A stretch of 64,000 nucleotides of DNA from contig NZ_QBKT01000011.1 of the NCBI RefSeq assembly GCF_003054265.1, forward strand, positions 62,001 to 126,000, given 5' to 3'. Below the pieces are notes generated by a model that was not told the origin of the DNA, did not search any database, and saw only the letters and a program-made list of their open reading frames with translations. Positions 1-64,000 of this stretch are shown here, piece after piece. The stretch's first letter is position 1. Every line of letters starts with the position of its first letter. The translations under genes and the position numbers were made by a program. This stretch comes from Kordia periserrulae. Its GTDB lineage: Bacteria; Bacteroidota; Bacteroidia; Flavobacteriales; Flavobacteriaceae.

Positions 1-11
1 TTATCCTAAAA

Positions 12-1367
12 TTACGTCGCCAAATCATCTTCAACGATGTTCATTTCTGTTTTTGTTTTTCGTTCAAGTAGGGCAAATCCAAAGGTTAACACACCAACAC
101 GTCCAACAAACATAAGAATAATGACTAAAAATTTTCCAACCGCAGAAAGTTCTCCTGTAATTCCAGTACTTAAACCAACTGTTCCAAGTGACGAAGCGAC
201 TTCAAATAGTATTTTTTCAAATTCAAATGGTTCTGAATACGTCAGCAAGAAAGTAAAGAAAAATATCGTAATAGTATACAGAATGAACGTTGAAGTTGCC
301 ACATATAAGCGTTCAAAAGGAATTGTTCTGTTGAGAAATGAAATTCGTTTTTGACCAAATAATCTACTCTTTAATACCGACAACATTGCCGTAAGCGTTG
401 TAATCTTTAATCCGCCCGCAGTTCCAGATGGCGATGCACCAATGTACATTAAGAAAACGACAAAGGTTAAAATTGGCATGCTCAGATTTCCTGTAGAAAT
501 GGTATTGAATCCTACCGTAGTCATAGCTGTCATTGCTTGAAAGAAAGATTCCGTGAAGCGAGCATCTGAGTTTTGGACGATTGGTTCTGTAAAGTATACC
601 AACGCTGTTCCTATAAATAATAATAGGATAAAACCGTAAATGACTATTTTAGTCGTAAATGAAATTTTCTTCGATTTACGCCTGATTCTGTACCAAATAT
701 CCGTAATAACAATAAAACCCAACGAACCAGCAATTGCCAATACTGAAATAATTGTATTGATGAATGTGTTGTCGCTGTAACTTTCAAAACTATCACTAAA
801 CAAGCCAAAACCCGCAGTACAAAAAGTAGAAACACTGTGAAAAATGGAAAACCAAACCGCTTTTAACGATTCCATTCCTGTGTTTGTAAAGGCTATGTAA
901 AAACAGATGGTTCCGATAATTTCCATCGCTAACGTAAATACAATCACACTTTTGATAAAATCCTTGATTTTGATAGTTTTTGGCATGGTGAATTCCGCAT
1001 CAATTATGTTGTTATGCCAACGCGTGATTTTTTGCGTGGTGAATAACAAATAATACGTAGTAAGGGTCATATAACCAATACCGCCAATTTGAATGAGCGT
1101 CATAATGATGAACTGCCCAAAAAAGTTGTACGATTCGTAAATATCTACCGTTACGAGTCCTGTAGTAGAAATAGCAGACGTAGAAATGAAAAGATTGTCT
1201 AGCGCACCAACGCTATTTTTGTGAAATAACGGAATGCATAACAATAAAAAACCAACAAGTGTATATAGAAAAAATCCCCAAACCAAATTCATTTGAGGAG
1301 AATTGCTAATTTGAAATCGCTTATACCAACTTAGAATTTTGGTGAAGATGGTTCTTTTTTGGCTCAT
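12..1367 (-). CDS. TrkH/KtrB-type potassium uptake channel subunit
   Basis: Integral inner-membrane K+ translocating subunit of the TrkH/KtrB superfamily. Four pore-loop repeats are visible, each with the filter glycine: TTG at residues 68-70, TAGFG around 184-188, TTVGF at 283-287 and GTVGL at 395-399. The motif SPSGTAGGLKITT (312-324) before a basic cytoplasmic stretch is typical. At 451 aa it is KtrB-like in length. Such channels need a cytosolic RCK/TrkA partner, which would be expected just left of the window but is not seen. The gene stands alone here; BshC lies 102 bp upstream on the same strand. The ATG is followed by a basic N-terminus and then the first membrane helix. Confidence 0.93.
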   Translation of the reverse strand: MSQKRTIFTKILSWYKRFQISNSPQMNLVWGFFLYTLVGFLLLCIPLFHKNSVGALDNLFISTSAISTTGLVTVDIYESYNFFGQFIIMTLIQIGGIGYMTLTTYYLLFTTQKITRWHNNIIDAEFTMPKTIKIKDFIKSVIVFTLAMEIIGTICFYIAFTNTGMESLKAVWFSIFHSVSTFCTAGFGLFSDSFESYSDNTFINTIISVLAIAGSLGFIVITDIWYRIRRKSKKISFTTKIVIYGFILLLFIGTALVYFTEPIVQNSDARFTESFFQAMTAMTTVGFNTISTGNLSMPILTFVVFLMYIGASPSGTAGGLKITTLTAMLSVLKSRLFGQKRISFLNRTIPFERLYVATSTFILYTITIFFFTFLLTYSEPFEFEKILFEVASSLGTVGLSTGITGELSAVGKFLVIILMFVGRVGVLTFGFALLERKTKTEMNIVEDDLAT

Positions 1368-1469
1368 TTTACACGTTGGTTAGTCTATTTTTTCAAATAT
1401 TGAAAATAGTGCTTTTTTAAAAACTTAGAAACGTAAAAACCGTAATTTTTCTTTACGATTTTATAGTTG

Positions 1470-3077
1470 CTACAACTCCAACACCAAAAATTCTCCTTGC
1501 AACGGTTGTAACTGTTCCACTAATGTGGGAATGAGATTTTCGCCGTATTCCAAATAGAATTCAGAGAAGTTTTGCTTGCGTTCTTGCAGTGTGTTTTTTG
1601 GGAAGAGTTGTTTTTGAATATCCCTACTTCTAGAAACTTTGTCTTTTAACATGCGTTTTTGTGCTTTGAGCAAGCGTTTTTCCAAATGCTTTAAGCCTTT
1701 AAGTTGCTTTTTTTCTTGTGCTGCTACAGCACCAATAAACGATTTATCGGTTTGTTCTGCAAGTTTGTATAAGTCTTTAAATTGCTGTTTGAGATGTTCT
1801 TTTTGCGGTGTGAAATCAATGTCGATTTTACTTAATTCTTTGACTTTTTTCGTAATGAAATCGTCTTTCGGCAAGAACAAATCGCGGTTGAAAATGTTGA
1901 GCTTTTCCATCTTTTTGGACTGTTTGGACGTTTTCAACACTACAGAATTTCGCAGTAGCAAGATGGGAAAAGTCACGTTTACCGCTTCAAAATAACTTTT
2001 CAATTCAAACCAATATGCCAATTCGCCGCCGCCGCCAATGTAACATAAGTTTGGCAGAATGATTTCTTGATACAACGGACGCAATAAGGCATTGGGTGAG
2101 AAACGTTCGGGATGTGTGTGCAATTCGGCTTTTAATGTTTCCGCGTTCCATCTCACGGAAGTGTTATATACGCCAAAAACACCATCTTGCTCCACAATAC
2201 GCTCGCGGATTCCGTCATTAATATAAAATAAATTGATTTCTCTGGGATTGACTTGAATTTGATAATCGTCACTCGCTTTTGTTAACTTTTTCGCAGTTTC
2301 TGTCACTTTTTTGTGTGATGTTTGCTGAAAAAGTTCGTTTTCTATGAACGGAATGTACAATTCTTTTAGTGCTGCATCGTTTCCATCCACAATGACCAAA
2401 CCGTACTGCTTAAAAAGTTCGTTGGCGATATAGCGCGTTGCATCTGTCAGATTATCGTGTTTGATGTATCCATCCTCAAAAAGCGATTGTAAATATTTTG
2501 CGTTATTACTGTTTCCGAGTGCTTTAGAGAATTTGCTAAATACTTCGTCTAATCCTTCTGTAGACAATTCGCCAACAGCGCCACTTGCCTCACGCTTCCA
2601 ACGAAGTTTTTGGTCTTTAAAATTGAAAAAAGAAATTTCGTCAAAATCATGGTCTTCCGAAGCCATCCAATAGATTGGTACAAATTCGTAGTTGGGATAT
2701 TTTTCTTTTAATTCCGTTGTGAGGTTAATCGCAGATATGATTTTATACAAAAAGTACAACGGACCTGTAAAGAGATTCAATTGATGTCCCGTAGTAATGG
2801 TAAAGGTATTTTCTGTAGCTAATTTTTCAATGTTTTGTTTGGTTTTTTCAGAAGTTGCAACCTTTTCATATTGTGCCAACAATGCTTTTGACAAAATAGC
2901 TCTTTGTGAAGCATTTGTGAGTGAAGATTCCTTTTTTTCAAGAAGTTGCGCTTCAAAGTTTTCCAATTTCGGAAAACGATGGTAAAATGGTTGCAATGAT
3001 GACTTTTCAGCTAAATAATCACATATAATTGGTGTAAAATATCCAGTTTCTTGATAGGGAATACATTCAGTTGGCAT
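1470..3077 (-). CDS. bshC: Bacillithiol biosynthesis cysteine-adding enzyme BshC
   Basis: Cytosolic enzyme that adds cysteine to glucosamine-malate in the last step of bacillithiol synthesis, the low-molecular-weight thiol of Firmicutes and many Bacteroidota. The 535-aa length matches the family. The N-terminal nucleotide-binding-like region carries the typical TTGHQLNLFTGP segment (residues 95-106), followed by PIYWMASEDHDFDE and a C-terminal coiled coil rich in K, E and Q (about 390-490). A TATCTTTG -7 box lies 26 nt before the ATG, so it has its own promoter. bshA and bshB are not in the window. Confidence 0.93.
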   Translation of the reverse strand: MPTECIPYQETGYFTPIICDYLAEKSSLQPFYHRFPKLENFEAQLLEKKESSLTNASQRAILSKALLAQYEKVATSEKTKQNIEKLATENTFTITTGHQLNLFTGPLYFLYKIISAINLTTELKEKYPNYEFVPIYWMASEDHDFDEISFFNFKDQKLRWKREASGAVGELSTEGLDEVFSKFSKALGNSNNAKYLQSLFEDGYIKHDNLTDATRYIANELFKQYGLVIVDGNDAALKELYIPFIENELFQQTSHKKVTETAKKLTKASDDYQIQVNPREINLFYINDGIRERIVEQDGVFGVYNTSVRWNAETLKAELHTHPERFSPNALLRPLYQEIILPNLCYIGGGGELAYWFELKSYFEAVNVTFPILLLRNSVVLKTSKQSKKMEKLNIFNRDLFLPKDDFITKKVKELSKIDIDFTPQKEHLKQQFKDLYKLAEQTDKSFIGAVAAQEKKQLKGLKHLEKRLLKAQKRMLKDKVSRSRDIQKQLFPKNTLQERKQNFSEFYLEYGENLIPTLVEQLQPLQGEFLVLEL

Positions 3078-3103
3078 AGTGGTTCGTCAGAGTTATAAAG
3101 TTG

Positions 3104-3111
3104 CAAAGATA
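3104..3111 (-). promoter_or_regulatory. Bacteroidota -7 box for bshC
   Basis: Minus-strand TATCTTTG is an exact match to TAnnTTTG and ends 26 nt before the bshC ATG. No TTG is seen at the expected -33 distance. Confidence 0.5.
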
Positions 3112-3238
3112 AGGTTATTTGAAATGTGGTTTTCTCAAAATTTCGTTAAGAAATGGGAATCTATAGAATTACGGTTTTACCATACACTTTTTATGCAATG
3201 TATTTGTATTTTTAGGTCATAACTTAAACCAATACATC

Positions 3239-3463
3239 ATGAAAAAAAGAAATTTTAAAAAATTATCGCTTCAAAAAAATGTGATTTCCAACTTTAAAAA
3301 TACTGCTGTTAAAGGTGGTGCACCAACTAACGGGAAAAATTGTGATCCAGTTCCTCCTGCAGAATCTGAATTATGCGTAACATTGATAACTTGTTATTGT
3401 AGTGATATTAACGGATGTCAGCTTACATTTATCATTGATACTGACGGCAATTTAACTTGCTAA
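3239..3463 (+). CDS. Class I lanthipeptide-like precursor peptide (GG leader)
   Basis: A 74-aa peptide with a basic leader (MKKRNFKKLSLQKNVISNF) of the KLxLxKxxIxxL type seen in Bacteroidota class I lanthipeptide precursors. The leader ends in KGG at residues 25-27. The core of about 47 aa is rich in Ser/Thr and has six Cys (35, 46, 52, 54, 60, 74), so it could form thioether or disulfide rings. No LanB, LanC or peptidase-ABC transporter gene is adjacent; the next gene is an M14 metallopeptidase. A strong terminator 25 bp after the stop makes it a monocistronic unit. Assignment as a RiPP precursor rests on leader style only. Confidence 0.7.
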   Translation: MKKRNFKKLSLQKNVISNFKNTAVKGGAPTNGKNCDPVPPAESELCVTLITCYCSDINGCQLTFIIDTDGNLTC

Positions 3464-3487
3464 TCTTAACAACACAATATTTAGTAT

Positions 3488-3515
3488 AAAGCTACTTTTT
3501 CAAGTAGCTTTTTTT
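3488..3515 (+). terminator. Rho-independent terminator after the 74-aa precursor
   Basis: Perfect 10-bp stem AAAGCTACTT/AAGTAGCTTT with a 4-nt loop followed by a T run. Confidence 0.85.
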
Positions 3516-3561
3516 GATTTATTTAGTTAGCTTTGAGGCATATCTTAATTTACCAACTGTA

Positions 3562-6042
3562 ATGAAGCATTATTTTTTTACGCTACTTTCATTTTTTATT
3601 TTTTCAACGACCGTTTTTGCTCAAAATATTCAATCGCCTAAGGAATTTTTAGGCTACGAATTGGGAACACGATTTACCAATCATTATCGTGTGGTCGATT
3701 ATTATCAGTATTTGGCAAAAGCTTCTGATATGATTCAATTGGAAGAATACGGCAAAACCAATGAGCATCGTTTGTTGCAAATTGCCTATGTGTCCACGCC
3801 TGAAAATTTAAGTAATTTAGAAAATATTCGAAAAAATCATTTGGCAAATGCTGGCATTGGAACAGCAGAAAATAACGCTAATAAAGCCATTGTTTGGTTG
3901 AGTTATAATGTGCATGGAAACGAATCGTCGAGCACGGAAGCTTCCATGAAAACCATCTACGAATTGATTACCAATAAAAAAGCATGGTTGCAAAACACCG
4001 TGGTAATTATTGATCCGTGTATCAATCCTGATGGACGCGACCGTTATGTGAATTGGTACAATCAAGTGGCAAGTGTGCCTTTTAATTCGCATCAAAAAGC
4101 AAAAGAACACGATAGCGAACCTTGGCCTGGCGGACGTCCAAATCATTATTTGTTTGATTTGAACAGAGATTGGGCATGGGCAACGCAAGTTGAAACGCGT
4201 CAACGCTTAAAAGTATATAACAAATGGTTGCCGCATATTCATGTGGATTTTCACGAACAAGGCATTAACGAACCGTATTATTTTGCGCCTGCAGCAGAAC
4301 CTTTTCATGAAGTAATTACCGATTGGCAACGTGATTTTCAAACGCAAATCGGGAAAAATCATGCAGGTTATTTTGACAAAGAAGGCTGGTTGTACTTTAC
4401 GCGTGAGCGATTTGATTTGTTTTATCCAAGTTATGGAGATACCTACCCGACGTTTAATGGTGCGATTGGAATGACCTACGAACAAGCAGGTCACGGGCGC
4501 GCTGGTTTGGGAATTATGACCGATGAAGGCGATTTGTTAACGTTGAAAGACCGAATTGCGCATCATCATACCACGGGATTGTCTACGGTTGAGATTTCTT
4601 CACAAAATGCAGAACGATTAAATACTGAATTCAAAAAATATTTTGACAACAAGGATTTTACCTATAAAAGTTACGTGTTAGAAGGCAACAAAGACCGCAT
4701 TCAAAAGTTAACAGAATTGCTTGATAGACATGAAATTAAATACGGTTTTACTACAAATGCTACCGTAAAAGGATTTGATTACGAAACGAATTCTCAAAAA
4801 TCGAATCGTGTGTCTAAGGCGTTGGTGGTGAGTACGAATCAGCCAAAAGCGAATATGGTGAAAGTGTTGTTTGAACCAAATGCCAAATTGAGCGATTCAC
4901 TGACCTATGATATTACCGCTTGGAGCATTCCGTATGCGTACGGATTGAAAACGACGGCTTCTAAAACCTTGATTTCTTCGACTGCTCCAACTAACGATTC
5001 TATAGTTTTCAACTCTGCTTATGGTAAAACCGCAGCTTATATCGCACCATGGAATACGCTCAAAGACGCCACATTTTTAAGTCAATTATTGCAAAAAAAC
5101 ATCCGTGTAAGATTTACTGAAAAGCCCATTATTTATAACCGTAAAACACATCCTAGAGGATCATTAATCATCACAAATAGTGATAATAAAAACATCGATA
5201 ATTTTAATACTACTTTAGTGAATTTGGCAAATAATAATGAAATTGCCTTGACAAAAATTGAAAGTGGATTTTCAGATAACGGTGTCGATTTCGGTTCGCC
5301 CGATATTAAAGAAATTAAGCTACCCAAAATAGCGGTAATGTCTGGAAAAGCTTCACGCTCGCTCGGATTTGGTGAATTGTGGTACTTTTTTGAGCAAGAA
5401 TTGAAATTTCCTGTGACGAATATCGATTCTGAAGATTTTTCATCCAACACGTTGTATTCGTTCAATATTTTGATTTTACCTGATGGAAACTACAGCAAAC
5501 TTTTTGATAGCAAACAATTAACAAACTTGAAAAACTGGATTTCGCGCGGTGGAAAAGTGATTGCAATTAAAGACGCGATTCGTACGTTTGCTGGAAAAGA
5601 AGGTTTTGGCATCTCCAAAAAAGAACAAGAAAAAACAGAAAAAGAAAACGACCTTGTTTCGTATGCAAAAAGCGAACGCCAAAATATTTCAAACTATATC
5701 ACAGGCGCAATTTTTAAGACTAAAGTTGACAATACACATCCACTCGCATTTGGATATAGCGATTCGTATTTTACCTTAAAATTAGGAAGTGCCGCTTATG
5801 AATATTTAGACAGTGGATACACCGTTACCTATTTAGAGGATAACACGGCAGTTTCAGGATTTGCAGGACACAACGCATTGAAAAACATTAAAAACACCTT
5901 AGTCTTTGGCGAACAAAAAATAGGAAGCGGAAGCATAATTTATATGGTAGACAATCCAATGTTTCGCATGTTTTGGGAAAATGGAAAGCTGTTTATGGCA
6001 AATGCAATTTTTATGGTGAATACTAATGTGGTTGAGCTTTAG
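3562..6042 (+). CDS. Secreted M14 family zinc carboxypeptidase
   Basis: An 826-aa exported metallopeptidase. I start it at 3562 because this Met opens a clean signal peptide ending FAQ (residues 19-21); the longer reading adds 16 residues across the preceding terminator region. The M14 zinc site is visible as H118-G-N-E121 with H231 (DFHEQ), and the likely catalytic Glu is E307 in TYEQAGHG. NPDGRDRYVNW and DLNRDWAW are typical substrate-pocket stretches. The C-terminal half (about 500-820) has a GATase-like fold pattern (LKNWISRGGKVIAIKDA). It probably degrades peptides in the periplasm or outside. Substrate unknown. Confidence 0.9.
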   Translation: MKHYFFTLLSFFIFSTTVFAQNIQSPKEFLGYELGTRFTNHYRVVDYYQYLAKASDMIQLEEYGKTNEHRLLQIAYVSTPENLSNLENIRKNHLANAGIGTAENNANKAIVWLSYNVHGNESSSTEASMKTIYELITNKKAWLQNTVVIIDPCINPDGRDRYVNWYNQVASVPFNSHQKAKEHDSEPWPGGRPNHYLFDLNRDWAWATQVETRQRLKVYNKWLPHIHVDFHEQGINEPYYFAPAAEPFHEVITDWQRDFQTQIGKNHAGYFDKEGWLYFTRERFDLFYPSYGDTYPTFNGAIGMTYEQAGHGRAGLGIMTDEGDLLTLKDRIAHHHTTGLSTVEISSQNAERLNTEFKKYFDNKDFTYKSYVLEGNKDRIQKLTELLDRHEIKYGFTTNATVKGFDYETNSQKSNRVSKALVVSTNQPKANMVKVLFEPNAKLSDSLTYDITAWSIPYAYGLKTTASKTLISSTAPTNDSIVFNSAYGKTAAYIAPWNTLKDATFLSQLLQKNIRVRFTEKPIIYNRKTHPRGSLIITNSDNKNIDNFNTTLVNLANNNEIALTKIESGFSDNGVDFGSPDIKEIKLPKIAVMSGKASRSLGFGELWYFFEQELKFPVTNIDSEDFSSNTLYSFNILILPDGNYSKLFDSKQLTNLKNWISRGGKVIAIKDAIRTFAGKEGFGISKKEQEKTEKENDLVSYAKSERQNISNYITGAIFKTKVDNTHPLAFGYSDSYFTLKLGSAAYEYLDSGYTVTYLEDNTAVSGFAGHNALKNIKNTLVFGEQKIGSGSIIYMVDNPMFRMFWENGKLFMANAIFMVNTNVVEL

Positions 6043-6166
6043 ATACGCTTACGCTTTTAGACTCGCGATTGCTTTAGAAACTAGACCGCTTCGCTTTTAG
6101 AGGCTGTCTTGATTCTTGATTCTAAAATTCAAAACCCAACATTCAAAATTCAACATTTAGAATTCC

Positions 6167-7468
6167 TTAAACCGGTTCTCCATACAAATCAAAATCTGCG
6201 GCATCGATGATTTTTACATCTACAAATTCGCCTTGCTTTACGTAGAATTTTGCAGCGTCGATTAAGACTTCATTGTCTACATCTGGTGAATCGAATTCGG
6301 TTCTCCCAACAAAGTAATTGCCTTCTTTTCGATCAATAATACATTTGAAGGTTTTTCCAATCTTTTCTTGATTCAATTCCCAAGAAATTTGCGATTGAAT
6401 TTCCATGATTTCGTTCGCACGTTGCTGCTTTATTTCTTCTGGCACATCGTCTTCTAAATTGTACGCATGCGTATTTTCTTCGTGTGAATAGGTAAAACAA
6501 CCCAAACGCTCAAAACGCATTTCCTCAACCCAATTTTTAAGTGTTTGGAAATGTTCCTCAGTTTCTCCTGGATATCCCACGATTAACGTAGTACGAATTG
6601 CCATTTCTGGAACTGCTGCTCTGAATTCTTGTAACAATTTAGTCGTTTTCGCCTGATTCGTTCCGCGACGCATCGACTTTAAAATATCATCGGCAATGTG
6701 TTGCAACGGAATGTCTAAATAATTGCACACTTTCGGTGCTGAGTTCATCACATCCAATACATCCATCGGGAAGCCAGTTGGGAATGCGTAATGCAATCGA
6801 ATCCATTCAATGCCTTCTACTTTTACCAATTCGCGCAATAATTCGGCTAAATTTCTTTTTTTGTACAAATCGAGTCCGTAATAGGTTAAATCCTGCGCGA
6901 TTAGAATCAATTCTTTCACACCTTTTGCCGCTAACTTTTCCGTTTCTTCCACCAATTCTTCAATCGGTTTTGACTTGTGTTTTCCACGCATCAGCGGAAT
7001 CGCACAAAACGAACACGGACGGTCACAACCTTCGGCAATTTTTAAATATGCGTAATTTTTGGGAGTTGTAGTGATGCGTTCTCCAATCAATTCGTGTTTG
7101 TAATCGGCTCCTAACGCTTTTAACAATCTTGGCAAGTCTGAAGTTCCAAAATATTGGTCAACATCTGGGATTTCTGCTTCTAAATCGGGCTTATAACGCT
7201 CACTCAAGCAACCTGTTACAAACACTTTATCAACCACGCCATCTTCTTTCTTTTGCACATAATCTAAAATCGTATTCACACTTTGCTCTTTGGCATTATT
7301 GATAAATCCGCACGTATTGATGACTACAATATTGCCTTCTTCCTCGTGCGCAACCTCTTTGCCATTCGCTTTTAGCTGTCCCATCAATACTTCAGAATCG
7401 TACACATTCTTAGAGCAGCCAAGTGTAACTACATTGATTTTATTTTTCTTTAAGGTCTTCGTTCTCAT
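6167..7468 (-). CDS. rimO: Ribosomal protein S12 methylthiotransferase RimO
   Basis: Radical-SAM enzyme that methylthiolates an aspartate of ribosomal protein S12. Numbered from the chosen ATG (433 aa), N-terminal [4Fe-4S] ligands are C18, C53 and C87. The radical SAM CxxxCxxC is C148, C152 and C155, followed by a C-terminal TRAM domain. A longer reading would begin at a TTG at 7489, but that codon overlaps a TATCTTTG -7 box, so the ATG at 7468 (MRTKTLKK) is preferred. In many Flavobacteriaceae rimO lies near ftsY; here it is about 10 kb away and monocistronic. Confidence 0.95.
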   Translation of the reverse strand: MRTKTLKKNKINVVTLGCSKNVYDSEVLMGQLKANGKEVAHEEEGNIVVINTCGFINNAKEQSVNTILDYVQKKEDGVVDKVFVTGCLSERYKPDLEAEIPDVDQYFGTSDLPRLLKALGADYKHELIGERITTTPKNYAYLKIAEGCDRPCSFCAIPLMRGKHKSKPIEELVEETEKLAAKGVKELILIAQDLTYYGLDLYKKRNLAELLRELVKVEGIEWIRLHYAFPTGFPMDVLDVMNSAPKVCNYLDIPLQHIADDILKSMRRGTNQAKTTKLLQEFRAAVPEMAIRTTLIVGYPGETEEHFQTLKNWVEEMRFERLGCFTYSHEENTHAYNLEDDVPEEIKQQRANEIMEIQSQISWELNQEKIGKTFKCIIDRKEGNYFVGRTEFDSPDVDNEVLIDAAKFYVKQGEFVDVKIIDAADFDLYGEPV

Positions 7469-7486
7469 ATCCAAAAATTCAGTGGG

Positions 7487-7494
7487 CAAAGATA
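7487..7494 (-). promoter_or_regulatory. -7 box for rimO
   Basis: Minus-strand TATCTTTG, an exact TAnnTTTG match, ending 18 nt before the ATG at 7468. It rules out the upstream TTG as the start. Confidence 0.5.
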
Positions 7495-7549
7495 CAATCT
7501 AATTTAAACCTTTGGTATATTTCGCAGTCTAAAAATCAAAACCTAGACA

Positions 7550-8641
7550 ATGAACCGACCTTTTTATTTAGCTTCGCTGTTATTTTTTATTTTTTTCTGG
7601 AATTGTTCTTCGGAAGATGTAGATGAAATTCCACAAGAAGAAACTCCTATAATTGTCCCTGAATCATTATACTTTCCACCGTTAACTTCCAATACATGGG
7701 AAACTGAAAGCGCTTCTGAATTGAACTGGAACACCAATCAATTAGCGCCACTTTTAAACTATCTTGAAGAAAAAAACACCAAAAGCTTTATCATCCTTCA
7801 CAAAGGAAAAATTGTCGTAGAAACCTATATGGACGGACACACCGAAACGTCTCCATGGTATTGGGCAAGTGCAGGAAAAACCTTGACAACCGCTGTTGCG
7901 GGAATTGCTCAGGAAGAAAATCTGCTCAACCTCAACGATAAAGTATCTGATTATATAGGAACTGGCTGGACAAGTGCTTCTTTAGACAAAGAAAACCTAA
8001 TTACCTGTAAAAATCTGTTGTCCATGACTTCTGGTTTGGATGATGGCTTGGGTGACGGAATTGCACCAAACGACTTACAATACCTAGCAGATGCGGGAAC
8101 ACGTTGGGCATATCACGGTGTTTTTGTGAAAATGCAAGATGTCGTTGCTGCCGCGAGCAATCAATCGTGGGATGATTATTTTACGGCTAAATTGAAAAAT
8201 CGTATTGGTATGACAGGCACTTGGATTCCGAATGGAAACGCTAATGTTTACTGGAGCACTACACGCAGTATGGCGCGTTTTGGTTTGTTGATGGCTGCCA
8301 ACGGAAAATGGGAAAACACGCAGATTATTCCTGAAAGTTTTGTAAACGAAGCTACTTCTACTACTCAAAACATCAATTTGGCGTATGGTTATTTATGGTG
8401 GCTAAATGGTAAAACGAGCTATCGTTTACCACAAACGCAATTGCAATTTAGCGGCGAATTGATTCCGAATGCGCCACAAGATATGTATTGTGCGTTGGGG
8501 AAAAATGATCAAAAAATATACATTGTTCCAAGTAAAGATTTGGTGATTGTCAGAATGGGAAACGCTGCTGACGATGCCAATTTTGCTCTTTCTGACTTTG
8601 ACAATGTACTTTGGGAAAAGATTAGCGCTTTTATCAACTAA
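7550..8641 (+). CDS. Serine hydrolase lipoprotein, beta-lactamase/class C-like
   Basis: A 363-aa lipoprotein with lipobox FWNC (Cys19). The penicillin-binding-protein fold is recognised from S107-A-G-K110 (SxxK) and the ITCKNLLSMTSGL stretch typical of class C beta-lactamase-like hydrolases. The usual YxN motif is not obvious; the equivalent place shows Y187-H-G. The family includes esterases, D-aminopeptidases and carboxylesterases as well as beta-lactamases, so true lactam hydrolysis should not be assumed. Monocistronic, divergent from rimO. Confidence 0.85.
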   Translation: MNRPFYLASLLFFIFFWNCSSEDVDEIPQEETPIIVPESLYFPPLTSNTWETESASELNWNTNQLAPLLNYLEEKNTKSFIILHKGKIVVETYMDGHTETSPWYWASAGKTLTTAVAGIAQEENLLNLNDKVSDYIGTGWTSASLDKENLITCKNLLSMTSGLDDGLGDGIAPNDLQYLADAGTRWAYHGVFVKMQDVVAAASNQSWDDYFTAKLKNRIGMTGTWIPNGNANVYWSTTRSMARFGLLMAANGKWENTQIIPESFVNEATSTTQNINLAYGYLWWLNGKTSYRLPQTQLQFSGELIPNAPQDMYCALGKNDQKIYIVPSKDLVIVRMGNAADDANFALSDFDNVLWEKISAFIN

Positions 8642-8790
8642 ACTCTCATTTTCACGCTATTATAAAATCACGTAGTTTTACGTTTATTCTTTTTAGTTTT
8701 CTGTTTTAACTTGCTTGTACAATTTTAAAACAGTGCACTTTCCTCCTAAGCATTGTTTAAAATTGAAGTATAACTTTATTAATAGTCAAC

Positions 8791-10503
8791 ATGAAAGGAA
8801 ACGAAACACTTGCCGGTTACGACATGGTGCTCGCCTTGTCGCAAAACACCATTAATTATCAGTTTTCACAATTACACAAACGCAATATCATTCATAAAAA
8901 ATGGGGCGTTTTGGGTGGAAAAACTACGAATAACAAAAATTTCCACATCACAGATCAAGATGCGGGATTTAAACAGAAAATTAACGATTGGATTGCCATT
9001 CAAAAAGAAATTGAAAAAGCTCGAGCAGCTAACAATTGGACGGAAATTGGCAATTTGATGAGTAGAGTACAATCGGAAAATCTAAACTTCACCTTTGGTT
9101 GGGATGCTGTTTTACTAGCGCCCGAAGTCAGTTTTATAAAAGACAATACCAAAGAAGTTTTTCTCGAACTCCGTTTTAAAAGTGGAAAATTGTACTACCG
9201 AGAAGAAGAAACCAAAGCGATTTCGATATTCGACTTGAAAGATGCTTTGTATGTTTTTAAAGTACCTATCGGACAGCTCAAAGTGTCTAAAGAAAACATG
9301 ATTATGGACGCTGGTGAAAGCGCAAAAACCATCATTCGCGAAAGCGGTTTGTCTGATGAAGATTTTACGATTCAAAGTCTGTTTCTAAACTTTGAAAACG
9401 CCAATATTTCAAGTTTTGACGCTACAAAAAGTAAATTACCTGAGGGTAGCGACTCTGATTTCCAAAATGCGATTGCAAACTATTTTAATATGACGGTAGC
9501 TGGAAGCAATAATCCGTATGTATTGGGCTACGGAATGCATCGCAAGAAAATAAAAGCGTCCGAAAAAGCGATGTTTCAACCGACTTCGCTCACATTTTCC
9601 ACATCGTACAGCAATAAAAACAAACAATCGGGTGTGTTTAGTGCGCTCAATTTTTTGATGATGCTCAACGATACCAAACCGCCAACTTCAACAACGGCAG
9701 GAATTCTTCCACATAGTTTAATTGAGCTCGGCAAAGACACTAGTAGCTCTACTGACGGCGTGTTTTCTATCCAACAAAATCATTTTAATACCTATTTAGA
9801 TTCATTGGATGCGTATGTACAAAAAACATTCACAAACTTAGATGGCGTAGAACTACAACACGGTTTTGAAAATGGCGTGATGAAACTTAAAAAACATGAC
9901 ACACACAAAGACGATACCATTGACACCGTGTACACCATTACCAAAATAGCAGCGACAAATAATAGTGATAATACTGGAATTAAAGTTCGCTATAAAATTG
10001 AAATTAGTGTAGATGTGATTGTAAAAGCATGGTTTTTAAAAGTAGGAGAAAAAACACTGTCAACTAGCGGACAGTACACGAAAGATGAAATTAAGCACAA
10101 AGGTTCACCTGGATATTTAGATTTTACCATCAAAGCAGGAAAAACAGGACGTTTTGATTTAGATCATAACCTCATCAAACCAAATATTGCTTTTGACGAA
10201 AACCCGAATTTATTTGGAAATGGTTTTTGGAAAGATTTGCTAAACATTTTAAGCATTGTTGTGTCGTGGGTTATTATTGTTGTCAATGCCATTGTGACAC
10301 AAATTACGGTCGATCTCGGAAAAGACAGTGCTTCGAGTTCTGGCTCTTTGATTGACAAACTCAATGATATAGATGTACTAAACCAAACCAACAAAGTGAT
10401 TCTTCCGCTTGGAAAAGTATATGCCTTTAAAAATTTACGCATGGATGCTGAACGCGATATTGTAGCGTACGACATTGCCTATGCACCTGTAATTGAAAAA
10501 TAA
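8791..10503 (+). CDS. Unknown protein, possible TULIP/P47-like fold; first gene of a 3-gene operon
   Basis: A 570-aa protein without signal peptide. The N-terminus reads AGYDMVLALSQNTINYQF (residues 8-25) and a second FGWDAVLLAP occurs near 101-110. These recall the 'G-W-D-x-V-x-A-x-S-x-x-x-x-N' opening of clostridial P47/OrfX-like TULIP lipid-binding proteins, but I recognise style, not identity. The middle is beta-rich with mixed hydrophobic strands. Near 470-500 is a very hydrophobic segment (ILSIVVSWVIIVVNAIV) that could be a membrane or lipid-groove helix. It is followed after 7 bp by the 900-aa gene, so the two are almost certainly co-transcribed. Function unknown. Confidence 0.75.
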   Translation: MKGNETLAGYDMVLALSQNTINYQFSQLHKRNIIHKKWGVLGGKTTNNKNFHITDQDAGFKQKINDWIAIQKEIEKARAANNWTEIGNLMSRVQSENLNFTFGWDAVLLAPEVSFIKDNTKEVFLELRFKSGKLYYREEETKAISIFDLKDALYVFKVPIGQLKVSKENMIMDAGESAKTIIRESGLSDEDFTIQSLFLNFENANISSFDATKSKLPEGSDSDFQNAIANYFNMTVAGSNNPYVLGYGMHRKKIKASEKAMFQPTSLTFSTSYSNKNKQSGVFSALNFLMMLNDTKPPTSTTAGILPHSLIELGKDTSSSTDGVFSIQQNHFNTYLDSLDAYVQKTFTNLDGVELQHGFENGVMKLKKHDTHKDDTIDTVYTITKIAATNNSDNTGIKVRYKIEISVDVIVKAWFLKVGEKTLSTSGQYTKDEIKHKGSPGYLDFTIKAGKTGRFDLDHNLIKPNIAFDENPNLFGNGFWKDLLNILSIVVSWVIIVVNAIVTQITVDLGKDSASSSGSLIDKLNDIDVLNQTNKVILPLGKVYAFKNLRMDAERDIVAYDIAYAPVIEK

Positions 10504-10510
10504 TAGCCTT

Positions 10511-13213
10511 ATGAACGTAGATCCAAAATTTCAAATAACGAAAAACGACAATGTAACTGTCGATTTTCAAAGTGAATTGATGCAAAATTACTTTCCAGAA
10601 TCTGCCATAGAAGCTGGAACAACGATTCGCTCATTAATGGTCGCTCCCGAACAACCTTTTATTTTTTGTTTGACAACTGATGGAAAATTACAAGGTATTC
10701 TGCGCACAGAAGGTTCCGCTTCTGGCTGGACACAATTGCTGTTTTCTGAAGGAAAAGTAACGTCTTTCGAACTTGAATACAATACAGAGGAAGACTATTT
10801 CCAGCTTGCTAAAGTTGAAGACAATAAAGTGTGGATTTCTGATGAAATTCCGCTCAACACGACACAATTTACTACGTTAGATAAAAGCCTATCGTGGGAA
10901 AGTATGGAAGCGCTTGAGGCGGATGAAATCATCAATAAAGTTTCTATTGGTGTTGAAAGAGTCGTGTTCTCAACTACTACCAAAGGAAAAGATGCTAAGT
11001 ATTATGTTGCCAATTTGGACGATTTAACTCCAAAACTATCCACACTGTTTGAAAATGGCATGAAAATTATTCAGTTTGAATTGGGGAATTTTCAATACAA
11101 TGATGGTGTTTTTATGTTGTATGATATTGGCAAAGAACGCTCGTTTGTATTTCAATCGTTTCCGGATGAACGTTATGGAAAAACGTCCAAAGCGCGTTTT
11201 GAAAGTTACGATCATGTCAACTGTTTTGCACTTGTAGAATCTGACGATACCAACGATATTGTGTATGCCGCAGGGAAAAATATTCATCAATTTGTGACTG
11301 GTATTGAAGATGAGGAAGTAGATGTTACCAAATTACCAGGAACGTTTGAAGCGATTACCAGAATTCGTGCCGCGCGAAACGGTGATTATCACAGCGTTTG
11401 GTCGCTCAACGAACACGGATTGTACTATCAAACCAATCATTTTTTTGAGCAAAAAACACAACAATTTGTGTCCAATCAATGGACGCAACCAATTGTCATG
11501 GCAGATGATGCAGAGCAATTTTGCTGTGTAAAAGGCAACGGCATTCGCAATCAGTTGTTTTCCATCAATACCAAATACGGAAGCGAACTCACGAGTTTAT
11601 GGCAAGATGCTACCACTACATTGTGGAACAAAAAAACGCTCTCAATCAAAGAAATTGATAGTTTGAAAAAAGTGAAATCCTATTCTGCCCATATCCGATT
11701 TCGCAGCAAAGCGACCAAAACGTTTCAAGGTTTGCACGTAAGGTTAAGTGCCGAAAGCAATTTGTTTGTGTATGTTGATAATGCAAGTTATCATATCGGA
11801 CCTCATAAAGAAGCGCTGATTCCGTTAAATGTCAATGCGGAATTCACCGTGATTTGTCCTGTTCAAGAGTTGGGTTCTTGCCGAATTTTACTCAATGCAG
11901 ATTTCTTAAAAAATACTGTTGCCATCAACTTAGCAAGTCAAGTGCTAGAAGATTTACAAAAAAAGGCTTCTTCTGGTAAAGACTTGGCATCTGCCCGCAA
12001 ACAAAACGGCGATTTGTTAGTGCCAAAAGGAACTGACATCAACACCTTAAACAGTGCTGCTGACGGCATTCAGAAAATGTTGGACGCTGCCAAAACAATG
12101 GAAAGTGACGCTAGCACAAACTTGCAACGTTCGTCGTTTACTGTGGGACAACTCATCGCTCCAAACACACAAATGCGCGTTAGTCATGTGGCGGCAAGTA
12201 GTGTTTCGCAGCACGGATTGACTTTGGGCGATTTTTTACATTCCGTTTGGGATGGCGCGAAGCATGCTGCCGAATTTATCGTTGAAAAAGTAAAAGACGG
12301 TTTGCAATTTGTCATTAAAATTGGCGAACAAGTCTTTCATTGGATTGTCAAAACCATTCGGGAAATTGGTGCGTTTATTCAGAAAATATTTGATGCGATT
12401 AAGGTCTTTTTTAAAGATTTGTTTGAATTTTTGGCGTTTCTGTTCGATTGGGATGCGATTGTGGCAACTAAAAATACTTTTAAAGATTTTACCAACGTCG
12501 CCATCATTTCGCTAAAAGATGAAATCAAAAACATTCGCAAGTTTGTGGATGATACATTGGACAAACAAATTGAGAAATTTTCTCCTGAATTGGTAGACAT
12601 TCCCGATTCACTCGGAAAAATAGATCCTTCTCAATCTTCTGATGAAAAAACTGCCGATCCGCGTGCCAATTGGTTAAATTCTAAAAAGAATTATTTACAC
12701 GACAGCACAGGAAAACCGATTAGTTCACAAATTCCGACCGATTTTACAGAGGTTTTTACTTCGTTTACGACGCAATTAAAAGATATTTTGGTAAAATCGG
12801 GAGAAGGTTTCAAGCTGCAAATGGACATTATTTTTGATGGTTTCAAAAAGATGATTCAAGGAGAGATGACCTTTTTAGACTTCCTGAAATTACTCTTGCA
12901 AAAACTCGCGGGATTAAGTTTATTTTTAGTCAAACAACTCATGGATTTAATTTTTGTATCGCTCGATGCGCTGATTGGCTTGGCGCAAGTCGGACTCAAT
13001 AAGCAATGGGAAATTCCTATCATCACACCAATTTATAAAGCAGTGACTAAAAGCGATGAATTGACATTTTTGGACGTCATGTGTCTTTTTGTGGCAATTC
13101 CAACCACCATTCTCTATAAAATTGGGGAAGGAAAAGCTCCGTTTGGCGCGGACAAAACCAAAGAGGAATTCATTAACAGAGGTAAAACCATTTTTCAACT
13201 CAACTTAAACTAA
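10511..13213 (+). CDS. Unknown 900-aa protein: beta-propeller-like N-terminus plus long amphipathic helices
   Basis: The start is set at ATG 10511, since the longer frame begins with TTG inside the previous gene. No signal peptide. Residues about 1-380 are repeated beta-strand units with alternating hydrophobic and charged strands, suggesting a propeller. Residues about 380-480 look like a beta-sandwich. After a linker, residues about 575-690 form continuous amphipathic or hydrophobic helices (FVIKIGEQVFHWIVKTIREIG, then FFKDLFEFLAFLFDWDAI), and another hydrophobic block lies near 770-850. The helices could insert into or coat a membrane. It sits between the TULIP-like gene (7 bp) and a small membrane protein (6 bp). 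No known function recognised. Confidence 0.75.
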   Translation: MNVDPKFQITKNDNVTVDFQSELMQNYFPESAIEAGTTIRSLMVAPEQPFIFCLTTDGKLQGILRTEGSASGWTQLLFSEGKVTSFELEYNTEEDYFQLAKVEDNKVWISDEIPLNTTQFTTLDKSLSWESMEALEADEIINKVSIGVERVVFSTTTKGKDAKYYVANLDDLTPKLSTLFENGMKIIQFELGNFQYNDGVFMLYDIGKERSFVFQSFPDERYGKTSKARFESYDHVNCFALVESDDTNDIVYAAGKNIHQFVTGIEDEEVDVTKLPGTFEAITRIRAARNGDYHSVWSLNEHGLYYQTNHFFEQKTQQFVSNQWTQPIVMADDAEQFCCVKGNGIRNQLFSINTKYGSELTSLWQDATTTLWNKKTLSIKEIDSLKKVKSYSAHIRFRSKATKTFQGLHVRLSAESNLFVYVDNASYHIGPHKEALIPLNVNAEFTVICPVQELGSCRILLNADFLKNTVAINLASQVLEDLQKKASSGKDLASARKQNGDLLVPKGTDINTLNSAADGIQKMLDAAKTMESDASTNLQRSSFTVGQLIAPNTQMRVSHVAASSVSQHGLTLGDFLHSVWDGAKHAAEFIVEKVKDGLQFVIKIGEQVFHWIVKTIREIGAFIQKIFDAIKVFFKDLFEFLAFLFDWDAIVATKNTFKDFTNVAIISLKDEIKNIRKFVDDTLDKQIEKFSPELVDIPDSLGKIDPSQSSDEKTADPRANWLNSKKNYLHDSTGKPISSQIPTDFTEVFTSFTTQLKDILVKSGEGFKLQMDIIFDGFKKMIQGEMTFLDFLKLLLQKLAGLSLFLVKQLMDLIFVSLDALIGLAQVGLNKQWEIPIITPIYKAVTKSDELTFLDVMCLFVAIPTTILYKIGEGKAPFGADKTKEEFINRGKTIFQLNLN

Positions 13214-13219
13214 CGCATC

Positions 13220-13864
13220 ATGACACAAGAAATAGATAACTCAGCAGAAAATACTTTAAACGATGTAGATAAAATATTCTCCATTGGCGGCATGGCACTT
13301 TCCGGATTGGGACTGCTATTCTACGCTGCCGAAGAAGTTGCAGATAGTACCGAAACCGATTTAGGTTTTGTGGGAAGCATCACCAAAACGATTTCAATGC
13401 TAGGATTGCTCGGCACTTTTTGGTCCATGGGATTATTGTACCACCGAAAAATAGAAATTCCTCCTGTAATTAAATGGGTTTTAATTCCGATTCTCGTGTT
13501 ACATATTTTGGTATTGGCATTGGTGCTTTCCATGCTCGCTCTCAAAACCAATAGTGTTTCTCATGTTGCAAAACTGGCTTTAAAATATGTAAAACCTGCG
13601 GTTTGTTCGCTTGGTGGTGCTGGTATCATTGTTGCGATGGCGGCAATGCCAAAACAACTTTTTAATATGAAATTTGTGGGAATGACCATTCATTATTTAC
13701 CCGCAGGATTGGGATACGCACCTATTAACAAACATCCGTTTTATGCAATTGTCATCTTAGTTCGTGCAGGCGGACTCATAACAACTTTTGCAGGAAACTT
13801 TATTGATATCATATCTGACGACAAAAAAGATTCACCAGAAGATACATCAAAAATTGAAGAATAA
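13220..13864 (+). CDS. Unknown four-helix membrane protein, last gene of operon
   Basis: A 214-aa integral membrane protein. Hydrophobic segments lie near residues 22-36, 50-70, 85-108 and 128-145, with a possible fifth near 175-195. N- and C-termini are acidic and soluble. It starts 6 bp after the 900-aa gene stop and is followed by a bidirectional terminator, closing the operon. No family recognised. Its position suggests it works in the membrane with the two upstream proteins. Confidence 0.7.
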   Translation: MTQEIDNSAENTLNDVDKIFSIGGMALSGLGLLFYAAEEVADSTETDLGFVGSITKTISMLGLLGTFWSMGLLYHRKIEIPPVIKWVLIPILVLHILVLALVLSMLALKTNSVSHVAKLALKYVKPAVCSLGGAGIIVAMAAMPKQLFNMKFVGMTIHYLPAGLGYAPINKHPFYAIVILVRAGGLITTFAGNFIDIISDDKKDSPEDTSKIEE

Positions 13865-13884
13865 CGCTATAAAAAATTCATACC

Positions 13885-13920
13885 AAAAAGCACACTTTTA
13901 CATGTTGAAGTGTGCTTTTT
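13885..13920. terminator. Bidirectional terminator between the unknown operon and the amidase
   Basis: 13-bp stem AAAAAGCACACTT/AAGTGTGCTTTTT with a 10-nt loop. T runs occur on both strands, suiting the convergent genes at 13864 and 13944. Confidence 0.85.
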
Positions 13921-13943
13921 GATTTTCTTTAAAAAGAATTTAT

Positions 13944-15575
13944 TTATTGATACTTTTTAGGTGCTTTACGCTTCTTAGAAGCTTGCTCGTAGGCATAGGC
14001 AAACTCTAATAGTTGCCGTTCCGTAAATGGTTTTCCTATGAATGTTAATCCTTTGGGTTCGCCTTTTTCAGTGTAGCCCATCGGAACGGTTAATGCAGGA
14101 TATTCCGCCACCGCTGCATACGCTGCATGATAATTATTGATTGATAAAATCGCGTCCAAATTATGGACTTCCATTGGCTCGTTTAAGAATTTTTGACCGT
14201 TTTGTTTCAATACTTTTTTTATCTCGGCGAATTCTGTTTTGTTGGCTTTATCGTTCACAATTCCGTAGAATAATTTTTGTCCGTACGGCATTGCGTTGAC
14301 AGAATCTTTTTTGTTGAAATCAATCACATCTTGCACCGATTTGAATGAAAGTGATTTGCTTCCATGTTGCTCAAAATACGCTGGCAAATCGTTTTGCATG
14401 TCTAAATTCAACAGATTGATAAATTTTGGAAGTGGTACCTGTGCTGCTTCAATTTCTACAATTTCTGCACCTTGCTTTTTAAGAACATCAATCGCGGCTA
14501 CATAGAGCGAATCTTCCATCAAGTTTTTGAGCGCGCCAATTCGGTTTCCCATAAGTGAAATATCACCTCTCTTTACCATTTCATAATAATAACTTCCAGA
14601 ATATTTTAGTGATTTACTTTTAGCATCCGTTGCATCGTAACCGTACAAAGCCCCTAAAAGAATAGCATTGTCAATCACATTTTTAGTCATTGGTCCAGGT
14701 GTATCAAGCGTACTCGAAATCGGCACAATTCCTGAGCGACTCAACAATCCGATAGTAGGTTTCAATCCCACAACCGAGTTTTGACTTGATGGTGATAAAA
14801 TAGAACCTGCCGTTTCCGTTCCAACAGCAGCAACGGCGAAATTAGCCGCAACCGCTACACCACTTCCTGAACTCGATCCGCCAGTGTCAAATATTTTTCT
14901 TCCGTACGGATTTAAGGTTTGTCCACCAATGGCACTGTAACCACTTGGACAATCACCACAGAAAAAATACGCCCATTCGCTCAAATTGGCTTTTCCTAAA
15001 ATGATAGCGCCTTCGTCTTTCAATCGTTTTGTGATAAACGCATCATTTGTCATATTATCTTTCAGTGCCAGCGCGCCTGCTGTAGTAGGCATGTTTTCTG
15101 TATTGATGTTGTCTTTCAACAAGATTGGCATTCCGAAAATAAGTGGCTTTAATCGCTTGTTAAAGAAATCACGATCGCGTTGTTGTGCTTCTGCAATTGC
15201 ATTCGGATTAATACTGATGACGGAATTTAAAGACAACTCATTATTTCGGTCGTATTTTTTGATGCGATACAGATAAAATTTGACAAGCTGCTCATAGGTA
15301 AACACACCTTGCGTTCTGTATTGGTGAAGTTCTAGAATATTTTTTTCGAGAATATACGGTTTTAGGCGTTGATAATCAGCTTCGGTAAAATCTTCCATTT
15401 GCTTTAAAACAGCATTCCAGATATCGTTGTTTTCAATATTTTTTGAATCTAATACTTTAAATTCTCTGAACTCTTTAGCACTGATATCAGAAATATCATT
15501 CTCCGTTTGTACATTTTTTTGGGTATGGCAAGCTATTGACGAAAATAGCGCGAGTAGTACTATAATTTTCTTCAT
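13944..15575 (-). CDS. Amidase-signature family hydrolase, lipoprotein
   Basis: A 543-aa lipoprotein (lipobox IAC, Cys16) of the amidase signature family. The Ser-cisSer-Lys triad is visible: K154 in LLKDNI, the GGSSSGSG loop at 232-239 with cis-Ser about 234, and nucleophile S258 in TETAGSI. The family hydrolyses amide bonds of small molecules or peptides. The lipid anchor and lack of gatCB neighbours argue against the GatA tRNA-amidotransferase role. Substrate not predictable. Convergent with the preceding operon. Confidence 0.9.
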
Positions 15576-15677
15576 TTTAATGCGTTATTTATGGATATAA
15601 AGATACAATCTAAAAGTTTAACTGTTTGGATTTCTTGTTTTTTTAGCTTCTAAATGTCGAACTCATTATTGTTTTTA

Positions 15678-15685
15678 TATATTTG
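15678..15685 (+). promoter_or_regulatory. -7 box for the FN3 lipoprotein
   Basis: TATATTTG, an exact TAnnTTTG match, ends 22 nt before the ATG at 15708. It lies inside the longer reading frame and so supports the shorter start. Confidence 0.5.
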
Positions 15686-15707
15686 TCATACACGAAAAAA
15701 AATTTTT

Positions 15708-17048
15708 ATGAGAAAAGTAGTTTTACTTCTACTGATAGGATTTGCATTCTCATGTTCAGATGAGGTGCAAATTCCAGAGATTATACAACCTTGCCAACCT
15801 GTTGCCGCTTCTTTTGCTTCAGATATTACCAATAATTCCGCAAGACTTAACTGGTGCGGAACCGTAAATGACGCAGGCGAATGTTTACCTGTAACGGGCG
15901 TTACTTGGACAGCTTCTTGGGGAAGTCCAGGGTTCAATCCAGACGAAGGAACCATTATTGACACACCAACATCGAGCATCAATATTACAGGCTTATCTCC
16001 ACAAACATCTTATGAATTTTATGTGAAATCTGATTGCGACTTAGGCAATAATGAATGGTATGGTCCAACAGAATTTACAACTTCGTGTCCAGCACCAACC
16101 AATTTAGGAGCTGCTGATATTACACAAACTGGTGCTACACTAACTTGGATGCCAGGTGGAAGTGAAATTGCTTGGGAAGTAAAATATGGTTTGGTAGGAT
16201 TCAATTTGGAAGAAGCAGATGCGTTTGCTACTGGAGACAATTCAGGATATCCTATAACCAATCTACAACCAAATAGTGATTACGAATTTTACGTAAGAGC
16301 CAATTGTAACGCGACTACTGATGGAGATCAAACGGGAAGTTTTAGCGCCTTTTCTGGACCTTACAGATTTTCAACGTGTTTACCTCCTTTGAATTTATCT
16401 ATTGATGATGTTACGCAAATTTCTGCAGGATTAAGTTGGGATTCAAACTCACAAACCGTTTGGGAAATTAGTTATGGAGAAGCAGCAACTTTTACACCTG
16501 ATACTGGAACTATGGTTACGGTGAGCAATACCAATTATACGGTAACAGGATTATGTCCGTCAACCACCTATACTTTTGCTATCAGAACGCTTTGTGGAGT
16601 TACCACGCAAAGCTCATGGATTAACTTTGGAAATGTAACTACTCCAGCATTGGAATATACAGGAATGTACACGTATGAAGAAATAGGCAATACTGACGAA
16701 CCTATTTTTGGAAATCCTACCACTGTTGAAATGGTACAAGTTTCTGATACTGAGAGAAGCATTACTGTAAAGTATTTAGCCAATTTGGATGTGATGAATA
16801 CACAACCAACAATGACGTTCAATTTTACGCTAAATTGTGACGGAACGGTAACTGTGACAGATGATCAAGACACCAACTTTAATTGCGGTGGCGATAACGT
16901 GTTATTAGGACAAGGAATGGCAATGCCAGCATCGTACAATATAACAGACGATAGCACCATCGATATCCGATTTGTAGAAGACACTGCAAGTGCTACGTGT
17001 ACAAATGCACCACAATCAGAAGTCGTGATTCGATTGACGAAATTGTAA
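15708..17048 (+). CDS. Fibronectin type III repeat lipoprotein
   Basis: A 446-aa surface or periplasmic lipoprotein with lipobox FSC (Cys16). Three FN3-like units follow (about 25-130, 130-230, 230-315), each with the 'A.LTW....W.V.YG....Y.I..L.P.T.Y.FYVR..C' pattern. The C-terminal 115 aa form another beta domain. ATG 15708 is chosen because the signal peptide begins there and a -7 box lies upstream. The gene is monocistronic and ends in an unusually long terminator. It is likely an adhesion or scaffold protein; the partner is unknown. Confidence 0.85.
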   Translation: MRKVVLLLLIGFAFSCSDEVQIPEIIQPCQPVAASFASDITNNSARLNWCGTVNDAGECLPVTGVTWTASWGSPGFNPDEGTIIDTPTSSINITGLSPQTSYEFYVKSDCDLGNNEWYGPTEFTTSCPAPTNLGAADITQTGATLTWMPGGSEIAWEVKYGLVGFNLEEADAFATGDNSGYPITNLQPNSDYEFYVRANCNATTDGDQTGSFSAFSGPYRFSTCLPPLNLSIDDVTQISAGLSWDSNSQTVWEISYGEAATFTPDTGTMVTVSNTNYTVTGLCPSTTYTFAIRTLCGVTTQSSWINFGNVTTPALEYTGMYTYEEIGNTDEPIFGNPTTVEMVQVSDTERSITVKYLANLDVMNTQPTMTFNFTLNCDGTVTVTDDQDTNFNCGGDNVLLGQGMAMPASYNITDDSTIDIRFVEDTASATCTNAPQSEVVIRLTKL

Positions 17049-17058
17049 TTGTTTAGAC

Positions 17059-17113
17059 AAAATATACCATAAGAAAAGCGGCTATTAAAGCCGCTTTTCT
17101 TATGGTATATTTT
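17059..17113. terminator. Very long perfect bidirectional terminator
   Basis: 25-bp perfect inverted repeat (arms 17059-17083 and 17089-17113) around a 5-nt ATTAA loop, followed by T residues. It separates the FN3 gene from convergent ftsY. Confidence 0.85.
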
Positions 17114-17240
17114 TTTAGACTTGCTTAGATTTTTAGATGAGTAGAACTTTTCTAAAACGTTTCTGCTTTGCAGAAATAACATCTAAAAGCGTAGCCGTCT
17201 AAGAAAGTTCGAGTCTGTGACTCGAACTGCGTCTAACAAT

Positions 17241-18197
17241 CTATTTTTTAAAGAATGAATCTACAAATTCGTATTTATTGAATACTTGTAAATCTTCAAT
17301 GCCTTCACCTACACCAATGTATTTTACAGGAATTTGAAATTGATCAGAAATTCCAATCACTACACCACCTTTTGCAGTTCCATCGAGTTTAGTTACGGCT
17401 AATGTCGTTACTTCTGTAGCCGCTGTAAACTGTTTCGCTTGCTCAAATGCATTTTGACCTGTTGAACCATCTAACACTAATAAAACGTCGTGAGGCGCGT
17501 CGTCAATTACTTTTTGCATCACTTTTTTGACTTTGGTCAACTCTTTCATCAAATTGACTTTGTTGTGCAAACGTCCAGCCGTATCAATAATAATCACATC
17601 CGCGTCTTGTGCTACTCCAGATTTTAAGGTATCATACGCTACTGAAGCTGGATCGCTTCCCATATTTTGTTTTACAATCGGAACGCCTACTCTATCTGCC
17701 CAAACTTGCAATTGGTCAATCGCTGCGGCTCTAAACGTATCAGCAGCTCCTAAAACTACTTTTAAGCCTTTCTTATTGAATTGATACGCCAATTTACCAA
17801 TGGTGGTTGTTTTTCCAACTCCATTCACGCCAACAACCATCAATACATACGGTTTTTTATTGGCTGGAACGGTATATTCTGTTTCTTCTCCAGAATTGGT
17901 TTCAGACAGCAATCCTGCAATTTCTTCACGGAGAATTTTATTTAACTCGTCAGTTCCTAGATATTTATCTTTGGCAACTCTTTCTTCAATTCGGTCAATA
18001 ATTTTCAGTGTGGTATCTACACCGACATCACTGCTCACCAATACTTCTTCTAAATTATCTAAAACTTCATCATCCACTTTGCTTTTTCCAGCGACAGCTT
18101 TGGTTAGTTTTGAGAAGAAACTTGATTTGGATTTTTCCAAACCTTTATCGAGGGTTTCTTTTTTTTCTGATGAAAATATTTTTTTAAAAAAACTCAT
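17241..18197 (-). CDS. ftsY: Signal recognition particle receptor FtsY
   Basis: A 318-aa SRP receptor GTPase that docks ribosome-nascent chain-SRP complexes at the inner membrane. G1 P-loop GVNGVGKTT is at 123-131, DTAGR at 205-209 and TKLDG at 269-273. The acidic N-terminal A domain is short, as usual in Bacteroidota, starting with the amphipathic MSFFKKIF membrane-targeting helix. It lies downstream of rpmB-rpmG-DUF4295, but a terminator between them indicates separate transcription. Confidence 0.97.
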   Translation of the reverse strand: MSFFKKIFSSEKKETLDKGLEKSKSSFFSKLTKAVAGKSKVDDEVLDNLEEVLVSSDVGVDTTLKIIDRIEERVAKDKYLGTDELNKILREEIAGLLSETNSGEETEYTVPANKKPYVLMVVGVNGVGKTTTIGKLAYQFNKKGLKVVLGAADTFRAAAIDQLQVWADRVGVPIVKQNMGSDPASVAYDTLKSGVAQDADVIIIDTAGRLHNKVNLMKELTKVKKVMQKVIDDAPHDVLLVLDGSTGQNAFEQAKQFTAATEVTTLAVTKLDGTAKGGVVIGISDQFQIPVKYIGVGEGIEDLQVFNKYEFVDSFFKK

Positions 18198-18362
18198 AAT
18201 GCGTGGGTAATTTTTTTAATTCTACAGATGGCAAAAACTATAAAACAAGATACTTAAATTTTGTCAAAATTTCACAGCGCTTTGCCTCCATTTTGCTGGC
18301 AATTATCCTGCCTAATTTACCAATCGGTAAAAGTGTCATGCATGCGTTAACGTATAAAAACA

Positions 18363-18392
18363 AAAAGCTACTCTCTTTCGAAAGTAGCTTTC
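18363..18392 (-). terminator. Terminator of the rpmB-rpmG-DUF4295 operon
   Basis: Stem AAAGCTACT/AGTAGCTTT with an A-rich left flank, which reads as a T run on the minus strand just past the DUF4295 stop. Confidence 0.75.
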
Positions 18393-18414
18393 TTGTGTGT
18401 ATATAATTATATAC

Positions 18415-18564
18415 TTATTTTTTTAACCAATCGTTTACTTCGTCTGGAGACATGATTGACTCAACAAATGTGTAAGCACCCGTTTTTGGTGACTTTACCA
18501 TTTTGATAGCTTTTGTTAATCTTTTTGATCCTGTTTGTAAGGATGCTACTGCTTTCTTTGCCAT
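18415..18564 (-). CDS. DUF4295 family small basic protein
   Basis: A 49-aa basic protein too short for routine ORF calling, translated by hand from the minus strand. It begins MAKKAVASLQTGSKRLTKA and ends DEVNDWLKK. In Bacteroidota a DUF4295 gene conventionally sits directly after rpmG, as it does here (6 bp after the rpmG stop). The length, basic lysine-rich composition and ribosomal operon suggest a ribosome-associated role, but that is inference. Confidence 0.88.
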   Translation of the reverse strand: MAKKAVASLQTGSKRLTKAIKMVKSPKTGAYTFVESIMSPDEVNDWLKK

Positions 18565-18570
18565 GACTTA

Positions 18571-18753
18571 TTATTTTATTTCTTTGTGAACAGTCATTCT
18601 CTTCAAGATAGGATTAAACTTTTTAATCTCTAATCTATCTGGAGTATTTTTCTTATTTTTTGTAGTGATATAACGTGAAGTTCCTGGTTGTCCAGAAGCT
18701 TTGTGCTCTGTACACTCTAGTATCACTTGAACTCTATTTCCTTTCTTCGCCAT
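18571..18753 (-). CDS. rpmG: 50S ribosomal protein L33
   Basis: A 60-aa L33, recognised from [17 protein letters not shown] and the C-terminal RLEIKKFNP. The first zinc-ribbon cysteine (C14) is present, but the paired CxxC ligands are absent, so this is a C-minus type. It is the second gene of the rpmB-rpmG-DUF4295 operon. Confidence 0.97.
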
Positions 18754-18784
18754 TGCTGTTGGTATTTATACTTTTATGACTGAA

Positions 18785-19021
18785 TTACTTGATAAAACCT
18801 TTCGCTCTTGCTTCTTTTAGCACAGCTGAGATTCCTTTTTTATTAATTGTTTTCAATGCTGAAGTAGATACTTTTAAAGTAACCCACTTGTCTTCTTCAG
18901 GAATGTAAAAACGCTTTTTTGTAAGATTCGCATTAAATTTGCGTTTCGTTTTATTCATTGCGTGAGAAACATTGTTCCCAACCATAGCTTTCTTTCCTGT
19001 TAATTCACAAATTCTTGACAT
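18785..19021 (-). CDS. rpmB: 50S ribosomal protein L28
   Basis: A 78-aa L28 recognised from the start MSRICELTGKKAMVGNNVSHA and the RRF-like basic middle. It leads the three-gene ribosomal operon and has its own canonical promoter, overlapping the intergenic space after cinA. Confidence 0.97.
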   Translation of the reverse strand: MSRICELTGKKAMVGNNVSHAMNKTKRKFNANLTKKRFYIPEEDKWVTLKVSTSALKTINKKGISAVLKEARAKGFIK

Positions 19022-19057
19022 CTGTACTAAACTTTATATGTTGTTAAAAACGAGGTG

Positions 19058-19088
19058 CAAATTTACATTTTTTTATTTTCTCAGCAAA
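19058..19088 (-). promoter_or_regulatory. Canonical Bacteroidota promoter for rpmB operon
   Basis: On the minus strand TTTG, 19-nt spacer, then TAAATTTG (box at 19058-19065, TTG at 19085-19087). Both elements match the -33/-7 consensus, 36 nt before the rpmB ATG. Confidence 0.8.
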
Positions 19089-19094
19089 TATTTA

Positions 19095-20348
19095 TCAGGT
19101 GTTTTTTAAAATTTCTTCTAATAACATCTGAAAAGCTTTGGTAACGGCTTTGTTTACGACCTTTTCACGCGGCTGTCCAAAGTTAAATCCCTGAGAAATA
19201 GTTCCGTCAGGCGTTTTGAGTCCTATATAAACGGTTCCAACTTCCACATCGGAGTTTCCTTTGCTGGGACCAGCGTTTCCTGTAGTTGCCACTGCATACT
19301 CGGCTTTGTAGATTTTTGCTGCGCCTTCCGCCATTGCTTCTACAACTTCCGCACTGACTACTGAATGTTTGTCTATGAGCGCTTTCGGAACACCTAAAAT
19401 ATCTATCTTCGATTGCAAGGCATACGTAACTGCACTTCCATTGAAAAACGCCGAAACACCTGATTCTGCCGTAATTTGCGACGCAATTTTTCCGCCTGTA
19501 CAACTTTCGGCAGCAGCCAATTTTTGACCTTTTGCTTTTAACAACTCGCCTATTTGCGTTACAATGGTACTTTTTCCTTCTTCACCTTGAATGATATCTC
19601 CAATAATAGGATAGAGTTTTTGCGCAGATTCGTCTACGGCTTTGATGATGGCTTCTTTATCTGTTCCTTTTCCTGTTAAACGCAAACGCACTTTACCGAA
19701 GTTTGGCAAATACGCAAGTTTCACATTTTCAGGCAGATTGTCTTCCCAATCTTCAATTTTCATGGCAATGCTACTCTCGCCCATTCCGTAGGTAAGAATG
19801 GTTTTGTGATAAATGAACGGACGCTCAAATTCTTCTTGAAGCTTTGGAATGATATGATTGGTCATTAATCCGCGCATTTCATACGGAACACCTGGCATTG
19901 AAATGAAGATGGTGTTGTCTTTTTCCAACCACATTCCCGGAGCAGTACCAAATTCATTCTGCAATACTTGCGCTTTGGAAGGCACTAATGCTTGCATGCG
20001 ATTCATATTGGAGATAGGCGATGTTGTAGAGAATTTTTTAAATAATTCTTCAATATGCGCCAACACAGCATCGTTTTGCACCAATGTGTCTTCAAAATAT
20101 TCACACAGCGTCAATTTGGTAATATCGTCTTTTGTAGGACCTAATCCGCCTGTGATTAATACCAAGTCTGCTTTGTGTTTGGCAGCTTCTAATGCTTCTA
20201 GAATGTGTTGCTTATCATCTTGAATCGACGTGATTTGATGTACTGAAATACCAATTTCATTCAATGCTTTGGAAATGAACACTGAATTGGTATCTACAAT
20301 TTGACCTATAAGGATTTCATCACCAATCGTGATTATTTCTGCAATCAT
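19095..20348 (-). CDS. cinA: CinA family protein (competence/damage-inducible, nicotinamide-nucleotide amidase)
   Basis: A 417-aa two-domain CinA. The N-terminal MoCF/COG1058 domain (IITIGDEILIGQIVDTNS, GGLGPTKDD) removes ADP-ribose or acts as a pyrophosphatase. The C-terminal PncC-type domain (about 260-415, AAESCTGGKIASQ, TGNAGPS) deamidates nicotinamide mononucleotide. It begins 3 bp after the Hpt gene stop, so it belongs to the exonuclease-FAH-Hpt-cinA transcript. Confidence 0.95.
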   Translation of the reverse strand: MIAEIITIGDEILIGQIVDTNSVFISKALNEIGISVHQITSIQDDKQHILEALEAAKHKADLVLITGGLGPTKDDITKLTLCEYFEDTLVQNDAVLAHIEELFKKFSTTSPISNMNRMQALVPSKAQVLQNEFGTAPGMWLEKDNTIFISMPGVPYEMRGLMTNHIIPKLQEEFERPFIYHKTILTYGMGESSIAMKIEDWEDNLPENVKLAYLPNFGKVRLRLTGKGTDKEAIIKAVDESAQKLYPIIGDIIQGEEGKSTIVTQIGELLKAKGQKLAAAESCTGGKIASQITAESGVSAFFNGSAVTYALQSKIDILGVPKALIDKHSVVSAEVVEAMAEGAAKIYKAEYAVATTGNAGPSKGNSDVEVGTVYIGLKTPDGTISQGFNFGQPREKVVNKAVTKAFQMLLEEILKNT

Positions 20349-20351
20349 ATA

Positions 20352-20693
20352 TTATGGTAAGTTGAATTCTTTTTTAAGTTCCAAAATATTTTCATCAATC
20401 ATTGCTTTCAACTTTGGAAAGTTTTCGGCAATGTCGTCCATATTGGTTTCTGCTTTTGCCCAATTGAGAATTTTAAAATTCAACTCAAAAGCGGCATCCA
20501 TGCCTAACAATTCTAAATTCGGCTTTATTTTGTGACTTATTTGGTAAATTCCCTTGTAATGTTTTGCCACAATTTCTTTTTCAAACACGGTAAGGTCTGC
20601 TGGAATTTCCTCTATAAAAGCAACTACTACTGCTTCTATAAATTCGTTGTCTCCATCAGACATTGCGTGTATTTTTTCTAAATTATATCCCAT
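20352..20693 (-). CDS. Hpt (histidine phosphotransfer) domain protein
   Basis: A 113-aa single-domain Hpt. The phospho-acceptor is H54 in QISHKIKPNLELLG, the classic HxxKxxxxxxG helix. It would relay phosphate between a hybrid histidine kinase and a response regulator, neither of which is in the window. It is tightly coupled to its neighbours (3 bp on each side). Confidence 0.88.
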   Translation of the reverse strand: MGYNLEKIHAMSDGDNEFIEAVVVAFIEEIPADLTVFEKEIVAKHYKGIYQISHKIKPNLELLGMDAAFELNFKILNWAKAETNMDDIAENFPKLKAMIDENILELKKEFNLP

Positions 20694-20696
20694 TTT

Positions 20697-21308
20697 TTAT
20701 TTTACTACTATTGAAAATAATTCTTGTCCTTCTAAATATCCTGTCAGTCGCTCGTCAGCATGTACTTTTGCTACGCCTGCAGGTGTTCCTGTAAATATGA
20801 TGTCGCCAATTTTTAAGGTAAAATATTGCGAAACATACGCGATAAGTTCATCAATTTTCCAGAGCATTTGTTGCGTGTTTCCTTGCTGAACGACTTCTCC
20901 GTTTTTTTCCAACGAAAAGTTGAGATTGTTGATGTCGTCAAATTGCGCTTTGTCAATCCATTTGCCCACAACCGCCGAACCGTCAAAGGCTTTTGCTTTT
21001 TCCCACGGCAATCCTTTGGCTTTGAGTTTCGATTGTAAATCGCGCGCTGTAAAATCGATTCCTACGCTGATTTCGTTGTAATATTTGTGTGCAAATTTTT
21101 TGTCGATGTATTTTCCCAATTTATTAATTTTCACCAAAACTTCTACTTCGTGATGAATTTCCTCTGAGAAATCAGGAATGAAAAACGGTTGCTTTTTTAA
21201 CAAAATCGACGTGTCAGCTTTCATGAAAATAACTGGATCTTTTGGTTTTTCATTTTCAAGCTCTGCAATGTGTTCTGTATAGTTTCTTCCGATGCAAATA
21301 ATTTTCAT
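20697..21308 (-). CDS. Fumarylacetoacetate hydrolase family protein
   Basis: A 203-aa single-domain FAH-fold enzyme. The start KIICIGRNYTEHI, the metal-binding EIHHEVEVLVKI (second and third Glu) and GDIIFTGTPAGV near the C-terminus are diagnostic. The family includes acylpyruvases, oxaloacetate decarboxylases and hydratases, so the exact reaction is open. It is the second gene of the four-gene minus-strand cluster. Confidence 0.9.
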   Translation of the reverse strand: MKIICIGRNYTEHIAELENEKPKDPVIFMKADTSILLKKQPFFIPDFSEEIHHEVEVLVKINKLGKYIDKKFAHKYYNEISVGIDFTARDLQSKLKAKGLPWEKAKAFDGSAVVGKWIDKAQFDDINNLNFSLEKNGEVVQQGNTQQMLWKIDELIAYVSQYFTLKIGDIIFTGTPAGVAKVHADERLTGYLEGQELFSIVVK

Positions 21309-21338
21309 CTGCTTAGTTTTTAATCGTAAAAAATATAA

Positions 21339-22112
21339 TTAAAGCTTCGTATTAAGCTTTCGCAATTTGATTGCCGTCAATACTTTTTTGGTGTACAACG
21401 GAAAATTAGCGTTGAGAATCCAGCCAAAATAACCAGGTTCTTCTTCTAAAACTTTCGCTACTTTTTTCCCTTTGTGCTTTCCAAACGAGAAAATTTCTTC
21501 ATCATCTTTGTCATAAATGATAAATCCTGCAAAATCGGCTGTTTTTTTACGCGTTGTGAATTCGCTCAACTTTTTTATATCATTTTCCAATTCGTCATAG
21601 CGATCTAGTTGCGATTTTAAGACTTCGTAGGTTGCATTGGTATCTGCTGCTGCGCTGTGCGCGCCTTCCAATTCTTTTCCACAGTAAAATTTATATGCGG
21701 CAGCCAACGTACGTTTTTCCATTTTGTGAAAAATAGTTTGCACATCAACCGATACTTTATTTTTCATGTCAAAGTCAATTTCTGCGCGCAACAATTCTTC
21801 TGCTAATAGCGGAATGTCAAAGCGATCAGAATTATATCCTGCCAAATCACTGTCTTTTATCATGTTGTAGATTTCTTTCGAAATTTGCTTAAACGTTGGC
21901 TCATTCGCTACTTTTTCGTCTGTAATTCCGTGAATTTCAGATACGCTAGCAGGAATTGGCATTTCCGGATTTACCAACCAAGTTTTGCTTTCTTTCGTTC
22001 CGTTTGGATGTACTTTGAGTATTGAGATTTCTACAATTCTATCTTTCGCTACTTCCACGCCAGTAGTTTCTAAGTCGAAGAAGCAGATCGGATTTTTTAG
22101 TTTTAATTCCAT
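21339..22112 (-). CDS. DnaQ-like 3'-5' exonuclease with C-terminal DUF3820-type domain
   Basis: The start is set at ATG 22112 (257 aa); the longer frame uses a TTG. The exonuclease fold shows ExoI D13-x-E15 in FFDLETTGVE, ExoII around YNSDRFD (93-99) and ExoIII H152-x4-D157 in AHSAAAD, so it is a DEDDh enzyme. Residues about 200-245 (FGKHKGKKV...PGYFGWIL) form a small DUF3820-like module often appended to such exonucleases. It may proofread or repair DNA. It is probably the first gene of the cluster running to cinA. Confidence 0.9.
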   Translation of the reverse strand: MELKLKNPICFFDLETTGVEVAKDRIVEISILKVHPNGTKESKTWLVNPEMPIPASVSEIHGITDEKVANEPTFKQISKEIYNMIKDSDLAGYNSDRFDIPLLAEELLRAEIDFDMKNKVSVDVQTIFHKMEKRTLAAAYKFYCGKELEGAHSAAADTNATYEVLKSQLDRYDELENDIKKLSEFTTRKKTADFAGFIIYDKDDEEIFSFGKHKGKKVAKVLEEEPGYFGWILNANFPLYTKKVLTAIKLRKLNTKL

Positions 22113-22219
22113 TATTTTGTTTAAAGCAGTAAATTTACCATTATTACAGGGCAAATAAAATTATTTCATGGTATAATCATTGATTTTAATTCATTCTTAA
22201 CAATTATAGAAAAAATCGT

Positions 22220-22849
22220 ATGCGGAAGTCAGTCGTTGCAATGCTTTTTATGTTTTTTTGTTGGATTTTTTCCGCGAAAGCACAATCAGAAGCTATTGAA
22301 ATTGTAGAAGAGAAAGGCAAAAATACAATCGCCATTTACGCAATTAATCATACGCAAACTGAGAAAGAAGTTTTTTTTAAGATTGATGGCGAAGGATTTC
22401 GAAAAAGCAGCTATCGCCCTGTAATTAAAAAAGTTCCGCCACAAGAAAAAACACTACTTACGACGCTGATTCCCTTAAAAAATGTGACGCCCAAATACAC
22501 CTATTTTCATTCGTTCGACAATTCGTTGGAAGAAGTGAATGTGGATGTTGTAAAAGTCAGCAATTGGAAAACACTGAATCAACTGATTGACAACGGAGAA
22601 ACCATCATTTTTACGAAAGATGATTGCGCCAAATGCGAAAAATTGATTGGAATGTTAAACGCCAATCGCATTGCACACAAAGCGTTTGATATTTCTGAAA
22701 ACGAGCGTTATAAAGAGTTTTTCTGGAATACCATTTCCAAAATGAAGCGCAAAGATGTGTTTATTTCGTCCATTCCTGTAGCGATTGTAAAAGGCAAGTT
22801 GTATGAAAGTTTGAATTTGATTTCGTTTGTGGAGTCTTTGAAGCAGTAG
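22220..22849 (+). CDS. Exported thioredoxin/glutaredoxin-like protein
   Basis: A 209-aa protein with a signal peptide (MRKSVVAMLFMFF...AKAQ). The N-terminal half (25-110) is beta-rich. The C-terminal half begins TIIFTKDDCAKCEKL with a C136-x-x-C139 redox pair, as in glutaredoxins. A periplasmic thiol-disulfide role is likely; the partner is unknown. Divergent from the exonuclease gene. Confidence 0.75.
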   Translation: MRKSVVAMLFMFFCWIFSAKAQSEAIEIVEEKGKNTIAIYAINHTQTEKEVFFKIDGEGFRKSSYRPVIKKVPPQEKTLLTTLIPLKNVTPKYTYFHSFDNSLEEVNVDVVKVSNWKTLNQLIDNGETIIFTKDDCAKCEKLIGMLNANRIAHKAFDISENERYKEFFWNTISKMKRKDVFISSIPVAIVKGKLYESLNLISFVESLKQ

Positions 22850-22876
22850 TTTTGTTGATTTGTTTATTTGTTTTTT

Positions 22877-23071
22877 GTTTTTCGTCGTTTCTGAGATTTT
22901 CTTTGAAACGCACACTTTTAAACTCTTAAACCTTTAAACTCTAAACCGTCACTTCGAGTGTTTTTCTGAAAGAAAAATGTATCGAGAAGTACTTTGAAAC
23001 TTCTCAATGCTTTTTTCGTTTTTCGTCGTTCCTGAGGTTTTCTTTGAAACGCACACTTTTAAACTCATAAA
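22877..23071. repeat. Duplicated 54-bp intergenic segment
   Basis: Two near-identical direct copies at 22877-22930 and 23018-23071 (CGTCGTTyCTGAGrTTTTCTT and onward). Between them lies a CACTTCGAGTG...ATCGAGAAGT inverted element. Nothing is coded in this gap. Confidence 0.7.
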
Positions 23072-23084
23072 CTGATACACTAAA

Positions 23085-23114
23085 AAAAGAGTTCCCGTAT
23101 TTGAGAACTCTTTT
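23085..23114. terminator. Bidirectional terminator
   Basis: Stem AAAAGAGTTC/GAACTCTTTT with a 10-nt loop, between convergent genes ending at 22849 and 23141. Confidence 0.75.
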
Positions 23115-23140
23115 CGTTAAATGATATGCGTACTTTCTTA

Positions 23141-24478
23141 TTAAATATCTCTGTCGCTGTCCCACGCTTCTAGGTAATCCGCGACTTGTTTTACGAATTG
23201 TCCACCAAGTGCTCCGTTTACCACTCTGTGATCGTAGGAGTGCGATAGGAACATTTTGTAACGAATTCCGATAAAATCACCTTCTGGAGTTTCAATCACC
23301 GCTGGCACTTTTCGGATAGCTCCTAACGCCAAAATCCCCACTTGTGGCTGATTGATAATCGGCGTTCCCATAATGCTTCCAAAGGTTCCAACGTTGGTTA
23401 CCGTATAGGTTCCTCCTTGTATTTCATCTGGTTTTAGCTTGTTTTCTCTAGCTCTTCCTGCCAAATCGTTTACGGCTTTCGCCATTCCTACTAAATTCAG
23501 CTGATCTGCATTTTTGATAACTGGAACAATTAAGTTTCCGTCAGGTAAAGCCGCTGCCATTCCTAAGTTGATGTTTTTCTTTTTGATAATGGTATCACCA
23601 TCCACAGAAATATTCATCATTGGAAAATCTTTCAACGCTTTTGCCACTGCTTCCATAAAAATTGGCGTAAACGTTAGTTTTTCTCCTTCGCGTTTTTCAA
23701 AAGCAGTTTTTACTTTTTTACGCCAGTTCCAAATATTGGTTACGTCAACTTCTACAAAACTTTGTACGTGCGCCGAAGTTTGTACCGAAGCTACCATGTG
23801 ATGCGCAATGAGTTTCCCCATACGCGTCATTTCGATAATTTCGTCACCACCATTTACAGATACTGGAGTCGCTTGTGCTGATTTTGAAGCTACTGGTTTT
23901 GCCGCTTCTTTGACTGCCGCTTTAGGAGCTTCTGTTTTTTGAGGTTGTGCTGGTGCTTTTCCTCTATTTTCTACGTATGATAGAATGTCGTTTTTCGTGA
24001 CTCTTCCGTCTTTTCCTGTTCCTGCAATGGCATCTAACTCGTCAACGGAGATTCCTTCTTCTTTCGCGATGTTTTTAACCAATGGCGAATAGAATTTTTC
24101 AGAAGTTGAAAAATCATTACTTACAGTTTCTTTTGCTTTTACAACTGCTTGTGCTGCCAATTCTGCTTCCGCAGGTTCGCCTTTCACTGCTACTTCAGGA
24201 GTTGGCTCTGCGGCTTCTGTTTCCGTGTTTCCTTCTCCATCAGTTTCTATAATAGCAACCGTTTCGCCTACTTTTACAACATCGTCTACATTGAACAGAA
24301 TTTCAACTAAAACACCATCAACTTCACTTGGTAATTCAGAATCTACCTTGTCGGTTGCGATTTCCAACACTGCTTCGTCAGCTTCAATAGTATCGCCAAC
24401 TTCTTTGAGCCATGATATAATTGTTGCTTCTGCAACACTTTCTCCCATTTGTGGAAGTTTTAGTTCAAATTTTGCCAT
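23141..24478 (-). CDS. Dihydrolipoamide acyltransferase (E2) of a 2-oxoacid dehydrogenase complex
   Basis: A 445-aa E2 core enzyme. It has an N-terminal lipoyl domain (about 1-80) with lipoyl lysine K44 in ATDKVDSE, then an Ala/Pro/Glu-rich linker. A peripheral subunit-binding domain (about 130-166: SPLVKNIAKEEGI...GRVTKNDIL) precedes the catalytic domain (about 215-445). The active-site motif reads H417-RVV-N421-G, with Asn where most E2s have Asp (HxxxDG). The DKVDSE lipoyl motif resembles branched-chain (BkdB-like) E2s, so BCKDH is the best guess. E1 and E3 genes are not adjacent. Confidence 0.9.
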   Translation of the reverse strand: MAKFELKLPQMGESVAEATIISWLKEVGDTIEADEAVLEIATDKVDSELPSEVDGVLVEILFNVDDVVKVGETVAIIETDGEGNTETEAAEPTPEVAVKGEPAEAELAAQAVVKAKETVSNDFSTSEKFYSPLVKNIAKEEGISVDELDAIAGTGKDGRVTKNDILSYVENRGKAPAQPQKTEAPKAAVKEAAKPVASKSAQATPVSVNGGDEIIEMTRMGKLIAHHMVASVQTSAHVQSFVEVDVTNIWNWRKKVKTAFEKREGEKLTFTPIFMEAVAKALKDFPMMNISVDGDTIIKKKNINLGMAAALPDGNLIVPVIKNADQLNLVGMAKAVNDLAGRARENKLKPDEIQGGTYTVTNVGTFGSIMGTPIINQPQVGILALGAIRKVPAVIETPEGDFIGIRYKMFLSHSYDHRVVNGALGGQFVKQVADYLEAWDSDRDI

Positions 24479-24587
24479 ATCCTTAATCTAAAGATGTTAT
24501 TTTTATTTTTTTTGCGAAAATACTAAATTATATCGTTTTTTATTGAATTATTTTTAATTTAATTCTACGTTAACAATCGTACTTCAA

Positions 24588-25703
24588 CTAGTTCAGTAAC
24601 CGTACTTCGCCTCTATTTTTGGAGGAATCGCTTCCGAGGATAAAAGTACTGTTTTTTGGCAATATTTTGTAATATCCGAATTGCTTTTCAATGATTTGAA
24701 TGCTGGTTTTGTAATCCACAAAATGAGTATCTAATACAATTTCAATGTGTTTCTTGTTTTTTATTTCGCTGAAAAGGTGTCCCAAATTTTGCACTCGAAC
24801 TCCTTTTTTTTCACGATACACGTTTTCAATCTGCTTGAAACGTTCTTCCGAATCGCTGATAAAAATATAGGACTGAATTTCTTTGAGCGTTTTGGATTCC
24901 CCTTTTGATAGCAACGGAATTAATTTCGCGCCAAGCGTCACCGCCACATCATATAACAGATTTCGCTTGAAATGCTTTTTATAGAATAATTGCATAGCGC
25001 CGTAAAAACGTTTTGCATAGGTTTTGTCTTTGAGCGTGCTTTCTCCTTTGTAATGAATGACCGTTGTGTTGCCGTAATAATAGTTTTGAAATCCCGCTTT
25101 TTTAATTTTGTACGATAAATCGATGTCTTCGCCGTACATGAAATAGTCTTCGTCAAATCCGCCAACGCTGTCATACACCGCTTTTTTCATCAACATAAAC
25201 GCTCCGACGAGAATATCCACTTTCCCGATTTCGTCCTTGTGTAATTCTGAATAGTAGCCTGAATTTTTACTGCCCATTATTTTTTTAACAGAAACCATCG
25301 GCGTGGGAATGTTTCGTTTGCTTTCGGGTAAAAACGCGCCGCTTCCGTCAACGAGTTTACAACCAACACTTCCTAGATTTTCGGTGTTTTCTGCGAATGT
25401 TAGTAATTGTGTAAAGGTGTCTTCCGCAACAATGGTATCAGGATTTAAGATACAAACGTATTCACCATTCGCTACTTTTACCGCTTGATTGTTCGCCTTT
25501 GCGAATCCGACATTTTCGTTGTTGGCAATGAGTTGAATGTTGGGAAAAGTGGTTTTCATCATCTCGCAACTGTCGTCAGGCGAATTGTTATCAACGACGA
25601 TTATTTCCGCGTCCATTTCCGCAATAGCGGCTTGCACACTGCGAATACAGGCTTCTAAAAAGTAGCGCACATTGTAGTTGAGAATGATGACCGAAAGTTT
25701 CAT
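24588..25703 (-). CDS. Family 2 glycosyltransferase
   Basis: A 371-aa GT-A enzyme with SVIILNYNVRYFLEAC at the N-terminus, the VVDNNSPDDS nucleotide-binding loop (about 36-45), and an ED-type base in MYGEDIDLSYK. It resembles rhamnosyl- or dTDP-sugar transferases that build surface polysaccharides. The C-terminal 100 aa are an unassigned extension. It starts 12 bp after the recR stop, so it is transcribed with recR. Confidence 0.9.
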   Translation of the reverse strand: MKLSVIILNYNVRYFLEACIRSVQAAIAEMDAEIIVVDNNSPDDSCEMMKTTFPNIQLIANNENVGFAKANNQAVKVANGEYVCILNPDTIVAEDTFTQLLTFAENTENLGSVGCKLVDGSGAFLPESKRNIPTPMVSVKKIMGSKNSGYYSELHKDEIGKVDILVGAFMLMKKAVYDSVGGFDEDYFMYGEDIDLSYKIKKAGFQNYYYGNTTVIHYKGESTLKDKTYAKRFYGAMQLFYKKHFKRNLLYDVAVTLGAKLIPLLSKGESKTLKEIQSYIFISDSEERFKQIENVYREKKGVRVQNLGHLFSEIKNKKHIEIVLDTHFVDYKTSIQIIEKQFGYYKILPKNSTFILGSDSSKNRGEVRLLN

Positions 25704-25715
25704 ACAAGTTAAAAG

Positions 25716-26336
25716 TTAGGAACTTTTCAGTGAGTTTTCAAACGGAACTCTGTTGACGATGCTTCTTCCCAACGTGACCTCATCGGCGTATTCCAATTCG
25801 TCACCCACCGAGATTCCACGAGCAATGGTTGAGGTTTTTACCTCGTAGTTTTCAATTTGCTTGTAGATGTAAAAGTTGGTCGTATCGCCTTCCATCGTTG
25901 AACTTAACGCAAAAATAATTTCCTTGATTTTTCCTTCTTTGACTTTTTCTACCAAACTAGCAATGGTCAAATTATGTGGCCCGATGCCATCTAACGGAGA
26001 AATTTTCCCGCCAAGGACATGATACAAACCTTTGTATTGCGCTGTGCTTTCAATTGCCATGACATCGCGAATATCTTCTACCACACAGACAATATCTTGC
26101 TGACGATTCGGATTGGCGCAGATATCACAAATCTCCACATCTGAAATGTTGTGACAGTTGTTGCAGTGCTTGATTTCCGTGCGTAATTCCTGCAACGAAT
26201 TGACCAAGTGCAGCGTTTGACTTTCTGGCTGTTTCAACAAATGCAATACCAAACGTAAGGCAGTTCGCTTGCCAATTCCAGGCAATTGTGAGACTTCGTT
26301 TACGGCGTTTTCTAAAAGTTTTGAGGAGAATTCCAT
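25716..26336 (-). CDS. recR: Recombination mediator protein RecR
   Basis: A 206-aa RecR, acting with RecF/RecO in loading RecA at gaps. It shows the helix-hairpin-helix [13 protein letters not shown] (18-30), the C4 zinc finger C58/C61/C70/C73, a Toprim domain ([14 protein letters not shown]) and the Walker-like C-terminus. The -7 box lies only 4 nt before the ATG, which suggests a leaderless mRNA. Confidence 0.96.
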
Positions 26337-26340
26337 AGTG

Positions 26341-26348
26341 CAAATTTA
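26341..26348 (-). promoter_or_regulatory. -7 box for recR, implying leaderless start
   Basis: Minus-strand TAAATTTG followed by CACT and then ATG. With the usual TAnnTTTG-to-start distance, transcription would begin at or next to the ATG. Confidence 0.5.
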
Positions 26349-26487
26349 CAACTTTTTGAACTTGAAATTGAAATCGAATTTGAATTCTTCTAGCTATTGA
26401 CAACATTGCAGTTGGTTGATGTGTTATTTAATACGAATAAATTTTACAGTGGAATATTAATAGTGCAAAAAAACCGGCTATGTTCTA

Positions 26488-26592
26488 CTCTTGAAGAGCC
26501 TAATTTCTACACTTGAGTAGAAATATTTTTACTCAAGAGCAGAGAATAAGAGCTCTTGAGTAGAGAATCTGTGCACTTGAGTAGAAATTTTG
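26488..26592. repeat. Cluster of CTTGAGTAGA-type repeats, intergenic
   Basis: Five imperfect copies of an ActCTTGAGTAGA(G/A)AAT unit: 26488-26498, 26510-26524, 26531-26547 (inverted), 26553-26568 and 26574-26592. They fill the gap between divergent recR and the symporter. No ORF above 20 codons is seen in this 389-bp gap. Confidence 0.7.
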
Positions 26593-26725
26593 TGAATGCA
26601 ACCGTTAGAAAATGAGGAGATGATTGCACAACACTTGTACTGATGAATCAAATCTTTTATCTTTCAATTATTTAATTCAAAAAAAGTCACAGAAGTTTGT
26701 ATTTTGCAAACAAGAAAATTTACAC

Positions 26726-28243
26726 ATGCAACCAATTCACATTTTACTACTGATTGCCAGCTATTTTGGCGTTTTGATTTTAATCTCGTATTTGACAAGT
26801 AAAGACGATAGCAACGAAACGTTTTTTAAGGCTTCGCGAAAGTCGCCTTGGTATGTGGTGGCTTTTGGAATGATTGGTGCTTCGTTATCAGGCGTTACGT
26901 TTATTTCCGTGCCAGGTTGGGTTGAGGCTTCACAATTTAGCTATATGCAGGTCGTTTTTGGTTATTTGGTGGGTTATTTTATCATTGCGTATGTACTGAT
27001 GCCTATTTATTATCGTTTGAATGTGACGTCGATTTATCAGTATTTGGAAGATCGATTTGGCGTGGTGAGTTATAAAACAGGCGCTTTTTTCTTTTTGATT
27101 TCTAGAATTCTCGGCGCTTCGTTTCGTTTGTATTTGGTGGCGATTGTGTTGCAACAATTTGTGTTTGAAGCGTATGGAGTTCCGTTTGCCGTTACCGTAA
27201 TTCTTTCTATTGTGTTGATTTGGTTATATACCTTTCGCGGGGGAATTAAAACGATTGTTTGGACAGATACGCTACAAACCTTGTTTATGCTAATCGCAGT
27301 TGGCGTTGCGATTTATTTAATTTTGGGAGATTTAGACCTAAGTTTTGGTGAATTTTGGAATTCCGAAAGCTTGGCGCAATACGATCAAATTTTGTTTACC
27401 GATAATTGGCTCGCTAAGAATTATTTTCTAAAATCGTTTGTGGGTGGATTGCTAATTGCAGTGTGTATGACTGGTTTGGATCAAGATATGATGCAGAAAA
27501 ACTTGACGTGTAAAACACTCAAAGATGCACAAAAGAATATGGTTTCGTTTAGCTTAGTGCTTATTGTGGTGAATTTTATCTTTTTGCTGTTAGGCGCTTT
27601 GCTTTTTATGTATGCTAGTAAAAACGGCATTGAAACTCCACTGATGAACGGAAAACCAAAGACCGATTTGTTATTTCCAGAAATCGCCATTAAAGGAGAA
27701 CTCGGCGTATCGCTTGCGATTGTCTTTTTACTTGGTTTAATCGCGGCAGCGTATTCGAGTGCGGATTCTGCGTTGACTTCGTTGACGACTTCTTTTTCTG
27801 TCGATTTTCTCGGAATTGAAAAGAAACCTAAAGAAAAGCAAAAAATGACACGTCAGTTAGTGCATGTAGGAATGTCTGCTGTGCTAATTATTGTCGTTAT
27901 TATTTTTAAAATATTGAATAACGATAGCGTTATTGATAGTATTCTTGTCATTGCAGGTTATACATATGGACCATTGTTAGGCTTGTTTGCTTTTGGAATT
28001 TTCACCAAATACAACGTTATTGACAAGCACGTATGGATTGTAGCCTTGGTTTCCATCTGTCTTACGTACGTGATTGCAAATGCAGGCTCGTATTATATGT
28101 ATTTCACCGAAAATGTTGCCAATCTCGCGGAAGCGGAAAAATTAGCCAAAAGCAATTGGTATCAATTTGGATATGAATTGTTAGCTGTAAATGGATTGCT
28201 AACGTTTATCGGTTTAGTACTGATTAGACGCCAACATGACTAA
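26726..28243 (+). CDS. Sodium:solute symporter (SSS family)
   Basis: A 505-aa polytopic permease of the SSS family. The start is set at ATG 26726 ([10 protein letters not shown]); the longer frame starts at TTG and adds a non-membrane stretch. Typical SSS features are the second helix [28 protein letters not shown], and the [14 protein letters not shown] loop. About 13 transmembrane helices are expected. Na+-driven uptake is likely; the substrate (sugar, amino acid or other) cannot be told. Its 3' end overlaps the convergent CoA-binding gene by 30 bp. Confidence 0.92.
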
Positions 28244-28570
28244 GGTACACGCTGAGACACATTGTACACCTTTTTCTGTTAACTGCTCAAAAAAATCTGG
28301 ATTTTCTGTTCCAGGATTAAAAATAACACGTTTGGGTTGTAACGAAATGATATACTCGTAGTATTCTTCTTGAGCTGTCGGATTCAAGTACAAGGTAATG
28401 GTATGAATATCAGCATATTTGTTTAACTCTGTATCGATTGTAACTCCGTTAATTTCTCCTTCTTTACGTCCAAATGCTACAACTTCATGATGGTGATCCA
28501 CCAATCGTTGTACTGCTTTGTATGAAAATCGATGCGGCTTGGTAGAAGCACCTAAAACTAATGTTTTCAA
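28214..28570 (-). CDS. CoA-binding domain protein (YccU-like)
   Basis: A 118-aa single Rossmann domain of the CoA-binding family: [18 protein letters not shown] at the N-terminus (nucleotide loop GAS) and [13 protein letters not shown] near residue 82. Role unknown across the family; it likely binds CoA or a nucleotide in the cytosol. The 3' end overlaps the symporter by 30 bp in tail-to-tail orientation. Confidence 0.88.
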
Positions 28571-28775
28571 TAGATTACGATATTTAGATTTACAATTTGG
28601 GTATGACTCGCTGGTAACGAGGTTGTAAATGTAGCAATTTTCATGAGAACAGTTTTGATTTGTTAAAATATGTTAAAATTCATCCTACAGCGTAACACAA
28701 CCTATTTTACTTCGTCAAGTATGCATAATTCTAGTTAGACTAGAAATCATCAAAAAATAAAAACGAACTAATTAC

Positions 28776-31244
28776 ATGAAAAAACTATTCTCACTATGCA
28801 TGCTTATGCTATGTATTGGCTTGCATGCGCAAACACCATCCCCAAAAATCGGAACTGTAGAAGGAAAAGTCATAGACGCTGCTACGAATGAAGCAATTCC
28901 TTATGCAACGATAGTTATCAAATCAAAAGCAGATAGCAAAGTACTTACGGGAGCTATTACGGATGATTCAGGAAATTTTAAAATAGAAAAAGTCCCTACT
29001 GGCGCGTTAACTGTCGATATTCAATTTATCGGTTACGAAACTATCACAAAAGAGGTTAATATAACTAATGAAGCAACGGTTGCGCTGTTAGGCACAATTT
29101 CACTTGCAGAAAGCGCAACTACGCTAAATGAAGTTGAAGTAGTTGCCGAACGTACAACTATTGAACAAAAAGTAGACAGAAAGGTTATTACTGTTGGAAA
29201 AGACTTAGTGACTGCTGGACCAACAGCTTCTGACATTATGAACAATTTACCTTCCGTAAACGTAGATCAACAAACAGGAGATATTAGTTTGCGTGGAAAT
29301 CAAAACGTACGTGTGATGGTTGATGGAAAATTATCTACCATTCCAACAGCTCAATTGTTACGTCAGTTACCTTCAAATTCTATCAAAAAGATTGAATTAA
29401 TTACCAATCCATCTGCAAAATACAATCCAGAAGGAATGAGTGGAATTATCAATATTGTATTGCGCAAAAACGTGAATATTGGGTTTAACGGAAATGCAAC
29501 TCTTGGTTTTACTCGTGAGCGTGAAGCAAAGTTTAACAGTGCGCTTGATTTGAATTACCGTAACGGGAAATTTAATCTGTTCGGAAACTACTCAAACAAT
29601 ATTGCTAAAAACCGAAATGCTGGAGATATTTTTAGACCTGATGAAAATTCTTTACAACTTTTTGACAATTTAGACAATCAGAAGAATCACCTCATCAAAG
29701 TAGGTATTGATGTGTATTTGAATGACAAAAACACCATTTCTTTCTTTACCAATCAAAATATTACAGATGTAAAAAGTAACGGATTTGTAAGTGTACTATT
29801 TCCAGATGCTCCAGAATTCAACAACTTTCAAGACTTTTTAGCCTTGAATGATAATTTAGCGTCTCAATACAACTTTAACTATAAGTATAATATTTCGGAA
29901 GAAGGAGAAAGTATTGAACTAGAAGCCGATTACAACGTATTTGATGCTGATAATCAATTTGACTTTGTGTTTAGCGGTGCAAATACATTTCCAGATTATA
30001 CGGACTTTGCACAGACAGATAGAGACCGTACAACGATCAATTTAGATTATGTAAAACCTTTAAAGAATAAAGCAAAATTAGAAGCGGGAGCGGAAGCGCG
30101 CTTGTTCAATTCAGAAATTGACTATCAATCTACTGGATTTACATTTAACGAAGCTGGCGTTTTACGCAGAACACCAAGTACCGATTTTAACTATAGTAGA
30201 GATATATACTCTTTATATGTAACGTACGGAAAACAATACGAAAAATGGTCATACCAACTTGGACTTCGTGGAGAAACGGTTCAAGTAGATGCCAATGCGT
30301 TGTCTACAGAAGTTGAAACTCCTGATACTGACAATATTATTTTTGAGAACGATTACACGCAAGTGTATCCATCAGCGTTTTTCACGTATTCACCTTCTGA
30401 GAAAAACTCATACCAATTGAGTTATAGTAGACGTGTAGATCGTCCTGGTATTGGACAAGTAAATCCAATTAGAGAATGGGCAACACCGTTGATTACTTCT
30501 TTCGGAAACATCAACTTGCAACCGCAGTTTACCAACTCTATGGAATTGAATTACACGCGCAAACTTGGAAACAAAGGAACTATTACAGGTGGTGTTTTCT
30601 ATCGTATTATTGAAGATGAAATTAACAGAGCTGTTTTTGTAGACAGAACCGATTTGAACAGAATCATCTTAACACATGACAACTTTGATAATACTTCTGC
30701 GTACGGAGTTGAAATTTCGAGCAATTTCAGACCAACAAGTTGGTGGAGTTTCAATACGAGTTTTGACTTCTTCTCGCAAACACAACGCGGAATTACAGAA
30801 TCGTTAAATGTACCAACGGATGTAGCAACGGTAGATAATATTGTGCGTGAAACGAGACAAGTAGACAACCAAGCGTGGAACTTTAGAATGTTTAACAACT
30901 TTACGGTTACTAAAAAATTAAACCTTTCTGCTTTTGGTTTTTACAGAGGAAGCGTACAAGGCATTCAGTTTGAAATGGAGCCAATGTATTTTGTAAATGT
31001 AGGAGCTCGTTATGCGTTTGCAGAAGGAAAAGGAACACTAAGTGTCAACTACAATGATATTTTCAACACCATGCGTTTTGGTTTTGACGGACAACGACCT
31101 TTCCGCCAAAGCGGTGAATTTAGATGGGAAAGCAATACCATCAACGTAAGCTTATCATACCGTTTTGGAGGTGGAAAATACCGTGCAAAATCGCGTAAGC
31201 AACGTGACAAAGATGTGAAGTCTGGAAGCGGTGGATTCCTATAA
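28776..31244 (+). CDS. TonB-dependent receptor-like outer-membrane protein with carboxypeptidase-regulatory domain
   Basis: An 822-aa outer-membrane protein with signal peptide (ends HAQ). A CarboxypepD-regulatory-like domain (about 25-105, VEGKVIDAATNEAIPYATIVI) is followed by a TonB plug (about 120-225, ITVGKDLVTAGPTASDIMNNLPSV) and an outer-membrane barrel of the OMP_b-brl_3 type. The C-terminus ends beyond the last strand in a basic tail (YRAKSRKQRDKDVKS). No SusD partner is adjacent, so it is a solitary receptor; ligand unknown. Confidence 0.92.
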   Translation: MKKLFSLCMLMLCIGLHAQTPSPKIGTVEGKVIDAATNEAIPYATIVIKSKADSKVLTGAITDDSGNFKIEKVPTGALTVDIQFIGYETITKEVNITNEATVALLGTISLAESATTLNEVEVVAERTTIEQKVDRKVITVGKDLVTAGPTASDIMNNLPSVNVDQQTGDISLRGNQNVRVMVDGKLSTIPTAQLLRQLPSNSIKKIELITNPSAKYNPEGMSGIINIVLRKNVNIGFNGNATLGFTREREAKFNSALDLNYRNGKFNLFGNYSNNIAKNRNAGDIFRPDENSLQLFDNLDNQKNHLIKVGIDVYLNDKNTISFFTNQNITDVKSNGFVSVLFPDAPEFNNFQDFLALNDNLASQYNFNYKYNISEEGESIELEADYNVFDADNQFDFVFSGANTFPDYTDFAQTDRDRTTINLDYVKPLKNKAKLEAGAEARLFNSEIDYQSTGFTFNEAGVLRRTPSTDFNYSRDIYSLYVTYGKQYEKWSYQLGLRGETVQVDANALSTEVETPDTDNIIFENDYTQVYPSAFFTYSPSEKNSYQLSYSRRVDRPGIGQVNPIREWATPLITSFGNINLQPQFTNSMELNYTRKLGNKGTITGGVFYRIIEDEINRAVFVDRTDLNRIILTHDNFDNTSAYGVEISSNFRPTSWWSFNTSFDFFSQTQRGITESLNVPTDVATVDNIVRETRQVDNQAWNFRMFNNFTVTKKLNLSAFGFYRGSVQGIQFEMEPMYFVNVGARYAFAEGKGTLSVNYNDIFNTMRFGFDGQRPFRQSGEFRWESNTINVSLSYRFGGGKYRAKSRKQRDKDVKSGSGGFL

Positions 31245-31325
31245 AAGCATAAAAACTCATTACAGATTAATAACTTCAATTATTATTGATGGTTAGTGTT
31301 AATTGAACGTTATTAAAATGTGAAG

Positions 31326-31360
31326 ACCTTGGTTGTGCACAGCCAAGGTTTTCTATTTTT
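31326..31360 (+). terminator. Terminator after the TonB-type receptor
   Basis: Stem ACCTTGG/CCAAGGT with a 10-nt loop, then TTTTCTATTTTT. Confidence 0.65.
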
Positions 31361-31566
31361 CACAAACACCAACTGTTATTAATCTATAAAGTTGTGTATT
31401 TTGACAAAAAAACTGTTAAAATTGTATAAATGAGCAATCTAATTCGAATAAAAACGTCGAAATTTGCAATATTCATAAAGTATACTGTATTGTTATTAGG
31501 TTAATTATTCGAATTTAGCACTCTAAAATTTACCATTTATATTGCACAAAGTATACTAGATATTAT

Positions 31567-31603
31567 CAAAAAAAATCCCAAGCACGCTAGTACTTGGGAT
31601 TTT
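31567..31603 (-). terminator. Terminator of fabH
   Basis: Stem AAAATCCCAAG/CTTGGGATTTT with a 10-nt loop. The long A run on its left reads as T on the minus strand. Confidence 0.8.
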
Positions 31604-31620
31604 GTTTGTGTATGTTTTAA

Positions 31621-32637
31621 TTACCATTTTATAATTACACTTCCCCACGTAAATCCACTTCCAAAAGCTGCTAATACAACCGTATCACCTTCTTTTATTT
31701 TTCCTTCTTCCCACGCTTCTGTCAATGCAATAGGAATGGAAGCTGCTGTTGTGTTTCCGTAACGCATAATGTTATTATACACTTGGTCATCACCTAGTCC
31801 AAATTTTTTCTGAATAAACTGTGCTATTCGCAAATTCGCTTGGTGCGGAATGAGCATATCAATGTCTTCCTTTTTCAAGCCGTTTTTCACCAAACCTTCC
31901 ATAATGACTTCGCTAAAACGAACTACGGCATTTTTGAATACAAATTGTCCGTTCATATATGGAAAATAAGAAGTATCTTCTTCATCATTGTCTAAATCTT
32001 TAATAATATCATTCACCCAGCGTTTTCCCATTCCTGGCGCAATTAACGACAATTCTTCGGCGTGTTCTCCTTGTGAATGTAGGTGTGAAGATAAAATTCC
32101 TCTACTGTTGTCTTCACTTCTTGTCAACACGGCAGCGCCTGCGCCATCACCAAAAATTACGGAAACAGCTCTTCCACGCGTGGTCATATCCAAACCGTGA
32201 GAATGCAATTCAGAACCAATCACTAAAACATTTTTATACATTCCAGTCTTGATAAACTGATCGGCAACAGAAATTGCATATACAAATCCTGAACATTGAT
32301 TACGAACGTCCAACGCTCCTACCGTTTTAATGTCTAACTCCTTTTGCACCATCACACCTGGTCCTGGAAAGTAATAATCGGGACTCAAAGTGGCAAAAAT
32401 GATAAAATCAATATCGTCTTTGTCAATTCCTGCGCGTTCAATGGCAATTTTGGCTGCCTTTACGCCCATTCCTGAGGTTGTATCTTCGGTGCCTTTTACG
32501 GCAAATCTTCGTTCTTTGATTCCTGTTCGTTCCTGAATCCAAGCATCATTGGTATCCATTATTTTAGACAAATCGTCATTGGTAACCACATTATCTGGAA
32601 CGTAATGTCCTAATCCTATAATTCTAGATGTATACAT
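31621..32637 (-). CDS. fabH: 3-oxoacyl-ACP synthase III (FabH/KAS III)
   Basis: A 338-aa thiolase-fold condensing enzyme that starts fatty-acid elongation from acyl-CoA plus malonyl-ACP. The catalytic triad is C115 (VRNQCSGFVY), H265 (IPHQANLRIA) and N295 (YGNTTAAS). It stands alone rather than in a plsX-rpmF-fabH cluster, so it may be a second FabH paralog or serve another ketosynthase III reaction. Confidence 0.9.
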   Translation of the reverse strand: MYTSRIIGLGHYVPDNVVTNDDLSKIMDTNDAWIQERTGIKERRFAVKGTEDTTSGMGVKAAKIAIERAGIDKDDIDFIIFATLSPDYYFPGPGVMVQKELDIKTVGALDVRNQCSGFVYAISVADQFIKTGMYKNVLVIGSELHSHGLDMTTRGRAVSVIFGDGAGAAVLTRSEDNSRGILSSHLHSQGEHAEELSLIAPGMGKRWVNDIIKDLDNDEEDTSYFPYMNGQFVFKNAVVRFSEVIMEGLVKNGLKKEDIDMLIPHQANLRIAQFIQKKFGLGDDQVYNNIMRYGNTTAASIPIALTEAWEEGKIKEGDTVVLAAFGSGFTWGSVIIKW

Positions 32638-32987
32638 AAATTATCAACTTTATATTTTTTCGTATGAAAACGGTATATAAAACTACGATTTCTTAAAAAA
32701 CTAAGCTACAAAATTAAGCATTAATAATTATATCTGTCATTATTATCTAATGTAGTGCAACAAAAAAGCACATTCATACAATATAAATGTGCTTTAAAAA
32801 CAACCTAACCAATAAATAAACAATTGATTAAGGAATTATTGTCTATACTTTACGATTTCTATCCTTAATCATAGGCGATAAATCGAGATTTTGACCTAAA
32901 CCTTACAAGAAATACTGTTTTTTTATAAAGTTTTAGACTTTTTTTAGATAGCTTTATCGCTCATCAACCATAAATACTGAAAAAAAC
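32638..32987. other. 350-bp gap with two hairpins and no clear gene
   Basis: A divergent gap between fabH and the S9 peptidase. It contains a 10-bp hairpin at 32765-32795 whose T run is on the minus strand, and a 9-bp inverted repeat at 32825-32833/32863-32871. No ORF is supported. A small RNA is possible but unproven. Confidence 0.4.
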
Positions 32988-35414
32988 ATGAAAAAAACCT
33001 ATTTACTTCTCCTATTTCTCCTTCCCTTTTTAGGAATACACGCACAAGAAAATCTTGGCTATCAACTACCTCCACAAGAAATTTTAGAACTCGCCGATGC
33101 AAAACCTGCTCCTATCGTTCGTATGGATGATGCTGGAAAAAACTTTTATTTTGCTTACAGAGATAATTATAAAAGCATCGCTGAGCTTTCTGAAAAAGAA
33201 TTACGCCTAGGCGGTTTGCGCATCAATCCAAAAACAAATATTGGTAGTAGACAAAACTATTCCAATCAAATCAAAATAAGAGTTGGTAGAGATAACGCAG
33301 AAGAAACCGTTGCCGGATTGCCAACAAAAGGGCGTTTTGCAAACATGAGCTGGTCTCCTGATGAAACCAAACTAGCATTGACAAATACTGTTGAAACTGG
33401 AGTTGAATTGTGGATTATCGATTTTAACACCAAATCGGCAACAAAAGTAACCGACGCTAACCTAAATGCCAATATTGGCAGCCCTTTTATGTGGTTGAAA
33501 AACAGTAACGAATTACTCGTGAAAAAAATTCCTAATAGCAGAAAAGAACTCATCAATACTGCAAGTACTGTTCCTGTTGGACCTACCATTTCAGTAAGTG
33601 AAGAAGGTGTCAAAGCACAAAACAGAACCTATCAAGATTTACTAAAAAATAAAAACGACGAATTCAACTTTGAGCAATTAGCCACTGCTGAATTGTATAA
33701 AGTAAGTTTGGATGGTACAACAACCTTATGGAAAGAAAAAAATATGTATCGCGGGATGTCTGTGTCGCCAAATGGTCAATATGTGATGTTGACTACGATT
33801 GACAAACCGTTTTCCTATTTGGTGACCTACGGAAGATTTCCGTCAACATCTACCATTTATGATATTAATGGAAATAAAGTATACGAAGCGTTAAAAGTGC
33901 CACTTATCGAAGACTTACCAAAAGGATTTATGTCAACACGTACAGGTCGTAGAAACATTTCTTGGCGCGATGATCAACCAGCAACCATTTATTGGGCAGA
34001 AGCACTGGATGGCGGCGACCCAGCAAAAGAAGTTCCGTATAGAGATGAAGCCTTTCAACTAAAAGCACCATTTACTGGAACACCGACATCATTAATGAAA
34101 ACTGTGGGACGTTTTTCTGGAGTCATTTGGGGAAATAGTACTACTGCAGTTGCGTATGATTATTGGTGGAACACGCGAAATACGAAAACATACTTGTTCA
34201 ATCCTTCAGACAATACTAAAAAAGCAACTATTATTTTCGATAGAAACTATCAAGATAGCTACAGTAACCCTGGAAATTTTATTACTTCTGAAAATGAATA
34301 TCACGAATCAGTGTTAAGCATTGAAAAAAATAATCTGTATTTAATTGGTGATGGCTACAGCAAAGATGGTAAAAAGCCTTTTGTGGATAAATTCAATATC
34401 AAAACACTAAAAACCAAGCGCATTTACGAGTCCGATTACACCAATAAAACGCTTGATATTATGAATGCGGTTGACTTAAAGAAAGGTACTTTTTTGATAC
34501 GACTTGAATCGCAGAGTGAATATCCTAACTACTACATTCAAAACCTAAAAAAGAATACGCCTGCAGTGGCATTGACCAACTTTAAAAATCCTTTTGAAAG
34601 CATTAAAGATGTTAAAAAAGAAGTCATAACGTATAAGCGTGATGACGGATTGGAGCTTTCAGGAACCTTGTATTTGCCTACAGATTATGAAAAAGGCAAA
34701 AAATACCCAATGATTCTTTGGGCATATCCAAGAGAATTTAAGGACAAAAGCAGTGCAAGTCAGGTAACTGCAGATGCGAACGAATTTACTTTTCTATATT
34801 ACGGCTCGCCGATTTATTGGGTAACGCGCGGTTATGTAGTGTTGGATGATGCATCTTTCCCTATTATTGGTGAAGGAGATGAAGAACCAAACGATACGTT
34901 TATAAAACAATTAGTAGCCAACGGAAAAGCAGCCATTGATGCAGTTGACAAATTGGGCTATATCGACAGAACCAAAGTGGCTGTTGGCGGACATTCCTAC
35001 GGAGCATTTATGACCGCAAACTTACTCACACATTCTGACTTATTTGCTGCTGGAATTGCGCGAAGTGGTGCATATAACAGGACTTTAACACCGTACGGAT
35101 TCCAAAGTGAAGAGCGTAGTTATTGGGAAGCTCCTGAAATCTATTATAACATGTCGCCGTTTATGCATGCAGACAAAATGAAAACGCCATTACTTTTAAT
35201 TCATGGTGAAGCGGATAATAACTCAGGAACCTATCCACTGCAAAGTGAGCGTTATTTTAATGCACTCAAAGGAATGGGCGCACCTGTGCGTTTGGTGATG
35301 TTGCCAAAGGAAAGTCATGGATATAGAGCTAAAGAATCCATCATGCACTTGTTGTGGGAACAAGACCGCTGGTTGGAAATGCATTTAAAAAACAAAAAAC
35401 CAGATTCCAAGTAA
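32988..35414 (+). CDS. Secreted S9 prolyl-oligopeptidase family serine peptidase
   Basis: An 808-aa exported peptidase (signal peptide to HAQ). The N-terminal two thirds form a beta-propeller. The C-terminal alpha/beta-hydrolase carries S670 (GGHSYGAF), D743 (HGEADNNSG) and H777 (ESHGYR). The layout resembles glutamyl endopeptidase-like or acylaminoacyl peptidases. It likely works in the periplasm on peptides. Its monocistronic unit ends in a strong terminator. Confidence 0.9.
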   Translation: MKKTYLLLLFLLPFLGIHAQENLGYQLPPQEILELADAKPAPIVRMDDAGKNFYFAYRDNYKSIAELSEKELRLGGLRINPKTNIGSRQNYSNQIKIRVGRDNAEETVAGLPTKGRFANMSWSPDETKLALTNTVETGVELWIIDFNTKSATKVTDANLNANIGSPFMWLKNSNELLVKKIPNSRKELINTASTVPVGPTISVSEEGVKAQNRTYQDLLKNKNDEFNFEQLATAELYKVSLDGTTTLWKEKNMYRGMSVSPNGQYVMLTTIDKPFSYLVTYGRFPSTSTIYDINGNKVYEALKVPLIEDLPKGFMSTRTGRRNISWRDDQPATIYWAEALDGGDPAKEVPYRDEAFQLKAPFTGTPTSLMKTVGRFSGVIWGNSTTAVAYDYWWNTRNTKTYLFNPSDNTKKATIIFDRNYQDSYSNPGNFITSENEYHESVLSIEKNNLYLIGDGYSKDGKKPFVDKFNIKTLKTKRIYESDYTNKTLDIMNAVDLKKGTFLIRLESQSEYPNYYIQNLKKNTPAVALTNFKNPFESIKDVKKEVITYKRDDGLELSGTLYLPTDYEKGKKYPMILWAYPREFKDKSSASQVTADANEFTFLYYGSPIYWVTRGYVVLDDASFPIIGEGDEEPNDTFIKQLVANGKAAIDAVDKLGYIDRTKVAVGGHSYGAFMTANLLTHSDLFAAGIARSGAYNRTLTPYGFQSEERSYWEAPEIYYNMSPFMHADKMKTPLLLIHGEADNNSGTYPLQSERYFNALKGMGAPVRLVMLPKESHGYRAKESIMHLLWEQDRWLEMHLKNKKPDSK

Positions 35415-35727
35415 TTTCTTTTACATAAAACTATAAACTCCGCTTTTTGGCGGAGTTTTTTTGTATTCATAAAGATTATTTAAAGAGTTTAGTATACGCA
35501 AAAAAATTAGTGTACATCAACAAACAGATTGCCACAAGTTTTTGCAAAACTTTCGCAAAGACGTTTCAAATAAGTTCAATATTTCAATTCTTCAATATTT
35601 TAATCTTTTAATCAAAAATAATGACAGCATTTATGTCATCTTGTCACTTGTGTGAAAATGGTATTTTTTTTGGGAAGTTATATTCCATAATCATGAAAAT
35701 AATTAATAACAACTAAAAAGATAACAC
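35415..35727. promoter_or_regulatory. Gap between S9 peptidase and htpG, with palindrome
   Basis: After the terminator this 313-bp gap holds no ORF. At 35621-35639 lies ATGACA-N7-TGTCAT, followed by CTTGTCACTTG, about 90 bp before the htpG ATG. The location would suit a heat-shock operator or promoter element. The function is inference. Confidence 0.35.
35435..35463 (+). terminator. Terminator of the S9 peptidase gene
   Basis: Stem AAACTCCGC/GCGGAGTTT with a short T loop and a T7 tail. Confidence 0.88.
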
Positions 35728-37614
35728 ATGGCAACAGGAAATATTAATGTATCTGTAGAAAATATTTTTCCTCTCATTAAGAAATTTTTATACAGCGATC
35801 ACGAAATCTTTTTAAGAGAATTGATTTCCAACGCTACCGACGCCACTTTAAAACTTAAACATTTAACCAGCATTGGCGAAGTAAGTGTAGAATATGGAAA
35901 TCCAATCATTGAAGTTAAAGTAGATAAAGAAGGTAAAAAACTGCACATCATTGACCAAGGAATTGGAATGACTTCTGAGGAAATTCAAAAATATATCAAT
36001 GAAGTAGCCTTTTCGGGTGCAGAAGAATTCTTAGAAAAATATAAAGATTCTGCCAAAGATTCAGGAATCATCGGACACTTCGGACTTGGTTTTTACTCTG
36101 CCTTTATGGTGGCGGAAAAAGTAGAAATCATTTCAAAAAGTTACAATGAAGACGCAAAAGCAGCACATTGGATCTGTGATGGTTCGCCACAATTTACATT
36201 AGAAGAGCACGACAAAACGGATCGTGGAACAGAAATTATTTTACACATCGCTGAAGATTCTACTGAATTCCTAGAAGATGCAAGAATTCGTGAATTGTTA
36301 GTGAAGTACAACAAGTTCATGCCAATTCCAATCAAATTTGGAACTAAAGAAGAAACTCTACCGCTTCCAGAAGATGCTGAAGAAGGCGCTGAACCAGAAA
36401 AAATTACAGTTGATAATATCATCAACAATCCAAATCCTGCATGGACAAAACAACCAGCCGATTTGGAAGAAGACGATTATAAAAAATTCTACCGCGAATT
36501 GTATCCAATGCAATTTGAAGAACCGTTATTCAACATTCACTTAAATGTAGATTATCCGTTCAACCTTACGGGAATTTTATACTTTCCGAAGCTTGGAAAC
36601 GATATGAACATGCAAAAGGACAGAATCCAATTGTATCAAAACCAAGTGTTTGTAACAGACAATGTGGAAGGAATTGTGCCTGAGTTTTTAACGATGTTAA
36701 AAGGTGTGATTGATTCGCCAGATATTCCATTAAACGTATCGCGTTCGTACTTGCAAGCCGATGGAAACGTAAAGAAAATTTCGTCGTACATCACACGAAA
36801 AGTGGCAGACAAGTTAACCTCATTGTTCAAAAACAACAGAGAAGATTTTGAAGCAAAGTGGAATGATATCAAAATTGTAATTGAATACGGAATGCTTTCT
36901 GAAGAGAAATTCTTTGACAAGGCAGATAAATTTGCGTTGTATCCTTCGGTTGACGGAACGTATTACACGTACGAAGAATTACACGAAAAAATTAAGGATG
37001 CGCAAACCGATAAAGATGATAAAACTATCATTCTGTACGCATCTAACAAAGACCAACAACACAGCTATATTGAAGCCGCGAAAGAAAAAGGCTATGAAGT
37101 ATTGTTGTTAGATTCGCCGATTGTTTCGCACTTAATCCAAAAGCTAGAAACGTCTAAAGAAAATATTTCATTTGCGCGTGTCGATGCAGACCACATTGAC
37201 AACTTAATCAAGAAAGATGAGGAACAAATCTCAAAACTTTCTGATGAAGAAAAAGAAACTTTGAAAACTACGCTTACAGAAGTTGTTCCTGCAGATAAAT
37301 ATACAGTTCAACTAGAAGCGATGGACTCTAACGCGTCACCGTTTATGATTACGCAACCAGAGTTTATGCGTCGTATGAAAGAAATGCAGCAAACTGGCGG
37401 CGGTATGTTTGGTATGGGGAATTTCCCAGAAATGTACAACTTGGTCGTAAATACGAATCACGAATTGGTTGGACAGATTTTAAACACAAAAACACGCAAA
37501 AAACAAGAACGTTTAATCAAACAATCACTGGATTTAGCGCGTTTATCGCAAAATTTATTGACAGGTGAAGAGTTGACACAATTCATCAAACGTAGTTACG
37601 AAATGATTAAATAA
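35728..37614 (+). CDS. htpG: Molecular chaperone HtpG (Hsp90)
   Basis: A 628-aa cytosolic Hsp90. The GHKL ATPase N-domain shows EIFLRELISNATDA, IIDQGIGMT and GHFGLGFYSAFMV; the middle domain has the catalytic Arg region NVSRSYLQ; the C-terminal dimerisation domain follows. Length is normal for the bacterial protein. It is monocistronic, with a terminator after it. Confidence 0.98.
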   Translation: MATGNINVSVENIFPLIKKFLYSDHEIFLRELISNATDATLKLKHLTSIGEVSVEYGNPIIEVKVDKEGKKLHIIDQGIGMTSEEIQKYINEVAFSGAEEFLEKYKDSAKDSGIIGHFGLGFYSAFMVAEKVEIISKSYNEDAKAAHWICDGSPQFTLEEHDKTDRGTEIILHIAEDSTEFLEDARIRELLVKYNKFMPIPIKFGTKEETLPLPEDAEEGAEPEKITVDNIINNPNPAWTKQPADLEEDDYKKFYRELYPMQFEEPLFNIHLNVDYPFNLTGILYFPKLGNDMNMQKDRIQLYQNQVFVTDNVEGIVPEFLTMLKGVIDSPDIPLNVSRSYLQADGNVKKISSYITRKVADKLTSLFKNNREDFEAKWNDIKIVIEYGMLSEEKFFDKADKFALYPSVDGTYYTYEELHEKIKDAQTDKDDKTIILYASNKDQQHSYIEAAKEKGYEVLLLDSPIVSHLIQKLETSKENISFARVDADHIDNLIKKDEEQISKLSDEEKETLKTTLTEVVPADKYTVQLEAMDSNASPFMITQPEFMRRMKEMQQTGGGMFGMGNFPEMYNLVVNTNHELVGQILNTKTRKKQERLIKQSLDLARLSQNLLTGEELTQFIKRSYEMIK

Positions 37615-37635
37615 TCACATATTTTTCACTATCTT

Positions 37636-37666
37636 AAAACCGCTTCTCACAAGAAGCGGTTTTTTT
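37636..37666 (+). terminator. Terminator of htpG
   Basis: Stem AAACCGCTTC/GAAGCGGTTT with a 6-nt loop and T run. Confidence 0.88.
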
Positions 37667-37736
37667 GTAACCAATCGTAAATATGTTCGTCATATTCACA
37701 TTCATTCAATCAAAAAATTAATCAAATCAAAAAAAC

Positions 37737-39389
37737 ATGAAAAAAACACTTTTAAAAAATTACCTCTTCCTTCTTTTACTTGCAATTCCGTTGCTGCACT
37801 ATGCACAAAATGATCTCACAGAAATTGATAATTTGATGAGCGAACAATACAAAGAAAATGCTTCTGGAGCTACCATTTTAGTAGCAAAAGACGGAGAAGT
37901 TGTATTTCGCAAAGCGTACGGAAAAGCCAATCTAGAACTCAATGTAGACATGAAACCTGAAAATGTCTTCGAAATCGGTTCTATCACCAAACAATTTACC
38001 GCCGTTGGTGTTTTAATGTTGTTGGAAGAAGGAAAGCTTTCGCTGGAAGATGAAATCACAAAATACCTTCCTGAGTATCCTACACAAGATACCAAAATCA
38101 CCATTCATCACTTATTGACACATACCTCTGGTATTAAAAGTTACACCTCAATGCCTTCGTTGCAAGAGTATGCTCGAAAAGATGTCACTCCAATGGAATT
38201 GATTGATAGTTTTAAAAACGAACCAATGGATTTTAAACCTGGCGAGCAATATCTGTATAACAATTCTGGGTATGTAATTTTGGGATACATCATTGAAAAA
38301 ATTACTGGAAAATCGTATGAAGAATTCATTCAGAAGCGCATTTTTGACAAATTAAACATGAACAACTCCTATTACGGAAGCAAATCAACACTTATTGAAA
38401 ATCGTGCAAACGGTTACCAACAAGGCGAATCGGGGTATGTAAATGCCAACTATTTAAGCATGACCATTCCGTATGCTGCGGGTTCACTTATGTCAACTGT
38501 AGATGATTTATTTACATGGAATACCGCAATTCGCAATCACAAATTAATCTCGAAAGAAAGTACCAAAAAAGCCTTTACCAATTACACACTCAACAACGGA
38601 AGCCCAATCAATTATGGCTATGGTTGGCAAACTGTGCAAATTAAAGATGTTCCTGTAATTGCACATGGTGGCGGCATTTTTGGTTATACATCGCAAGGCG
38701 TATATGTGCCGAGCGAAAATGTGTATGTGATTATTTTGACCAACTGCAATTGCAATTCGCCATCGGAAATTGCCTATAAAGTTGCAGCAATTGCTATTGG
38801 AAAATCGAATCCAAAGGTTGCCGACGCTATTAAATTGAACAAAGAACAATTACAAAAATGGGTTGGCGCGTACAAATTTGAAGATGGTACTACGCGATTT
38901 ATCACGCTAGAAGACCATCAGTTGTACAGTCAACGTATGGATGGCAATACTAAATTTAAGATCTACCCGATTTCGGAAAATCAATTTTTCTTTGCAGATA
39001 GTTTTTCAGAATTTATTTTTTCTGACACACCTGAAAAGACCGCAATTTTCAGAAATCAAAATGGCGAAGTAACGGGCGTTTGGAGTGATGAAAAAATGCC
39101 AGCACCTAAAAAGGAAATTCAATTACCTGAAGAAATATTGCAAACCTACATAGGAACCTACGAATTGACTCCTAATTTATTAGTCGAAATCACCCTAGAA
39201 GACGGGAAAATTTTTGCGCAACCGACCAATCAATCGAAAGCGGAATTGTTTGCAGAATCGGAGCGTGATTTCTTTTTAAAAGTTGTTCCGGCTACTATCA
39301 CATTTACCGTAGACGAAACTACAAAATTACCTATTAGCTTTACACTAAGTCAGGGCGGAAGAGAAATGGTCGCGAAAAAAATCAAGTAA
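37737..39389 (+). CDS. Secreted serine hydrolase, class C beta-lactamase-like, with C-terminal domain
   Basis: A 550-aa exported protein (signal peptide to YAQ). The active-site motifs are S82-I-T-K85, Y174-N-N176 and HGG in IAHGGGIFGY. A C-terminal extension (about 375-550) made of two beta-rich segments resembles the DUF3471 domains attached to such hydrolases. It is unlike the lipoprotein paralog at 7550 in carrying a full YxN motif. Probable peptidase or esterase; beta-lactamase activity is unproven. Confidence 0.9.
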   Translation: MKKTLLKNYLFLLLLAIPLLHYAQNDLTEIDNLMSEQYKENASGATILVAKDGEVVFRKAYGKANLELNVDMKPENVFEIGSITKQFTAVGVLMLLEEGKLSLEDEITKYLPEYPTQDTKITIHHLLTHTSGIKSYTSMPSLQEYARKDVTPMELIDSFKNEPMDFKPGEQYLYNNSGYVILGYIIEKITGKSYEEFIQKRIFDKLNMNNSYYGSKSTLIENRANGYQQGESGYVNANYLSMTIPYAAGSLMSTVDDLFTWNTAIRNHKLISKESTKKAFTNYTLNNGSPINYGYGWQTVQIKDVPVIAHGGGIFGYTSQGVYVPSENVYVIILTNCNCNSPSEIAYKVAAIAIGKSNPKVADAIKLNKEQLQKWVGAYKFEDGTTRFITLEDHQLYSQRMDGNTKFKIYPISENQFFFADSFSEFIFSDTPEKTAIFRNQNGEVTGVWSDEKMPAPKKEIQLPEEILQTYIGTYELTPNLLVEITLEDGKIFAQPTNQSKAELFAESERDFFLKVVPATITFTVDETTKLPISFTLSQGGREMVAKKIK

Positions 39390-39398
39390 TATTTATAA

Positions 39399-39434
39399 AA
39401 AAACACGAAGCGCTTGAAAACGTTTCGTGTTTTT
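39399..39434. terminator. Terminator between serine hydrolase and small lipoprotein
   Basis: Stem AAAAACACGAA/TTCGTGTTTTT with a 14-nt loop and T run, between convergent genes. Confidence 0.75.
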
Positions 39435-39456
39435 TATGAATCGTATGTTCAACTTC

Positions 39457-39696
39457 TTAATTCCTTCTTCGCGTAGACGAACGAACAGTGTTTTTTATTC
39501 GTGTATTATTAATCGTATGTATTCGCACAACAGTATCTTTTACCACACGCACTGTGGCAGTTACAGGTATGGTATTCCCTTCCAATTCTGACTCTCTCAT
39601 GGTAGATTCATCAACAGTAATATCGTCTGAAGTGCAGGCTGTCATTAGTATAACGAGCAAACATACGGTAGAAAATAGTGCTTTCTTTAGATTCAT
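39457..39696 (-). CDS. Small lipoprotein, unknown
   Basis: A 79-aa protein with lipobox MTAC (Cys21) followed by an acidic stretch (TSDDITVDESTMRESELE). The tail is very basic, ending RSSTRRRN. It is not recognised as a family member. It lies alone between the serine hydrolase and rluA-like genes. Confidence 0.6.
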   Translation of the reverse strand: MNLKKALFSTVCLLVILMTACTSDDITVDESTMRESELEGNTIPVTATVRVVKDTVVRIHTINNTRIKNTVRSSTRRRN

Positions 39697-39819
39697 AATG
39701 GCTATTTAGAAAGATTAAATATAAGACATATTTTAGAAAGAAAGTATGTTTTGCTGGCAATACTTTTTTGTGCGACTTAAAATATAATGCCTTCACGCCT
39801 ATAAATACTTGTCGATTGT

Positions 39820-39827
39820 TATTTTTG
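39820..39827 (+). promoter_or_regulatory. -7 box for the pseudouridine synthase
   Basis: TATTTTTG, an exact TAnnTTTG match, lying 14 nt before the TTG proposed as start at 39842. Confidence 0.45.
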
Positions 39828-39841
39828 TAAAAAGATTGTTT

Positions 39842-40729
39842 TTGAAACTTCTCGAAACTCATATTGTCTCTCAACTCACGAATCCACAACGAATTCAAGA
39901 GTATGATGTTTCTCATTTTAAAAGTGTGGCTACCAAAAGTGCTTTTAAAAAAATGCTTAAAAAACAGTTGATTACTGTAAACGACAAAAAAGCAACTACT
40001 GCAACTTATGTTTCTGAAAATGATGTCATTAAAATTCATGAAGCAGAAACTATTGTCAAAAAAATATTCAAGTTGAGTATTCCTGTTATTTTTGAAGATA
40101 ACGATATTGCTATTATCAATAAACCCGCAGGATTTCCCACGAATGGTAATTATTTTAAAACCATTGAAAATGCGTTGCCACACAATTTAAAAGTTTCAAC
40201 TGCTCATGATGCGCTTTCCTATCCAAAAGCGGTACATCGATTGGACAATCCGACAAGTGGTATTTTAATCATTGCGAAAACCAAAAGTGCGCAACGAGAG
40301 TTATACCGACAGTTTGAACAACAAAAAATTAACAAGATTTATGAAGCCATAGTGATTGGTAAAACCAATGAAAAAGGCGAAATTACCTCAGCAGTTTTTG
40401 AAAAAGAAGCGTTTACTAGTTACAAAACGCTTCAAACCGTTCCATCTCTTCAAAACAAATTTTTATCACATGTACAATTAGTTCCAAAAACAGGACGCAC
40501 ACATCAATTGCGTGTACATTTAGCCAGCATCAATCATCCTATTGTGGGCGATCAATTGTACGGAAAGGAAGCTGAAAATTATAAAAAAGGATTGTTTTTG
40601 TGCGCGACTTCAATTGCATTTGCACATCCCAAAACGGGAGAAAAGTTAGCGTTTTCCATTCATCCACCTAACAAATTTAAAAGCTTATTAGTGCGTGAAG
40701 CGAAACGATTTTTGAAGTTTAATGATTAG
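39842..40729 (+). CDS. RluA-family pseudouridine synthase
   Basis: An RNA-modifying enzyme with the RluA catalytic motif AVHRLDNPTSGILIIAK, in which the Asp is the nucleophile, plus PKTGRTHQLRVHL near residue 220. The N-terminal 80 aa look like a degenerate S4 domain (KKMLKKQLITVNDKKAT). The frame is open from 39809, but no ATG precedes the conserved region. Because a TATTTTTG box sits at 39820-39827, the start is most likely TTG at 39842 or 39836, giving about 295 aa. The exact target uridine cannot be told. Confidence 0.85.
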   Translation: MKLLETHIVSQLTNPQRIQEYDVSHFKSVATKSAFKKMLKKQLITVNDKKATTATYVSENDVIKIHEAETIVKKIFKLSIPVIFEDNDIAIINKPAGFPTNGNYFKTIENALPHNLKVSTAHDALSYPKAVHRLDNPTSGILIIAKTKSAQRELYRQFEQQKINKIYEAIVIGKTNEKGEITSAVFEKEAFTSYKTLQTVPSLQNKFLSHVQLVPKTGRTHQLRVHLASINHPIVGDQLYGKEAENYKKGLFLCATSIAFAHPKTGEKLAFSIHPPNKFKSLLVREAKRFLKFND

Positions 40730-40730
40730 A

Positions 40731-40810
40731 TTTCTTCGAAATTAGACTGTTTTAGACTTCTTTGAAGTTAGACTTTGTTAGATTTTTGGAATTCTTCGAA
40801 GTTAGATTGT
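40731..40810. repeat. Three imperfect TTCTTyGAAGTTAGACT repeats
   Basis: Direct copies at about 40731-40749, 40757-40775 and 40791-40809, immediately after the pseudouridine synthase stop. They are non-coding. Confidence 0.6.
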
Positions 40811-40823
40811 TTTTTTCCAAAAA

Positions 40824-40880
40824 AATCTCCAAAATGAGCGCTTGATGTGTCAAACTTTTCATGTTGGAGATTGTTTTTTA
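40824..40880 (+). terminator. Probable terminator of the pseudouridine synthase
   Basis: Arms AATCTCCAA (40824-40832) and TTGGAGATT (40864-40872) enclose a small inner TTGA/TCAA hairpin, followed by GTTTTTTATC. Confidence 0.55.
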
Positions 40881-40896
40881 TCTTTTTTTAAATTTA

Positions 40897-41037
40897 CTAA
40901 GAAGAAATATATTGTGTAATGGCGTTCATGGCTTTATCTGCCATTTTTGCTTTGTTCACAGTAGTTTCTTGAGTTTCTGTTCCACCTTTGATGGTAGAAA
41001 CATTTTTAATTTTTAGTGCTGTTAACTTTTGTATCAT
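40897..41037 (-). CDS. GG-leader peptide A1 (RiPP-like), no cysteine
   Basis: A 46-aa peptide translated by hand. It starts MIQKLTALKIKNVSTIKGG, with the double glycine at 18-19, and ends TQYISS. The putative core is 27 aa, Thr/Lys/Met rich, without Cys. It is clearly paralogous to the next gene upstream (same MIQKLTA start, same GG position, shared ADK..M..IT..). It is the last of six short genes in a row on this strand. No modification enzyme is adjacent. Confidence 0.6.
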   Translation of the reverse strand: MIQKLTALKIKNVSTIKGGTETQETTVNKAKMADKAMNAITQYISS

Positions 41038-41067
41038 AATTGTATGTTTTGGTAATTTTCTACTGCG

Positions 41068-41199
41068 TTACGATTGCATTAGCTGTGTTATTTTATTGTG
41101 CATTTTGTCTGCACTTTTTCTTCTTTCCGTATCGCTTTCTTCTCCTCCGACAATTTTAGCCGCGTTTGTAATTTTGAATGCTGTTAACTTTTGTATCAT
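41068..41199 (-). CDS. GG-leader peptide A2 (RiPP-like), paralog of A1
   Basis: A 43-aa peptide beginning MIQKLTAFKITNAAKIVGG (GG at 18-19) with a charged core (EESDTERRKSADKMHNK) ending LMQS. It shares the leader and C-terminal pattern with A1, 30 bp downstream, which suggests a tandem duplication. No Cys. This could be a secreted signal or bacteriocin-like peptide, but it might equally be a non-RiPP exported peptide. Confidence 0.6.
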   Translation of the reverse strand: MIQKLTAFKITNAAKIVGGEESDTERRKSADKMHNKITQLMQS

Positions 41200-41268
41200 A
41201 ATTTTAAGTATTTGGTTAATAATTAGTAAGATACAAAAAAAAGCGAACCGAAGTTCTCTCTATTTTCA

Positions 41269-41409
41269 TTAATCTAACCAGCAGTCCCACCAAGTATTGC
41301 AAGCAGATCCAACACCCGAACCTCCTTTTACCTTGTCAATTTCAGTTACTTTTAGTTTTGAAACGCGCTTTTTAGATAAGTTTAATTTTTTTAGATTTCT
41401 TTTTTTCAT
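41269..41409 (-). CDS. Lanthipeptide-like precursor with KGG leader and two Cys
   Basis: A 46-aa peptide. The leader MKKRNLKKLNLSKKRVSKL matches the Bacteroidota class I lanthipeptide style (KLxLxKxxVSxL) and is close to the 74-aa precursor at 3239. KGG is at 28-30. The short core (16 aa) is SGVGSACNTWWDCWLD-like, with C37, C43 and three Trp. Ser/Thr upstream of Cys could make thioethers. No LanB or LanC is visible. Confidence 0.68.
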   Translation of the reverse strand: MKKRNLKKLNLSKKRVSKLKVTEIDKVKGGSGVGSACNTWWDCWLD

Positions 41410-41454
41410 GATTTGATTATTTATGGTTAATAAAAAGTTAATTAGCAGAAATAT

Positions 41455-41604
41455 CTATTCCCATTGTGTGGTTGCCGTACAATTTGTCTGACAGCCGGTT
41501 TGCTGTTGATTGCTTTGCGTGGCTCCACCTTTAATGGCTGCTGTGTCAAACGTTGAAATAGTTTCTTTTGCTAAATTCAAATTGATTAGTCTTTTAGATT
41601 TCAT
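41455..41604 (-). CDS. Lanthipeptide-like precursor, Gln/Thr-rich core
   Basis: A 49-aa peptide with leader MKSKRLINLNLAKETISTF, which matches the NLxLxKxTIxxF pattern, and KGG at 25-27. The core is rich in Gln and Thr, with C38 and C42 (GCQTNCTATT), fitting small lanthionine rings. It is the fourth gene in coordinate order of the minus-strand peptide cluster, 45 bp from its neighbour. Confidence 0.68.
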   Translation of the reverse strand: MKSKRLINLNLAKETISTFDTAAIKGGATQSNQQQTGCQTNCTATTQWE

Positions 41605-41702
41605 GCTGTAATTTTGTTTGTTAATACTTAAATCTATAAAAACTAATACGGAATGAATTACGGGAATACCGTATTTTCCACTTTCAAAAAAGTTGACGTT
41701 TA

Positions 41703-41900
41703 TTATATCATACCTCCGTCACATAAATAACCTGTAGAGCCTTGCGAACCAAAAGTCTGGCACCAACCTGCCGTATTACAACAGTTGCCTGGTCCACATT
41801 CTCCATGTGAACTGCATTGTCTTTTTCCACCTGTGATAGCTTGTTGTTGTACTTTTTCTAATAATTGCACTCCGTCTAATTTTAAAATATTTTGCAACAT
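41703..41900 (-). CDS. Cysteine-rich GG-leader peptide
   Basis: A 65-aa peptide; the start is set at ATG 41900 (MLQNILKLDGVQLL) because the longer frame adds a basic non-leader stretch. The leader ends AITGG (GG at 24-25). The 40-aa core has six Cys at 29, 35, 40, 41, 47 and 60. The spacing C-x5-C-x4-CC-x5-C-x12-C, with many Gly, recalls knottin or hevein-like disulfide scaffolds. It is unlike the two-Cys neighbours and may be disulfide-rich rather than lanthionine. Confidence 0.68.
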   Translation of the reverse strand: MLQNILKLDGVQLLEKVQQQAITGGKRQCSSHGECGPGNCCNTAGWCQTFGSQGSTGYLCDGGMI

Positions 41901-42014
41901 AATTCTTATGTGTTTTATTGGTTTATACAATCGGAAAATTAGACAATCATTTTCACTGTTAAGTATGGTAAAACCTTACTTAACAAATAATTAAGATACT
42001 TGAATCTTGCATAT

Positions 42015-42104
42015 TTATAATAGAATAATGTATTCCGTGGCTGTAGCGCCGCCTGTAATATTTTCTGTGTTTGTGATTTCGAATTCTTGAAGTTTGTCTA
42101 CCAT
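42015..42104 (-). CDS. Very short GG-leader peptide
   Basis: A 29-aa peptide, MVDKLQEFEITNTENITGG, followed by a 10-aa hydrophobic core ending EYIILL. GG is at 18-19, the same spacing as in peptides A1 and A2. It is the most upstream of the six-gene peptide cluster. It is short enough that chance is possible, but the leader style and position support it. Confidence 0.5.
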   Translation of the reverse strand: MVDKLQEFEITNTENITGGATATEYIILL

Positions 42105-42157
42105 ATTTTCTAAATTTTAAATGAATTACTACGAAAGTATAAGTTCCAAAAATCATG

Positions 42158-42832
42158 TTACTTTACAGGAAAATCGAAATATTTATTATAATATGGCTCG
42201 CCGCGAAGTGTAAAATGCCACCATTCTTTCGGATAGTTTCGGAAACCGTTTTCCAACATCACTTTTTGCAATAGTTGACGATTTTCTAGTTGTTTTTCGG
42301 TTAACTCTTGATAGGAAACCCACGATATTTCTCCAAAAAAATCATACGAACTTCCCATGTCCAATTCCTGATTGGTTTTTAAATCGATAAGTGTAATATC
42401 AACCGTGCTTCCACTACTATGACGTGATTTGGTTGCGATGTATTCCAAGCGAAATAAATCTTTTTTGGCAACATTAGGATAAAACTGAGACTTCATCAGC
42501 GTATCGTTCAAATCGTATGCCCAACGACGAAAATGATCCACAGCACGTTGCGGTCGGTACGCATCAAATATTTTGATTCCTAACTGTTGCTTTTTGAGTG
42601 ATTTTTGTACGTTTTGCAATGCTTTCGTAGCAGGTAAGGTCAAAATACACTGTTCGGCTTCGTAACCATCAATTGGAGTTCCTACAAAATTATTTGAGCC
42701 AAAATAGCGCAATTCCAATTCAACATCGGGAATATAATCTGTGACATATACGAAGCCTTTAGGCAATTGAGAAGATGAATGTATTGAAGATATACATATG
42801 AGAATAAATAGTATCTTTAAGAACTTTAGCAT
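42158..42832 (-). CDS. D-alanyl-D-alanine dipeptidase-like (VanX/DdpX, M15D)
   Basis: A 224-aa exported enzyme (signal peptide MLKFLKILFILICISSIHS). The zinc site is H138-x6-D145 (SRHSSGSTVD) and H206 in E203-WWH, with Arg93 in DAYRPQR, as in VanX. It hydrolyses D-Ala-D-Ala dipeptide for wall recycling or D-amino-acid use. Without vanH or vanA it is not evidence of glycopeptide resistance. It directly precedes the peptide cluster in transcription direction and has its own leaderless-type promoter. Confidence 0.9.
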   Translation of the reverse strand: MLKFLKILFILICISSIHSSSQLPKGFVYVTDYIPDVELELRYFGSNNFVGTPIDGYEAEQCILTLPATKALQNVQKSLKKQQLGIKIFDAYRPQRAVDHFRRWAYDLNDTLMKSQFYPNVAKKDLFRLEYIATKSRHSSGSTVDITLIDLKTNQELDMGSSYDFFGEISWVSYQELTEKQLENRQLLQKVMLENGFRNYPKEWWHFTLRGEPYYNKYFDFPVK

Positions 42833-42836
42833 TAGA

Positions 42837-42844
42837 CAAATTTA
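42837..42844 (-). promoter_or_regulatory. -7 box for the VanX-like gene, implying leaderless start
   Basis: Minus-strand TAAATTTG, then TCTA, then ATG: the same 4-nt spacing to the start codon as at recR. Confidence 0.45.
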
Positions 42845-42873
42845 CTATTTGTAAAATTACACATTAAAACCGC

Positions 42874-44061
42874 ATGAACAAGACAAAAAAATCGAGTAAC
42901 GATAATTTTTGGAAAATAATGACAACCATTATCATTGGAGGAACACTTTTAATTTTGGCTGTTTACTTTGGAAAAAAATATAAAGCTTCTCAAAAAACAG
43001 TAGAAATTACTAAATTTTATAATCAATTCTCAGATGATGATTATATCGATTTTGCAAAACAGCTTGAAGCATCAATATACGAAAATCGCCTTGAAGAGTT
43101 TAACAAGAAAGTAAATATAGCTTCACTATTAAATTTTTCAAATCAAGAACTGGCAGGAAGTTACAAAAAACGTACAGCCGTTAATTTTCTCAAATCATAT
43201 ATAAAAATTGGAAACTCCATAACAAATCAATTAGCACGTCCTAAGGATTTCAAGTATCTAAACTTTTACAAAAAAGAAGGAGTACCACATATTGTGTTTA
43301 GAGTTTATCGCTCTGATATCATAAATTTTATGGATTTTACTTTAGGGATTAAAAAAGATAAAATCATTATTAATGATATTTATAATTTCTTTTCGGGAGT
43401 TGCTTTTTCAGAAATGGCGTCAAAACTATATTATGAAGCGATGAACGAAGAAAATCAGTCATTTGAAGCTATAAGAAAGTATCAATCAGTCCAAAATTTC
43501 ATCTCAATTGGCGACTATGAATCTGCTTATGATCTTTTAAAATCTATTGGTATTGAAAATAGAAATGACAATCATTATGGTTTTTTATTAATTACCGCTT
43601 CAAATCTTAGCTTTGATTTGCTTTTGGAAGTCATCACAGAAATGAAAACCCAGTTTTCAGAAGATGAGCGATTGCAAGCCTATTTGGATTTTCATGAAAA
43701 AGCCATCACAGGTGATTTGAAAGATTTGAGTGCCGCAGCAGAACATTTAAAAAAATACACAGGCGATGATATTGTGTACGATTTGTACAAAGGAATTTAC
43801 TTTTATTTAAAAAATGAATATGAAGAAGCCTTGATATTCTTCAATCGTACGATTCAAAAAGATCCTACTTTTTTTGACGCATACAATTACAAACTCTTTA
43901 GCCTACTAATGCTGAATGAAGAAGAGAAAGCTCTGAATGTACTTGTTGAGTTGAAAAAAGATTTTTCAATTAGCGAAGAAACAATCATACTTGAGCTTCA
44001 AGATTTTCCTGAATTTATAGCATCTGAGGCGTTTCAAAACACTTTTAAAAATGCTGAATAA
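42874..44061 (+). CDS. Membrane-anchored TPR-like protein, unknown
   Basis: A 395-aa protein with one N-terminal membrane helix (about 15-32, IMTTIIIGGTLLILAVYFG) and a soluble outer part. The C-terminal region (about 200-390) shows helical-pair repeats with TPR-like spacing (YDLYKGIYFYLKNEYEEALIFFNRTI). No enzymatic motif is seen. It overlaps the next gene by 11 bp, so they are probably co-translated. The partner protein is unknown. Confidence 0.7.
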   Translation: MNKTKKSSNDNFWKIMTTIIIGGTLLILAVYFGKKYKASQKTVEITKFYNQFSDDDYIDFAKQLEASIYENRLEEFNKKVNIASLLNFSNQELAGSYKKRTAVNFLKSYIKIGNSITNQLARPKDFKYLNFYKKEGVPHIVFRVYRSDIINFMDFTLGIKKDKIIINDIYNFFSGVAFSEMASKLYYEAMNEENQSFEAIRKYQSVQNFISIGDYESAYDLLKSIGIENRNDNHYGFLLITASNLSFDLLLEVITEMKTQFSEDERLQAYLDFHEKAITGDLKDLSAAAEHLKKYTGDDIVYDLYKGIYFYLKNEYEEALIFFNRTIQKDPTFFDAYNYKLFSLLMLNEEEKALNVLVELKKDFSISEETIILELQDFPEFIASEAFQNTFKNAE

Positions 44062-44653
44062 AATAAATCCTCAAGGTTTTCCTGTGCATCTTCCTGAAGC
44101 TGACATCACGTATTACCCAAATTTTATTGCTCCAAAAGAAGCGACTCGTATGTACGAAACCTTACTGAAAGAAACACCTTGGCAACAAGACGATATTAAA
44201 GTGTTTGGCAAAGTGTACGCGCAACCGCGATTGACAGCTTTGTACGGAACCAATCAAAAATCATATAGCTATTCGAATATAGAAATGACGCCGCACAAAC
44301 TGACACCTTTATTGCAAGATTTAAAACAAAAAGTTGATACAATCTGTGATGAAAATTTTACAACCATGCTTCTTAATTATTATAGAGACGGAAAAGATAG
44401 CAACGGCTGGCACGCTGATAACGAAAAAGAATTAGGCACCAATCCTGTAATTGCTTCTTTGAGTTTTGGTCAAGAGCGGTATTTTCACTTAAAACATCGC
44501 ACCAATAAAAGCTTGAAGCATAAAATTTTATTACAACACGGAAGTTTGTTGTTAATGAAAGGGGAAACACAACATAAATGGTTGCATCAAATTCCGAAAA
44601 CCGCGCGAAAAATTAACGGTCGCATCAATATTACATTTCGCATAATTGCATAA
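44051..44653 (+). CDS. AlkB-like Fe(II)/2-oxoglutarate dioxygenase
   Basis: A 200-aa member of the AlkB family, which oxidatively removes alkyl groups from DNA or RNA bases. The iron ligands H121-x-D123 (GWHADNE) and a distal His (H175 or H179) are visible. The 2OG-binding arginines are R191 and R197 in GRINITFR. NYYRDGKDSNGWHAD is the usual nucleotide-recognition and iron loop. It overlaps the TPR gene by 11 bp. Confidence 0.92.
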   Translation: MLNKINPQGFPVHLPEADITYYPNFIAPKEATRMYETLLKETPWQQDDIKVFGKVYAQPRLTALYGTNQKSYSYSNIEMTPHKLTPLLQDLKQKVDTICDENFTTMLLNYYRDGKDSNGWHADNEKELGTNPVIASLSFGQERYFHLKHRTNKSLKHKILLQHGSLLLMKGETQHKWLHQIPKTARKINGRINITFRIIA

Positions 44654-44685
44654 AAAAAGCATCCCGAAGGATGCTCTTTTTTTAA
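44653..44685 (+). terminator. Terminator after the AlkB-like gene
   Basis: GCATCC-CGAA-GGATGC tetraloop hairpin flanked by A and T runs. Confidence 0.85.
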
Positions 44686-44939
44686 CTAACCAACCAAAAA
44701 TGTAACAAGCTCTTTTTAGGAAGTAACCAGCTTCGCTAAACGTCGTTGCATTGTTACACTATACTGTAAACAAACCGCGTGCCAAACTTATTTTTTAAGC
44801 AAAAACTATTGCTAGTACTGATAAAATTGAATTTAAAAAAAACGTTTACCGAAATTTAATGGCATAGTTCTTAGTAAAATATAAAATTATTTTTATATTT
44901 TTATGATATCATTTTAATATCAATCTAAAATTCATCATC

Positions 44940-45800
44940 ATGAAAGAAGAAAAAATTATTATCCCTGCAAACGGTTATTTAATGTTGTTTGTATTTTTAA
45001 TCCTGTTTTTTGGAAGCATCACTGCCATGATTCTCTTGAAAAATCCAGTATTTATTCCTGTAATTATCATTGCATTGGTATTGGCGTTCGGTTTTATCAT
45101 GGTCAATCCCAACGGTTCGCGCGTATTATTATTATTTGGTAAATATGTCGGCACGGTAAAGCAAAACGGTTTTTATTGGGTGAATCCTTTTTACACAAAG
45201 AAGAAAATTTCATTACGCGCTAGTAATTTTGATAGCGAACGCTTAAAAGTGAACGACAAACTCGGAAATCCTATCATGATTAGCACAATTTTAGTATGGC
45301 GTGTAAACAATACCTACAAAGCGGCTTTTGACGTTGACAATTACGAACATTTTGTGCGCGTACAAACCGATGCGGCAGTTCGAAAGTTGGCAAGTATGTA
45401 TCCGTATGATAATTTTGCCGATGAAGGACACGATGAAGACATTACCTTGCGTTCTAGTGTCAATGAAGTTAGCGAAGCGTTGGAAAAAGAATTGGAAGAA
45501 CGCTTATCCATTGCAGGAATTGAAGTATTGGAAGCGCGTATTGGATACTTGGCGTATGCACAAGAAATTGCTAGTGCTATGTTAAAAAGACAACAAGCAA
45601 CCGCGATTGTTGCCGCGCGACATAAAATTGTAGAAGGCGCTGTAAGCATGGTCGAAATGGCGCTTCACGAATTAAACCAAAAAGAATTATTGGTACTTGA
45701 TGAAGAACGAAAAGCAGCGATGGTAAGTAATTTATTAGTGATTTTATGTGGTGATAAAGAAGCTTCTCCGGTAGTAAATACAGGAACCTTACATCAATAA
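44940..45800 (+). CDS. SPFH/Band 7 domain membrane protein
   Basis: A 286-aa protein with two N-terminal membrane helices (about 12-34 and 36-56), then an SPFH domain (GKYVGTVKQNGFYWVNPFY at about 67-85). A helical stretch LKRQQATAIVAARHKIVEGAVSMVE follows, typical of flotillin/HflK-like assemblies. It is likely to oligomerise in membrane microdomains. It leads a four-gene cluster with DUF4177, DUF1648 and an Arc-like protein. Confidence 0.88.
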   Translation: MKEEKIIIPANGYLMLFVFLILFFGSITAMILLKNPVFIPVIIIALVLAFGFIMVNPNGSRVLLLFGKYVGTVKQNGFYWVNPFYTKKKISLRASNFDSERLKVNDKLGNPIMISTILVWRVNNTYKAAFDVDNYEHFVRVQTDAAVRKLASMYPYDNFADEGHDEDITLRSSVNEVSEALEKELEERLSIAGIEVLEARIGYLAYAQEIASAMLKRQQATAIVAARHKIVEGAVSMVEMALHELNQKELLVLDEERKAAMVSNLLVILCGDKEASPVVNTGTLHQ

Positions 45801-45806
45801 GATATC

Positions 45807-46094
45807 ATGAAAGAATACAAAGTAGTAAAACCCAATTTGGGTTGGAAAAGTAGAAGTGAAAAACTTGAAGAAATTCTAAAAAATCATGCAAAACAAGGTT
45901 GGATTTTACACACCGTAACCAAACATGAAGGTTTTGTACAAATTATTTTTGAACGCAGTCAACTACTTCGGGGAAAGCCCACGAAGCATTCAGCAGAAAC
46001 TATTAAAACATTTCGACGCAAGCGTCGGAGCATTATAAATCTCGATTATCGAGTAAAAACAGATAAATGTTACACAACAACAGACCTAAAATAA
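45807..46094 (+). CDS. DUF4177-type small protein with basic C-terminal tail
   Basis: A 95-aa protein. Residues 1-52 match the DUF4177 style (EYKVV...LEEILKNHAKQGWILHTVT...FVQIIFER). The tail from about 53 is basic and low in conservation signs. The DNA under it contains several short hairpins (such as CGACGC-AA-GCGTCG at 46014-46027) and a 13-bp palindrome. It starts 6 bp after the SPFH stop and overlaps the next gene by 28 bp. Confidence 0.65.
   Translation: MKEYKVVKPNLGWKSRSEKLEEILKNHAKQGWILHTVTKHEGFVQIIFERSQLLRGKPTKHSAETIKTFRRKRRSIINLDYRVKTDKCYTTTDLK
46041..46053. promoter_or_regulatory. 13-bp palindrome, copy 1
   Basis: CTCGATTATCGAG, 13 nt before the DUF1648 ATG. A near-identical copy lies at the same distance before the Arc-like gene. 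Confidence 0.45.
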
Positions 46095-46582
46095 AAGTTC
46101 CTTTAGAACCTATTGACACAATCATAGAAGCAACTACAGCTGCATTGCTACTTGCATTATGGCTATATGTGATTGTTACGTACATGTCATTGCCAGAAAC
46201 GATTCCGACACATTTCAATTACAAAGGAGAAGTAGATGGCACAGGTACTAAAAACATCATCTGGTTTTTGCTTGGTATCACAACAGTGATTGCCATTGGA
46301 ATGCATGTGTTGACAAAGTTTCCACACATTCACAATTATATGGTCAATATCACAGAAGAAAATGCTGAACACAATTACCGATTGAGTAGTAGAATGTTGC
46401 GGTATGTAAACTTTCTTACGCTACTTTTATTGGCGTATGTATGTTATGCCATGATGCAAAAAGCATTAGGAAACAATGCTTTTACAGGAGAAATTATGAC
46501 TTATATCATGATTGTATATGCGGTTATCATGCCGATTGTATTAATTGTATTTATGTTGAAAAATCAAAAAGCTCCAAAATAA
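46067..46582 (+). CDS. DUF1648 membrane protein
   Basis: A 171-aa membrane protein with four helices (about 24-42, 66-84, 110-128, 143-163). The extracytoplasmic DUF1648 motif LPETIPTHFNYKGEVDGTG (43-61) is clear; it is found in SdpI-like immunity proteins. Only the N-terminal part of an SdpI is present. It lies between SPFH/DUF4177 and an Arc-like regulator. Confidence 0.85.
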   Translation: MLHNNRPKIKVPLEPIDTIIEATTAALLLALWLYVIVTYMSLPETIPTHFNYKGEVDGTGTKNIIWFLLGITTVIAIGMHVLTKFPHIHNYMVNITEENAEHNYRLSSRMLRYVNFLTLLLLAYVCYAMMQKALGNNAFTGEIMTYIMIVYAVIMPIVLIVFMLKNQKAPK

Positions 46583-46646
46583 ACTTCTGCAGAAGTCAGA
46601 ATGTATAACAAAAAACTTTTCGCCGCGAGTAACAGGATAATCAAAT

Positions 46647-46659
46647 CTCGAATATCGAG
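46647..46659. promoter_or_regulatory. 13-bp palindrome, copy 2
   Basis: CTCGAATATCGAG within AAATCTCGAATATCGAGT, 14 nt before the Arc-like ATG. It matches copy 1 including its A-rich flanks. Confidence 0.5.
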
Positions 46660-46673
46660 TCAAAAAAATAAGT

Positions 46674-46859
46674 ATGGCAAAAAAGAAAGCCTTTGCATTA
46701 CGAATCAATGAAGAAATGTTGAAAGCTATTGAAAAATGGGCAGCAGACGAATTTCGCAGTACCAATGGACAAATAGAATGGATGCTGATGCAAAGTTTAA
46801 AAAATGCAAAAAGAGCACCCAAAAAACGAACAGATGATACGCAACAAACGCCCGACTAA
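46674..46859 (+). CDS. Arc-like ribbon-helix-helix protein
   Basis: A 61-aa protein starting KKKAFALRINEEMLKAIEKWA, an RHH/Arc-type beta strand (residues 4-11) plus helices, with FRSTNGQIEWMLMQSL as the second helix. Such proteins bind DNA as dimers and regulate their own operon. It belongs to a recurrent SPFH-Arc neighbourhood. The 13-bp palindromes nearby are candidate operators. Confidence 0.75.
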   Translation: MAKKKAFALRINEEMLKAIEKWAADEFRSTNGQIEWMLMQSLKNAKRAPKKRTDDTQQTPD

Positions 46860-46991
46860 TGCTTCGGGAATTTGTTGTGTGTTTCTTTCAAAACCTCAAA
46901 TTGCAATATCTTAACATTAATTAACACTCTTAGCTGTTACATTTTGAAAAAAAACGTACTAATTGCAACGTTGAATGTAAACAGAAAAATT

Positions 46992-48869
46992 ATGCTCAGA
47001 AAAAAATTAGGAATTCTTGCCGCTGCAACTATCTTATTGGCAAGCTGTAATGCAGGAAAAGTTGGAACTGATGCCAACAAAGATATTGTCACTACGATTG
47101 ACTTGGTCAATGTGGTGGAAGATAAAGTAAAAGTAGAAGTCAATCCTGGAAAGTTTCAAACAGAAACTGCAACGTTCAATATTCCGAAAACTGTTCCTGG
47201 TACGTATAGCGACGACAATTACGGCAGATATATTGCCGATTTCAAAGCGTATGATTACAAAGGAAATGAAGTTCCTACCTCAAAAGTAGATCAAAATTCA
47301 TGGTTGATTCCCGATGCTAAAAAAGTGGACAAAGTTTCCTATTGGGTAAATGATACCTACGACACTGAGTCCGAAGAAAAAGAAGCCGTTTTCTCTCCTG
47401 CTGGCTCAAATATTTTAAAAGACAAAAACTTCGTATTGAATTTGCACGCCTTCGTAGGCTATTTCAGCGGAAGCGAGCAATATCCGTATCAAATCAAAGT
47501 ACACTATCCTAAAAACTTGGAAGGTGTCACTTCCTTACCAAAAGTGGTTTCTGAACAAGAAGCTTTCAATATTGATACCTTTGGCGCGTCGCGTTATGCA
47601 GAAGTTACCGATAATCCAATCATGTATTCTGAGCCTGACATTGCTAGTTTTCAAGTAGGTGATATGAATATTTCATTAAGTGTGTATTCGCCAACAGGCG
47701 TATATTCAGCAGAAAAATTGAAAGGAAATATTGAAAAAATGATTTCGGCTCAAAAAAAGTTTCTCGGTGGCATTGATGCCACCAAACAATACAATATTTT
47801 ACTGTATTTATCTACACTAAAACCTGATGATGCGAGAGGATTTGGAGCGTTAGAGCACAATACCTCAACGGTTGTGGTTTTGCCAGAACAAATGCAGCAA
47901 GCTGCTATAGAAAATGCACTAAAAGATGTAGTTTCACACGAGTTTTTTCACATCGTAACGCCATTGACGGTACATTCGGAAGAAATTCACTATTTTGATT
48001 ACAACAATCCGAAAATGTCGCAACACTTGTGGATGTATGAAGGCGTGACTGAATATTTTGCCAATTTATTCCAAATAAATCAAGGGTTGATTGACGAAGA
48101 AGCATTCTACACCCGAATCAACACCAAAATTAAAAATTCGCGTTCACGCTACAACGATGCCATTTCATTTACCGAAATGAGTGCCAATATTCTTTCGGAC
48201 GAATTTAAAGACGAATACGCCAATGTATATGAAAAAGGGACGCTTATCGCGATGGTTGTGGATTTAACAATTCGCGAAGAAAGCAATGGTGAAATGGGCA
48301 TTTTAGACGTAATGAAAAAACTATCTGAAACCTACGGAAGTGAAAAACCGTTTAAAGATGATGAGCTTTTTGATAAAATCATCGAATTTACAACACCAAA
48401 ATTAAGAAGCGTTATCGACACCTACATCAAAGGAAATACACCAATTCCGTACGATGAATTCCTTTCAAAAGTCGGATTGGAATTGGGCGAAACGCTTGAT
48501 GAAACAGGATATTTTCTAAATGGACAAGTTCCATACATCAGTGTTGACAGACAAACAAAAGAAATTTTCATCATCCCAAATGGTGCGTTGAATTCGTTCC
48601 TAACCGACATCGGATTGCAAAACAGTGACATCATTACTGAAATCAACGACGTTGCGTATTCGCTTGACAATGTATACGACTTAATTGGAGCTTCAAGAAG
48701 TTGGAAAGAAGGCGATGCTATTACGATAAAAATCAAGCGTGATGGAGAAGTAAAAACCTTAACAGGAAACATTACCAAACCAACCACAAAAGGTACAGGA
48801 ATCACCGTAAAAGACTTGCCAGAAAACAGCAAAGAAGTACAATTGCGAAAAGCGTGGTTGTATGAGTAG
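46992..48869 (+). CDS. M61 glycyl aminopeptidase-like metallopeptidase lipoprotein with PDZ domain
   Basis: A 625-aa lipoprotein (lipobox ASC, Cys19). The start is set at ATG 46992 because the signal peptide begins there. Zinc motif H316-E-F-F-H320 is followed by the second-shell MYEGVTEYFANL, as in M61. Residues about 520-610 form a PDZ domain (IPNGALNSFLTDIGLQNSDIITEINDV). It likely trims peptides in the periplasm. Monocistronic. Confidence 0.92.
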   Translation: MLRKKLGILAAATILLASCNAGKVGTDANKDIVTTIDLVNVVEDKVKVEVNPGKFQTETATFNIPKTVPGTYSDDNYGRYIADFKAYDYKGNEVPTSKVDQNSWLIPDAKKVDKVSYWVNDTYDTESEEKEAVFSPAGSNILKDKNFVLNLHAFVGYFSGSEQYPYQIKVHYPKNLEGVTSLPKVVSEQEAFNIDTFGASRYAEVTDNPIMYSEPDIASFQVGDMNISLSVYSPTGVYSAEKLKGNIEKMISAQKKFLGGIDATKQYNILLYLSTLKPDDARGFGALEHNTSTVVVLPEQMQQAAIENALKDVVSHEFFHIVTPLTVHSEEIHYFDYNNPKMSQHLWMYEGVTEYFANLFQINQGLIDEEAFYTRINTKIKNSRSRYNDAISFTEMSANILSDEFKDEYANVYEKGTLIAMVVDLTIREESNGEMGILDVMKKLSETYGSEKPFKDDELFDKIIEFTTPKLRSVIDTYIKGNTPIPYDEFLSKVGLELGETLDETGYFLNGQVPYISVDRQTKEIFIIPNGALNSFLTDIGLQNSDIITEINDVAYSLDNVYDLIGASRSWKEGDAITIKIKRDGEVKTLTGNITKPTTKGTGITVKDLPENSKEVQLRKAWLYE

Positions 48870-48935
48870 ATTTTAGGTGTTGGGTTTTGGGTTTTTGGTT
48901 ATAGGTGTTAGGCTTTTCACTTAAATTAAAAATAT

Positions 48936-49001
48936 GAAACGTCATTGCGAGGAAGTATGACAAAGCAATCTGTTTGTATCAAATTCTCGCAATGACGTTT
49001 C
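48936..49001. repeat. Intergenic inverted repeat with 16-bp perfect arms
   Basis: Arms GAAACGTCATTGCGAG (48936-48951) and CTCGCAATGACGTTTC (48986-49001) around a 34-nt loop containing GGAAGTATGACAAAGCAATC. A partial, inverted copy lies at 52811-52848. This is a dispersed intergenic element of the Bacteroidota type. Confidence 0.75.
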
Positions 49002-49149
49002 AAAAACAAAACTCTATTTTGATTCTGAGCTTTGGTTTTTATGTTCATAAAAACAATTAGCTACTGGCACAAACTTTTCTAATTTAATTTTGACAATTAT
49101 CTTTTTATAAATTCAAATTTTGGTATTTTGCGGCATAAACCATCCGATT

Positions 49150-50862
49150 ATGTTAAAAAAAGCCGCTGCATTCCTCCTATTTTTGATGTCGTTTACGGTA
49201 TTTTCACAAAACCTAACGATTGATAATATCGAAAGCAAACAACAAAGCTTCAACGCAAAAGTTACGATTGATTCTATTGCCTTTACAGGATTTGATTTAA
49301 AAATTAAAGTCAACGATTCGTTTGCTAGTATTGAAAATATAAAAAACATTCAAAAATCGTTTTTAGCAAATGGCGATTTCAAATTTGACATAAAAAACTC
49401 AGAAGCGTCTATTTCATACAAAGGAGACGAGGTATATTCTACCGTAAAACCGTTACTGCTTTTTGAACTCTCCAACACACCCAAAAAAGGATTTTCGGAC
49501 GTGATTTACGAATTTACCGAAGTGAATTTTTACAATGGTGAGCAAACAATTACGATTCTTCCCAAGAAACAAAAAATAAAGAAAACCATCATTCACCCAA
49601 AACCATTTTTTAGCAGCGACAAAGTGGTTTTCGGAATTTTAATGCTGCTTTTAGGTTTTGTTTTTTATACAGAAGCGAGCAAAAATGCAGGTTGGAAAAA
49701 GTTTTACAAATACGTTCCAGCCTTATTAATTTGCTATTTATTGCCTGCCATTCTAAGTTCGTTCGGAATCATTTCCGATAAATATTCAGAAGCGTATTTC
49801 ATTGCGAGTCGCTTCCTATTGCCCGCTGCATTAGTATTAATGACCTTGAGTATTGACTTAAAAGGTGTGTTCAATTTAGGACCGAAAGCGTTGATTATGT
49901 TCTTTACAGGAACCGTCGGAATCATTATTGGTGGACCGTTGGCAATTTTGTTAATCTCTATATTTTCACCAGAAACCGTTGGCGGCGCAGGACCTGATGC
50001 AGTCTGGCGTGGATTATCTACCTTGGCGGGAAGTTGGATTGGCGGCGGTGCCAATCAAGCAGCCATGTTAGAAATCTTTGAATACAGTCAAGACAAATAC
50101 GGCGCAATGGTCTTGGTGGATATTGTCGTAGCTAATTTATGGATGGCGATTTTACTTTTCGGAATTGGAAAATCGAAAAAGATTGATAAAAAACTAAACG
50201 CAGATACTTCTGCTATTGAACGATTAAAAGAACGCGTTTCAGCATTTACCGATAAAATAAAACGAAATCCAACCTTAACCGAATTGATGATTATTTTGGC
50301 ATTAGCGTTTGGTGGCGTTTCTTTAGCGCATTTTGGTGCAGGTGCCATTACAGACTTTCTTGGACAGTTTGCAATTGTTAAAAATGATGATGGCGCGTTG
50401 TCCTTTTTAGGTTCGTCTTTCTTCTGGATGATTACCATTGCTACTGCGTTTGGAATTATGCTATCGTACACCAAAGCCAAAAATTATGAAGGTGCTGGCG
50501 CGAGTAAAATTGGAAGCATTTTTATTTACATATTAGTGGCTTCTATCGGAATGAAAATGGACTTAGGAAAAGTACTAGAAAATCCAGGATTGTTAGCGGT
50601 TGGACTCGTTTGGATGGCGATTCACGCAGGCTTGTTGATTTTAGTCGCAAAACTCATTCGTGCGCCATATTTCTTCCTCGCTGTGGGAAGTCAGGCAAAT
50701 GTTGGTGGTGCGGCTTCTGCTCCGATTGTGGCTTCTGCTTTTCACCCATCGTTAACATCGGTTGGTGTCTTGCTGGCAGTCTTTGGTTATGTTGTGGGAA
50801 CCTATGGCGCTATTTTGTGTACTGTTTTGATGGAAATAGCTTCGAAAACTGTAGTTCCTTAA
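49150..50862 (+). CDS. DUF819 family permease with exported N-terminal domain
   Basis: A 570-aa protein. The start is set at ATG 49150 (MLKKAAAFLLFLMSF...SQ, a signal peptide). Residues about 22-150 form a soluble beta-rich domain facing the periplasm. From about 165 onward is a DUF819-type permease with about 10 helices, including GGPLAILLISIF, TLAGSWIGGGANQAAM and GSQANVGGAASAPIVASAF. The family is of unknown substrate. The extra exported domain is unusual compared with plain DUF819 permeases. Confidence 0.85.
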   Translation: MLKKAAAFLLFLMSFTVFSQNLTIDNIESKQQSFNAKVTIDSIAFTGFDLKIKVNDSFASIENIKNIQKSFLANGDFKFDIKNSEASISYKGDEVYSTVKPLLLFELSNTPKKGFSDVIYEFTEVNFYNGEQTITILPKKQKIKKTIIHPKPFFSSDKVVFGILMLLLGFVFYTEASKNAGWKKFYKYVPALLICYLLPAILSSFGIISDKYSEAYFIASRFLLPAALVLMTLSIDLKGVFNLGPKALIMFFTGTVGIIIGGPLAILLISIFSPETVGGAGPDAVWRGLSTLAGSWIGGGANQAAMLEIFEYSQDKYGAMVLVDIVVANLWMAILLFGIGKSKKIDKKLNADTSAIERLKERVSAFTDKIKRNPTLTELMIILALAFGGVSLAHFGAGAITDFLGQFAIVKNDDGALSFLGSSFFWMITIATAFGIMLSYTKAKNYEGAGASKIGSIFIYILVASIGMKMDLGKVLENPGLLAVGLVWMAIHAGLLILVAKLIRAPYFFLAVGSQANVGGAASAPIVASAFHPSLTSVGVLLAVFGYVVGTYGAILCTVLMEIASKTVVP

Positions 50863-51001
50863 ACTAACAAAATCATTGCTTAAATAACCCTAATTTTCCA
50901 TGAAAACAGTTGCTTTATTTTTTGGTAAAAACTGTGTTTTTTGCCTTAATCGTATGGCATTTTCTTAAAGAATCTAATAGGTTATTTAAGACTAATTTAG
51001 C

Positions 51002-51009
51002 TATATTTG
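51002..51009 (+). promoter_or_regulatory. -7 box for the DUF4369 lipoprotein
   Basis: TATATTTG, an exact match to TAnnTTTG, ending 21 nt before the ATG at 51031. Confidence 0.55.
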
Positions 51010-51030
51010 CGCTCTTTAAAACTCAATACA

Positions 51031-51744
51031 ATGTTCAGAAAATGTTTGATACTCCTAGCGATTTTAGGATTTATTGCTTGTGGGAAAGAAATAAAAGGAA
51101 ATTTAACCATAACAGGAAATATAGACGGTTTAAAAGAAGGAACGCTCTATTTGCAAAAAGTGCAAGACACCACTTTGGTAAACTTAGATTCTCTTGTCGT
51201 GAATGGCGATGCTCATTTTACATTTCACACCACTATTGAAGAGCCAGAAGTATTGTACATGTATTTGGACAAAAAGGATTTTAACGATTTGAATGATCGT
51301 GTAGAGTTTTTTGCAGAGTCAGGCGAAATGACTTTCAATACGACCTTGCGCCGATTTGTAAACGATGCCAAAGTAACAGGTTCTAAAAACCATAACGATT
51401 TGGTGACTTTTAAAGAATTCATGACCAAATTCAACACCAAAGAATTGATGCTATTGCGCGACGGAATGGACGCAAAGAAGGAAGAAGATGTAAAAAAGGT
51501 TCAAGAAATCAACACGCAAATTTCGAATTACGCGAAAAGTCGTATGCGTTACATCTTAAACTACGCCATCACCAATGGTGATAAAGAAATTGCACCGTAT
51601 GTAGTTACGACGGAAGCCTCTGACGCCAACGAAAAGTTTTTAGATACCGTTTACAAGCGACTTTCTCCAAAAATCGCGGATTCTAAATATGGCAAAAAGT
51701 TGAAGGAATTGTTGGAAGCGCGAAAGGTTGAGGAAAAGGAATAA
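51031..51744 (+). CDS. DUF4369 domain lipoprotein
   Basis: A 237-aa lipoprotein (lipobox IAC, Cys17). The start is set at ATG 51031; the longer frame starts within the promoter. Residues about 24-115 fit DUF4369 (LTITGNIDGLKEGTLYLQKVQDTTLVNLDSL), which often precedes a thioredoxin domain in Bacteroidota. Here the C-terminal half is helical without a CxxC motif, so the redox domain is missing. Function unknown. Confidence 0.8.
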   Translation: MFRKCLILLAILGFIACGKEIKGNLTITGNIDGLKEGTLYLQKVQDTTLVNLDSLVVNGDAHFTFHTTIEEPEVLYMYLDKKDFNDLNDRVEFFAESGEMTFNTTLRRFVNDAKVTGSKNHNDLVTFKEFMTKFNTKELMLLRDGMDAKKEEDVKKVQEINTQISNYAKSRMRYILNYAITNGDKEIAPYVVTTEASDANEKFLDTVYKRLSPKIADSKYGKKLKELLEARKVEEKE

Positions 51745-51747
51745 GTT

Positions 51748-52320
51748 TTATAGCTTATCCAGCACTTTTAAAATTTTTTTGGTGAATTTTTCTGTTTTGA
51801 GCGGACTATGTTTGTATTCGTAATGCTCAATCACTTTCCGTGTTTTATTAATGTTATCAATCAAAACGACATACAAAACACCGCTTTCCAAATCGCCAAA
51901 ATAACCATTCGTACACAGAAAAATACTATACGGTTTTCCTTCGGTTATAATTTCCTTTGGTGCTTCTATCGCTTTAAAAGTAAGTCCAGTTTCCAATTTT
52001 CTGTTTATGGTGTATGAATCTAGAAACATAAACGGAACTTCCACATACGGCATGTCGGGAAATTTTTGTTGAATTGTAGTCAACATCACTTTTCGGAGTG
52101 ATTCTCTTTTTTGTGGATGCTTTATGAATTGTCCTTTACGCTTTTCTTTCAATTCAGTTTTTGGCGTAATGATTTGAATATCTTTTAACGGAATCTGAAG
52201 GTTTTTAGTTACATTTTTATTTGCAGAAACTTCTTTCGGTGCAGCACAGCTTACGAGTAAAATTAGGAGTGAAAATGAAATTACAAAGCAAGTTTGACAA
52301 AATATCTTTTGTGGCATCAT
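51748..52320 (-). CDS. Hypothetical lipoprotein
   Basis: A 190-aa protein with lipobox VSC (Cys25) and a mixed alpha/beta body. No motif is recognised. The 3' end is 3 bp from the convergent DUF4369 gene stop. It is followed upstream by two more small secreted proteins on the same strand. Confidence 0.6.
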   Translation of the reverse strand: MMPQKIFCQTCFVISFSLLILLVSCAAPKEVSANKNVTKNLQIPLKDIQIITPKTELKEKRKGQFIKHPQKRESLRKVMLTTIQQKFPDMPYVEVPFMFLDSYTINRKLETGLTFKAIEAPKEIITEGKPYSIFLCTNGYFGDLESGVLYVVLIDNINKTRKVIEHYEYKHSPLKTEKFTKKILKVLDKL

Positions 52321-52351
52321 GTGCAGATTTTTTTGAGCAGTCGATATAAAA

Positions 52352-52705
52352 TCAATTCAACCCATCCATAAATTCCAGCTTAACTTTGGTGAGTTTTTCG
52401 GTATCAAAGTACAATTCACTGCCTTTTTTTAGTGGAACTTTGGTTGTTTTACCTGGAGTTAATTCAATTTCTCGGAAAATTTTTCCTTTGTACTGCACTC
52501 TGATTGAAAACGTATATTTACCAATATTTTCAACAATCGCAATGCTATTTCCGTCTTTATACGGATTGATAGCGCCATCTTGTCCAGGACCTTTTCCAGT
52601 CATCAACATGCTTTGCTGCGGTTTGATTTCGAAAATGGTATGGTCTTTCTGCGCGTAGGATTGCAACGCAAAAAGCATCGCAAAAAGTATTAGGTAATTT
52701 TTCAT
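52352..52705 (-). CDS. Small secreted protein, unknown
   Basis: A 117-aa protein with a signal peptide (ends SYAQ) and an all-beta body (FSIRVQYKGKIFREIELTPGKTTKVPL). It resembles a small Ig-like or T9SS-periplasmic fold only in general. It is probably in a transcription unit with the lipoprotein at 51748. Confidence 0.6.
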   Translation of the reverse strand: MKNYLILFAMLFALQSYAQKDHTIFEIKPQQSMLMTGKGPGQDGAINPYKDGNSIAIVENIGKYTFSIRVQYKGKIFREIELTPGKTTKVPLKKGSELYFDTEKLTKVKLEFMDGLN

Positions 52706-52810
52706 TAGTTTAGGTTTTAATGTTATTCTATGATTTCTCTAAGATACAATTTATTTAGGTGTTTATATAAAGGCTTTTGTTTAAAAGAAGATTTTTCTAA
52801 ACCTAAAAAA

Positions 52811-52848
52811 ACAGATTACTTCGTCATTCTTCCTCGTAAAGACGTATC
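52811..52848. repeat. Partial inverted copy of the 48936 element
   Basis: ACAGATTACTTCGTCATTCT and the following CTCGTAAAGACGTATC match the reverse complement of the core and left arm at 48936-48973 with a few differences. Confidence 0.55.
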
Positions 52849-52873
52849 AAAAAATTAAAGTATAATCAAGAAG

Positions 52874-53161
52874 TTACTTTTCACAATACGCTCCAACTTC
52901 GCCCGATTCTATTGACTTAATAATCACCCTTTTCCCAGAACCTAAAAAGCTTTTGTTCTTAGCAATTATAAGAGCATTTGGAATATTATTAATATAGATA
53001 GTATCATTTCGAAACTGCATTTGAACAGAATTGAATAAATCCCCAATATAGTAACCACCGCAATATTTCCACATTCCCTTTTCTAACTCAGAAGTTTTAA
53101 ATGAACACGAAATAAAAAAGATTGAAAGTATAAAAATTGATATGTGTTGAGGAAATTTCAT
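52874..53161 (-). CDS. Small lipoprotein, unknown
   Basis: A 95-aa protein with lipobox ISC (Cys19). The body is small, with a single beta-rich domain and two cysteines near 34 and 93. No family is recognised. It lies alone between the 117-aa secreted protein and the helicase. Confidence 0.5.
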   Translation of the reverse strand: MKFPQHISIFILSIFFISCSFKTSELEKGMWKYCGGYYIGDLFNSVQMQFRNDTIYINNIPNALIIAKNKSFLGSGKRVIIKSIESGEVGAYCEK

Positions 53162-53224
53162 TTTAATTTTTGATTTATATCGTTAATCAAGAAAGCATTA
53201 TATTTCATAGCATTTCTCGATACA

Positions 53225-53262
53225 AATTTGCTTTATTTCGACAAGCTCAATAATAGCAAATT
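53225..53262. repeat. Short inverted repeat in gap
   Basis: AATTTGCT (53225-53232) and AGCAAATT (53255-53262) enclose a 22-nt loop, next to CTCGA-type sequence shared with other gaps of this window. Confidence 0.35.
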
Positions 53263-53336
53263 CACTCGAAATGACGATTGAAATTCATTATAAAAAATCA
53301 AAAATCGTACATCAACAATCTACAATCGTACATCCT

Positions 53337-54572
53337 CTAATACCACCGTTTTTTCTTCTTTTTAGAAGCTTCCGATTTTCTCCCTTTTTTGTATTTACTT
53401 CCTTTCTTTTTGTGTACTGGAGGCTTTGCTTTAGGATCGAGCGGATATGGATGCTCTTCTTCTACTGGAATTTGCGCATTGATGAGTTGCTGAATGTCTT
53501 TGATATAGTTTTTTTCATCTGCCGAACAGAAGGAAATTGCCATTCCCGAAGCGCCTGCTCTTGCCGTTCTTCCGATTCTGTGCACATAGGTTTCCGAAAC
53601 ATTGGAAATATCAAAGTTGATAACAACATCTACGTCTTTAATATCAATTCCGCGCGCAGCGACATCCGTTGCGATGAAAATATCAGCTACACCATCTTTA
53701 AAATCATTTAACGCCTGTTGACGCAAACTTTGCGATTTATCGCCATGAATGCTCGCAACTTTATAGTTGTTTCGCAGCAGTGTTTTTTCAAGCTTATCAA
53801 CACCGTATTTGGTGCGTCTAAAAATGATAATACTTCCTTTTAACGTGTTTCGCAGCAAATGCAAACACAACTCTATCTTTTTAGGTTTTGGCACATAATA
53901 TAGAACTTGTTGTACACCTTTTGCCGTAGACGATGTCGGCGCGACTTCAATGTATTCTGGTGTTTTCAGAATTGAGTTTGCCAAATGTTCCACTTTGTAT
54001 GGCATGGTAGCCGAAAACAGTAAAATTTGCTTGTCAGCAGGACATAAACGCTCAATTTTCCGAACATCATCAATAAATCCCATATCGAGCATCAAATCGG
54101 CTTCGTCTAGTACTAACGTTTCTACATAATCTAAATTGACAACATCTTGTTTATGTAAATCGAGCAGTCTTCCGGGCGTTGCTACTAAAATGTCAATTCC
54201 TTTTTTGAGGATGTCTATTTGTGGTTCTATAGAAGCTCCACCAAAAACAACGCCTGTACGCAAGTTTGTGTATTGACCGTACACTTTGAAATTTTCTTCA
54301 ATTTGGATTGCCAATTCTCGCGTAGGACACACAACCAAGACTTTTATTTTCTTACCTTTTTTTGGCGCGTCTTGCTTATCGAACAGCAATTGTAACATAG
54401 GCAATGCATAGGCTGCAGTTTTCCCAGTTCCTGTTTGCGCAGAAACTATTAAATCCTTTTTAAGCAATATGACAGGAATGGCTCTTTCTTGAACTAATGT
54501 AGGTTCTTCGTAGCCTTTTTCAAATAAAGCACGGATAATCGGTTTGTTGAGTTTTAGTTCTTTGAAAGTCAT
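53337..54572 (-). CDS. DEAD-box RNA helicase (RhlE-like)
   Basis: A 411-aa SF2 helicase. Motifs are Q-motif EPTLVQERAIP, AQTGTGKTA (motif I), DEAD (in LDEADLML), SAT (FSATMP), and motif VI HRIGRTARAG. The lysine-rich C-terminal tail (KKKGSKYKKGRKSE...) binds RNA. It is likely to act in ribosome assembly or RNA decay at low temperature. Monocistronic. Confidence 0.95.
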   Translation of the reverse strand: MTFKELKLNKPIIRALFEKGYEEPTLVQERAIPVILLKKDLIVSAQTGTGKTAAYALPMLQLLFDKQDAPKKGKKIKVLVVCPTRELAIQIEENFKVYGQYTNLRTGVVFGGASIEPQIDILKKGIDILVATPGRLLDLHKQDVVNLDYVETLVLDEADLMLDMGFIDDVRKIERLCPADKQILLFSATMPYKVEHLANSILKTPEYIEVAPTSSTAKGVQQVLYYVPKPKKIELCLHLLRNTLKGSIIIFRRTKYGVDKLEKTLLRNNYKVASIHGDKSQSLRQQALNDFKDGVADIFIATDVAARGIDIKDVDVVINFDISNVSETYVHRIGRTARAGASGMAISFCSADEKNYIKDIQQLINAQIPVEEEHPYPLDPKAKPPVHKKKGSKYKKGRKSEASKKKKKRWY

Positions 54573-54661
54573 ATTGGATGTTGTGTTTTGGGTGTTGGAT
54601 CGCTTTGCCTTTGTTGTTTGTTTTTCGTTTTTTGTCGATTCGTCTATTTGTTACTCTTAAC

Positions 54662-54690
54662 TTCGTTATTCGTTATTCGTTATTCGTTGT
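54662..54690. repeat. TTCGTTA heptamer tandem repeat
   Basis: Three to four tandem copies of TTCGTTA in the 292-bp gap between the helicase and the tRNA. The rest of the gap is low-complexity T/G-rich DNA without an ORF. Confidence 0.75.
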
Positions 54691-54815
54691 TTGTTGATTG
54701 GTCAATTGCCTTGTCTCTTTATTCTTGACTCTTGATTCTGTGTTAAAAGTAACCTTTTTAATTAGAAACGTAAACTAGTAAACTTATAAACTGCTAAACT
54801 TCATAAAAAGTAGGC

Positions 54816-54849
54816 ATAAAAAAAACAGCAACCATTTACGATTACTGTT
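54816..54849 (-). terminator. Terminator of tRNA-Thr
   Basis: Minus-strand AACAGTAA/TTGCTGTT (one G-U pair) followed by T8, 16 nt after the tRNA 3' end. Confidence 0.75.
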
Positions 54850-54864
54850 CTTATGATACTTTGA

Positions 54865-54937
54865 GCCGATGGAGGGACTCGAACCCACGACCTGCTGATT
54901 ACAAATCAGCTGCTCTAGCCAGCTGAGCTACATCGGC
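54865..54937 (-). tRNA. tRNA-Thr (anticodon UGU)
   Basis: A 73-nt cloverleaf: 7-bp acceptor GCCGATG/CATCGGC, D-arm GCTC/GAGC, anticodon stem GCTGA/TCAGC with loop TTTGTAA (anticodon TGT), T-arm with TTCGAGT. The T-stem has one U-U mismatch (GTGGG/CCCTC). The CCA end is not encoded. A canonical promoter precedes it. Confidence 0.95.
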
Positions 54938-54947
54938 AAAGCGGTTG

Positions 54948-54978
54948 CAAATATAAAAACCTTTTTATTTTTTGCAAA
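54948..54978 (-). promoter_or_regulatory. Canonical promoter of tRNA-Thr
   Basis: Minus-strand TTTG (TTG at 54975-54977), 19-nt spacer, then TATATTTG (54948-54955), ending 10 nt before the tRNA 5' end. Confidence 0.82.
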
Positions 54979-54994
54979 CGTTTTTTTTATTTTT

Positions 54995-55261
54995 TTAAAG
55001 TGCGTTAATTTTAGTCACTAAATCTGTTGCTTTGGTTTCTAAAGATTGTCTGATTCCTCTGAAGTGTGCTTTTGGATTTTCAACACCTCTTTTGTTTGTT
55101 TCTGCGATTAATTCATCAAAACTTTGGATAGATTCGTCAATAATTTCTTCACTTTTTGTAGCATCTGCATCTGGATTAGCTGCTTGCCACAACAATGAAA
55201 CTTCAATAATATCTCCAAATACATTGTTTAAGTCTTTCTTTAAATCTCTTTTATTCGCCAT
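54995..55261 (-). CDS. Conserved-type small hypothetical protein
   Basis: An 88-aa soluble, all-helical protein (MANKRDLKKDLNNVFGDIIEV...). It has no membrane segment and no recognised motif. Spaced helices with Leu/Ile heptads suggest a small helical bundle. An exact TAnnTTTG box lies 17-24 nt upstream, so it is expressed independently and just before the tRNA gene. Confidence 0.75.
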   Translation of the reverse strand: MANKRDLKKDLNNVFGDIIEVSLLWQAANPDADATKSEEIIDESIQSFDELIAETNKRGVENPKAHFRGIRQSLETKATDLVTKINAL

Positions 55262-55277
55262 GGTGTAAAATTTTTGA

Positions 55278-55285
55278 CAAATTTA
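55278..55285 (-). promoter_or_regulatory. -7 box for the 88-aa gene
   Basis: Minus-strand TAAATTTG ending 17 nt before the ATG at 55261. Confidence 0.5.
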
Positions 55286-55362
55286 CACTAAAATGGTCTA
55301 TTATTTGTTATAAATAACACAAATGTTAGTTTGTCTAATTTTAATTTTCTAGTTTTATACGC

Positions 55363-55488
55363 ATGAATGCTTTAGTACAGTTATATCGTCAATTTATGAA
55401 TCGCAGCGCGCAACCGAAGCGCCAGATGATTTGTATTCCTGTGTCAATTCGTAAACGCCCGCACTATAAGCATCGACGTAAGTATTAG
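55363..55488 (+). CDS. Possible 41-aa basic peptide
   Basis: A short ORF starting MNALVQLYRQFMNRSAQPKR and ending KHRRKY. It is strongly basic, with many Arg, Lys and His. It is supported only by a strong terminator 33 bp after the stop with no other plus-strand gene upstream, and by coding-like codon usage. It could instead be a small RNA. No homology can be claimed. Confidence 0.4.
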   Translation: MNALVQLYRQFMNRSAQPKRQMICIPVSIRKRPHYKHRRKY

Positions 55489-55520
55489 TTAACAATTCAA
55501 TATCTATATTATAAACTTAT

Positions 55521-55548
55521 AAGGTGCTTTTTACAAAGCACCTTTTTT
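55521..55548 (+). terminator. Strong terminator after the 41-aa ORF
   Basis: AAGGTGCTTT-TTAC-AAAGCACCTT with a T run. It indicates a plus-strand transcript ending here. Confidence 0.85.
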
Positions 55549-55722
55549 ATTTTTAATCTGTTTAATTTTTAAAATTCTTTCGTATGAAATCTACAAAAAA
55601 TGTTCGCCAAATGATTCCCATGATGATTCGCTTTTGCAAATCCGTTTGCTTTGTCAAAACTTCAAAATCATTTACACCTTTAATACCAATACCACTTTTG
55701 TTGCATCATTAAATTTATAGTT

Positions 55723-56097
55723 ATGAACACATCCACAAAACATATTGTACAGACCAATATTCAATTTTTAGTTACGAAAAAAGTAACGAATAGCAACGGA
55801 TTTTTACATCCACATATTCTTTTTGATAAAATTCAAACAGTAGCCACCTATCCAATTAGAGAGTTTTATACTCATGAAATTCCTGCCATTGTCGATTATT
55901 CTTTTAAAATGACCAAAAGCGCGCGAGTGAACGATAGTTTGACCATTCAGGCACAATTAATTCAGCAAGAGCATGAAAAGTTGAAAGTTCGCATTATGGT
56001 TTCCAAATCAAAGAAGAAATCGAAAACTGAAGAGATTATTTGCAACGCGTTGTTTGGCTTTCCACTAACAGAGCAACCGATACGCAACGTTTCGTGA
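55723..56097 (+). CDS. Small hypothetical protein, possible hot-dog fold
   Basis: A 124-aa cytosolic protein. Its pattern (VTNSNGFLHPHILFDKIQTVA... then beta strands with SARVNDSLTIQAQLIQQEHEKLKVRIMV) resembles a 4HBT/MaoC-like thioesterase fold, with a helix followed by beta strands. No catalytic residue is certain. It is followed by a terminator, so it is monocistronic. Confidence 0.5.
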   Translation: MNTSTKHIVQTNIQFLVTKKVTNSNGFLHPHILFDKIQTVATYPIREFYTHEIPAIVDYSFKMTKSARVNDSLTIQAQLIQQEHEKLKVRIMVSKSKKKSKTEEIICNALFGFPLTEQPIRNVS

Positions 56098-56107
56098 GTA
56101 ATAAGAT

Positions 56108-56138
56108 TCCCAAGTGGCTTCGCTTGGGATTTTTTTTA
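56108..56138 (+). terminator. Terminator of the 124-aa gene
   Basis: TCCCAAG/CTTGGGA stem with an 8-nt loop and a T8 tail. Confidence 0.8.
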
Positions 56139-56165
56139 TAATAGTACGAGTTGTAAGCTCACTCT

Positions 56166-56405
56166 GATTGTTTAGACTTGCTTAGATTCTTTAGACTTAC
56201 TTAGACTTTTTTTGCTTGCGCGATTAAATGATTTAAATATTAAAAGATTGAATAATTTTATCTAATTGGAAACTCGCGTTGATTCTTTAGACTTGCTTAG
56301 ATTCTTTAGATTTACTTAGACTTTTTTTGCTTGCGCAATTAAATGATTTAAAAATTAAAAGATTGAATGATTTTTCAGTTTTGTCTGATGAAAAACTCGC
56401 GTTGA
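56166..56405. repeat. Tandem duplication of an about 115-bp non-coding segment
   Basis: Copy 1 (56166-56282) and copy 2 (56281-56405) share GATTnTTTAGACTTGCTTAG, ACTTTTTTTGCTTGCGC, AATTAAATGATTTAAA-like and AACTCGCGTTGA blocks in the same order. They fill the 309-bp gap before manA. No ORF is supported. Confidence 0.75.
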
Positions 56406-56406
56406 C

Positions 56407-57384
56407 TTATTTAATGTATACTTCCAAAAGTTCGGAAGCTTCTGTAGTGCTTATTTTGATGTTTTTAAGGGAAGCTGGAAGCAATAGCGTTTCTCCGAAT
56501 TTGAGTTCGTTTTTGTATTCATTGGCTTCAAAAAGCACGTTTCCTTTTACACACATGTAAATCACAAACGAATCTTTATCGTCATGATTGATGTGCTTTT
56601 CTCCCGTAAAAGGAATGAGATTTGTAGTGAAATATGGACAATCTACAAGGGTTGTGCTGTTGTTTTGTGTTGCAGTGTAGGTTGTTTTGTAATTGTCGTG
56701 TTTTGTGTAATCAATCGCATCTACGGCTAATGCTGTGTGCAATTCACGCGCGTTTCCTTCCGCGTCTACCCGATTCCAATCGTAAATACGATAGGTAATG
56801 TCAGAAGTTTGTTGAATTTCCGCTAAAACGATTCCGCCGCCAATGGCATGAATTCTGCCCGTAGGCAAAAAATAGACATCGCCTTTTTGTACTTCCTCAA
56901 AGTTGAGAATTTCAGTTATGGTATTATTTTCTACATGCTTTTGATAGTTTTCTTTGGTGACTTCTTGATTGAAGCCGACCATCAATTTTGCACCTATATC
57001 TGCATGCATTACATACCACATTTCGGTTTTTCCAAACGAATTGTGACGTTGCTGCGCCAATTCGTCATTGGGATGCACTTGGATAGATAAATCGCTTTTG
57101 GCATCGATGTATTTGATAAGTAATGGAAATTTTGTTCCAAACTGTTTGTACACTTTTTCACCCAATAATGCTTCTTGAAATGTTTCAGAGAGTTCTTGTA
57201 GCGTTTTTCCTTTCAGTGCTCCTTCTGCCACTACAGAGGGTTCTCCTTCTACGTCTGACACTTCCCAACTTTCACCAATAGCTTCGCCTGATACATTTTT
57301 GTGGAGTTGCGTACGCAATTTGTTTCCGCCCCAAATACGTTCTTTGAAAATGGGTTTAAATTTTAGAGGATACAGTGTCATCAT
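56407..57384 (-). CDS. manA: Class I mannose-6-phosphate isomerase
   Basis: A 325-aa cupin-fold metalloenzyme interconverting mannose-6-P and fructose-6-P for GDP-mannose and polysaccharide synthesis. The zinc ligands lie in SIQVHPNDELA, FGKTEMWYVM and PTGRIHAIGGG. The N-terminus FKPIFKERIWGG is typical. It is the last gene of the idi-queD-manA operon, starting 4 bp after the queD stop. Confidence 0.95.
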   Translation of the reverse strand: MMTLYPLKFKPIFKERIWGGNKLRTQLHKNVSGEAIGESWEVSDVEGEPSVVAEGALKGKTLQELSETFQEALLGEKVYKQFGTKFPLLIKYIDAKSDLSIQVHPNDELAQQRHNSFGKTEMWYVMHADIGAKLMVGFNQEVTKENYQKHVENNTITEILNFEEVQKGDVYFLPTGRIHAIGGGIVLAEIQQTSDITYRIYDWNRVDAEGNARELHTALAVDAIDYTKHDNYKTTYTATQNNSTTLVDCPYFTTNLIPFTGEKHINHDDKDSFVIYMCVKGNVLFEANEYKNELKFGETLLLPASLKNIKISTTEASELLEVYIK

Positions 57385-57388
57385 AGTG

Positions 57389-57799
57389 TTATTCGCCTGC
57401 GTATTTCACAAAGTTTCTTGGTGTTTCATACAGCACAACTTCTAGTGCTAACGAAGCAGCGATATGCTTTCTGAGTTTGTTCCATATTACAACCACAATA
57501 TTTTCCGCTGTAGGATTTAGATTTTTAAATTCAGGAACGTCCAAGTTTAGATTTTTATGATCAAAAGCGTCTTCTACTTCTGCTTTTATCAAGTCTTTCA
57601 ACACTTTGACATCCATCACAAATCCTGTTTCGGGATTGATAGGTCCTGTAACGCTGACAATCATTTCATAGTTGTGACCGTGATAGTTTGGATTGTTACA
57701 TTTTCCAAATACAGCATCGTTTTTAGCATCGTCCCAATCTGGTCGATATAATCGGTGTGCGGCGTTGAAATGAGCTCTTCTACTTACGGTAACTTTCAT
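57389..57799 (-). CDS. queD: 6-carboxytetrahydropterin synthase (QueD/PTPS family)
   Basis: A 136-aa T-fold enzyme. The zinc ligands are H15, H40 and H42 (AAHRL and YHGHNYE), and the catalytic Cys is C34 (FGKCNN). It makes 6-carboxytetrahydropterin from dihydroneopterin triphosphate for queuosine/7-deazaguanine synthesis, or a pterin. The start overlaps the idi stop by 4 bp (ATGA type). Confidence 0.92.
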   Translation of the reverse strand: MKVTVSRRAHFNAAHRLYRPDWDDAKNDAVFGKCNNPNYHGHNYEMIVSVTGPINPETGFVMDVKVLKDLIKAEVEDAFDHKNLNLDVPEFKNLNPTAENIVVVIWNKLRKHIAASLALEVVLYETPRNFVKYAGE

Positions 57800-58320
57800 G
57801 TATCGACTTTTATATGTTCGTAAAATTTTTCAAATATAATTTTGAACCAAGCTGTGTACACATCGGGATTTGCCGCAATGTCATCTTTGACTGCCTGCAC
57901 GTCCATCCACTTCCACGAAGCTACTTCATCTGGATTGATGACAGGTTCGTCATTAAAGGTTCCTATCATCACATGATCGTATTCATGTTCGGTTAATCCG
58001 TTGTCAAAAGCCGCTTTGTATATAAACGAAACTGCTTCCGTAAGTTCAGTAACAAAGCCCATTTCTTCTTGCAATCTTCGTTTACCTGCAGCAATGTTGC
58101 TTTCACCTACGCGTTGGTGACTGCAACAGGTATTGGTCCATAAACCTGGAGAATGGTATTTGTGTAACGCGCGTTGTTGTAGCATGAGTTCTCCTTTGTC
58201 ATTAAGAACAAATACTGAAAAAGCTCTGTGTAGTAGTGCTTTTTCATGCGCTTCTATTTTCTCCATAACGCCGATTTGCTCGTCGTTTTCGTTTACTAGA
58301 ATTACGTTTTCTTGTGTCAT
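57796..58320 (-). CDS. idi: Isopentenyl-diphosphate delta-isomerase (type I, Idi)
   Basis: A 174-aa Nudix-fold isomerase of IPP and DMAPP. The active-site Cys lies in TNTCCSHQ (C65/C66, H68). The metal and catalytic Glu lie in the EHEYDH stretch (111-116) and the EEMGF Nudix-like box (85-89). It leads the operon and has an exact -7 box 12-17 nt upstream. Confidence 0.95.
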   Translation of the reverse strand: MTQENVILVNENDEQIGVMEKIEAHEKALLHRAFSVFVLNDKGELMLQQRALHKYHSPGLWTNTCCSHQRVGESNIAAGKRRLQEEMGFVTELTEAVSFIYKAAFDNGLTEHEYDHVMIGTFNDEPVINPDEVASWKWMDVQAVKDDIAANPDVYTAWFKIIFEKFYEHIKVDT

Positions 58321-58336
58321 AAGTTCAGTTAGACTA

Positions 58337-58344
58337 CAAATTTA
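58337..58344 (-). promoter_or_regulatory. -7 box for the idi-queD-manA operon
   Basis: Minus-strand TAAATTTG ending 16 nt before the idi ATG. Confidence 0.55.
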
Positions 58345-58525
58345 CGAAATAGCTTTTGGGGAAGTTTGGCATATTTCACAACTTTTAGTTAAAATTAACA
58401 TAAGAACTAAGAATTTTCAATTCTATTTTTAAGAATCTTTTTGAAGAAATACTACACTTTGCAGGATTTAAAGAGTGTTGTTTTACGCTAGTTTTAGTGT
58501 AATTAATCTTTAAAACTTTTTAGTT

Positions 58526-58681
58526 ATGAAAAAACAACATTTAAATTCGTTACAATTAAACAAAAGAGCCATTTCAAATTTCACATCAAATGCAATTACT
58601 GGAGGAGATAAGATAACATTAACAATCGTTAAGTCATGCGTTGGTGTTTGCTACAGTGATCTTTGTGATACTACTGATTGA
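58526..58681 (+). CDS. Lanthipeptide-like precursor with KLxLxK-type leader
   Basis: A 51-aa peptide found by hand. The leader MKKQHLNSLQLNKRAISNF has the LxLxKxxIxxF pattern, and TGG lies at 25-27. The core has C38, C42 and C47 with adjacent Ser/Thr (KSCVGVCYSDLCDTTD-like). It is closely similar in style to the 3239 and 41269 precursors, yet far from both. A terminator follows 28 bp after its stop. No modification gene is near. Confidence 0.65.
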   Translation: MKKQHLNSLQLNKRAISNFTSNAITGGDKITLTIVKSCVGVCYSDLCDTTD

Positions 58682-58708
58682 TTTTAAAACTTTAAAGTTG
58701 GTTGAAAA

Positions 58709-58740
58709 TAAGAAACCTCCGGTAATACGGAGGTTTCTTA
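58709..58740. terminator. Bidirectional terminator between precursor and OmpA gene
   Basis: AAGAAACCTCCG/CGGAGGTTTCTT stem with a 6-nt loop. Confidence 0.85.
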
Positions 58741-58742
58741 TT

Positions 58743-60692
58743 TTATCTTTCTACAACGATAAATTCGCTTCGTCTGTTGAGCTGATGTTCTTCTTCAGTA
58801 CATTTTACTCCATTGCTACATTTGTTGACCAATCGTTCTTCTCCATATCCGTCTCCTGTAATTCTGCTTGCATCAATTCCTCGAGAAATAATGTATTCTT
58901 TTGTGGATTTGTTTCTGCGTTGCGATAATTTTTTATTGTATGCATCTCTACCGCGACTGTCCGTATGCGAGCGCACATCGATTTTTAAGGTTGGATATTT
59001 TTTCATCACAGCAATTACTTTTTCTAGTTCTGTAGCAGCATCTGGACGAATATTGGATTTGTCAAAATCGAAATAAATGATTGGAATATCTAGAATTTTC
59101 GCTAAATCGTCTCCAACTTTGAATGGTATTTCTTCTTTTTCAAGCAATACGACTGTTGATCTTATGCCCGCAGCTTCTTGCTTTGGCATTAGGACTTCGG
59201 CAGAATTATAATCTTGCTTAGACGCTCTAACAAAATACACTTCATTACATTCAATTGGCGTTTTGAATCGGAATTTCCCTTGGTCGTCCGTATAGGTAAC
59301 TTCTAGTTGTGTGTTGTCATTATCAAGTAGTCTTACTTCGGCTCCTGTTAGGATTTCATTCGATTTTGTGTCTTTCGTAACACCGACAATTTCTTGCTCG
59401 CACGACCATTGTATTGGCTTTATTTCCAAGAACGAATAGATATCATCATCTCCTTGCCCGCCATCTCGATTGGACGCGAAATAGCCTTTTTTAGTTTTTG
59501 TGTTGATGATGAACGAGAAGTCATCTACCGAACTGTTTACAGGCTCGCCTACGTTGTAAATAATTTGTTCTGCATCATCAAGACGCATTACGAAAATATC
59601 CAATCCGCCCAAACCTACATGTCCGTCAGAAGAAAAATACAGTTCGTTGTCTTGACTTACAAACGGAAAGTTTTCTCTAGCTTCTGTATTGATGCCTTTC
59701 CCTAAGTTTTTTGGTTCGCCAAACGTTCCGTCATCGTTGATATCAACCACATATAAATCTGATTGTCCAACCGTTCCTGGCATGTCAGAAGCAAAATAAA
59801 GCTGTTTTTCATCTACGCTTAACGCTGGATGTGCTACCGAATACAAATCACTGTTAAATGGCAATTCTTCCACATTTTCCCAACCATTTTCACCTCGTGT
59901 GGCGCGGAAAATTTTCAGTTTGTTTATTCCTTTTTTATCTTTTTTGTATTTTCCTTTGTAATAGTTGTTACGCGTAAAATACATTGTTTTTCCATCTTTG
60001 GTAAATGCGGTGGTTGATTCGTGATATTTGGTATTTAGTTTTCCTGAAAATTTATCAACATTCGCCAAACTACCATTTTCAGCTACTTCAGCACCGTATA
60101 AATCTAAGAACGGACGTGCATTCCATTTGTGTTTGTAGCGTTGTGCAATGCCTGTATCTCTTGCCGAAGAGAACACTAAATTATTTTCTAAATAGAACGA
60201 AGGCGCAAAGTCTGAATATGGCGAATTCACTCCTAAGTTTTCAATGCGAAAACGACCTGATTGTTCTGCAATTTGATCTAAATAGTTTCGGGTATTGATA
60301 AATTTTGTTCCGCGGATGTCATTTCCTGTCAAGCGATTAAATTCTTGCATTTTTTCATCGGATTCCGCATAGCGTTTTTCAGCTTTGAGTGCTTGTGCAT
60401 AACGGAAATAGTATTCTGGTGCAACGTCTTCTCCAAGATTGAACAATTCGCCATACCATTTAGACGCGTTGATTAAATCTGCCTTGAAATAGTAAGCATT
60501 TCCCAATTTTTCAAAGAGTTCTTTCGATTTGTATCCTTCTTCTGCAACTTCCTCGTAAATTTCAATAGCATTCACAAAAGCATAACTATCGTATTTTTTG
60601 TCTGCTTTGTCGAGTTTTCGTTCTTGAGCATTTCCCACCAATACGAATAAAGATAGGACCGTGTATATGAGATATTTTGTTCGTGTCATCAT
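58743..60692 (-). CDS. OmpA/PD40/TPR protein, PorE-like type IX secretion component
   Basis: A 649-aa exported protein (signal peptide to NAQ). It has an N-terminal TPR-like region (about 25-130), PD40 beta-propeller blades (about 165-420), a CarboxypepD-regulatory-like domain (about 430-520), and a C-terminal OmpA peptidoglycan-binding domain (about 540-649, IYFDFDKSNIRPDA...SHTDSRG...RRNKSTKEYI). This order matches PorE of the type IX secretion system. It directly follows a PorP/SprF gene and an adhesin, as in known helper cassettes. The exact family label is inference. Confidence 0.85.
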   Translation of the reverse strand: MMTRTKYLIYTVLSLFVLVGNAQERKLDKADKKYDSYAFVNAIEIYEEVAEEGYKSKELFEKLGNAYYFKADLINASKWYGELFNLGEDVAPEYYFRYAQALKAEKRYAESDEKMQEFNRLTGNDIRGTKFINTRNYLDQIAEQSGRFRIENLGVNSPYSDFAPSFYLENNLVFSSARDTGIAQRYKHKWNARPFLDLYGAEVAENGSLANVDKFSGKLNTKYHESTTAFTKDGKTMYFTRNNYYKGKYKKDKKGINKLKIFRATRGENGWENVEELPFNSDLYSVAHPALSVDEKQLYFASDMPGTVGQSDLYVVDINDDGTFGEPKNLGKGINTEARENFPFVSQDNELYFSSDGHVGLGGLDIFVMRLDDAEQIIYNVGEPVNSSVDDFSFIINTKTKKGYFASNRDGGQGDDDIYSFLEIKPIQWSCEQEIVGVTKDTKSNEILTGAEVRLLDNDNTQLEVTYTDDQGKFRFKTPIECNEVYFVRASKQDYNSAEVLMPKQEAAGIRSTVVLLEKEEIPFKVGDDLAKILDIPIIYFDFDKSNIRPDAATELEKVIAVMKKYPTLKIDVRSHTDSRGRDAYNKKLSQRRNKSTKEYIISRGIDASRITGDGYGEERLVNKCSNGVKCTEEEHQLNRRSEFIVVER

Positions 60693-60701
60693 CGTTGGTT
60701 T

Positions 60702-61637
60702 TTAGAAGAATCTTGGTGAGATTATTTTATCGCGGCTATTAAACAGTTCGAAGCGTAAAAAGACTTCATACGAGCCATCGTTAAACTGTGTATTTCCTAG
60801 TTCGGTAATTTCTCGATCGTATGCAAAGCCAATCATAAAACTATCTGAAAGTTGCAATCCGACCAATCCGCTAAAAGCAGCGCTCCATCGGTAGGCAGCT
60901 CCAAGCGTTAGTTTTTCATTGATAAGAAAGTTTGCGGATAAATCGGCTTGTAAAGGCGCTCCAGATACCGCTTTAAAAAGTACAGCTGGTTTAAACTTTA
61001 CACTATCGCTCATGTCAAAAACATATCCACCAATCAGGTACAAATTGATACGTTCTTTGGCGGTTGATAGCGATGATTCATCAAAGTGTTTTGTTTCTAA
61101 TAAATTTGGCGCTGATAAACCTACATACCATTTTTCAGAGTTTCGGTAGTAAATTCCGGCTCCGACATTCGGAGAAAATTTGTTATCAATATTTGCTTGT
61201 AATAACTGGTCGTTTGAGTTGTATTGATTCAAACAGTCAAAACACACATCTAATAAATGGCCACCTGCTTTTACACCGAAAGAGAGTTTTCCGTTTTCAG
61301 AGGTTTGTATCGTATATGAGAAATCAATATCGAAATAGGTTTCATCTGTTGGTCCAATTTGGTCATTTATGATAGAAACTCCCAATCCTACTTTGCCCTT
61401 TTTCCCCATTGGTGTGTGTAAGTTGAGCGTTTGCGTACGTGGCGCACCTTCTAAGCCTACCCATTGCGAACGGTGGAGTCCTGCAATGCTCAAAGCACCT
61501 CTAGAACCTGCATACGCTGGATTGATACTAATTGTATTGTACATGTACTGCGTATATTGCGCATCTTGCTGTCCATAACTTTCTATGGAAAATACTGTGC
61601 TCAATAAAACTATGATGACGATGATTTTATTTCTCAT
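60702..61637 (-). CDS. PorP/SprF family type IX secretion membrane protein
   Basis: A 311-aa outer-membrane beta-barrel with signal peptide (ends YGQ). The diagnostic opening QDAQYTQYMYNTISINPAYAG is present, along with GLHRSQWVGLEGAPRTQTL. In SprB-type systems a SprF-like protein is needed for secretion of the upstream partner adhesin. It lies 74 bp downstream of the adhesin gene and 9 bp before the OmpA gene, so the three are probably co-transcribed. Confidence 0.93.
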   Translation of the reverse strand: MRNKIIVIIVLLSTVFSIESYGQQDAQYTQYMYNTISINPAYAGSRGALSIAGLHRSQWVGLEGAPRTQTLNLHTPMGKKGKVGLGVSIINDQIGPTDETYFDIDFSYTIQTSENGKLSFGVKAGGHLLDVCFDCLNQYNSNDQLLQANIDNKFSPNVGAGIYYRNSEKWYVGLSAPNLLETKHFDESSLSTAKERINLYLIGGYVFDMSDSVKFKPAVLFKAVSGAPLQADLSANFLINEKLTLGAAYRWSAAFSGLVGLQLSDSFMIGFAYDREITELGNTQFNDGSYEVFLRFELFNSRDKIISPRFF

Positions 61638-61669
61638 TATAGTATGCTGTGTTTTTGTTTATTAGTTAT

Positions 61670-61702
61670 AGCGAACATACTACTTTATATAGTATGCTCG
61701 CT
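61670..61702 (-). promoter_or_regulatory. Intercistronic hairpin between adhesin and PorP/SprF genes
   Basis: 13-bp stem with one mismatch (AGCGAaCATACTA/TAGTATGcTCGCT) and a 7-nt loop, with no T run. It lies in the 74-bp gap and could be an mRNA-processing or attenuation structure. Confidence 0.45.
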
Positions 61703-61711
61703 ACTCTTTTG

Positions 61712-64000
61712 TTATCGTTGTATGTATAAGTAACCTGCTTTGCTTTTCGACACACCGTTTGCTACATAATCAACAACGTAGTAATAGGTTCCTACTGGCA
61801 ATAATTTGTTCTTCTGAATGGTTACTCGTCCATCAGAGACTCCTGTAAAGAAGTTTCCATTTTGACCATATCCTTTGGTTTCGTACACTAAAACTCCCCA
61901 TCGGTTGTAAATACGCACTTGGTTATCTGGATATAGAAGGATGTTTCTAATTGTGAATACATCATTATCGCCATCACCGTTTGGTGTTACTGCGTTAAAT
62001 ATTTCTATATCTTCTGATGGATTTGCGTTGTTCACATCTAAGAAGTTTGGCAATCCGTCTCCGTCATCGTCATGCGTTCCGTCTGGTCCATTTGGTATTC
62101 CATCACCATCACAATCACCATCAATCCAATCTTGACTCGGATCTAGCGTAATATCATCCACATTTAAGTCACAAGGATCTAATGGATTTGTTGGATCTTC
62201 TCCGTCAGGCGGGAATAATTCATCTCCATTGCTCACACCATCGCCATCACAATCACCTTGTAAGAACGCATCTGTTGGCATCATTACAATATCTTCTCCA
62301 TTGAAATCACATGGATCATTCGGATTTGTTGGAGTTTCGCCGTCTGGCGGATTTAATTCGTCACCATTCGTTACGCCATCACCGTCACAATCTGCGTCTA
62401 GGTAATCACCAGAAGGCGTGACAGTAATATCATCTGCAATTGAATCACATGGATCGTTTGGATCTGTTGGTGTTTCGCCGTCTGGTGGATTTAATTCATC
62501 TCCATTGGTTACTCCATCACCGTCACAGTCTGCTGCTAGATATGCGCCGCTTTGTGCTACTGTTACATCATCTGCAATTGAATCACAAGGATTGTTTGGA
62601 TCTGTTGGTGTTTCACCATCTGGTGGATTTAATTCATCACCATTGGTTACTCCGTCACCGTCACAGTCTGCTGCTAGGTATGCGCCACTTTGTGCTACCG
62701 TTACATCTGTAGCTACAAAATCACATGGATCGTTTGGATCGGTTGGTGTTTCTCCGTCTGGTGGATTTAATTCGTCACCGTTAGTTACTCCGTCACCGTC
62801 ACAGTCTGCTGCAAGATATGCGCCACTTTGTGCTACTGTTACATCATCTGCAATTGAATCACATGGATCGTTTGGATCCGTTGGTGTTTCGCCATCTGGC
62901 GGATTCAACTCGTCACCGTTAGTTACTCCATCACCGTCACAGTCTGCTGCTAGGTATGCGCCACTTTGTGCTACTGTTACATCATCTGCAATTGAATCAC
63001 AAGGATTGTTTGGATCGGTTGGTGTTTCGCCATCTGGTGGATTTAATTCGTCACCGTTAGTTACTCCGTCGCCGTCACAGTCTGCTGCTAAGTATGCGCC
63101 ACTTTGTGCTACTGTTACATCAGTATCTACAAAGTCACATGGATCATTTGGACCTGTCGGTGTTTCACCATCTGGTGGATTTAACTCGTCACCGTTGGTT
63201 ACTCCATCACCGTCACAGTCTGCTGCTAGGTATGCACCACTTTGTGCTACTGTTACATCATCTGCAATTGAATCACATGGATTGTTTGGATCTGTTGGAG
63301 TTTCGCCATCTGGTGGATTTAATTCATCACCATTGGTTACTCCGTCGCCGTCACAGTCTGCTGCTAAATATGAGCCGCTAACAGCTACACTTTGGTCACC
63401 ATCTACAAAATCACATGGATCATTTGGATTCGTTGGAGTTTCTCCATCTGGTGGATTTAATTCGTCACCATTGGTTACTCCGTCGCCGTCACAGTCTGCT
63501 GCTAGATATGCGCCGCTTTGTGCTACTGTTACATCAGAATCTACAAAGTCACATGGATCGTTTGGATCGGTTGGTGTTTCACCGTCTGGTGGATTTAATT
63601 CGTCTCCATTAGTTACTCCATCGCCATCACAGTCTGCTGCTAAATATGTTCCGCTTACTGCTACAGTTTGGTCGCCATCTACAAAGTCACAAGGATCGTT
63701 TGGATTCGTTGGTGTTTCTCCATCTGGTGGATTTAACTCGTCACCATTGGTTACTCCGTCACCGTCACAGTCTGCTGCTAAATATGCTCCTGATTGTGCT
63801 ACCGTTACATCATCTGCAATTGAATCACATGGATCGTTTGGATCTGTCGGTGTTTCACCGTCTGGTGGATTTAATTCGTCACCATTAGTTACTCCATCAC
63901 CATCACAGTCTGCTGCTAAATATGTTCCGCTTTGTGCTACCGTTACATCAGAATCTACAAAATCACATGGATCGTTTGGATTTGTTGGAGTTTCGCCATC
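61712..64000 (-). CDS. Giant adhesin C-terminal part: TSP3-like 46-aa repeats and gliding-type C-terminal domain (5' end outside window)
   Basis: The 763-codon visible part is open in frame to the window edge, so it is a fragment of a larger protein. It carries at least fourteen 46-aa repeats with a DxDxDG-xTNxDE calcium-type loop, each with two Cys (NDPCD and DCDGDG). A degenerate DGDGIPN...DDDGDGLPN segment follows. The last about 90 aa (FNAVTPNGDGDNDVFTI...YYYVVDY...SKSKAGYLYIQR) form a gliding-motility-associated C-terminal domain, the type IX secretion sorting signal. It is probably a Ca2+-stabilised surface adhesin. The apparent TTG start at 62908 is a false start inside a repeat. Confidence 0.93.
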   Translation of the reverse strand, partial: DGETPTNPNDPCDFVDSDVTVAQSGTYLAADCDGDGVTNGDELNPPDGETPTDPNDPCDSIADDVTVAQSGAYLAADCDGDGVTNGDELNPPDGETPTNPNDPCDFVDGDQTVAVSGTYLAADCDGDGVTNGDELNPPDGETPTDPNDPCDFVDSDVTVAQSGAYLAADCDGDGVTNGDELNPPDGETPTNPNDPCDFVDGDQSVAVSGSYLAADCDGDGVTNGDELNPPDGETPTDPNNPCDSIADDVTVAQSGAYLAADCDGDGVTNGDELNPPDGETPTGPNDPCDFVDTDVTVAQSGAYLAADCDGDGVTNGDELNPPDGETPTDPNNPCDSIADDVTVAQSGAYLAADCDGDGVTNGDELNPPDGETPTDPNDPCDSIADDVTVAQSGAYLAADCDGDGVTNGDELNPPDGETPTDPNDPCDFVATDVTVAQSGAYLAADCDGDGVTNGDELNPPDGETPTDPNNPCDSIADDVTVAQSGAYLAADCDGDGVTNGDELNPPDGETPTDPNDPCDSIADDITVTPSGDYLDADCDGDGVTNGDELNPPDGETPTNPNDPCDFNGEDIVMMPTDAFLQGDCDGDGVSNGDELFPPDGEDPTNPLDPCDLNVDDITLDPSQDWIDGDCDGDGIPNGPDGTHDDDGDGLPNFLDVNNANPSEDIEIFNAVTPNGDGDNDVFTIRNILLYPDNQVRIYNRWGVLVYETKGYGQNGNFFTGVSDGRVTIQKNKLLPVGTYYYVVDYVANGVSKSKAGYLYIQR
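62192..64000 (-). repeat. 138-bp tandem repeat array coding 46-aa units
   Basis: A marker codon in each unit recurs every 138 bp exactly, at 62192, 62330, 62468, 62606, 62744, 62882, 63020, 63158, 63296, 63434, 63572, 63710, 63848 and 63986: fourteen copies in frame. Units differ by a variable linker (SIADDVTVAQ, FVATDVTVAQ, FVDGDQSVAV or FVDSDVTVAQ type). The array runs past the window end. Confidence 0.95.

What the first reader, a model, noticed from the sequence alone, without database searches (positions are those of the whole stretch)
40897..42104. Six consecutive tiny GG-leader peptide genes with no maturation enzymes
Seen: six ORFs of 29-65 codons in a row on the minus strand, each with a leader ending in (K/T/V)GG, spaced 30-115 bp apart. 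Three classes are mixed: Lys-rich KLxLxKxxI leaders with two-Cys cores, MIQKLTA leaders without Cys, and a six-Cys core. Known: KLxLxK leaders mark Bacteroidota class I lanthipeptides. Inference: a multi-product peptide locus whose enzymes act in trans from elsewhere in the genome, possibly a new type of distributed RiPP pathway.
Basis: partly seen in the sequence, partly recalled or inferred. Interest (0 to 1): 0.78.

Follow-up and report, generated by a model that had tools for sequence, protein, structure and literature searches.

The report
Scattered peptide genes sharing distant enzymes
A marine Kordia bacterium carries well over a hundred tiny peptide genes scattered around its genome, far from the single enzyme set that probably finishes many of them, and some of these genes share one on-switch sequence, which would make this an unusually large, spread-out peptide factory.

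Summary
Confirmed: six GG-leader peptide genes (29-65 codons) lie in a row on the minus strand at 40897-42104. All five sequence types show purifying selection, and relatives stand at the same place in 8 Kordia loci but in 0 of 73 non-Kordia loci. They are three kinds: two KLxLxK class I lanthipeptide-type precursors, one six-Cys knottin-like peptide, and three short peptides without Cys. No LanB or C39 gene is on this contig; the genome's only LanB (split) lies with LanC and a C39 transporter on another contig. All 11 genus genomes have one LanB and 71-144 leader hits. In this genome I count 124 KLxLxK precursors at 69 places, 3 within 10 kb of LanB. Leaders co-occur with LanB across genera. 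New here: a palindrome, TACGG-N5-CCGTA, usually with TAnnTT exactly 22 nt after it, stands 50-62 nt before a minority of precursors, lanthipeptide-type and MLQ/MLK-type, including one in this cluster. Best reading: a prochlorosin-like distributed pathway on class I enzymes, partly co-regulated. Kordia's RiPP richness is already published. No modification or expression has been shown.

The parts
42015..42104 (-). 29-aa GG-leader peptide; leader MVDKLQEFEITNTENITGG, core ATATEYIILL; short linear peptide, pheromone-like (a guess)
   Evidence: 6 intact relatives in other Kordia loci, ATEYII or STEYII in the core of all 7; pN/pS core 0.20, leader 0.44
41703..41900 (-). 65-aa peptide, MLQNILKL...ITGG leader and six-Cys core; probably a disulfide knottin-like peptide
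   Evidence: six Cys invariant in 5 of 5 sequences (window plus 4 Kordia loci); AlphaFold pLDDT 76, weak Foldseek matches to squash cystine knots, best E 0.5
41455..41604 (-). 49-aa KLxLxK-type precursor, two-Cys core (TGCQTNC); probable LanB/LanC substrate
   Evidence: NF038153 13.1 bits, under the cut-off of 22; relatives in L097 and L227, pN/pS core 0.07; operator 54 nt upstream
41269..41409 (-). 46-aa KLxLxK-type class I lanthipeptide precursor, core SGVGSACNTWWDCWLD
   Evidence: NF038153 23.3 bits, over the cut-off of 22; relatives in 5 other Kordia loci; the residue two before the first core Cys is Ser or Thr in 6 of 6 (read)
41068..41199 (-). 43-aa GG-leader peptide without Cys (MIQKLTA type, copy a)
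   Evidence: family conserved in Kordia, pN/pS 0.45 overall; no NCBIfam hit
40897..41037 (-). 46-aa GG-leader peptide without Cys (MIQKLTA type, copy b), tail ADKAMNAITQYISS
   Evidence: tail nearly identical in L100 and L228, similar in L226
41659..41673 (-). palindromic operator TACGGTATTCCCGTA, 54 nt before the ATG of 41455-41604
   Evidence: genus-wide 242 perfect sites in 11 genomes against 15 for the reversed pattern
41631..41636 (-). -10-like element TAGATT, exactly 22 nt after the operator
   Evidence: the same spacing in 66 of 70 operator-precursor pairs
3239..3463 (+). another KLxLxK precursor in the window (74 aa, Cys-containing core)
   Evidence: NF038153 11.1 bits, under the cut-off
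3170..3184 (+). operator TACGGTTTTACCATA (1 mismatch), 54 nt before the ATG at 3239, with TATTTT 22 nt after it
58526..58681 (+). another KLxLxK precursor in the window (51 aa, three-Cys core); no operator seen in the 110 nt upstream
   Evidence: NF038153 19.9 bits, under the cut-off
42158..42832 (-). boundary gene: M15 D-Ala-D-Ala dipeptidase family (not part of the system)
   Evidence: Pfam PF01427; no such peptide within 1.5 kb downstream in 73 of 73 non-Kordia loci tested
39809..40729 (+). boundary gene: RNA pseudouridine synthase (not part of the system)
   Evidence: Pfam PF00849

Best explanation
This is one of about 69 outposts of a genome-wide, class I version of the prochlorosin arrangement. 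SHOWN by sequence: conserved GG-leader peptide genes; one split LanB plus LanC plus C39 ABC transporter locus on another contig; 124 precursors with alike leaders (44% mean identity) and unlike Cys/Thr-rich cores (17%), nearly all more than 10 kb from LanB and C39 genes on their contigs; a palindrome at a fixed promoter position before a minority of them. INFERRED: the KLxLxK leader recruits the C7 LanB pair, which dehydrates core Ser/Thr through glutamyl-tRNA; LanC closes lanthionine rings with the core Cys; the C39 transporter of the same locus cuts after GG and exports the product. The six-Cys peptide follows a second route: GG cleavage by a C39 protein, perhaps the C39-VKOR fusion, and disulfide folding. 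The three peptides without Cys are only cleaved and exported, possibly as signals. A dimeric activator at TACGG-N5-CCGTA (centre about 40 bp before the start if TAnnTT is the -10 element) switches on a subset of these genes together; in this cluster it would drive 41455-41604, probably with 41269-41409 behind it.
For: One LanB-N match in this genome and in each of 11 of 11 genus genomes, beside LanC and LanB-C. NF038153 hits of 71-144 per genome in 11 of 11, at most 150 candidates scored per genome. Central locus found in 10 of 10 further Kordia genomes, LanB-N 88-98% and C39 transporter 94-99% identical. Leader over the cut-off in 6 of 149 genera, all 6 with LanB, while LanB is in 15 of 149 (p 4e-7). 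In the class sample LanB in 18 of 21 leader-positive genomes against 4 of 20 comparators (p 3e-5; 5 of 21 and p 1e-4 if the left-out G127 is added). Cores 11.8% Cys and 12.6% Thr against 0.7% and 6.1% in ORFs of 200 aa or more; 518 of 559 core Cys have Ser/Thr within the six preceding residues, no control run. 3 of 124 precursors within 10 kb of LanB. Same-place locus with conserved cores. Operator.
Against: No mass spectrum, transcript or enzyme assay. Of the six only 41269-41409 passes the NF038153 cut-off; 41455-41604 scores 13.1. 9 of 15 LanB-positive genera have no leader over the cut-off. G213 (99% complete) has a leader but no LanB found; so do G210 (72%) and G516 (59%), which are incomplete. 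Only 24 of 124 precursors carry the operator at the fixed place, and none of the 11 LanB loci has it at up to 1 mismatch. Loosely scanned, 19 of 386 ordinary genes also have a site with up to 2 mismatches somewhere in 120 nt upstream (25 of 134 KLxLxK). 21 of 57 perfect sites in two genomes were not before a GG precursor by my rule. The genome is in 38 contigs, so distances between contigs are unknown. The knottin match is weak (best E 0.5).
Confidence: 0.72

Rival explanations
1. Unmodified secreted peptides: all six are only cut after GG and exported by C39 transporters, with Cys-rich cores folding through disulfides. LanB serves only the few precursors beside it.
For: Three of the six have no Cys at all; the six-Cys core looks like a cystine knot (weak); a C39-VKOR protein, which could make disulfides, lies beside an MLQ-type peptide on contig C13.
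Against: KLxLxK leaders track LanB across genera; precursors beside LanB carry the same leader type as the scattered ones; cores are enriched in Thr as well as Cys.
Confidence: 0.2
2. Radical-SAM-modified RiPPs (TIGR04149 type): the leaders recruit a radical SAM maturase encoded elsewhere.
For: 41269-41409 scores 22.2 bits to TIGR04149, under its cut-off of 25; one radical SAM gene with a C39 transporter exists on C2.
Against: The same peptide scores over the cut-off for NF038153; the C2 radical SAM locus has its own peptide with a different leader and core. The genome was not searched for other radical SAM maturases.
Confidence: 0.06
3. Decaying relics: gene remnants of former clusters without present function.
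For: Presence varies from species to species; in L099 two of the genes are broken, one by an early stop and one by a frameshift (read by eye).
Against: Pooled pN/pS 0.24-0.45 in five of five types, with cores more constrained than leaders in four of five; operator and -10 spacing kept.
Confidence: 0.03

Closest known systems
Prochlorosins / synechococsins (ProcM, SyncM; class II)
   Same: One promiscuous enzyme, many precursors (79 putative ones for SyncM) that can be scattered over the genome (PMC10783134, passages)
   Different: Here class I: split LanB plus LanC, KLxLxK leaders rather than Nif11, about 124 precursors, Bacteroidota, with a palindromic operator on a minority
Bacteroidetes class I lanthipeptides with LxLxKx5L leaders (NF038153)
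   Same: Leader motif, GG end, C39 protease often in the cluster (PMC7268733, passages); one member here passes the curated cut-off
   Different: The precursors of that survey are described as lying in clusters with their enzymes; here 121 of 124 were not within 10 kb of LanB
Kordia as a RiPP-rich genus (TrRiPP, PMC11118758)
   Same: That survey names Kordia as an example, reports up to 176 precursors per Bacteroidota genome, mentions LanC with a nucleotidyltransferase near Kordia precursors, and suggests ProcM-like distant enzymes for precursors without neighbours in general (section 7 and passages)
   Different: In the parts I read no one-LanB count, synteny, selection test or operator; figures and supplements not seen
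Squash-type cystine-knot peptides (knottins)
   Same: The six-Cys core of 41703-41900 gives squash-type cystine knots as its best 15 structural matches
   Different: E 0.5 or worse, 21-30% identity over 21-24 columns; bacterial GG leader

Membership tests
Class I lanthipeptide (NF038153 leader) | Leader scores over the curated cut-off | tested here: met
   41269-41409 only: 23.3 against 22. 41455-41604: 13.1, not met. The other four genes: no NF038153 hit.
Class I lanthipeptide (NF038153 leader) | LanB and LanC in the same genome | tested here: met
   PF04738 full length plus PF14028 and PF05147 in one locus on contig C7; further LanC genes were not searched
Class I lanthipeptide (NF038153 leader) | Core with Ser/Thr and Cys able to form rings | tested here: met
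   For 41269-41409 and 41455-41604; not met for 42015-42104, 41068-41199 and 40897-41037, which have no Cys
Class I lanthipeptide (NF038153 leader) | Lanthionine in the product | not testable with these tools
   Needs mass spectrometry
Prochlorosin-type distributed pathway (works like) | One enzyme set, many scattered precursors with alike leaders and unlike cores | tested here: met
   As to gene layout and sequence. That the one enzyme set acts on them was not tested.
Prochlorosin family (is a member) | Nif11-type leader with class II LanM (ProcM-like) | tested here: not met
   The one leader over a cut-off matches NF038153, and the enzyme found is a split LanB; LanM was not searched
TIGR04149 radical-SAM-modified RiPP | Leader over the curated cut-off | tested here: not met
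   22.2 against 25
Knottin (six-Cys peptide only) | Three-disulfide cystine-knot fold | tested here: inconclusive
   pLDDT 76, Foldseek best E 0.5, probability 0.93; no significant PDB sequence match

The most novel reading that the evidence does not exclude
Kordia runs one coordinated secreted-peptide programme: a single palindrome-binding activator turns on dozens of scattered genes for chemically different GG peptides (lanthipeptides, knottin-like peptides) together with small secreted proteins, and one very conserved C39 exporter cuts and ships them. The cell would release a mixed peptide cocktail that evolves by gain and loss of single precursor genes.
Probability: 0.35. Interest if true: 0.85.

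Novelty: new variant of a known kind. Interest (0 to 1): 0.68.

Why it matters
If true, this is the class I counterpart of the prochlorosins: one split LanB/LanC pair facing about a hundred unlike cores, a natural test of how far a glutamyl-tRNA-dependent dehydratase tolerates its substrates. It also shows why mining by gene clusters would undercount these peptides, since 121 of 124 precursors were not found within 10 kb of LanB. The operator says which precursors may be switched on together and can be used to find the regulator and the inducing condition.

Tried and rejected
Rfam search of 40700-42900: no match. Sigma-70 promoter scan: 7 sites against 5.5 expected, uninformative. PDB sequence search with the six-Cys core: best E 0.55 to snake three-finger toxins over 19 residues, judged a chance match. 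Pfam gave nothing of use for the six peptides (two weak chance hits, E 0.05 and 0.17). Two of the small secreted proteins of the operator set, L284 and L305, have no Pfam family. The regulator was not identified: the LanB loci carry no operator at up to 1 mismatch, so autoregulation by the sigma-like or AraC-type genes there is not supported. The M15 dipeptidase as an immunity gene was considered and dropped, because the same gene stands without peptides in 73 of 73 non-Kordia loci. A k-mer search for other upstream motifs in the 110 precursors without the palindrome gave mostly AT-rich words. Ten neighbouring genes, 31.6-50.9 kb, look like household genes. The palindrome was not seen in 873 kb of non-Kordia loci, nor was its reversed control, which is too little to say it is confined to Kordia.

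In the titles and abstract beginnings listed, and in the passages read, I saw no account of the Kordia one-LanB arrangement or the operator; most subscription journals are not held and supplements could not be read. The search for Kordia with lanthipeptide gave 5 papers, of which I saw passages of all 5: PMC7477175 (a lanthipeptide cluster listed for Kordia), PMC10734526 (a Kordia proteusin cluster), PMC11118758, PMC13101523 (Kordia cluster counts, mainly NRPS) and PMC9860996 (one Kordia isolate).

Comparator choice: of the 22 leader-positive genomes I tested the 21 others than this genome. The 20 comparators were 19 of the 20 no-match genomes printed plus G350, which has a sub-cut-off hit. 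G127, printed as no-match, was left out and is LanB-positive; with it the comparators are 5 of 21 and p is 1e-4. Eight other genomes with sub-cut-off hits were not tested.

Full report
WHAT IS THERE. The six ORFs exist as described, on the minus strand between an M15 peptidase gene and an RNA pseudouridine synthase gene. Lengths are 29, 65, 49, 46, 43 and 46 aa; each has a GG-type leader end. They fall into three kinds. Kind 1: 41269-41409 and 41455-41604 have Lys-rich KLxLxK leaders and two-Cys cores. The first passes NCBIfam NF038153 'class I lanthipeptide' (23.3 against 22), the second scores 13.1. Kind 2: 41703-41900 has an MLQNILKL leader and six Cys. Kind 3: 42015-42104, 41068-41199 and 40897-41037 have short leaders of the form MxxKLxxxxIxN and no Cys. 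Two more kind 1 precursors lie elsewhere in the window, at 3239-3463 and 58526-58681; both score under the NF038153 cut-off (11.1 and 19.9).

REAL GENES. The M15 gene brought in five named Kordia loci, which sets the genus (nearest L097, Kordia sp. TARA_039_SRF, 90%). Three more loci, L226-L228, were fetched from genus genomes because the peptide profile had hit there, so they are not an independent test. All 8 carry one to five intact relatives of the six peptides beside the M15 gene, up to six GG peptides in all; in 6 of 8 an ORF resembling the pseudouridine synthase closes the other side (by eye). In L099 two of the genes are broken (by eye). The locus of two genus genomes, G152 and G157, was not located. 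Of 73 non-Kordia loci long enough to test, none has such a peptide within 1.5 kb downstream of the M15 gene by my rule, against 5 of 5 named Kordia loci. Pooled pN/pS is 0.34, 0.28, 0.24, 0.27 and 0.45 for the five sequence types; cores are more constrained than leaders in four of five, for example 0.07 against 0.41 for the 41455-41604 type, and slightly less in the MIQKLTA type, 0.49 against 0.38. Synonymous changes are near saturation, so these ratios are rough.

THE ENZYMES ARE ELSEWHERE. This genome has 99 NF038153 matches at E up to 10, 15 of them over the cut-off (13 alone, 2 with neighbours in the frame); a few weak ones are not precursors, such as a hit in an 890-aa frame. It has exactly one LanB N-domain match and five C39 matches over the cut-off, none on the contig of this window. 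The LanB locus reads: a sigma-70 region 2 protein of 185 aa, a TPR-containing protein, LanC, LanB-N (751 aa), LanB-C (302 aa), TPR-AraC-type regulators, precursors, HlyD and C39 ABC transporter. LanB-N matches NisB over nearly its whole length. All 11 genus genomes have one LanB match and 71-144 leader matches at E up to 1. The locus was found in 10 of 10 further genomes, with LanB-N 88-98% and C39 transporter 94-99% identical, three of the C39 genes cut by the end of the stretch.

COUNTING PRECURSORS. In 60 stretches around hits plus the window (667 kb) a strict rule finds 124 KLxLxK precursors; the same rule finds 1 in 873 kb of non-Kordia loci. They sit at 69 places on 14 contigs; 3 of 124 are within 10 kb of LanB and 4 within 10 kb of a C39 gene. 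122 of 124 cores contain Cys; two do not. Mean pairwise identity, over 1,500 random pairs, is 44% for leaders and 17% for cores. Cores are 11.8% Cys and 12.6% Thr against 0.7% and 6.1% in ORFs of 200 aa or more. The stretches were chosen around NF038153 hits, so isolated precursors missed by that model are not counted.

LEADER AND LANB GO TOGETHER. In one genome for each of 149 genera of the family, LanB is in 15 and a leader over the cut-off in 6, all of them LanB-positive (Fisher p 4e-7). Three further genomes had weaker matches only; one of them has LanB. Nine LanB-positive genera had no leader over the cut-off. In 395 genomes of the class 22 had a leader over the cut-off; LanB was found in 18 of the 21 others than this genome and in 4 of 20 comparators (p 3e-5); with the left-out G127 it is 5 of 21 and p 1e-4 (the choice is told under Tried and rejected). 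Elsewhere in the class I saw at most 19 leader hits per genome, but that search scored at most 19 candidates per genome, so it does not show that the Kordia expansion is unique.

A SHARED OPERATOR. Aligning the Kordia loci showed a palindrome before several peptides. Perfect TACGG-N5-CCGTA sites number 242 in 11 genomes against 15 for the reversed pattern. In this genome 13 of 23 perfect sites fall in the fetched stretches, which are 14% of the genome. For two genomes I fetched every perfect site (41 in G149; 16 in G150, whose contig length is that of K. algicida OT-1): 36 of 57 lie before a GG-leader precursor, both KLxLxK and MLK-ILxL types. 41 of 57 have TAnnTT exactly 22 nt downstream on at least one side; of the 21 sites not before a GG precursor, five stand 55-60 nt before small secreted proteins with that same spacing, one before a KLxLxK-like ORF without GG, and 13 have no such -10. 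Among 70 operator-precursor pairs with at most one mismatch, chosen by distance to the ATG and not by the -10 box, 66 have TAnnTT at +22 and the distance to the ATG is 50-62 nt. In this genome 24 of 124 KLxLxK precursors have a site with at most 2 mismatches at 48-66 nt, against 2 of 346 ordinary genes (p 4e-13). In an earlier, looser scan of 120 nt upstream the numbers were 25 of 134 and 4 of 4 MLQ-type against 19 of 386. In the cluster one perfect site stands 54 nt before 41455-41604, and a one-mismatch site 54 nt before the precursor at 3239. The six-Cys gene has a two-mismatch site about 63 nt upstream, and its relatives in L101 and L228 have better ones. The three genes without Cys have none at up to 2 mismatches, and none of the 11 LanB loci has a site at up to one mismatch. 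The position fits a class II activator site in a Bacteroidota promoter (promoter knowledge recalled).

HOW IT WORKS. The best reading is given in Best explanation. The in-trans step rests on co-occurrence, shared leaders and composition, not on chemistry. For the six-Cys peptide the model (pLDDT 76, five sequences) finds squash cystine knots as best matches, E 0.5; the C39-VKOR protein on C13 lies beside another MLQ-type peptide, which suggests a disulfide route. The ATEYIILL peptide and similar very short GG peptides occur in other Kordia genomes, sometimes in tandem copies; a signalling role is a guess.

AGAINST WHAT IS KNOWN. The LxLxKx5L leader with GG and C39 is known for Bacteroidetes class I lanthipeptides (PMC7268733, passages). 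Scattered precursors for one promiscuous enzyme are known for prochlorosins (PMC10783134, passages). Kordia as RiPP-rich is known (PMC11118758, section 7). What I did not see in nine paper searches and the passages read is the one-split-LanB, hundred-precursor arrangement in Kordia, the mixing of three peptide kinds at one place, or the operator. Hence: new variant of a known kind.

Noticed in passing
L094:6529-10682 (this genome, contig C2): A radical SAM gene with its own C39 ABC transporter follows a peptide with a repeated Trp pattern (WEEAWGESWGESW): a separate small RiPP locus.
   Followed up: partly
L058 (this genome, contig C3:245001-265000): Several 109-118 aa ORFs alike at the N-terminus, which look like nitrile-hydratase-type leader (proteusin) precursors (recalled, not tested), next to a C39 ABC transporter.
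   Followed up: no
L096:373-2290 (this genome, contig C13): A protein with a C39 peptidase domain and a VKOR domain lies beside an MLQ-type GG peptide: a candidate cutter and disulfide maker for the six-Cys peptide kind.
   Followed up: partly
L045 and L061, upstream of several precursors: A second recurring upstream element of the form GGAAGCCGAAAA...GAGTAGGC, seen by eye, stands before some precursors that lack the palindrome.
   Followed up: no
L229:3028-3639 and L231:2975-3331: Tandem near-identical copies of very short (30-34 aa) GG peptides in other Kordia genomes.
   Followed up: no
L284:697-1161, L305:153-632, L257, L267, L301: Small secreted proteins and lipoproteins have the same operator and -10 spacing as the precursors; the two tested have no Pfam family.
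   Followed up: partly
G210 (class sample): A 72% complete genome of another family has at least 19 leader hits, many in a dense array, and no LanB found.
   Followed up: no
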